DNA of 28,341 nt from a virus, in IMG/VR virus record IMGVR_UViG_3300042465_009243, positions 1 through 28,341 of that record; one strand, written 5' to 3'. Below are positions 1 to 28,341 of this stretch, piece after piece. The number at the start of each line of letters is the position of its first letter. The stretch's first letter is position 1. The notes beneath the pieces were generated by a model, which saw only the letters and a list, made by a program, of their open reading frames with translations, was not told where the DNA came from and did not search any database. Both the position numbers and the translations under genes were made by a program.

Positions 1-129
1 GTCTGCGACGTCGACGGTGGAGTGGTCGCGTTGATTGACACCGCCAGCCTTGTGGGCGCCACCAAGATCATCATCAACTGGAACGAGGACCCGCCGACTG
101 TGACGCGGGTGACGGGGAGCGGGACATGA
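1..129 (+). CDS. 3' end of an unknown protein (partial)
   Basis: The first reading frame is open from base 1 to a TGA at 127-129 and gives the last 42 residues of a protein whose start lies outside the window. The fragment is beta-like (VVALIDTAS, TKIIINWNEDPP) and ends in a Thr/Gly-rich tail. The stop overlaps the ATG of the helicase gene in an ATGA junction, so the two are probably translationally coupled and this gene belongs to the replication operon. No function can be assigned from this fragment. Confidence 0.7.
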   Translation, partial: VCDVDGGVVALIDTASLVGATKIIINWNEDPPTVTRVTGSGT

Positions 130-1478
130 GCGAGCAAGGCCTACCTCACAACATCGACACCGAGCGGTCGCTCCTCGGCGGCGCGCTGCTTGCGGAAAGC
201 GTCATCCTGGCCGAGATCCGCGAGGTGCTCGCGCCGCGCGACTTCTTCGCGCCGCGGCACCAGATGCTCTTTGAAACCATCCTCCGCCTTGCTGACTCAG
301 GCATCACGCCCGACGTGACCACGGTGCTCGACGACCTCATGCTCCGTCACGACCTGGAGCGGCACGGCGGCGTGGCCTACATCACCGCGCTGCCCCAGGC
401 GTGCTCAAGCGTCGAGAACCTTGGTGCCTACGCACTCCGCGTCAAGGAGCACTCCCAGCGCCGGCACCTGCTCCTTGCGGCTCGCAAGATCGAGGAGGAC
501 GTGCAAGCCGGCGTGAAGGACTTGGCCGAGCTCATGGACGGCGCCGAGCGCGAGGTGTTCTCGATCACAGCTATGTCCGGCTCGCAGGACTGGTACACCG
601 TCGAGGCCATCGCCGCGGAGAACCTCCTTGAGCTCACGAAGAGGTCGAACAACCCGGGCGTGGTCACCGGCATCCCCACCGGCTTCGCGGACCTCGACCA
701 CAAGTTGGCGGGCCTGCATCGCACGGACTTCATCGTGATCGCGGCTCGTCCTGCAATGGGAAAGACTGCATTCGTACTGAATATGATGGTAAACGCCGCC
801 ATCGCAGAGGACATCTGCGTCGGCATGTTCTCGCTCGAGATGTCGCGCCATCAACTCGTGATGCGAATGGTAGCCGGGCAGAGCCGGGTCGACGCGGGCC
901 GCATGCGGACGGGGCAACTCGACGTCGAGGACTGGCGCCGCCTGGGTGAGGGCACCGACGTGATCGCGTCGTTGCCGATCCTCATCGACGACACGCCGGG
1001 CCTCACGATCTCGCAGCTTCGCGGGAAGGCGCGCCGCATGAAGGCGGCCTACCCGAAACTGGGGATGATCGTGGTCGACTACATCCAGCTCATGCAGGGG
1101 TCCGGAGGCGCCAAGGAGTCCCGCGAGAACGTGATCAGCAACATCTCGCGTGGGCTCAAGATGCTTGCCAAGGAGCTCAACATCCCGGTCATCGGCTTGT
1201 CCCAGTTGAACCGGTCGCTTGAGTCCCGCACCGACAAGCGGCCGATGCCGAGCGACCTGCGCGAGTCGGGCGCCATCGAGCAGGACGCAGACATCATTCT
1301 CTTCATCTACCGCGATGAGGTCTACAACAAAGAGGCCAGCGCGAAGAAGGGCGTGGCCGAGATCATCATCGCCAAACAGCGGAGCGGTCCAATCGGCACC
1401 GTGGAACTGGCCTTTTTGGACAAGTACGTGTTGTTTCAGAACCTTGGGACCGCCTCGGCGGCTGGCTCCTACTACTGA
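126..1478 (+). CDS. dnaB: Replicative DNA helicase, DnaB family
   Basis: 450 residues, the usual DnaB length. DnaB is a hexameric 5'-3' helicase that unwinds the replication fork using ATP. The N-terminal domain (about 5-105) begins with the familiar PHNIDTERSLLGG pattern. The RecA-like C-terminal domain has Walker A at about 206-215 (AARPAMGKTA), a SLEMS motif at 236-240, Walker B at 315-323 (IVVDYIQLM), the SQLNRSLE region near 359-366, an RESGAIEQDAD segment at 389-399 and a KQRSGP arginine-finger-type segment near 417-422. All key residues look intact and I see no intein. The ATG overlaps the upstream stop (ATGA). This gene marks the end of a replication module; no primase or polymerase is visible, so those probably lie upstream or come from the host. 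Confidence 0.97.
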   Translation: MSEQGLPHNIDTERSLLGGALLAESVILAEIREVLAPRDFFAPRHQMLFETILRLADSGITPDVTTVLDDLMLRHDLERHGGVAYITALPQACSSVENLGAYALRVKEHSQRRHLLLAARKIEEDVQAGVKDLAELMDGAEREVFSITAMSGSQDWYTVEAIAAENLLELTKRSNNPGVVTGIPTGFADLDHKLAGLHRTDFIVIAARPAMGKTAFVLNMMVNAAIAEDICVGMFSLEMSRHQLVMRMVAGQSRVDAGRMRTGQLDVEDWRRLGEGTDVIASLPILIDDTPGLTISQLRGKARRMKAAYPKLGMIVVDYIQLMQGSGGAKESRENVISNISRGLKMLAKELNIPVIGLSQLNRSLESRTDKRPMPSDLRESGAIEQDADIILFIYRDEVYNKEASAKKGVAEIIIAKQRSGPIGTVELAFLDKYVLFQNLGTASAAGSYY

Positions 1479-1485
1479 CCCTGAC

Positions 1486-1514
1486 TTGACGTAGGGCGCA
1501 CAAAGGGGCTACAT
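1486..1514 (+). promoter_or_regulatory. Candidate sigma70-like promoter for the 1539 gene
   Basis: TTGACG at 1486-1491, a 17-base spacer, then CTACAT at 1509-1514, in the 60-base gap after the helicase stop. The -35 is close to consensus and the -10 is weak. It would give a leader of about 20 bases containing the AGGCAGGA ribosome binding site. Confidence 0.35.
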
Positions 1515-1538
1515 GACCTACAAAAGGCAGGACCACCC

Positions 1539-1997
1539 GTGAGCAACCGCATCGACCTCGATCCCGAAACGTCCCGCCGCGTGCGCGTCCATTGCGCACA
1601 GGTTCCGGGCCGCAACCAGCGGGACGTAATCGCAGAGGCGCTGCTCCAGTACCTCGACAAGGTTGCGACGGCGGAGGAGCGGCAGGCGTGGGGCTCGACG
1701 GTGCGCGGTAGGACGTTGCGGAAGGCGGCGCTCGACGCTGCGCTCAAGGCAAAGGGCGCCGCTATTGTGCGCGAGGAGCCCGCCTTCCGCCTCCAGGAAC
1801 TGCTCCCCCATCTCGGGGATGCCGGCGAGGGGATGTCAGAGCAGACGCTTCGCCGGACCATCGGCACGTTCCTGCGGGAGGCCGGGTACGTGGACCGGCG
1901 GATGCGCCTCCGTGGGTGCTCGCCGACCCAGTGCTGGGTGTGGCCAGGCGAGCAGGGTGCGCCGGCCAAGCGCACGCGCCGCGCCGCGGCGCCGTAG
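1539..1997 (+). CDS. Small DNA-binding-like protein, RHH-like N-terminus plus winged-helix-like C-terminus
   Basis: 152 residues. The GTG start at 1539 is chosen because GCAGGA lies just upstream. Residues 3-45 (a short strand, then GRNQRDVIAEALLQYL) resemble a ribbon-helix-helix DNA-binding unit. Residues about 85-138 look like a winged helix: a predicted recognition helix (SEQTLRRTIGTFLREAGY) followed by a basic beta wing ending in CWVWP. The C-terminal tail is basic (AKRTRRAAA). These are impressions from residue pattern only; I do not recognise a named family. It ends three bases before the methyltransferase start, so the two are probably co-transcribed, and it may regulate that gene or act in replication. 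Confidence 0.75.
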   Translation: MSNRIDLDPETSRRVRVHCAQVPGRNQRDVIAEALLQYLDKVATAEERQAWGSTVRGRTLRKAALDAALKAKGAAIVREEPAFRLQELLPHLGDAGEGMSEQTLRRTIGTFLREAGYVDRRMRLRGCSPTQCWVWPGEQGAPAKRTRRAAAP

Positions 1998-2000
1998 CGC

Positions 2001-3407
2001 GTGGACGTCCTCGACCTGTTTGCCGGGGCCGGCGGTGCCGACCTGGGCCTGCGCGCGGCTGGACACACCGTGGTGCGCGCCGTGGAGTGGGACGCGGACG
2101 CGTGCGCCACGCTCCGCGCCGCCGGGTGTAGCGAGGCGCGGTGCGGCGACGTGCGCGCTTCCGAGATGTACGAGGAGCTTGGCGTCGTGGGGCTCCTCTG
2201 GGCCTCCCCGCCGTGCCAGGACTGGTCGACGGCGGGGAAGCGCGAGGGCGCGGAGGGCGAGCGCAACGGGTGGCCGTGGACGCTCGACGTGATCGACTTC
2301 CTGCGTTGGACTGGGCGCGGCCCTCGCTGGGCCATCTTCGAGAACGTGCCTGGCCTGCTCCACCACCGCGGGGGGTGCCGGTGCCCGCACGGCCCGCCCG
2401 AGGCGTGCCCGGCGGCCTACTTCCACCGCTGGGTCCTCCCGCAACTCCGCGAGAGGTTCGCCGTGGTCGACTACCGCGTGCTGGACGCCGCCGACTACGG
2501 CGTGCCGCAACACCGGGAGCGTGTCTTCATCGTCTGCGGGCCGGTGCCCATCGAGTGGCCCAAGGCGACGCACGGGGACGCGGCCGCCTCGCGCGGGCTG
2601 TTCGCGCTGGTCAAGCCGTGGCGCACGATCCGGCAGGCCTTGCGCCTGGACGCGCGCCTGGACGCGCGCCTGGACGCGCAGCGGAACTCGGCAGCGAATC
2701 CCGGTCAAGAACGGCCCGTCACGCTCGACGATCCGTGTCCGGCGATCGGCGGCGGTGGGGACCAGATCCTATCGGTGCTCGGCGGCGGTACGAACCCGCA
2801 CGGCAAAGGCGCGGAGCACGAGCGGACGCAGCGCGACCTCACCGATGAGCCTGCAACGACGATCGCAGCGCACGAGGCTGGGAACGGCGGGATGTGGCTC
2901 CTCTCGCAAAATACGGCAGACCTCAAGCCCGCGAACTCGTCAGGCATCTTCGATACCCCAGCGCCGACGCTGTCTGGCGGCAGCGCCAAGTCGAACACGA
3001 ACGGGCGGAGCGTGTTCAGCGCCAACGCCGCGACGCGCAAGAAGTACCTGGACGTGCCGTCGCCGACGGTGACCGCGCAGGAGGAGAAGGGCACCCGCGC
3101 CTCCGTGGCCAGCGGCTATACCTTCAACGGCGGACCCGACCGAGCCAGCGACGCGGTGTTTCTCGGGGCGGGAATCCGTCGATTGACGATCGCCGAGTGT
3201 GCAGTGCTCCAGGACTTTCCGGAGGACTACCCGTGGCAGGGCACGAAGACGGCGCAGTACCGCCAAGTGGGAAACGCCTGCGCGCCACGCGTGGTCGAAG
3301 CGCTCGCGCGCGCTGTAGCGGCCGCAGACGCGGCGCCGCCGCGCACGGATATGCTCTCCATCGCCGTGGCCGCCGCCGACCACGCACTTCGCCCGAGGAC
3401 ACCATGA
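2001..3407 (+). CDS. DNA (cytosine-5) methyltransferase, orphan phage type
   Basis: 468 residues, a full-length C5 methyltransferase that transfers methyl from S-adenosylmethionine to cytosine in DNA. Motif I is DLFAGAGGADLGL at 5-17. Motif IV is ASPPCQDWS with catalytic Cys72. Motif VI is ENVPG at 114-118 and motif VIII is QHRERVFIV at 170-178. The C-terminal motifs are LQDFPEDYP from 403 and QVGNACAP ending at 429. The region between VIII and IX, expected to hold target recognition, contains a 12-bp tandem repeat and four DxPxxT-like segments. The GTG start lies three bases after the previous stop and directly precedes motif I, so no upstream start is needed. No restriction enzyme is adjacent; in phages such orphan enzymes usually protect viral DNA from host restriction. 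Target sequence is unknown. Confidence 0.96.
   Translation: MDVLDLFAGAGGADLGLRAAGHTVVRAVEWDADACATLRAAGCSEARCGDVRASEMYEELGVVGLLWASPPCQDWSTAGKREGAEGERNGWPWTLDVIDFLRWTGRGPRWAIFENVPGLLHHRGGCRCPHGPPEACPAAYFHRWVLPQLRERFAVVDYRVLDAADYGVPQHRERVFIVCGPVPIEWPKATHGDAAASRGLFALVKPWRTIRQALRLDARLDARLDAQRNSAANPGQERPVTLDDPCPAIGGGGDQILSVLGGGTNPHGKGAEHERTQRDLTDEPATTIAAHEAGNGGMWLLSQNTADLKPANSSGIFDTPAPTLSGGSAKSNTNGRSVFSANAATRKKYLDVPSPTVTAQEEKGTRASVASGYTFNGGPDRASDAVFLGAGIRRLTIAECAVLQDFPEDYPWQGTKTAQYRQVGNACAPRVVEALARAVAAADAAPPRTDMLSIAVAAADHALRPRTP
2643..2678 (+). repeat. Three perfect 12-bp direct repeats inside the methyltransferase gene
   Basis: CGCCTGGACGCG occurs three times head to tail at 2643, 2655 and 2667. 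It keeps the reading frame and encodes RLDARLDARLDA at about residues 215-226, at the start of the variable region after motif VIII. Copy number could change by slippage without a frameshift. Confidence 0.9.
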
Positions 3408-3658
3408 GCAAGATCCGCAAGACCCGCGCACCTACCTCCGCCGCAGCGCCCGAGCCTGCGGGCGGCCCTGCCGCTCACACGATCGTCGTCGTTGACCGCA
3501 TTGGCGACGTAGCCGTGCACGCCTTCGATGATGACGGCAGCGTGGGCAACTGCCAGCTCCGTGCGAACGCGATGCCGGACACCGAGCATGGCGAGAGCGC
3601 TGTGTGCTCGCACGGCTACCAGGCGGTCACGTCAGGCCACTCTTTGGTCGTGGAGTAG
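3404..3658 (+). CDS. Unknown small protein, 84 residues
   Basis: The ATG at 3404 overlaps the methyltransferase stop (ATGA) and has a good GAGGA ribosome binding site at 3395-3399. The N-terminus is basic and Ala/Pro-rich (MSKIRKTRAPTSAAAPEPAG). The rest (VVVDRIGDVAVHAFDDDG, NCQLRANAMPD) looks like a small beta fold with two Cys residues. I do not recognise the family. Coupling with the methyltransferase suggests co-expression. Confidence 0.75.
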   Translation: MSKIRKTRAPTSAAAPEPAGGPAAHTIVVVDRIGDVAVHAFDDDGSVGNCQLRANAMPDTEHGESAVCSHGYQAVTSGHSLVVE

Positions 3659-3664
3659 CCGCCC

Positions 3665-4090
3665 GTGGCGCGCGGCGTGGCCGACGACGGGAGCCAGCGG
3701 CGCTACCGCTACGCCAAGGAGGTCGACCCGGAAGACCCCCGGTGGCGCATGCCCGAAAAAAAGGTTGTGGGGTTGTGGAAGCGGCCCGCCCGCCCGTACC
3801 AGCCGCCGTCTGAACGGAACGCGCAGATCGCGTTCACCCTCCTCTACGAACTTCACCGCGTGCTGCCCTCCGTGCGGAACGGCATGCTTGAGGCGCTCCG
3901 CGCGCGCGCTACGCCAACCGACTACCTCACCGAGTTGGCCTGGCCGGCGGCGATGATCTACCTGACGCCGGAGATCATCATCGAGGTGTTGCGACCAGCC
4001 TTGGCGAAGTTTTACAGGATGGAGGCTGCGGATGTAGTTCGGACTCGGCCCAAGCCTCCACAGCCTCGCCCACGAGGGAAGTCGGAATGA
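3665..4090 (+). CDS. Unknown protein, 141 residues
   Basis: GTG start at 3665 with GGAG at about 3652-3655 upstream. The N-terminal 45 residues are charged and aromatic (RRYRYAKEVDPEDPRWRMP). The middle (about 55-120) is predicted helical (NAQIAFTLLYELHRVLP, LTELAWPAAMIYL). The tail is Pro/Arg/Lys-rich. Third positions are strongly G/C until about 4010 and then relax. There the gene overlaps the 3' end of the minus-strand gene tail to tail by 113 bases, so the last 25 residues may be less constrained. No family recognised. Confidence 0.7.
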   Translation: MARGVADDGSQRRYRYAKEVDPEDPRWRMPEKKVVGLWKRPARPYQPPSERNAQIAFTLLYELHRVLPSVRNGMLEALRARATPTDYLTELAWPAAMIYLTPEIIIEVLRPALAKFYRMEAADVVRTRPKPPQPRPRGKSE

Positions 4091-4580
4091 TGGTCCCCCG
4101 GTTCGGCTCGGCAAGTCGGCCCTCAAGGATGACGAGCTCGTGCACGCCGTGGAGCCACACCGAAAATCTGCGTGCGGCGAGCTCATGGTACGGCGCGTAG
4201 GCGTAGCAGAGCGAGAGCGGGCCGCTCCGCGCCACCTTCGTCGTGATCAGCACGTAGTCAGGGTTGTAGGCGTCGCGCCGCGGGGCCAGCGGGTGCGCCG
4301 CCCGCTTCGGGCGCCCATGGTACCGCGTCGTGTAGTAGCGCCAGGTCATCATGTCGAAGGCGGCCAGCCACTCGGCGAACACGTCCTGGGCCAGCGGCCG
4401 CGCCTTTAGCGGGACCGACCCGAGGTAGATGGCGAGCCCGCGGTCGAGGCGCGCGTCGCGCTTGAAGAGAAGCGCCGTCTCCTGGACGTAGCGCCACATG
4501 AAGTCGATGGGGTCTGGCACGAGGATGCGGAACTGAGCCGCGCGGTCAAGCATTGCGCCAATCGTGGTCGGAGTAAGCAT
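3978..4580 (-). CDS. Unknown protein, 200 residues, the only minus-strand gene
   Basis: Read on the minus strand from ATG at 4578-4580 to TGA at 3978-3980. Strong G/C third positions on this strand and a protein-like composition support it. The N-terminal half is helical (TPTTIGAMLDRAAQFRIL, FMWRYVQETALLF, DVFAEWLAAFDMMTWRYY). The C-terminal half is beta-like and aromatic (YNPDYVLITTKVA, FSVWLHGVHELVILEG). A longer frame exists upstream but would run antisense through the terminase gene; an ATG 39 bases upstream (start base 4619) is possible. It is transcribed divergently from the packaging genes and ends inside the 3' end of the 3665 gene. This position suits a regulator or an independently expressed accessory gene, but no known fold is recognised. 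Confidence 0.75.
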   Translation of the reverse strand: MLTPTTIGAMLDRAAQFRILVPDPIDFMWRYVQETALLFKRDARLDRGLAIYLGSVPLKARPLAQDVFAEWLAAFDMMTWRYYTTRYHGRPKRAAHPLAPRRDAYNPDYVLITTKVARSGPLSLCYAYAPYHELAARRFSVWLHGVHELVILEGRLAEPNRGTIIPTSLVGEAVEAWAESELHPQPPSCKTSPRLVATPR

Positions 4581-4605
4581 GGTGCAGGTGTAGCACCGTA
4601 CGGGG

Positions 4606-4611
4606 TACACT
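4606..4611 (+). promoter_or_regulatory. -10-like box (TACACT) upstream of the small terminase gene
   Basis: CGGGGTACACT ends at 4611, 12 bases before the ATG at 4624. The same CGGGGTA-C/T-ACT string precedes genes at 14147 and 20191, and related boxes precede 6791 and 10494. No good TTGACA is seen 17 bases upstream. Transcription from this box would start about 6 bases before the ATG, giving an almost leaderless message, which fits the absence of a ribosome binding site. Confidence 0.5.
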
Positions 4612-4623
4612 GGGCGCATCGCC

Positions 4624-5250
4624 ATGCCAGAGCCCCGCCCGCCCGCCCCGTCAATGTCCTGGGATGACCCGCCCGCCCAGGTGCGCGTCCTCGCGCCCGA
4701 GCAAGTCCGCACAGTGCCGGTAATCCGGGGCGAGCCGTTGATGCCGGCGTCATTGACGGATCCCGACGCCTTCCGTCCCACCGACAAGCAGGTCCGGTTC
4801 CTCAACACCGTGACGGCGTGCGTCGGCATAGAATCGTACACGTTTCCAACGTGGCGCGTGGCGCATATGCAGCGTTGCGACGAGAAACTCACGAACGCCG
4901 AGTGGTCGGAGTGGAACGCTTCACCGGCGTTCGTAAAGTGGTTCACCGACGACCTCACCTGGACGCCGACCGCGTCCGACGAGGCGATGATGGAGACCCA
5001 CTTCCAGACGGCGATGTCGAGGAAGTTGAAGGAGGGGAAGGACACCAAGGCGCTCGAGATGCACGCCAAGATCACGAAGAAAATCGGCGACAACAGCGAC
5101 CAGAGCGGCGGCGGCATGACCGACCTCTTGAAGTGGGCGCACGGCGCCGGCGCCGCATCAACCCCGGCGCGCAAGGTCGTCGAGGGCAAGGCGGTCAGCG
5201 GCAGCATCACCGATGACCCCTGGGGCGCTGCTCGCGTCGTCAAGGTGTAG
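4624..5250 (+). CDS. Probable terminase small subunit
   Basis: 208 residues. The assignment comes mainly from position: it directly precedes the large terminase with no gap. The N-terminal 45 residues are Pro-rich and probably disordered. The middle (TDKQVRFLNTVTACVGI, then a helical stretch around ASDEAMMETHFQTAMSRKL and KALEMHAKITKKIGDN) is helical, as expected of a DNA-recognition and oligomerisation core. The C-terminus is Gly/Ala-rich and ends in a short basic stretch, plausible for contact with the large subunit. In this family the protein recognises phage DNA and loads the motor. No diagnostic motif was found; it could be another packaging accessory protein. Confidence 0.6.
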   Translation: MPEPRPPAPSMSWDDPPAQVRVLAPEQVRTVPVIRGEPLMPASLTDPDAFRPTDKQVRFLNTVTACVGIESYTFPTWRVAHMQRCDEKLTNAEWSEWNASPAFVKWFTDDLTWTPTASDEAMMETHFQTAMSRKLKEGKDTKALEMHAKITKKIGDNSDQSGGGMTDLLKWAHGAGAASTPARKVVEGKAVSGSITDDPWGAARVVKV

Positions 5251-6774
5251 ATGGGCATCGAGCTTCCGCCCGGCATCACAGAAGCCGACTACCGCGCGAT
5301 GATTGTGGACAACACGCGCTTCATCCCCAGGCTCGGCTTCACCGACAACCACGGCAAGATCCAGACGATGTCGCGCCCGTTCGGGGAGCAACTGCGGATC
5401 CTGCGCGCGTTGAACCGCAGCCGGAACGTCCTCGTGGTGAAGCCGCGCAACATCGGCTGCGGAACCATCGTGCAGGCGCGCGACTTCCACCACGGGTGGG
5501 CGGCCATCGACCCGGTCGCCACGATCGTCATGGCGCACGAGGGCGACGCGACGAAGCGGCACCTGGCTCGCTACCGCGACTACCACGGGAGCCTGCCGTC
5601 TCAACTGCGGCATCCGATCTCGGTGGACAACCTCAACACCTACCAGTTCGCCGACACCAAGGCAGTCTTCCAGTGCGCGACGGCCGGCGGCAAGGGCGGC
5701 GGCAAGGGCTTCACGTTCCAGCGCGCTCACTTCACCGAGCTCGCCTACTACGACGTGAACCCCCGCGACGTGTTCATGTCGGTGACGGCTACCCTCCACG
5801 AGGGACCACACTACGCAGTCACCGTGGAGAGCACGTCGAACGGCCCGGACGACTTCTTTCACGAGCTCGCGCAGAACGCGCGCAAGGACGCAAACTGGGA
5901 GTTTCTGTTCTTCGGGTGGCAGGAACACACGCAGTTTGCGATGACGCCCGCCTCGGACTGGAGGCGCACCGACGAAGAGGAACGCCTGGCGCTACAGCTC
6001 GGCGTGTCCGACGCGCAGCTCGCATGGCGCCGCGACAAGATCATCCGTGGCGGGCTCGACGCCTTCCACAAGTATTACCCCTCGACCGTGGAGGAAGCGT
6101 TCCTCTCCGGCGGAGAGTCGTACTTCCCCGGCACGCTCCTTGAGATCGCAGGCGCACTCGAGGAGCGCAAAGACCCGCGGCGCATCTACGAGAGGTACAA
6201 CCCGCGCAAGCGGTACTCTATCGGCGTGGACGCGGGGCACGGCGTCGGAAAGGACTACTCGGTCATCCAGGTCGTGGACCACCTCGGCCGCCAGGTCGCC
6301 GTGTGGGCGGACAACACGACGCGCGCCGACTCCGTAGCTGACATCGCCTGCGAGCTCGGGATGATGTACGGCGGGGCGCTGCTCTGCATCGAGGCGATGG
6401 GCCCCGGCCTCGTCACGCTCGCCCGCGCGCAGCAACTCGACTACCCCAACCTCTACGGCGACAAGGGCAAGGCCGGCTTCCACACCTCTCGGCAGTCGAA
6501 GGAGCTTGTCTTCGGGCACGCGCGGCAGGTGATCGGCGAGGGCAACTTCCTCCTCGTCGACCGGATGACGGTCAACGAGCTCATCAACATCCGCGAGTCC
6601 GAGACCGGCAAGATCGAGGGCGCGAAGGGCAAGCACGATGACCACGCGATGGCGTGGGTCCTGGCGATATGGGCCGTGCGGCGCCTCCCTACCGGAACGC
6701 AGGGGGCTCACGAGGTGCTCTCCGAACGCATGGGGCTCGGCCAGCAACGTCTACGCGCTACACTCCCCTTCTGA
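5251..6774 (+). CDS. terL: Terminase large subunit (ATPase and nuclease of the packaging motor)
   Basis: 507 residues. It pumps DNA into the procapsid and cuts the concatemer. The ATPase domain has a Walker A-like VVKPRNIGCGT at 62-72 and a Walker B-like segment with Glu163 (AHFTELAYYD). A coupling-type segment VESTSNGPDD follows at 192-201. The RNase H-like nuclease domain has GVDAGHGVGKDYSVIQVV (Asp327), LLCIEAMG (Glu381) and GKHDDHAMAWVLA (Asp463/464), which match the acidic triad expected of the family. The ATG directly follows the stop of the preceding gene; AAGGTG lies upstream. All catalytic regions look intact. Confidence 0.93.
   Translation: MGIELPPGITEADYRAMIVDNTRFIPRLGFTDNHGKIQTMSRPFGEQLRILRALNRSRNVLVVKPRNIGCGTIVQARDFHHGWAAIDPVATIVMAHEGDATKRHLARYRDYHGSLPSQLRHPISVDNLNTYQFADTKAVFQCATAGGKGGGKGFTFQRAHFTELAYYDVNPRDVFMSVTATLHEGPHYAVTVESTSNGPDDFFHELAQNARKDANWEFLFFGWQEHTQFAMTPASDWRRTDEEERLALQLGVSDAQLAWRRDKIIRGGLDAFHKYYPSTVEEAFLSGGESYFPGTLLEIAGALEERKDPRRIYERYNPRKRYSIGVDAGHGVGKDYSVIQVVDHLGRQVAVWADNTTRADSVADIACELGMMYGGALLCIEAMGPGLVTLARAQQLDYPNLYGDKGKAGFHTSRQSKELVFGHARQVIGEGNFLLVDRMTVNELINIRESETGKIEGAKGKHDDHAMAWVLAIWAVRRLPTGTQGAHEVLSERMGLGQQRLRATLPF
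6759..6764 (+). promoter_or_regulatory. -10-like box (TACACT) inside the end of terL, upstream of portal
   Basis: CGCGCTACACT ends 26 bases before the portal GTG at 6791, inside the last codons of the large terminase gene. It matches the TACACT box seen at 4606 and 14125. A start site about 7 bases downstream would leave a leader of about 20 bases that includes the TGAGGT ribosome binding site at 6781-6786. Confidence 0.35.
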
Positions 6775-6790
6775 CGACATTGAGGTCCCC

Positions 6791-8767
6791 GTGCCTGATC
6801 ACAGTTCATACTACCGCGAGTTCCCAGAGACCGCGGTTCCGTCGCTCCTCGCCGAGTTTGAAGCCCGGATGTCGCAGCGCATGCCGCACTACCGAGCGTT
6901 CGACGCTGCGTACGAAAGCAAGTTCTGGCGGCACCGCCGCGGCGAAAAGACGGACGCGCGCTTTGAAGACTCCTCCGAGGACGGGATGACCGTGGTGGAG
7001 GTCAACCGCGCCTACGGCTACATCGAGGGCTACGCCGGCTCGCTGTTCAACGACCGCGTGCGGATCACCGCCAAGGACGACGTGGACGGCCGCGGCGACG
7101 CGTTCAAGTTTCAGACGCTGTGCAACCAGTGGCTGCGCGCGAAGCGCACGTCCCGCCGCGTCCTCCAGGCGATCCGCCTGGCCCTCATGCACGACGGCTC
7201 CGGGCTCAAGCTCGGCACCTTCGACGACCCGCGCCGCAAGGGGATGTCCCGCATCGCCCTCCGCGTGGTGCCGTACTGGGAGCTCGTGACCGACTACAAC
7301 GTGGTCGACTACGGCGACCAGCGCTTCGTCGGGCACCTGTACTGGATGCCGCTTGGCGCCGCGCGAAAGAAGTTCAACCGACCAGACTTGCAGGGCTCTA
7401 CTCGGCCGGACCCGCTCTCGTCCAACAAGAACCTCTCCGCGTCGAAAGGCCTGCGCGCGCGCACCAAGGGCACCGGCGTCGGCTCCGAGACCATCGACGA
7501 CAAGTTCGTCCGCGTCTTCGAGATGTACAACTTCGTGGACGACTACCAGTGGGGGGAGAGCAACCTCGTCACCGGGAAGCCGAACGCGAACTGGGAGCCT
7601 GAGTGCGAGCCGGACGGCGCGCCGAAGCCGCCGATCTCCGGGCGCTACGAGGTCTACCTGCCCGATGCCGCCGACTGCGGCAGCAAGCCGGTCAAGGTGC
7701 TTCCGCTCCCGCACGCCGACGCCGACGGGGTACCGCTGGCGCCCATCATGCCGCTCGTCCTCACCGGATCGCCCAAGCAGCCGCTGCACGGCATCTCGGC
7801 GCTCGAGCGGGTCTACGACCAGATCCGCGAGCTCAACGTGAGCCGCACCTTCAAGTCCAACGCAGTCAAGCGCAACGCGCGTCAACTGTTGGCGATGAAG
7901 GGCACCTTTGGGAAAGAGGCCAAGGAGGCATACCGCCGCGGTCTGGACGGCGCAATCCTGGAACTGGAGAAGGCGTCTGACGGGAGCGTCACGCCTAACA
8001 CGGCGACGGCGCCGCTCAACCTGGGTACGATCCCGGCGGACAACTACCGCTACGACCAGGAGATTGAGAACGACCTGGCCCAGGGCTCAACGCAGGCGCC
8101 GTTTACCCGTGGCGAGGCTACCGGCACGTCGGCCACCGAGGTCAAGGTACTGAACGCCTACTCGCAGACCGAGGTAGGCCACATGGGGTTGTGTCGCGAC
8201 CTCGTGCTGGAGGAGGTCGTGGTCCTGCTCGGGCGCATGTTCATCTCGCAGATCCGTGCCGACGGGAAGCCGATCACGCTCCTCCACCGCCGGAAGACCA
8301 TCACGATCACCGAGGCGGACCTGGACGCAAACTTCGACATCACCGTGGTGCCGGGCGCTACCACGCCGATGGCCGAGGACCGGGAGCGCCAGACGTTCCT
8401 GGCCATCCTGCCGACCATCACCGCGCTCATCGACAAGGTGGTAAAGGGCGACCCGATCTCGGCAATGCTCCTCGACGACATGGTGGAGAAGTACGGGCTT
8501 GACGAGAAGTACCTCTCTGACAACATCATGCGGTTGATGGAGGCGTCGAAGACGAAGGCGCAGGAGTTGCCCAAGATCAAGGCACAGCCTGGTGCCGGGA
8601 GCGCGCTGCCGGGCGCCGGCTCCTCGCCGACCGCCGAGATCCCCGACAACGCGATGGCAATCCCGGAGGACGTGCGCGGCACGCCGCAGCCGCAGCCGGG
8701 ACCCCCCGGCACCAGCATGGGCGGGGGCCTGCCGAACGAGGGCGGCGCCGAGGTCGTGGTGGCGTAG
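6791..8767 (+). CDS. Portal protein
   Basis: 658 residues from the GTG at 6791, chosen for its GAGGT site five bases upstream and because earlier in-frame codons overlap terL. The portal is a dodecameric ring at one capsid vertex through which DNA enters and leaves. Supporting features: an N-terminal VNRAYGYIEGYAGSLFNDR region, a central aromatic domain (VVPYWELVTDYNVVDYGD), the helical stem region (DQIRELNVSRTFKSNAVKRN) and the conserved-looking stretch at about 417-455 with NDLAQGSTQAPFTRGEATG then TATEVK-like residues. The C-terminal 60 residues are Pro/Gly/Ala-rich and probably flexible. Its position after terL and before scaffold and capsid agrees. No HMM search was possible; the call rests on pattern and order. 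Confidence 0.88.
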   Translation: MPDHSSYYREFPETAVPSLLAEFEARMSQRMPHYRAFDAAYESKFWRHRRGEKTDARFEDSSEDGMTVVEVNRAYGYIEGYAGSLFNDRVRITAKDDVDGRGDAFKFQTLCNQWLRAKRTSRRVLQAIRLALMHDGSGLKLGTFDDPRRKGMSRIALRVVPYWELVTDYNVVDYGDQRFVGHLYWMPLGAARKKFNRPDLQGSTRPDPLSSNKNLSASKGLRARTKGTGVGSETIDDKFVRVFEMYNFVDDYQWGESNLVTGKPNANWEPECEPDGAPKPPISGRYEVYLPDAADCGSKPVKVLPLPHADADGVPLAPIMPLVLTGSPKQPLHGISALERVYDQIRELNVSRTFKSNAVKRNARQLLAMKGTFGKEAKEAYRRGLDGAILELEKASDGSVTPNTATAPLNLGTIPADNYRYDQEIENDLAQGSTQAPFTRGEATGTSATEVKVLNAYSQTEVGHMGLCRDLVLEEVVVLLGRMFISQIRADGKPITLLHRRKTITITEADLDANFDITVVPGATTPMAEDRERQTFLAILPTITALIDKVVKGDPISAMLLDDMVEKYGLDEKYLSDNIMRLMEASKTKAQELPKIKAQPGAGSALPGAGSSPTAEIPDNAMAIPEDVRGTPQPQPGPPGTSMGGGLPNEGGAEVVVA

Positions 8768-8809
8768 CAGGTGCAGGTGTGCTACCACGAGGACGTCGGA
8801 GTGCTCACG

Positions 8810-9253
8810 ATGTTCTCGCCGGACCAGCTCGACCGCGACTTCACCTACTGGCCGCCAACCGAGGCGACCGCGCCACGGTACGCCGCGATCCGAGAGGCGG
8901 AGCAGGCGCTGCACGCGCTGTTCGCCATGTTGCGCGCGCGCGGAGAGAGGTGGGTGGCCGAGTTTTCCATCCAGCGCGAACACCCGGGCGGCCGCCTCAC
9001 CGTCGCTGACTGCGAGGAGGTAAACGCGCGGACGCGCGCCTTCGCCGAGGTGCTTGACGCCCAGGCCCCCGACGGAGCCGACAAGGCCGCGGCTTACCGC
9101 TGCATCCGGCTTGCTCGCAACGCCGCCAACGAGTTCATCATGGCCTGCGTCACCTACCAGAGCCCCTGCGCCGACGTGCTCCGCATCGCCGCGGACGAGA
9201 TCGTCAAGGCGCGTTGGCAGGCGTGCAGCGCTGTCGCCCTCGACGGGAAGTAG
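8810..9253 (+). CDS. Acb2/Tad1-hairpin-like protein, possible cyclic-nucleotide sponge
   Basis: 147 residues from the ATG at 8810, which has GGAG eight bases upstream and gives an N-terminus like this family; an in-frame GTG at 8771 would add 13 residues. Residues 11-28 (FTYWPP then RYAAIR) resemble the FxYHPP...RYxxIR opening of phage Acb2 proteins, with Trp14 where His is usual. Residues 83-110 (DAQAPDGADKAAA then IRLARNAANEFIM) resemble the loop and second helix of the Acb2/Tad1 hairpin. Between them lie about 50 extra residues, including a second helix candidate at 69-84. Acb2 and Tad1 sequester the signalling nucleotides of CBASS and Thoeris defence. The gene sits in an accessory position between portal and HNH endonuclease. 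Family membership is a judgement from motif memory, not a search. Confidence 0.6.
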   Translation: MFSPDQLDRDFTYWPPTEATAPRYAAIREAEQALHALFAMLRARGERWVAEFSIQREHPGGRLTVADCEEVNARTRAFAEVLDAQAPDGADKAAAYRCIRLARNAANEFIMACVTYQSPCADVLRIAADEIVKARWQACSAVALDGK

Positions 9254-9257
9254 GCAG

Positions 9258-9749
9258 GTGGCGCGTCGCCTTCGAGACGACCGGCCCCTGGCGGAGCGGT
9301 TCTGGGACTACGTCGACAAGGGCGAAGGCGCCGACGCGTGCTGGGAGTGGGCAAAGGCCATCATGCGAACGGGGTATGGCTGCGTCCGCTCCAAGAACGT
9401 CACGCTCGCTTGCCACCGGGTCGCCTGGGAGTTGACGAACGGGGTCATCACCGACCCCGACGTGTGCGTCCTGCACCGCTGCGACAACAGGAAGTGCGTT
9501 CGTCCCGACCACCTGTTCATCGGCACGCGAGCCGACAACGTGCGGGACATGCACGAGAAGGGGCGCGGTGCTGGGCAGTTTGCCCGCGGAGACGCTCACC
9601 CGCGCAGCAAGGTCACGACGGGCCAGGTGCTACAGATCCGTGCGCGCCGGGAGGCGGGCGAGACCATGCCCGCCATCGCAAAGGACTACGGGATCTCGCC
9701 GGAGAACGTCTCCGGCATCACGAACGGCCACCACTGGACACACGTGTAA
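9258..9749 (+). CDS. HNH endonuclease with C-terminal helix-turn-helix
   Basis: 163 residues from GTG at 9258, four bases after the previous stop. The core is the HNH type common in phage homing enzymes: ACHRVAWELTNG (His53), VLHRCDNRKCVRPDHLFIGT with His73, Cys75, Cys80 and His85, then ADNVRDMHEKGR. The two Cys residues probably bind a structural metal. Residues about 117-160 form a helix-turn-helix (VLQIRARREAGETMPAIAKDYG then SPENVSGI), a usual DNA-recognition partner. All catalytic residues seem present. Being free-standing between portal and zinc-ribbon genes suggests a homing endonuclease rather than a packaging nuclease. Its stop overlaps the next ATG (TAATG). Confidence 0.92.
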   Translation: MARRLRDDRPLAERFWDYVDKGEGADACWEWAKAIMRTGYGCVRSKNVTLACHRVAWELTNGVITDPDVCVLHRCDNRKCVRPDHLFIGTRADNVRDMHEKGRGAGQFARGDAHPRSKVTTGQVLQIRARREAGETMPAIAKDYGISPENVSGITNGHHWTHV

Positions 9750-10441
9750 TGCCGATCTTCGCCTACAAATGCCCGGTTGACCAGCACGTCACGGACCACC
9801 TTCACCGCGTCAGCAGCGGCGAACGTCCCCCGACGGTTCCGTGCAAGACGTGCGGGGCGGATGCCCAGTTCACGCTCGGTGCACCCGCGCCGACGATGGG
9901 CGGCACCATGGCGCAGAAGCCGTCGGCGGAGCCGTTCATCGTCAACGTAAGGGGTGCCACGCACGACATCCGCTGCCCGGACATCGAGTGCACGGCGTGC
10001 AAGCATCGCTACTTCGAGGCGCTTCTGGCCGACGAGGCTGCGCCGCCTTGCCCAAGGTGCGGGGAGCCGGGCCGCGAGATGCTTGGCATCGCTGGCACGG
10101 AGGCGCCTGGCTCCTGGCCTCGCTACGACAAGGGCCTGGGCCTTGTGCTCACCAGCGCCGCGCACCGCCGGCAGGTGTGCAAAGAGCGGGGCCTGATCGC
10201 GATCGATGGCGACTGGGACGAAGACCGCCTCATGTCCGCGATCGAGGCCGACGTAGCGAAGGATGAGGCGACGGCCGCCGAATACTACGACCGCATCGAG
10301 CACGCTCCCGAGTACCGCGAGTATCGCGAGGCCCGCGACAAGGGCGTCTACGACTCGGTGCTCAAGAAGGAGCCGCCCAAGGCGTTCCAGGTGAAGACCA
10401 AGGCGCAGAAGCCGAACCGGCTCCGCGGCGTGAAGGTATGA
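9749..10441 (+). CDS. Zinc-ribbon protein, FmdB-like N-terminus
   Basis: 230 residues from the ATG at 9749, which overlaps the HNH stop by one base. The opening MPIFAYKCPVDQH and then CKTCG at 32-36 recall FmdB-type zinc ribbons, though the first knuckle is C-x4-H-like rather than CxxC. A second ribbon is clear: CTAC at 81-84 with CPRC at 101-104. A segment near 130-155 (GLGLVLTSAAHRRQVCKE, then GLIAIDGD) and a charged helical tail follow. Proteins of this type are common beside phage portal genes, but their role is not established; a structural or DNA-contacting role in head assembly is an inference. Confidence 0.82.
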   Translation: MPIFAYKCPVDQHVTDHLHRVSSGERPPTVPCKTCGADAQFTLGAPAPTMGGTMAQKPSAEPFIVNVRGATHDIRCPDIECTACKHRYFEALLADEAAPPCPRCGEPGREMLGIAGTEAPGSWPRYDKGLGLVLTSAAHRRQVCKERGLIAIDGDWDEDRLMSAIEADVAKDEATAAEYYDRIEHAPEYREYREARDKGVYDSVLKKEPPKAFQVKTKAQKPNRLRGVKV

Positions 10442-10463
10442 CGCGTCCCGGTGCGGGCACGCG
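10442..10463 (+). terminator. Strong intergenic hairpin after the zinc-ribbon gene
   Basis: CGCGTCCCG, loop GTG, CGGG-C-ACGCG: nine base pairs with one bulged C, starting one base after the TGA. No T-run follows, so it is either a weak or Rho-assisted terminator or an RNA-stabilising end. A -10-like box follows four bases later. Confidence 0.45.
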
Positions 10464-10466
10464 GAG

Positions 10467-10472
10467 TATGAT
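10467..10472 (+). promoter_or_regulatory. -10-like box (TATGAT) upstream of the 10494 gene
   Basis: GCGGAGTATGAT ends 21 bases before the GTG at 10494, in the 52-base gap after the hairpin. TATGAT is one base from the consensus TATAAT; no good -35 is seen. AGGAG at 10484-10488 is the ribosome binding site. Confidence 0.45.
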
Positions 10473-10493
10473 GGCGAGCACCCAGGAGCGCGC

Positions 10494-11210
10494 GTGAACA
10501 TCAAGGAAATGAAGGCGAAGGACAAGGCCGACGAGAAGGGCAAGGCCCCGCCGTTCGGCAAGAAGGCCGACGACGAGAAGAAGGCCGAGGCCTCCGGTCC
10601 GCCCGCCAAGGAGTCGCCGAAGCCGAAGGGCAAGACCCCGCACATGAAGGGCTCCTCGCCCATGGCCGAAGACGAGTACGAGCGCATGGAGGCCGAGGAG
10701 GGCGTTACCGAAACGGACGAGGCGCTCGGCGACTCCGAGCTCATGTCCGCCGGCGCGACCGCGCCGCAACCCACCACGCCGATCCCCATGACCGACGTCA
10801 AGGCGTGGACTGACGCGGTCAACGAGGCCGTCGGCGTGCTGGCCAACGGGCAGGTACCGCCGGTCACCGCCGAGCTCCCCGAGCAGGCGAGCGAGTGGAA
10901 CAAGCCGCTCCCCGCCAACGTCTTCGGACTCACCGTGATCCTCATGGCGGCCGTCGCCCAGCAGGACCCGGGCGGCCAGTTCGCCAGCCTCACCTTCGAC
11001 CCCGTGGCACTCGGCTCGAGCCCCGAGGGCGTGAAGGAGATGACGGACAAGCTCCGCATGATGGCGAGCGACCCGGCCCTCAAGGAGGCGCTCGGCAAGC
11101 CCGTCGGCGAGGTCGACCCGTCGATGGTTTCCGGGGGCGCCCCCTCCGGCGCGCCCATGCCCCCCCAGCCGCCCATGCCGGGCGGCGACAACTACCAGCC
11201 CATGGTGTAG
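10494..11210 (+). CDS. Probable head-assembly protein, charged N-terminus
   Basis: 238 residues from GTG at 10494, with AGGAG six bases upstream. The first 70 residues are almost entirely Lys, Glu, Asp, Ala and Pro (KEMKAKDKADEKGKAPP) and are surely disordered. Residues about 100-200 look folded and mostly helical (VKAWTDAVNEAVGVLANG, FGLTVILMAAVAQQD, VKEMTDKLRMMASDPALKEA). The end is Pro/Gly/Met-rich. It lies between portal-associated genes and the scaffold. A scaffold partner or minor capsid protein is plausible from position; I recognise no family. Confidence 0.8.
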   Translation: MNIKEMKAKDKADEKGKAPPFGKKADDEKKAEASGPPAKESPKPKGKTPHMKGSSPMAEDEYERMEAEEGVTETDEALGDSELMSAGATAPQPTTPIPMTDVKAWTDAVNEAVGVLANGQVPPVTAELPEQASEWNKPLPANVFGLTVILMAAVAQQDPGGQFASLTFDPVALGSSPEGVKEMTDKLRMMASDPALKEALGKPVGEVDPSMVSGGAPSGAPMPPQPPMPGGDNYQPMV

Positions 11211-11213
11211 CCG

Positions 11214-12305
11214 ATGGCCTCTCTCCGCGACTTCAAGCCTCCCTCCGACGAACCGCAGATCATTGTCGTCGCCCCGGCCGAGCCGGCGGCGGAGGCGCCC
11301 GTCGTTGAGGTCGCCGTCGTGGAGGTGGACGAGCCTGCACTGGAGGGGGAGGATCCGGCCGCGGCAGCGGATGTCGAGGATCCACTCACCGCGGCGGGCG
11401 ACTTCCGGGTGACGCCGGAAGAACTCGCGGCGATGCCGGAGCCTGCGCGCAAGCAGGCCAAGGCGCTCCAGGCCGACTACACGCGCAAGACCCAGGCGCT
11501 GGCCGAGGAGCGCAGGGCGCTGTCCGAACGCGAGAAGAAACGCAGCATAGCCCCAGGGCCGATGGCTGGTGGGGATGATGCGGGGCGCACGCTGGCGCAC
11601 GCGGTGTCGGCGACGGGTCATGCGCCGCTGCGTGTGCTGCTCGGAGAGAGCGAAGATTGGGAAGCCCACTTGCCCATGCCGGAAAGGTTGGCGATCGACG
11701 ATCTCTCCGACGACGACCTCTACGACCCGGCGAAGCTGCGCGCCGCAGTGAGCAAATCGATCGAGGAGGGTACGCGCGCTCGGACGAGCGCCGCGGTCAG
11801 GGCGCTCATCGACCCGTACCGGCAAGAGCAGGCACGCGTCGCGCAGGATGTGCGCATCTCCGAGTTCGTTCAAAAACACCCCGGCATGGAGGTGCCTGCG
11901 ACGCGGAAGGCGATCTACGTGGTTGCCGACCGCCTGGGGTTGAAGGGAGCGGATGGCCTCTCAAGCGCCTACAGGGTCTGGGTGGCCGAGGGCGGCAAGC
12001 CGGGCACGAAGGCGGCGCTCCCCGCGCGCGCTGCGTCAGTCCCCGCCACGTCACCTGGCACGGCGCAGCCCTCGTTGGAAACCCAGGTGGCGGTGCTCAC
12101 CCGGAAGTTGGCACGGGCGCCAGCCGACGCCGCGCGTGCGCTGGCCGCCGAGCACGTCGGCAAGTCCGGTCTCGCCGCGGGCGATCAGGAGCCGGTGATG
12201 CCTGCCGACCTCTCGCCCGAGGCGCGCCAGAGGTGGATCGCAGCGCACCCCAAGGCGGCTGCGGACATGCGGCGCCAGGGCCTCAAGGGGCTTCGCGCGC
12301 TGTAG
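11214..12305 (+). CDS. Capsid scaffolding protein
   Basis: 363 residues, ATG at 11214 three bases after the previous stop. The first 55 residues are acidic and rich in Val, Ala, Pro and Glu. A central segment near 65-105 (PEELAAMPEPARKQAKALQ, then ADYTRKTQALAEERRAL) is the coiled-coil pattern seen in many phage scaffolds. A helical middle follows (DLYDPAKLRAAVSKSIEEG, then a segment around 190-225). The C-terminus is basic and helical (ADMRRQGLKGLRAL), like scaffold tails that bind the coat. It lies directly upstream of the major capsid gene, the usual scaffold position. No protease domain is seen. Confidence 0.8.
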   Translation: MASLRDFKPPSDEPQIIVVAPAEPAAEAPVVEVAVVEVDEPALEGEDPAAAADVEDPLTAAGDFRVTPEELAAMPEPARKQAKALQADYTRKTQALAEERRALSEREKKRSIAPGPMAGGDDAGRTLAHAVSATGHAPLRVLLGESEDWEAHLPMPERLAIDDLSDDDLYDPAKLRAAVSKSIEEGTRARTSAAVRALIDPYRQEQARVAQDVRISEFVQKHPGMEVPATRKAIYVVADRLGLKGADGLSSAYRVWVAEGGKPGTKAALPARAASVPATSPGTAQPSLETQVAVLTRKLARAPADAARALAAEHVGKSGLAAGDQEPVMPADLSPEARQRWIAAHPKAAADMRRQGLKGLRAL

Positions 12306-12308
12306 GCC

Positions 12309-12337
12309 TTGACAAACGCGGACGGCCTTCGTACAGT
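12309..12337 (+). promoter_or_regulatory. Sigma70-type promoter of the major capsid gene
   Basis: TTGACA at 12309-12314, exactly 17 bases, then TACAGT at 12332-12337, starting right after the scaffold stop. This is the best classical promoter in the window. Transcription would start near 12344, giving a leader of about 120 bases before the capsid ATG. High capsid output separate from the scaffold transcript is the likely purpose. Confidence 0.75.
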
Positions 12338-12378
12338 CCGCATGCAGACATTGCCAGCGCGACAATCCTTTGGAACCG

Positions 12379-12419
12379 CGCATGGAAGTCCCGTCCTCTC
12401 ACGAGAGGGACTCCATGCG
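12379..12419 (+). promoter_or_regulatory. Large hairpin in the capsid mRNA leader
   Basis: CGCATGG (12379-12385) pairs with CCATGCG (12413-12419), and AGTCCC (12387-12392) with GGGACT (12407-12412), leaving A12386 bulged: thirteen base pairs. The loop can fold further through CCTCT/AGAGG. It lies in non-coding sequence between promoter and start. It may stabilise the transcript 5' end or regulate translation. Confidence 0.6.
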
Positions 12420-12442
12420 TGTGTTGAGCACAGGTGGGGTTC

Positions 12443-12458
12443 CTCCAGCACTCTGGAG
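12443..12458 (+). promoter_or_regulatory. Hairpin covering the capsid ribosome binding site
   Basis: CTCCAG (12443-12448), loop CACT, CTGGAG (12453-12458). The right arm is the likely ribosome binding site, eight bases before the ATG at 12467. A similar CTGGAG precedes the next gene at 13589 without this hairpin, so capsid translation may need the hairpin opened. Confidence 0.5.
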
Positions 12459-12466
12459 CCGCCGCC

Positions 12467-13522
12467 ATGTCCGTCACGCTGAACATCACCGATCAGGAGC
12501 TCGCGACCAACGCCCTCACCTACCTCAAGGAGGCGAGCGACGCGACCACCAAGAAGACCGCCCTGCTCAACGCGTACGAGAGCAAGTACGGCGCTGGAAA
12601 CCCGTCCGAGGACGGCGGCGACGTCATCATCAAGCCGGTGATCGTCGGCGAGCACTCCTCCATCACCCAGCACTCCACCGGCTTCGAGCCGATCAACATG
12701 GACGTGGCGGACGTGGCGGTCGCCGCGACCTACTACTGGGGCTACTGGACGATGCCCATCGCCATCTCCGGGTTCCAGCAGAAGAAGAACTCGGGCAAGG
12801 CCAAGATCCTCGACCAGGTCAAGGTCATCTCCAAGGCGGTCATGTCCGCGTTCATGCGAAACATGAACCGGCAGATCCTCAAGGGCGACGTGGCCGCGCT
12901 GTCGAACATGTCCTCGCTCAACGGCGTCGACTACAACACCGGCTTCCTCGAAGAGGGCGCCGCGGGTTCCGGACAGACCAATACCGTCGGCAACCTGTCG
13001 AAGACGACCTACGCCTCCATCACCGGCTGGAACAACCAGTCCGCGGACGTGGCCGGCAACTACAACGCCAACGGCTACAGCGCGCTCGACACGATCAACA
13101 TCGACACCCAGGCCATCTCGCAGTCCAGCGGGTACGCGGCCCGCGTCGGCATCTGCTCCAAGTCCTTCATCAAGAACACCAAGCGCGCGCTCCACGCGAA
13201 CGAGCGCTACATGAAGGAAGAGACGATCGACGGCGGCCGCATGCGCGTCACCTGGGACGGCATGCCGCTCGAGTTCGACCCCTTCATGCCCAACGACGGG
13301 CCCTTCACGGGCGTGGCCGGCGCCAACGACGAGATCAGCCTCTACGCCCTCGACCTCGAAGGCATCTACCCGATCTGGCACAACGACGGGTACTTCGAGC
13401 TCTCCGACTTCATGCAGCAGAGCGGGTCCGACGTCAAGGCGGCCTTCGTCACCTGCATGGCGCAGCTCATCGGCGAGTTGCTCGGCTCCTCGGGCGTGAT
13501 CATCGGCGGCGACACCTTCTAA
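12467..13522 (+). CDS. Major capsid protein, probably HK97-fold
   Basis: 351 residues from ATG 12467, preferred over an in-frame GTG at 12434 because CTGGAG lies at the right distance and the GTG lies just before the hairpin. Hundreds of copies would build the icosahedral head. The N-terminal helix (DQELATNALTYLKEASDAT) is followed by a beta-rich body with IIKPVIVGEHSSIT, a long spine-like helix around 110-145 (KAKILDQVKVISKAVMSAFM) and a C-terminal region with PIWHNDGYFELSDF. Length, position after the scaffold and composition fit a capsid protein. No N-terminal cleaved delta domain or head protease gene is seen, consistent with a separate scaffold. Confidence 0.88.
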   Translation: MSVTLNITDQELATNALTYLKEASDATTKKTALLNAYESKYGAGNPSEDGGDVIIKPVIVGEHSSITQHSTGFEPINMDVADVAVAATYYWGYWTMPIAISGFQQKKNSGKAKILDQVKVISKAVMSAFMRNMNRQILKGDVAALSNMSSLNGVDYNTGFLEEGAAGSGQTNTVGNLSKTTYASITGWNNQSADVAGNYNANGYSALDTINIDTQAISQSSGYAARVGICSKSFIKNTKRALHANERYMKEETIDGGRMRVTWDGMPLEFDPFMPNDGPFTGVAGANDEISLYALDLEGIYPIWHNDGYFELSDFMQQSGSDVKAAFVTCMAQLIGELLGSSGVIIGGDTF

Positions 13523-13528
13523 GCGGCG

Positions 13529-13556
13529 GCCGGGGCCCCCTCACCGGGGCCTCGGC
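13529..13556 (+). terminator. Strong hairpin after the capsid gene
   Basis: GCCGGGGCCCC (13529-13539), loop CTCACC, GGGGCCTCGGC (13546-13556): eleven base pairs with one G-U pair, six bases after the TAA. No T-run follows. It may partly end the capsid transcript or protect its 3' end. Confidence 0.55.
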
Positions 13557-13588
13557 GGCTCGCTTCACCCCTCTATTCTGGAGTTCCC

Positions 13589-14062
13589 ATGGGCGATCGT
13601 TCCACCCTCCCCCGCAACATCTCGCAGCAGGTCACGCTCGACGTGGGCAGCCTGGCGCCCCAGCGCACCTCGCGCTTCTACTTCGCAGCCGCCGCAGCGG
13701 CTGGCGACCTCTGCGTGCTCGATCTGGCCACCACCGTGGACAGTGACGGCAAGACCATCGGCCTCGGCTCCGCGGCCAAGACCTCGCCGGCAGGAACCGA
13801 CGACGCGCCCATGGTGGTCGGCGTCACGCCCACGGCTATCCTCGCCGAGGGCTGGGCCGACATCGTGAACTACGGCGTCGTGCGCGTGAAGGGCAACGCC
13901 AACCTGGACGCGGGCGACCCCGTCTGCGGCGACACGGCGGTAGCCGGGCAGGTGCGCGAGTACGTCGAGGGCACCGACGGCAACCGCGTTGGCTTCGCAC
14001 TCGAGGCCGACGGTGCCATCACCGCGGGCTTCGCGCGCATCTTCGTGCAGTTGGGCGGGTAG
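13589..14062 (+). CDS. Small capsid-accessory protein, candidate decoration protein
   Basis: 157 residues, ATG at 13589 with CTGGAG five bases upstream. The sequence is beta-rich and almost free of Lys in its first half (QQVTLDVGSLAPQRTSRFYF, AAAAGDLCVLDLATT). It then shows VVGVTPTAILAEGWADIVNYG and VKGNANLDAGDPVCGDTA, patterns typical of small phage capsid-stabilising proteins that handle a value like a beta barrel. Its position directly after the major capsid gene, with its own terminator, supports a decoration or head-completion role. Family not recognised with certainty. Confidence 0.75.
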   Translation: MGDRSTLPRNISQQVTLDVGSLAPQRTSRFYFAAAAAAGDLCVLDLATTVDSDGKTIGLGSAAKTSPAGTDDAPMVVGVTPTAILAEGWADIVNYGVVRVKGNANLDAGDPVCGDTAVAGQVREYVEGTDGNRVGFALEADGAITAGFARIFVQLGG

Positions 14063-14082
14063 TCCCCACCCTCTGGCGGCCC

Positions 14083-14112
14083 AAGGCCATCCGGCATCGT
14101 CGGGTGGCCTTT
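14083..14112 (+). terminator. Rho-independent-type terminator
   Basis: AAGGCCATCC (14083-14092) pairs with GGGTGGCCTT (14102-14111), ten base pairs with one G-U, and is followed by TCCGCTTTC. It lies between the accessory capsid gene and the next promoter box. It is the most terminator-like hairpin in the window, though the T-run is short and broken. Confidence 0.65.
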
Positions 14113-14124
14113 CCGCTTTCGGGG

Positions 14125-14130
14125 TACACT
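14125..14130 (+). promoter_or_regulatory. -10-like box (TACACT) upstream of the adaptor gene
   Basis: TTTCGGGGTACACT ends 16 bases before the GTG at 14147 and 12 bases after the terminator stem. CGGGGTACACT is identical to the box at 4601-4611. The leader would be about 10 bases and begin at the GGGAGG ribosome binding site. Confidence 0.55.
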
Positions 14131-14146
14131 CCTCTGGGAGGTAATC

Positions 14147-15421
14147 GTGCAGGTCTTCGACGGCATCCGGATGGTAGCCTCCATCACTGACTTCGAGCCG
14201 GAGAACACCGACTACGAGCTCAGCCTCATGCGCCTGTTCGACGAGCACGAGCAAAGCATCTTCGCGTCAAAGCCGTGGACTTTCGCTGAGCAGGACGCGG
14301 ACGTCACCATCTACCCGGACTACACGACCGGCACGATCGACGTGACCAACGGGTCCCATCAGGTGCTCGGCACGAGCACGACCTGGGCGCTCGCCATGGT
14401 GGGCGCGTGGCTCCTGGCGCCGAACGGGAAGTGGTACCGCATCGGCCGGGTGGCCTCCACCACCGTGCTCTACCTGGAGCAGAAGTACGACGGCCCCAAC
14501 GACAACGGGGACACCTACACGCTCCGCTGGCGCTTCTACGCCGGCCCCCGCAACATGGTCGACTTCCTGGGCGTCGCCTGCCGAGGCGGCCTCGTAACGG
14601 TCGGCGTGAAGGACCAGGTGGTCTCCGCGCCCGGCACCCGCCGCCCCATCATGTATATCTCCAGGGCGGAGGAGCAGGGCTACCCCCTCACGGAGGAGCA
14701 GACCGGGCCTCCCTCCATCTTCCTGGAGGCTCCCGTGTGGCGCCAGCGGTCGCCGGACCAGGCGCTGACCGCCACGGCGGTGAGCGCGGGCGGCACGCTC
14801 ACGAGCGGCACCGTGTACCGCTACCGCTATACCTGGATGCTGCACGGCGCAGAGAGTGCGCCGTCGCTTGAGGTCTCCGTCACCACCGCCAGCGGGGCCG
14901 GCGCGCGAAGGGTCGACCTCACGGGGATCACCGAGGCGACGGCGCTGGTGCCGCGCACGGCGCGCGTGTACCGCGCCGAGGGCAAGCAGGGCACGTTCTA
15001 CCTCCTGGAGGAAGGCACCTTTGCCGCTGGAACCTACAGCGACGTGGGAGACGAGGTCGACCGCGAGCAGCCGCTCGAGCCCGAGGGGACCTACCAGTAC
15101 CTGCGCTTCTGGCCCAGGCCCGCGACGGCCGAAACGGTCTGCCTGCGCTACCACGCGCGGCCGCGGCGGCTCTCGAAGTTGACCGACTCGTTCAACCTGC
15201 CGACCGAGTATCACAAGATGCTGGTCGACATCGTGCTCGGAGACGTGCTCTGGAAGCACGGCGACCAGGCGGGGAGCAACTTCTACAGGAAGCGGGCGCG
15301 CGAGAAGATGGAAGAGATGGAGGACCGGTGCTTGTCGCACGCCCCCGACCTCGCCGTGCGCCAGGTCTGGACCGGAGGGCCGCGGCCACGCCTCATTGGC
15401 CCCATCCGGAGGATCGGGTAG
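14147..15421 (+). CDS. Head-to-tail adaptor (connector) protein, podovirus type, with an inserted beta domain
   Basis: 424 residues, GTG at 14147 with GGGAGGT five bases upstream. The N-terminal part (about 10-140) mixes helix and strand (LSLMRLFDEHEQSIF, then DVTIYPDYTTGTIDV), as in adaptor rings under the portal. Residues about 205-300 look like an inserted fibronectin-like beta domain (GTVYRYRYTWMLHGAESAPS, then RTARVYRAEGKQGTFYLLEE). The C-terminal part (FWPRPATAETVCLRYHARP, then LPTEYHKMLVDIVLGDVLW) closely resembles the closing helices of podovirus adaptors. A basic tail follows. It begins a transcription unit after a terminator and precedes the nozzle gene without a gap. Confidence 0.75.
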   Translation: MQVFDGIRMVASITDFEPENTDYELSLMRLFDEHEQSIFASKPWTFAEQDADVTIYPDYTTGTIDVTNGSHQVLGTSTTWALAMVGAWLLAPNGKWYRIGRVASTTVLYLEQKYDGPNDNGDTYTLRWRFYAGPRNMVDFLGVACRGGLVTVGVKDQVVSAPGTRRPIMYISRAEEQGYPLTEEQTGPPSIFLEAPVWRQRSPDQALTATAVSAGGTLTSGTVYRYRYTWMLHGAESAPSLEVSVTTASGAGARRVDLTGITEATALVPRTARVYRAEGKQGTFYLLEEGTFAAGTYSDVGDEVDREQPLEPEGTYQYLRFWPRPATAETVCLRYHARPRRLSKLTDSFNLPTEYHKMLVDIVLGDVLWKHGDQAGSNFYRKRAREKMEEMEDRCLSHAPDLAVRQVWTGGPRPRLIGPIRRIG

Positions 15422-17473
15422 ATGCCTAACGACCTCGTTACGTTCCGCGCGCAGAACATCGACGGCATCGACGAACGGTGGCTTCCGCCGCCGAACGCAG
15501 CCGCTCGTCTCCAGGACGCGCGGTGGGACCCGCTTGGCGGCTGGGCTGAATGCGGCGGGTTTGGACCCATCCTGGAGGACGTGACGCCGCAGGGCGGTGG
15601 GCCAGCCGTGCCGGCGTTCACGGGGCAGGGGAAGGTTCATTCCATGCACTGGAGCAGTAGGCACAACGGCGGGCTCCAGGACCTCATCTGGGAGATGGGC
15701 ACGGACCTTGTGCGGTTCGACGGGCCAAACCTTTCCTGGGAAGTGCTCGCTACCGGGCGCTATGTGACCGATCAGCCGTGGCAGCGCACTCAGTACCGAT
15801 CGGTGGCTAACAACACCTGGATCATCAACGGCGAGAACGAGCCGCTGCGATGGGACGGGCGACGTATGCACACGGCGGGGTTCGCGTCTCCGCCGCCGAT
15901 TGTCACCGCGGCCGGTCGGCAAGATGGGTTTACACACGGCACGACGTATCAAAACATAGGCCTCGGCACGACGCCTACTGACATTGCGGTCGGGACCGGC
16001 GAGTACGTGTACGCGATTACGGACGTCAACGAGTTTGGTACGGAATCCCCCCCGAGTCCGCTCTCTGGCGTAGTCAAGTGGCAGGTCGACGCGATCTCGT
16101 TCGGAGACGTGGGTGGAAAGTACATGGTGGCCGTCGACATTCCCGCGTCCCGGACGGCTGCGGTCGCCAGAAAGTTGTATCGCTCGCGCGATATGTCCAA
16201 CGGCGAGCTCAGCTACGGGACCGAGTTGTACCTCGTAGGCTGGATCACGGCGCGCGACCGGTTCATCTACATCGACGCGAAGCCGGACGCCTACCTGGGA
16301 CCCGCCCTGGACGTGTCCAGGTTCGGATGCTGGCCGCGGGGTGCCAAGTACCTGGAGGTCTGGCAGGGCACCTTCTGGGTGGCAGGGATGTCTGAGTATC
16401 CGGATCAGGTCTCGTTCTCTGCCCCACTCCAGTTCGAGAACTTCCCGGTCGGCAACTTCTTCCCGGTCGGCGACTCCGATTCGGGCGAGGTGACCGGCCT
16501 GTACGCGGGCAAGGACGCGCTTATTGTCTTCAAGCGTCGCGGCATCTACAAGATCGTCGGCAACCCGGTCAACGGCTTCAACGTCGAGACGCTCTGGAAG
16601 AACGTGGGCTGTGCCGCACCCAACAGCGTGTGCGACATCCCAGGCATCGGGATCGTGTTCGCAACCGATACCGGAGTCTACGCGCTTACAAGCACGGTTG
16701 GGGATGCAACACGACTTACGGAGCCGATGGCGCTTGGAATGCCGATCCAAGACACTTGGCGCACGCGAGTCAATGTCGGCGCCCTGATGAACGCCTTTGG
16801 CGTCCTCTACCATGACGACAAGGAGTATCACCTCTATGTACCGGTAGACGGGCAGCCTGACAACAGTTTTGTGTTTGTGTTCCACTGGGAAAAGAGGACT
16901 TGGACCACCCGGCCGCTCGGATTTCCTATGTCTTGCGGCGTGGAATCCAGGGACCATCGTGGGCTTTTGTTCCTCGGAAGCCACGACAACGCCGGGCATC
17001 CCGGCGTGCACGTCTACTCGCATGGGTGGCCAGACAAAGACGGCGTCGACATCGCGTTTTTATACGAGACGGTACCGCTCGACTTCGGTGGCCGCTACGA
17101 CCAAGTGCAGATCAAGACGCTCCAGTTGTTTGTTGTGTCGTACGGCAACAACGACGTGAGCATCCGATACCGGAAAGACCGTCGCAGTACCTACGAGGAC
17201 GCTACGTCACGCCGTCGCGACGCGCAGGACGCGCAATCCAACTTGGCAGTGTGGGATGACGCCACGTGGTCAGCTTCAAGCACCTGGGTCCGTCAGCACC
17301 CAGTGCCAGTGCGGGTTGACCCGAACATCACGGGGCGTGAGTTCCAGTTCCAGGTAACCGCTGTAAACCGCGTTCAACTTGTAGACTGGGAACTCGGCAT
17401 CGTGCCAAAAGGCGAGCGGACGATCCGGGCGCTCAACATCGCCATTGGCACCGGCACGCCGGGGAACTCCTAA
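15422..17473 (+). CDS. Tail nozzle / tail hub protein, large beta-rich
   Basis: 683 residues; ATG directly after the previous stop, with GGAGG upstream. The chain is built of repeated beta strands: a segment near 75-150 (LQDLIWEMGTDLVRFDG, NNTWIINGENEPLRWDG), a fibronectin-like piece near 195-290 (YVYAITDVNEFGTESPPSPL, VARKLYRSRD), then a propeller-like stretch (GLYAGKDALIVFKRRGIYKI, FVFVFHWEKRTWTTRP). This layout is typical of podovirus nozzle proteins that close the short tail under the adaptor. The size fits. It is coupled by a one-base overlap to the next gene. Third positions relax in the second half compared with capsid genes. Confidence 0.8.
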   Translation: MPNDLVTFRAQNIDGIDERWLPPPNAAARLQDARWDPLGGWAECGGFGPILEDVTPQGGGPAVPAFTGQGKVHSMHWSSRHNGGLQDLIWEMGTDLVRFDGPNLSWEVLATGRYVTDQPWQRTQYRSVANNTWIINGENEPLRWDGRRMHTAGFASPPPIVTAAGRQDGFTHGTTYQNIGLGTTPTDIAVGTGEYVYAITDVNEFGTESPPSPLSGVVKWQVDAISFGDVGGKYMVAVDIPASRTAAVARKLYRSRDMSNGELSYGTELYLVGWITARDRFIYIDAKPDAYLGPALDVSRFGCWPRGAKYLEVWQGTFWVAGMSEYPDQVSFSAPLQFENFPVGNFFPVGDSDSGEVTGLYAGKDALIVFKRRGIYKIVGNPVNGFNVETLWKNVGCAAPNSVCDIPGIGIVFATDTGVYALTSTVGDATRLTEPMALGMPIQDTWRTRVNVGALMNAFGVLYHDDKEYHLYVPVDGQPDNSFVFVFHWEKRTWTTRPLGFPMSCGVESRDHRGLLFLGSHDNAGHPGVHVYSHGWPDKDGVDIAFLYETVPLDFGGRYDQVQIKTLQLFVVSYGNNDVSIRYRKDRRSTYEDATSRRRDAQDAQSNLAVWDDATWSASSTWVRQHPVPVRVDPNITGREFQFQVTAVNRVQLVDWELGIVPKGERTIRALNIAIGTGTPGNS

Positions 17474-18108
17474 TGGCGTGGGTCTTTGCCAAGCGGCATC
17501 TCCGTAGCGGCACCGTCGTCGATTGGCGCGACGTGATGGTCAACGTCAACAACATGGCAAAGGAGTGGAACGGGCTCTGGGACCGCGACAACATGCCCGA
17601 GTCGTTCGTTACGCGCGCGCGGATCGCCACGTCCGCCTTCAACGACCTTGGGATGGTCAACGTGACCACCATGCAAGAGGTTACGCCGGGGTCAATCACG
17701 GGCTGGTTCAATGTCGACGAGCTTGTCGTAGATGTCGACGCGTACGACGGCAGCATGGTGGCGGATGCGTGGGTGCAGTTTGAGTACCCGTACGATGACG
17801 GTGTCGGAACCGACGGGTGGGGCGCCTGGGATTATGTGGAAATGCGGCTTTGCATCGGCAACACCGTCGTGAGCGAAAGCGGGTGGTGCAGCATGGCGCG
17901 TCGGAAGACCTGTCTTTCGCTACAGGGATACTCCCCCACCGGGTCAGGAACCGTACGGCTCCAGGTGCAGGTGCGCGCTTATCGAACCGAAATCTTCCTG
18001 TTCTACAACTGGGAAGCTCCGCGTAACACCGCTTTGAACATTTACCCGACGCAACGCACACTCGAGATCACGCGCGGGGCGCTCGTGTATCGACACACGA
18101 AGCGATAG
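17473..18108 (+). CDS. Virion structural protein, fibre-like (first of three)
   Basis: 211 residues; ATG overlaps the nozzle stop by one base. The N-terminal 45 residues (VVDWRDVMVNVNNMAKEWNG, then LWDRDNM) look like the short helix plus head segment that starts many phage fibres and spikes. The rest is beta-rich (VQFEYPYDDGVGTDGWGAW, RLQVQVRAYRTEIFLFYNWE), suitable for a small trimeric head domain. Cys at several positions (CIGN, WCSM, TCLSL). No enzymatic motif is seen. Role in host contact is inferred from context. Confidence 0.72.
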   Translation: MAWVFAKRHLRSGTVVDWRDVMVNVNNMAKEWNGLWDRDNMPESFVTRARIATSAFNDLGMVNVTTMQEVTPGSITGWFNVDELVVDVDAYDGSMVADAWVQFEYPYDDGVGTDGWGAWDYVEMRLCIGNTVVSESGWCSMARRKTCLSLQGYSPTGSGTVRLQVQVRAYRTEIFLFYNWEAPRNTALNIYPTQRTLEITRGALVYRHTKR

Positions 18109-18116
18109 GGAGACAC

Positions 18117-18794
18117 ATGGCAACCGTAGTCTATACCGGGCTCTCCGAATACGCACCTCGCACTGCCGCTGCCGTCAACGACATCCTTGCCGCGTTCGTG
18201 AGCCAGTCCACCGCCTTGACGGCCAGCAACCTCCGCGACGAGGGGCTCGACGAGCGCGCAATCGTGGCGGGAGCGGTGGCAGGTGACGGCGACATCGTCG
18301 TGTACGAAGGAGTCGACGAAATTTTCAGCAACACGGCGTACGCGGTGATCTCCTACACCACGCCGAGCACGACATTTCGGATCGACAACGCTGGGACCGG
18401 ATGGGCCATCGCCGCAGGTGGGTCGTTGCGGATCCGGTTTGGGATTGAGCTTTCCGTGGTCGTCCCATCCGTTAGTCCGTACCGCACAGCGACTGTTTCG
18501 TTCATTGTAGTGTTTCGGCGCGGCGGCGTAACAACTACGGTGACCTTGTCAGAGCAGGAGTATCAAGGCAGCCGGTTTGTGACTGGGTTGTCTCCAGTTG
18601 ACTCGTTCGGGGCAGCCGTAGTACAGGCGGCTGGCACCGGCGAACTGAACGTGTACCGAGACGCCGCTCAACTAACATGGTGGCTCCAGGGAAACGGCAA
18701 CACGATTGAGTGGGTTGAGGTCCGTGCGGCCGTTACCAGCGGTAACTACACCTTGTCTAAGGGCGCCCTGCAAGGGGTCGCCTACTACCGGTAG
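18117..18794 (+). CDS. Virion structural protein, fibre-like (second of three)
   Basis: 225 residues; ATG preceded by GGGAGA. The N-terminus (AAVNDILAAFVSQSTALTA, then NLRDEGLDERAIV) is the pattern of a fibre assembly segment followed by the NxRDEGLDxR motif found at the start of several phage minor structural proteins. The remainder is beta-rich with alternating Val, Thr and Gly (VVVPSVSPYRTATVSFIVVF) and no catalytic signature. It resembles its two neighbours in layout rather than in clear sequence. Confidence 0.72.
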   Translation: MATVVYTGLSEYAPRTAAAVNDILAAFVSQSTALTASNLRDEGLDERAIVAGAVAGDGDIVVYEGVDEIFSNTAYAVISYTTPSTTFRIDNAGTGWAIAAGGSLRIRFGIELSVVVPSVSPYRTATVSFIVVFRRGGVTTTVTLSEQEYQGSRFVTGLSPVDSFGAAVVQAAGTGELNVYRDAAQLTWWLQGNGNTIEWVEVRAAVTSGNYTLSKGALQGVAYYR

Positions 18795-18806
18795 AGCGAG
18801 GCACCA

Positions 18807-19499
18807 ATGGGCGTCACGGTCACTACATTCTTGAACGACACTACGATGGTAGCCGCCGACATGCGCGCCAACCTTGAGGCGCTCCGGCAGTTCACCAATC
18901 GGGGTGCCGTCATCGCCGACTTCACCGGCACGTTTCGCAGCCGAAACTTCGTAAGGCCGGAATCGTACGGAATGCCCTCTCCAAGAACCGTGATGGCGTC
19001 CGCGGTTGTATGGGGAAGCGGCGAGACGGGAGCCGTTGTCGACCGCGCCTACGCCACCTACGACTCCATGGATACGACGTGGAGGTGGGTGCCTGGAGCG
19101 TCGCGGACCATCCTGGTTCCGGAAGCCGGGATAGCGGAGATCACGGTGAACGCCTGGGCGTGGCATGTGCATTCGGAGCAGGAGTTTCCGGAAGTGGGGA
19201 CATACGACAACACGCTGCTTTACGCAGCGAAGATGGCCATCCGCGTGGGTGGCACGGTCCAAACGTCTACCGAGCGGCGCGTATGGGATGCTGGCCGCCA
19301 GCCGTTGACAAACTACTACGAGTCCGGCTTCTATCGGTACTCGGCCGTAAACCGGTCAATGTCTACGTTAGTGCAACTGGCGGAGGGAGAGCAAACAGTG
19401 GGATTGGTGAGCAAGATGGAGGAGATGACCGACACAGACGACCTGGGGCGCCTGGTGATTGGCGGTCGCGGGTGCATCATCGAGTTCATGCGGCGATGA
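18807..19499 (+). CDS. Virion structural protein, fibre-like (third of three)
   Basis: 230 residues; ATG with GAGG six bases upstream. The N-terminus (VTTFLNDTTMVAADMRANLE, then ALRQFTNRGAV) again has a short strand followed by a helix, as in the two preceding genes. The body is beta-rich (TTWRWVPGASRTILVPEAG, AEITVNAWAWHVHSEQE), suggesting a jelly-roll-like head. Its stop overlaps the ATG of the acetyltransferase gene (ATGA), so both are made together. Confidence 0.72.
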   Translation: MGVTVTTFLNDTTMVAADMRANLEALRQFTNRGAVIADFTGTFRSRNFVRPESYGMPSPRTVMASAVVWGSGETGAVVDRAYATYDSMDTTWRWVPGASRTILVPEAGIAEITVNAWAWHVHSEQEFPEVGTYDNTLLYAAKMAIRVGGTVQTSTERRVWDAGRQPLTNYYESGFYRYSAVNRSMSTLVQLAEGEQTVGLVSKMEEMTDTDDLGRLVIGGRGCIIEFMRR

Positions 19500-19957
19500 G
19501 GCCTATGCTTGTTGGCGACCTCCCATCCGTCATCCGGCTGGCTGAGGAGGAGTGTGAGCGGTTCGGGCCGGTCGCGCGGTGGATTCAGACGTGGTTCGGC
19601 GAAGGGCCAGCCCGCGCAACGCTGGTTGAGGTCGATGGCGACGTAGCGGGGTTCAGCCTCTGCATGCCCGTCTCGCCCGAGCCGTGGTGGGAGTGTCGGC
19701 TTGCAGCCGTCGCGCCGACGCATCAACGATGCGGCATTGCCCGACGATTGCTGGAAGCGGACCAGCAAGCGGCGCGTCAAGCGGGGCGCGACATCGTCTT
19801 GACGGTGGCGGTCAACAACGAGCCAATCAAAGCCTTAGTGGCCCATCTTGGCTATCGGCGCATTCTGACGCAGCGGCTGGCGTTTCCGGACGGGACGGAG
19901 GCACACGTCCTCCGCTGGACTCACATAGGCATCCCGTACTCCGCGACCGCGGGGTAG
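19496..19957 (+). CDS. GNAT-family N-acetyltransferase
   Basis: 153 residues, ATG at 19496 overlapping the preceding stop. GNAT enzymes transfer acetyl from acetyl-CoA to an amine. The core is clear: beta 4 (LAAVAPTHQ), the acetyl-CoA loop QRCGIARRLLE at 77-87 in the Q/RxxGxA form, the AVNNEPIKALVAHLGYRR segment at 105-122 with Asn107/108 and the LGYR end. A VDGDVAGF strand lies at 47-53. Substrate is unknown. Its place inside the tail region, coupled to a fibre gene, is unusual; it might modify a host protein or a virion protein. Confidence 0.88.
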   Translation: MRPMLVGDLPSVIRLAEEECERFGPVARWIQTWFGEGPARATLVEVDGDVAGFSLCMPVSPEPWWECRLAAVAPTHQRCGIARRLLEADQQAARQAGRDIVLTVAVNNEPIKALVAHLGYRRILTQRLAFPDGTEAHVLRWTHIGIPYSATAG

Positions 19958-20165
19958 CACGCGCCGTCGACGGGGGCCTGCTCGACGCAGTAGCTCTACT
20001 CGACGTCCTCGACCATTTAGCCTGCCTCCAGGCACCCGCGGTTGATAGCTACGCTGCCGCGAAGGCAGGCCGGCTCGCAGGCGTCAAGCGAGGCTTTGAG
20101 GGCGCAAGACAGAAGGGAGAGGAAGAGGATGGTGGGCATGAGGGTCCACGCCGGGTGATGCGGGG

Positions 20166-20171
20166 TATACT
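20166..20171 (+). promoter_or_regulatory. -10-like box (TATACT) upstream of the internal-protein genes
   Basis: ATGCGGGGTATACT ends 19 bases before the ATG at 20191. It has the CGGGGTA-C/T-ACT form also found at 4601-4611 and 14120-14130. GAGG at 20181-20184 is the ribosome binding site. The 233-base stretch 19958-20190 that holds it has no convincing gene. Confidence 0.5.
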
Positions 20172-20190
20172 CACCGCGACGAGGTAGTGT

Positions 20191-20850
20191 ATGGCCTGGA
20201 TCCCCGCAGCTATTGCCGCCGCGCAGATGGTCGCGCAGATGGTGCCCGGCGCCGCAGAAAGCGCGAACAACGCCGAGATCAAGGAGCTCAAGAGCCGGAA
20301 ACGCCGGGGTGAGCTGGGGATCACGGATCAGGAGCGGGACGCCTACTGGAGCGACACGTTCGGCGTGGCGAACGCGTCCATTGCGCAGCAGCGCGCACAG
20401 GGAGACGCGACGCTTGCCGCGACGGGGAACACCACCGGCGCCAACATGGTAGCCCAGCAGCAGGGACAGATGGCCGCAACGGCGAAGGCTGCGGGGGCCG
20501 CCGCCGACCAGATCGCGAAGCTCGACGTGCAGGAGCGGGCGAGCGAGGAGCAGGAACTGGCAGACCGTCTTGCCGTGAAGGAAGGCAAGACGCAGCAGCG
20601 TGTGAACGCGGCGGTGAAGACGGCCAGCAACATCGGCGGCGCGCTCGGCGAGTACGACGGCACTACCGGCGAGCTCGGCCTCATCGACGGCGTGGCCCCG
20701 GTCAACACCGGTGGAATGACCGCCACCGAGGCGACGACCTGGAACTCGCTATCCGAGCTCGCAAAGGTGAACCCCGAAGCCTACAAGGCCTACCTTGAGT
20801 CGAACCCCGACTCGGCCGCGTTCGTCGCCAAGTACAGCACCCAGCAGTAG
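20191..20850 (+). CDS. Internal virion (ejection) protein candidate, Ala/Gln-rich
   Basis: 219 residues, ATG at 20191 with GAGG upstream. It begins with a hydrophobic helix (IPAAIAAAQMVAQMVPGAA) that could insert into a membrane. A long helical, Ala/Gln/Glu-rich body follows (ANASIAQQRAQGDATLAA, QIAKLDVQERASEEQELAD), then a Gly/Thr-rich end. This is the composition and size of the small internal core protein of podoviruses (T7 gp14-like), which helps form the channel for DNA entry. The function is inferred from composition and from its place first in a run of internal-type genes. Confidence 0.68.
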   Translation: MAWIPAAIAAAQMVAQMVPGAAESANNAEIKELKSRKRRGELGITDQERDAYWSDTFGVANASIAQQRAQGDATLAATGNTTGANMVAQQQGQMAATAKAAGAAADQIAKLDVQERASEEQELADRLAVKEGKTQQRVNAAVKTASNIGGALGEYDGTTGELGLIDGVAPVNTGGMTATEATTWNSLSELAKVNPEAYKAYLESNPDSAAFVAKYSTQQ

Positions 20851-20859
20851 GAGGCGCTC

Positions 20860-23436
20860 ATGGCCGTCAACGTCAAGTACCAGTACCGCTTCATCCCCAT
20901 CGAGATGGGCGACGACTTCTTCACGGCCTACCTCTCGAGGTGGATGGGCGCGCGCATCCCGCTCGTGAAGGATCGCATGAAGCGGTCCATCCGGTCGATG
21001 CCGCTTGAGGATCTGCTCAAGATCAAGTCCACCTACGCGGGGTACAACACCGACCTTGTGGGCCGCGAGGTCGAGCTCGCCAAGACGGGCGCGCAGAGCG
21101 CGGCGCGCGCGGGAACGGACGTGGCGAACGTCCAGGTCGCCAACATCCGGGCGCGCGGCCAGGTGGCGGTCGAGGAGATCAGGCGGGCCAGCGCCATTGA
21201 GCAGATCGACAGAGACGAGGCGTACCGCTTCGCGGCGTCCCGCGCGGTCACCGAGCAGGACCGCCAGGCCATCAATACCGCGGTCAGTGGCATTCTCGCT
21301 CAGACGAACATCAACATCGACAAGGCGACGACACCGCAGGCAAAGGCCGAGGCCTACCGTGCAGGCGTCGCCCTTGCGGCCCAGGCAGTCGGCACCCTTG
21401 TGAACGGAACCAACCCGCTGCACAACGAGTCCTTGAAGACCGCCGTGCGCGACCAGTTCCGCACCGGCGTGCAGTACAACAACCTGGACCCCGGCACCAA
21501 GGACGCCTTCAAGCGCGCCGAGGACCTGGGGTATTGGTCGCAGGAGAACATCCAGTCCCAGCCGGAGGACGAGCTCTGGGCCGCCGCGGGGACGACCGAC
21601 ACGTTCCGCAACGCCGCAGGCTTAGCGCCCGCGCCCGCACCCGGCGGATTCAGCGCGCAGCCGCTTCCTAGCCTCAGTGCGCCGACGACGGTTGCGGGTG
21701 CTCCGGGCACGGCCCCCGCCGCCGCGCCCGCTGTCGCTCCCGGTGCTCCTCCCGCACCGCCGCCCGCTCCGGCCACCGCGACCGGGCCGGTCTCTGCGGC
21801 GCCTGCACCTGCGACCACAACGGGAAGCGTTGCGCCAGCAGGAGCAGCACCAGTCGCCACCCCGGGCGTTGCGCCAGTTGTCGCTCCCCCGGGCTCGACC
21901 AGCGTGTCCGCGCCGGTAACCCAGGCCGGCAGTCCGCAGGTCTACCGCAACGCGGCTGGCGGAGAGGTGCCGTCCTACGCGCAGACGGTCACGTCTGGCG
22001 TCCCGATCGTCACCGAGCAGATCGCCCGCAACCAGATGGACATGGCGCAGCTGGACGAGGAGCTTGCCCGGCGCGTGCGTGAGGGCAAGTTGGCGACGGG
22101 CGGCCGGGCCACTCTCGACCTACGCGAGCCGCGCCCGAACCGCAAGCAGGGCGCCGCCGACTTCGTGGCCAGCCGATCCGAAGGCCAGTTGACGAAGATG
22201 CAGCAGGAGCTCCAGGCGCTCATCGACGCGTCGCCTGGCGCCAAGGGGCGGGAGGCCAAGGGGGCGCGCCAGGACGCGGCGATCTCGGACGTAAGGGACA
22301 CCGCCTACCGCGGGACTACCGCGCTCCCCGCCGACGCAGGCGTGGCGGCCGACGTGCTCGGCGCCCGCTCGAAGACGAAGGGCCAGGGAAGCGCGCTCGA
22401 GACTCCGGTGGATCCGCCGACGAAGCCGACCCCCGACTGGGTCGACAAGGGCAAGCAGGACGCCGAGCGCGCGAAGTTGGCGGCCCAGCGCGACGCAGGG
22501 CAGATCACCCAGGAGCAGTACGAGGCCGGCGTCAGGGCGGTGGCGGAGATGCCCCCCGAGGACCCCGACGCCGAGCTCGCCGCGCGCCTCTCGGCCGGCC
22601 TGGGCAAGAGCATCCCGGACGCCGCGCTTGCCGAGCAGGTGGCTTCTGTCGTCGCGGCGAGCGGCGGCGACTACCACAAGGTCTCCTCGATCGTGTCGAG
22701 CATGCCGACCGGCACGGCGCAGGAGAAGGCCATCCGAAGGGAACTTGAGGTGTGGCTGGACGACAACGCTGGCGCGCGCACCATGGAGCAGACCCTCAGC
22801 CCCAAGGCAGCGGCGGCCGCCGTGAAGGCGGGGCAGGACTACCGCGCCGATGTCGAGGCCAAGAAGCGCCGCGACGAGGAGCGCGCAAAGGCCGAAGCTG
22901 CGACGCCACCGGGCGCCTACGCCGATCTACGGGATCGCTTCGTCGCGGACAACGTGGCGCGCGTGGATGCACGCAACCAGCGCGACGAGCGCGACGCCGC
23001 GACCCCCCGGCGCTCAGGCGCCCCTGGCTACGAGGCGCAAAACGCGAATACCATCGACACGGATGCCGAGTTCCGCGCCTGGTTCAATTCGGTGGGCAAA
23101 CGAGAAAGTCTGAACCCCACGGAGGAAGCGGCGGGCGGAAGCGCATTCGGAGCGGCGGTTGGCGCTACCGCCGCTGGCCCCAGCGTACCGCTTGCGGCAT
23201 CCGTCTCACGCGGTATCGGCGGCGTGACCGCCAACGCCATAGCCGAACGTCCGGTGGAGCGTGAATCTGGCGGCCAAACCGCATCCGACAGCAAGGCCGA
23301 CACGGCCGACCCGGACACCCGCGCTTTTGAGGATCGCGCTCGAGCCCGCGGGCTGAGCGAGGCCGACGTGCAGGAGCTTACCGCCGCGTATCGCGCCAAG
23401 CGCACCGCCAAGGCCGCCACTGAGATGGGGATCTAA
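20860..23436 (+). CDS. Large internal virion (ejection) protein candidate
   Basis: 858 residues, ATG at 20860 with a full AGGAGG site. The first 245 residues are helical and charged (FFTAYLSRWMGARIPLVK, RMKRSIRSMPLEDLLKIK). Residues about 257-357 form a Pro/Ala/Thr/Val-rich linker of some 100 residues. The remainder is again helical and rich in Ala, Glu, Arg and Lys. At residues 568-577 it contains DPDAELAARL, repeated exactly in the next protein. A small hydrophobic Ala/Gly/Val region lies near 768-790. The pattern fits a middle internal core protein ejected with DNA; no enzymatic motif was found. Its stop overlaps the next ATG (TAATG). Confidence 0.72.
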   Translation: MAVNVKYQYRFIPIEMGDDFFTAYLSRWMGARIPLVKDRMKRSIRSMPLEDLLKIKSTYAGYNTDLVGREVELAKTGAQSAARAGTDVANVQVANIRARGQVAVEEIRRASAIEQIDRDEAYRFAASRAVTEQDRQAINTAVSGILAQTNINIDKATTPQAKAEAYRAGVALAAQAVGTLVNGTNPLHNESLKTAVRDQFRTGVQYNNLDPGTKDAFKRAEDLGYWSQENIQSQPEDELWAAAGTTDTFRNAAGLAPAPAPGGFSAQPLPSLSAPTTVAGAPGTAPAAAPAVAPGAPPAPPPAPATATGPVSAAPAPATTTGSVAPAGAAPVATPGVAPVVAPPGSTSVSAPVTQAGSPQVYRNAAGGEVPSYAQTVTSGVPIVTEQIARNQMDMAQLDEELARRVREGKLATGGRATLDLREPRPNRKQGAADFVASRSEGQLTKMQQELQALIDASPGAKGREAKGARQDAAISDVRDTAYRGTTALPADAGVAADVLGARSKTKGQGSALETPVDPPTKPTPDWVDKGKQDAERAKLAAQRDAGQITQEQYEAGVRAVAEMPPEDPDAELAARLSAGLGKSIPDAALAEQVASVVAASGGDYHKVSSIVSSMPTGTAQEKAIRRELEVWLDDNAGARTMEQTLSPKAAAAAVKAGQDYRADVEAKKRRDEERAKAEAATPPGAYADLRDRFVADNVARVDARNQRDERDAATPRRSGAPGYEAQNANTIDTDAEFRAWFNSVGKRESLNPTEEAAGGSAFGAAVGATAAGPSVPLAASVSRGIGGVTANAIAERPVERESGGQTASDSKADTADPDTRAFEDRARARGLSEADVQELTAAYRAKRTAKAATEMGI

Positions 23437-24257
23437 TGGGAACCGAACGCGACGAAATCGACGACGAGCTTGACGCCCTCATCGCTGAGCGGAAGGCGCA
23501 GACCGCGCCTGCCGAGATGGATCCCGACGCCGAACTGGCCGCGCGCCTTGCGCCCCCGCCCGCGCCCCCGAAGCCGAAGGCGCCCGCGCCGGTGGCACCC
23601 CGCGGCACGACGGCCCCGCCGCGGCGCGACGGCGTGGCGCCGAACGTGAGCGTGGTGCCGACCGCGCCCATCGTGATGCCCGACTACCGCAGCCCAAAGG
23701 CTACACCAGACGTCCTTGGGTACTCCGGGCCGCGCGAGCGCGTCACGCCGCTCGGGCAGTCCGTCGTGGGCGTGCTCAAGCAGCCGTCCCCGATGCCTGC
23801 GGTCAGCAATCTACTGGTTGCCGGCAAGCAAGCTCTCGTTGATCGTCTTGACCAGGGCGTGCCTATGCCAGGGTTCATTGACGCAGGTTTGGAAGCCCAA
23901 CGCCAACGCAATCAGGCGCAGATTGACGCATGGGAACGCAAAACGCGGAAGCCGTTGGGTCCTGAGCTTCCGCCCACGCCGCCCACGCCGCGCACGCCGC
24001 CTGTAGCCTCCCCTGCTCCAGCACGGAACACTCCGCCCGCCCGCTACGGGGAAGGCCCGCTTGACCAGCGCGCGAATCAGTACGATGCGTTTGCCGCACG
24101 CGAGGCGCAAGCGGCCGCAGCAGCCTCGCTTGAGGAGGCGAAACGCGCGATCGTCGAGGCCGACCTCATGGATGCGGACATGGTAGATGCACTGGCGAAG
24201 GCTGCGCCCGAGCGCATCATGGCCACCTATGAGAAACTCCAGAGCCGAGGCAAGTAG
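23436..24257 (+). CDS. Internal virion protein candidate, Pro-rich
   Basis: 273 residues, ATG overlapping the preceding stop by one base. A short acidic helix (DEIDDELDALIAERKAQ) leads to DPDAELAARL at 29-38, identical to a segment of the preceding protein. Pro/Ala-rich linkers lie at about 39-65 and 180-205. A helix-rich piece in between includes AVSNLLVAGKQALVDRLDQG. The C-terminus is helical (AAAAASLEEAKRAIVEADL, MDADMVDALAKAAPERIM). No known domain is recognised. Tight coupling on both sides makes a virion-internal role likely, perhaps a linker between the two large proteins. Confidence 0.7.
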   Translation: MGTERDEIDDELDALIAERKAQTAPAEMDPDAELAARLAPPPAPPKPKAPAPVAPRGTTAPPRRDGVAPNVSVVPTAPIVMPDYRSPKATPDVLGYSGPRERVTPLGQSVVGVLKQPSPMPAVSNLLVAGKQALVDRLDQGVPMPGFIDAGLEAQRQRNQAQIDAWERKTRKPLGPELPPTPPTPRTPPVASPAPARNTPPARYGEGPLDQRANQYDAFAAREAQAAAAASLEEAKRAIVEADLMDADMVDALAKAAPERIMATYEKLQSRGK

Positions 24258-24262
24258 CACCC

Positions 24263-27200
24263 ATGCCGATCCCTACCGGAGCCGCCCGCGCCGCCGCCGT
24301 CCGCGCTGCCCAGGACCAGTACGGCCTGAGCCCCGAGCAGGCCGAGGCAATGCTCCGGATGGAGGAGGCAGTAGAAGGCGCCGACGCGCAGCCGGAAGTC
24401 GCTCGCGCCGGTGCTGTCCGAGCTGCCCAGGACCAGTACGGCTTGAGCCCCGAGCAGGCCGAGGCGCTACTCCGGATGGAGGAGACAGTAGAAGGCGCCG
24501 GGGCGCAGCCGGAAGCCGCTCGCACCGGTGCCGAAACGACGGACGAGGCGCTTGCGCGCATGGAGCGCAACCTCGACGAGAGCCAGACCGCGCCTGCGCG
24601 AAGCGCCTACCTGCCGGCTACGACGTCGGCGCAACTTTCCGGCGGCGTCTCTCCGGCGTTGGAGACGCCCGTTGTCGACCCGGCGCTTGAGGTGCAGGCG
24701 CGCAAGGCCTACGTCGACCGGGAGCGCGCGGCGGGCCGAGGCGACGGCGCCGAACTGCGCGCGCTCGAGATGACGCAGCGCATGAAGACCTCGACGCCGG
24801 ACTCTGGAGCGTCGGTCAACCTCGACGATTCGATCAAGGCCGCGCGTCGCAAGGGCATCGAGTCCGGTGCCCTCGACCCGCAGGGCCTCGTGGCGCGCGG
24901 TATCGACGCGGTCACCAAGAAGGAGTACGGCGTCGGCGCCCGCGCGCCTCTGTCCGACGCCACGCCACCCCAGCCGCGCTCCGAACTCACCGTCGAGGAT
25001 CGCCGCAGCATCCAGACGGCCCGCCTGATCCGTGAGGGCAAGTCCGCCGAGCAAGCGCGCACCGCCGTCTTGGCCATGCGCGACACGGAGCTGAGCGACG
25101 CGCCCGCTCTTGGCGCGTCGGAGACCGCAGCCGGCCAGTCCGCAGTCAATCTGACGTTCAACGCAGAGACGGGGTTGGGTCAGGGCGTCGTCGACATCGG
25201 CCGCGGCGTGTCCTCGGCTGTTGGAGAAGCGATCGACCTGTGGAAAGACATCAACGTCGACATGCCTATGTCCATCAACCACACGGCCCTGGGTGCTGCG
25301 GCGTCCGGTCTTAGACACCTGGGGCTTGACGGACTTGCGGCGTTCGCAGACTCCAACAATGCTCGCGGCATGCAGGTCATGGCATTTGACCCGGTCCCGG
25401 AGGTGTGGTCGACGTACGCAAAGGCGATGAGCGAATCGTCGTTTGAGTCCGCGCGTTCGCTTGGACAGGCGATGCAGTCGGCTGAGAGCCGCAACGCGGG
25501 CATGCTCCTGGGAACTGTTGAGGCCATCAACGCGATGCCCTCGTGGAGTCCGACGGGGATGGCTGCGGCGCTGGTGGGGCGGAAAGCTGGCGAGCCCATT
25601 CTCGACGTGAGCCCGGAAAGCAAGGGCTTAGTCTCCCGCATGGTCCGAACGATTATTGCCGACGCCGTGCCCGTTGAGACGCCGCAACTGCGCTCTGGGG
25701 CGGAGATTGTGGACGGCATCCCGGCTGCCATCGTCGCGGCTGCATCGCAGGTCGGCGGCTCGGTGCTGGGAGTGCCGAGCACTGCGTACGACGTGGCCAT
25801 GGGCAACCGTTCCTACGGGAGCGCGACCCTTGCGACCGTGGGGGCCTACGGATCGGCTGCCCAGACCCTGATCAGCCCCGCGCTTGAGGCGCTCACCAGC
25901 ATCAATTACACGATGGACCGGCAGGGCGCCATCAAGGAGACGGCCGTTGGCCGCGCCATGCGCGTCGGAGGGTCGCTTCTGGGCGGTGTTGCTACTACAT
26001 GGCTCGGGCGCCTCGCCGACCAGACCGCTACCGAGCTCTACGGGGCGCAGAGTTACCGCCGCCGCTACGCGCCGTCCAACGTCAAGCAGACGTGGTGGAA
26101 CGCCATTCTGCCACCGCTCCTCACCGAGAGCGGCATGCACGACTACGTCACGACGCTCGATCAGGGAGACAGCCTGGCCACCGAGGTCATGTACCTCAAC
26201 GACACGATTGCGTGGGGCGCACCCGGGCTTGACCCGGAGACTCGGGCCACCTGGATGCAGGGCGGCGAGATGTGGAACGCGACCGTGACGGCCGGCATGT
26301 TCGGCGACCTGCTCCTGCCCCTTGACAAGTTGCCGCCTGCTGTGCTTGGCGGCGTGCGTACAGGCAGCACGAACTTCTACACGGGCGTCCGGGCTGGGCA
26401 GGCCGGCGGGATGACCACGCCCGCGGCGCTCACTACAGGTGCAGCGGCAGTATTCCCGCGCGTGGTCGATCGCGCGCTTCGCGGGGACGCGGCGTATCAG
26501 GAGGGGCTCGGCGTGGCGCGCCGCGGTGACGTGGACAACACCGACGTGGATCCGACCACCGTGGTGCAGGCGTTGATCTATCGCGACGCCATGCGGCAAG
26601 GCCTGGCGGGACGCGTGTTTGCAGACGCCACGCAGGGGCAGGACACGTTCAACGCACAGGTGCAAGGCGAGTACAACTCCACGCTCGGCATCGAGCCAGT
26701 GCAGATCGCCAACGCGGTGCGCGCATCGGTCGGCGCGTCGGCGCTCGCGACGTCCGGTGTGCACCCCCGCACGGCCGACCGCCTCCGCGCCCTTGGCTAC
26801 GACGAGAACGGGATCGGCCAGATGACCGAGGCAGAGGGGCTTGAGGCCGCAGGCGAGCGCCGCCCGCCTGCCGTCGGACGAGACGTTCCCCCGGCGCCCG
26901 AGGTGTTCCCAGGCCGCCCGCAGGTTGCCGACAAGGCGGAGTCCTACTTCATCGTCGCGGCGGCCGAGGAGCGCGCGCCGCTCGGCGTGCTCCCGCCGAC
27001 GGTCACCAACGTGAAGGACCCGCACGCGCGCATGGGAGCAGCATTCGCGTTGCTCTGTGAGCACTGGGGCATCGACCCGTCTAGCATGACGGCGCACGCC
27101 GCGCTCCAGTCGGCGCTCTCCGATGTCCAGACGCAGAGCGGCCGCTACTACAGGTGCCCACCCCTCGTTGGCCCGGTGCTCGACGGCCTCCGCCCGAAGA

Positions 27201-28341
27201 ACATGGACGCCGCGATCCAGCGCCTGCTCAACGCTAAGCCGGAGCAGGTGTGGCGCAACGTCATTGACTTCGAGCGCGGCCGCCCCGTGCGGTGGGTCAA
27301 CGACGTGGCGCTCGAGCGTCGCATCGACAGCCTGGCCCGGCGCGTCCCCGGCAAGCCTGGGGACACCCGCGTCATCGAGCTCGCCCGGCGCATCTTTGGG
27401 GACGACTCTCCGCTGGCCACCCTGACCGGCGACTACCAGGGCACCGGAACGCCGAACCGCTACCAGCGCGCCGTACGCGTGGCGCTGGACACGCTTGACG
27501 CGCCGGCCGAGCAGGTGGCGAGCGCGCGCAAGGTGCTCACGTCTCGCCTGGGATCCGTCGAGGGCATGCTCACCACGATCGGCAAGGAGTACGGGCTCGA
27601 CGTAAACGTGCCGGACGGCGTCTCGCCGGACGCGTTCCTCCTCGCCAAGGTCAGCGAGCTCGCCGCCATGCCGGTGCCGCCCGTCAAGGTCATCGACAAG
27701 GCCAAGCGCGCGGCGGCGGGGTTCCGGCAGGCAGTCATCAAGCTGCGGAACGCCGAGGGCGCGTTCCGTGAAGCCGTCCGCTACGCAGAGGCGGAGCTCG
27801 CCAAGGCGCGCCCGCCGTCGATGGGTGTGGCAGACAAGGCGCCGACGGCGCGCCAGCGCGTGCGTGACGCGCTCCGGTCAATGGCCGAGCGCAAGCAGGT
27901 GGCCTACACGCCGGCCGAGGTCGACCTCTACTTGGCCGTGATGGACCGCATGGCCGAGGGCCTTGTTCGTACCGGCGTACTCGAGAAGGCGGACGACCTC
28001 TACAGCCGCATGCGCTTCAAGGGCGAAGACCTTGCCCCCGACACGAAGGGCTACATCGACTTCACCGACTTCCTGCGGGACGGAGAAGCCATCGTGGCGC
28101 TGGGCGCCACGGCCGACCTCTCCACCGTGTTTCACGAGAGCGGCCACCTGCTCCGCCGGCTCATCAAGCCGGCCGAGATGGCGGGGGTTGACGCCTACGT
28201 GAAGGGGCGCGAGGGATTCACCGACGCCCAGGGCCGGTGGACGGTCGAGGCCGAGGAGTGGTTCGCCCGCCAGTATGAAGCCTATCTCCGCGACGGATTC
28301 GTGCGGGCCAACGTGGGCGATGGCGTCATCGGCGCCATCCT
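24263..28341 (+). CDS. Giant polyvalent-type virion protein with zincin motif (5' part; runs off the window)
   Basis: Open from ATG 24263 to the window end, 1359 complete codons without a stop. Residues 8-85 are two 39-residue tandem repeats (QDQYGLSPEQAEA then LRMEE in each). Residues about 90-330 are helical and charged. Residues about 330-700 are richer in Gly, Ala and Val, with possible membrane-active stretches (PAAIVAAASQVGGSVLG, GGSLLGGVATTWLG). A long helical region follows, with a QAVIKLRNAEGAFREAV segment. Near the edge, TVFHESGHLLRRL gives an HExxH zinc-binding motif at 1291-1295, followed by EEWFARQYEAYL at 1331-1342, whose Glu residues are candidates for the third ligand. This arrangement matches the metallopeptidase of phage polyvalent proteins. 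It is probably injected with DNA and may process itself or host proteins. Domains after 1359 are unknown. Confidence 0.85.
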   Translation, partial: MPIPTGAARAAAVRAAQDQYGLSPEQAEAMLRMEEAVEGADAQPEVARAGAVRAAQDQYGLSPEQAEALLRMEETVEGAGAQPEAARTGAETTDEALARMERNLDESQTAPARSAYLPATTSAQLSGGVSPALETPVVDPALEVQARKAYVDRERAAGRGDGAELRALEMTQRMKTSTPDSGASVNLDDSIKAARRKGIESGALDPQGLVARGIDAVTKKEYGVGARAPLSDATPPQPRSELTVEDRRSIQTARLIREGKSAEQARTAVLAMRDTELSDAPALGASETAAGQSAVNLTFNAETGLGQGVVDIGRGVSSAVGEAIDLWKDINVDMPMSINHTALGAAASGLRHLGLDGLAAFADSNNARGMQVMAFDPVPEVWSTYAKAMSESSFESARSLGQAMQSAESRNAGMLLGTVEAINAMPSWSPTGMAAALVGRKAGEPILDVSPESKGLVSRMVRTIIADAVPVETPQLRSGAEIVDGIPAAIVAAASQVGGSVLGVPSTAYDVAMGNRSYGSATLATVGAYGSAAQTLISPALEALTSINYTMDRQGAIKETAVGRAMRVGGSLLGGVATTWLGRLADQTATELYGAQSYRRRYAPSNVKQTWWNAILPPLLTESGMHDYVTTLDQGDSLATEVMYLNDTIAWGAPGLDPETRATWMQGGEMWNATVTAGMFGDLLLPLDKLPPAVLGGVRTGSTNFYTGVRAGQAGGMTTPAALTTGAAAVFPRVVDRALRGDAAYQEGLGVARRGDVDNTDVDPTTVVQALIYRDAMRQGLAGRVFADATQGQDTFNAQVQGEYNSTLGIEPVQIANAVRASVGASALATSGVHPRTADRLRALGYDENGIGQMTEAEGLEAAGERRPPAVGRDVPPAPEVFPGRPQVADKAESYFIVAAAEERAPLGVLPPTVTNVKDPHARMGAAFALLCEHWGIDPSSMTAHAALQSALSDVQTQSGRYYRCPPLVGPVLDGLRPKNMDAAIQRLLNAKPEQVWRNVIDFERGRPVRWVNDVALERRIDSLARRVPGKPGDTRVIELARRIFGDDSPLATLTGDYQGTGTPNRYQRAVRVALDTLDAPAEQVASARKVLTSRLGSVEGMLTTIGKEYGLDVNVPDGVSPDAFLLAKVSELAAMPVPPVKVIDKAKRAAAGFRQAVIKLRNAEGAFREAVRYAEAELAKARPPSMGVADKAPTARQRVRDALRSMAERKQVAYTPAEVDLYLAVMDRMAEGLVRTGVLEKADDLYSRMRFKGEDLAPDTKGYIDFTDFLRDGEAIVALGATADLSTVFHESGHLLRRLIKPAEMAGVDAYVKGREGFTDAQGRWTVEAEEWFARQYEAYLRDGFVRANVGDGVIGAI
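24284..24517 (+). repeat. 117-bp tandem repeat, two copies, at the start of the giant gene
   Basis: Copy 1 is 24284-24400 and copy 2 is 24401-24517; the first 15 bases of a third copy (GCTCGCACCGGTGCC) follow at 24518. The copies differ mainly at third positions plus a few amino-acid changes, and keep the frame. Each encodes 39 residues with a helix-turn-helix-like LSPEQAEA segment. Confidence 0.92.

Follow-up and report, generated by a model that had tools for sequence, protein, structure and literature searches.

Sponge proteins of the Acb2/Tad1 family decide whether phages survive the CBASS and Thoeris defences, and their ligand range hinges on small changes in a helical hairpin. As oligomers, both Acb2 and Tad1 capture cyclic di- and trinucleotides, and Tad1 captures gcADPR as well, so that the defence effectors stay off (PMC12043709). 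Acb2 of phage T4 (Vs.4, PDB 7uq2) has 88 residues, with a second helix of the form T-x-L-x-E-A-x-M-W. Tyr8 is required for it to bind cyclic dinucleotides (binding is disrupted in Y8A), and Phe82 makes a stacking contact with the ligand (PMC12657218). The anti-Thoeris protein Tad1 (PDB 7uav) has a corresponding ENA-x-x-T-x-LEEALMW helix; an N-terminal beta sheet is also present in Tad1 (PMC12043709). A third group, the short YHPP class, consists of proteins of about 68 residues that match the same Pfam family, PF24729, and make up phrog_1454.

The DNA analysed here, referred to as the window, is an IMG/VR virus record of 28,341 bases with 67% G+C. It encodes a DnaB-like helicase, a C5 DNA methyltransferase, a large terminase, a P22-like portal and a major head protein, together with tail or internal virion proteins, a gene set that identifies its source as a tailed phage. 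Among the late genes, at 19499–19957, is one for a GNAT-type acetyltransferase, whose codon adaptation is low (CAI 0.50). Just past the portal gene are two genes that concern us here:

8793–9746, + strand: two-gene insert without counterpart in the sibling contig IMGVR_UViG_3300017777_006778 (blastn, junctions read)
8810–9253, + strand: long-form Acb2/Tad1-hairpin-like protein, 147 aa (open reading frame, PF24729 and phrog_1454 matches, own profile with shuffles, hhalign)
9258–9749, + strand: HNH endonuclease, 163 aa, second gene of the insert (HNH_3, 42.8 bits; phrog_1872, 9.7e-30)

The hairpin gene runs from an ATG at 8810 to a TAG ending at 9253, with GGAG a few bases 5′ of the start. Its codon usage (CAI 0.75, GC3 0.90) is that of the phage's own genes, the terL and portal values being 0.74–0.75. 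The HNH gene starts with GTG at 9258, and its TAA stop, ending at 9749, overlaps the ATG of a zinc-ribbon protein.

Relationship to the Acb2/Tad1 hairpin family

The original prediction, made from the sequence alone, was that the 147-residue protein resembles the Acb2/Tad1 hairpin. PF24729 (Acb2_Tad1_hairpin) was the single Pfam family matched (24.9 bits, E=2.4e-5), although the score falls below the curated gathering cut-off of 27 bits; the characterised sponges T4 Acb2 and Tad1 score 71 and 33 bits. The match came in two stretches, residues 13–50 on profile positions 2–39 and residues 65–107 on positions 10–53. The PHROGs library returned phrog_1454, the family of 68-aa YHPP proteins, at E=6.9e-10, and phrog_31113 at E=1.2e-5. 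On a profile of our own, constructed from 80 YHPP-type proteins taken from viral contigs, the protein scored 22.4 bits, which was reached by none of 2000 shuffles and compares with 13.9 bits for T4 Acb2. The signal was found in both parts of the protein, as the score of residues 1–54 alone was reached by 0 of 2000 shuffles and that of residues 55–115 alone by 1 of 2000, and 377–665 control windows from the phage's other proteins gave at most 6.4 bits. In a profile comparison by hhalign against 24 YHPP-class relatives the probability was 93.8% (E=1.7e-7), compared with 0.1% for an unrelated protein of the window. Because the Pfam and PHROGs libraries, our own profile, the shuffles, the real-protein controls and hhalign concur, we accept homology to the Acb2/Tad1 hairpin family as established at the level of profiles, despite the sub-threshold Pfam score. 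By the same comparisons the nearest group is the short YHPP class.

The original prediction also allowed an anti-Thoeris role. Tad1 carries the same Pfam hairpin domain, but a Tad1-type profile did not match the protein (−1.7 bits), which excludes a Tad1-type identity at the profile level.

Other searches returned little. With E limits of 1 or 10, tblastn of the protein or its parts matched nothing in phage or plasmid records, there was no relevant match in NCBIfam or PADLOC, and a direct PDB sequence search gave chance matches only. A genome scan with the relatives' alignment yielded 105 pattern matches, none confirmed against the 147-residue protein. The DNA pattern FTYW[PA]P-x7-Y matched nine stretches, recovering the same virus only, with the remaining eight being chance matches.

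Some actinophage relatives carry the annotation 'cyclic nucleotide sequestering protein', assigned by homology. The same annotation is given to a 172-aa hairpin protein of Curtobacterium phage AddiRose (340–858), which has a long C-terminal extension; it too is a long member of the family, but its extension differs from that of the protein studied here. In Microbacterium phage Quhwah, which is unrelated to the phage of the window, an 80-aa hairpin-family gene (367–609) lies between the portal and major head protein genes. Several family members probably carry wrong labels: hairpin genes of Paenibacillus phages Likha, Xenia and PBL1c are called 'phosphomannomutase', that of cyanophage S-2L 'tail assembly protein', and the Tad1 gene of Bacillus phage BSTP3 'HNH endonuclease'.

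Signature residues, architecture and predicted structure

The motifs that had suggested the family were located at residues 11–16 (FTYWPP) and 23–28 (RYAAIR) near the N-terminus, and at residues 87–110, the stretch P87-DGA-DKAAAYRCIRLARNAANEFI. The F-T-Y-x-P-P arm, the RY..IR where helix 1 begins, a Pro turn, a Lys and an Ala-Asn near the end of helix 2 are shared with the short YHPP class. The 29 N-terminal residues align without gaps with Y8–L36 of T4 Acb2, sharing its Tyr8-x-Pro-x-Thr-Glu and Ala-Ile-x-x-Ala-Glu elements in the arm and helix 1. Y13 aligns both with T4 Tyr8 and with the Tyr of YHPP, and the Tyr-x-Pro-Pro arm is kept. The His of YHPP is replaced by Trp, as originally noted. 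The short class has nine invariant positions, of which the protein keeps four (F11, R28, P87 and I110); at the other five, His, Arg, Thr, Trp and Ala have been replaced. The differences extend through helix 2, where the Arg, Thr, Glu and Trp of the short class are lost. In place of the signature T-x-L-x-x-A-x-M-W the protein has R97-C-I99-R-L-A102-R-N-A105, which keeps the Ala and one aliphatic residue, and the near-universal S-R-E before helix 2, Thr, Leu-Glu and Met-Trp have become G-A-D, Arg97, Ile-Arg and Asn-Ala respectively. The position equivalent to T4 Phe82 is M111, which is not aromatic; short-class members have Ala there.

The protein had been described as unusually long for the family, and the spacing between its conserved ends confirms this. 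The distance from Y13 to A105, the position equivalent to the helix-2 Trp, is 92 residues; in T4 Acb2 it is 68, 24 fewer than here, and in the short class 48. This long spacing is real. Relative to the short class, the hairpin is longer by 44 residues, and helix 2 is followed by a tail of 30–35 residues in which one more helix is predicted. The segments are:

8840–8923, + strand: first hairpin-profile match, the FTYWPP arm with the first half of helix 1 (residues 11–38, profile positions 1–28)
9005–9097, + strand: second hairpin-profile match, from a segment like helix 1 through the proline turn into the start of helix 2 (residues 66–96, profile positions 12–42)
9167–9238, + strand: C-terminal extra helix, no profile match (residues 120–143, from AF2 models)

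Profile positions 15–28 were matched twice, by residues 25–38 and again by residues 69–82. The score of segment 55–90 against the hairpin profile was reached by 0 of 2000 shuffles; helix 2 alone was modest (81 of 2000 shuffles reached its score), and segment 115–147 did not score above shuffles. Because the profile matches helix 1 twice, we favour a partial duplication of the hairpin, in the order helix 1, helix 1′, helix 2, which on these profile matches is probable. Read from the N-terminus, the protein would then comprise a YxPP arm and helix 1, followed by a second segment resembling helix 1, then helix 2 and finally a C-terminal helix. The domain duplication raised in the original prediction is in this sense the best reading, but it is unproven, since a local self-alignment of the two halves scored no better than shuffles (2168 of 5000 reached it). 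Because the two halves have no detectable mutual similarity, we also consider, as a tentative alternative, an unduplicated two-helix hairpin interrupted by an insertion at its tip or inside helix 1, with a pocket like that of T4 Acb2. MAFFT indeed places a single 44-residue insertion inside helix 1 when the protein is aligned to the short class, and T4 Acb2, which has about 20 extra tip residues relative to that class, still matches PF24729 in one stretch. A pure insertion, however, leaves unexplained both the twice-matched profile positions and the match of segment 55–90. The choice between the two readings bears on architecture, and an insertion would also fit a sponge.

Structure prediction by AF2 with 27 relatives aligned, an alignment that itself presupposes homology, gave a model of mean pLDDT 76 and pTM 0.62 with helices at residues 4–10, 21–52, 65–85, 90–116 and 120–143. 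Prediction without an alignment gave the same helices at a poor pLDDT of 55. There was no strand in either model, nor the N-terminal beta sheet of Tad1. The extra helix (65–85) and the extension of about 35 residues past the second helix, with its own helix at 120–143, are thus supported by prediction, as had been proposed. A Foldseek search of PDB, suggested as a check on the original prediction, did not return Acb2 or Tad1; its matches were generic helical bundles, all at E≥0.39. Among viral models, the best match was A0A6J5S3V7, a protein of an uncultured Caudovirales phage with 30% identity over 146 columns (probability 1.00, E=1.5e-3); the alignment-free model retrieved nothing, A0A6J5S3V7 included. 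In this structure-search comparison, A0A6J5S3V7 resembles the protein in length and helices, with the 30% identity spread over almost the full length; at 128 aa it is 19 residues shorter. On this single match, the long form may not be unique to the phage of the window. The original prediction was not refuted on its own terms: a profile match, long helices in the models and the Tyr were found. The protein is best described, by sequence, as a divergent and unusually long member of the known Acb2-type helical-hairpin superfamily.

The two-gene insert and the sibling phage

The phage is present in three records only in scans of viral and genome contigs, and the hairpin gene occurs in the same virus only. 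IMGVR_UViG_3300042549_009616 is that virus (99.97% identical), with the gene unchanged. The third record, the 45.6-kb sibling contig IMGVR_UViG_3300017777_006778, is 99.2–99.8% identical over the shared stretch but is without exactly 8793–9746, the hairpin and HNH genes, and has seven bases instead. Neither gene was found elsewhere in the sibling record. The hairpin and HNH genes behave as one insert, flanked by the portal gene on one side and the zinc-ribbon gene on the other, and the proposed cargo position between portal and HNH genes is strongly supported by this comparison. The insert is probably a mobile, swappable piece of counter-defence cargo.

Since the insert contains an HNH gene, we infer that homing is its natural explanation, with the hairpin gene as a passenger. 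The locus resembles intergenic phage HNH homing endonuclease genes in having a free-standing HNH gene at an intergenic site that is empty in a near-identical relative; it differs in having a hairpin-protein gene upstream. This pairing is not general, as 50 other HNH relatives examined in viral contigs included no case of a hairpin-gene neighbour. The intergenic leader to the left of the insert (8768–8809) shares GGTGTGCTACCAC with the gap downstream of the sibling's portal gene and is otherwise diverged, while both sides are 99% identical, a pattern compatible with co-conversion around a homing site.

The two phages also differ elsewhere. The sibling is without 201 bp at window positions 2804–2991, an in-frame difference of 67 codons between near-repeats of about 13 bp. 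The site lies inside the C5 DNA methyltransferase gene (2001–3407), between the enzyme's conserved blocks, and target recognition by the methyltransferase may differ between the two phages.

Proposed function and alternatives

We propose that the 147-residue protein is a nucleotide sponge, and put the probability of this at about one half, on the basis of its homology, the kept Tyr arm and the dispensable, mobile setting of its gene. The protein would oligomerise, and its N-terminal Tyr arm would pack on a cyclic nucleotide produced by a host defence such as CBASS, keeping the bound signal away from the defence effector. The two-gene cassette would carry the hairpin gene as cargo, with HNH cutting of cassette-free relatives spreading both genes. 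Absence from the near-identical sibling is as expected for a dispensable counter-defence gene. As helix 2 has been rebuilt, the putative sponge may have a changed oligomer or ligand, and the loss of the helix-2 signature makes an altered ligand range plausible. A more specific version seems rather improbable to us: a one-and-a-half-hairpin sponge, made by part-duplication of helix 1 and addition of the C-terminal helix, with a new oligomer and pocket and a ligand range unlike that of Acb2 or Tad1, carried as homing-endonuclease cargo. Against a sponge of any kind stand the sub-cut-off Pfam score, the five changed invariant positions, the missing aromatic at the Phe82 position and the lack of a sponge match in PDB.

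Alternatively, the protein may belong to the family by descent and have lost nucleotide binding, its scaffold being reused with a rebuilt helix 2, for example to bind a protein of the host or the phage. Replacement of the near-universal helix-2 residues, the modest score of helix 2 alone and the two further predicted helices all fit such a loss. However, the helix-2 Trp is also missing, in an alignment to T4 Acb2, from the p26 protein of PDB 8h2j, which we take to be PaMx33 Acb2, so that the signature is not strictly required, and the Tyr-x-Pro arm is kept. We consider lost binding unlikely, while giving it more weight than the two readings that follow. One is that a helical, alanine-rich protein has collected weak scores by chance; the PF24729 score is indeed under the cut-off, and of 14 control genomes 10 also gave weak sub-threshold PF24729 matches at E≤10. 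This is contradicted by the shuffles and hhalign, with which independent libraries and profiles and the real-protein controls concur, and we regard it as very improbable. The location just past the portal gene suggests instead a small head or packaging protein of the phage lineage, the gene sitting between portal and the gene that precedes the scaffold region, much as the Quhwah gene sits between portal and major head protein. Yet the gene is entirely missing from the near-identical sibling and so is not needed for the capsid, making a structural role equally far-fetched.

If the protein is a sponge, its rebuilt helix 2 and second segment like helix 1 would illustrate how much stretching the hairpin scaffold tolerates. 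The most valuable new finding is that one of two near-identical phages carries the gene and the other does not, a natural test of the gene's effect. Linkage of a sponge gene to an HNH endonuclease would suggest a route by which counter-defence genes spread.
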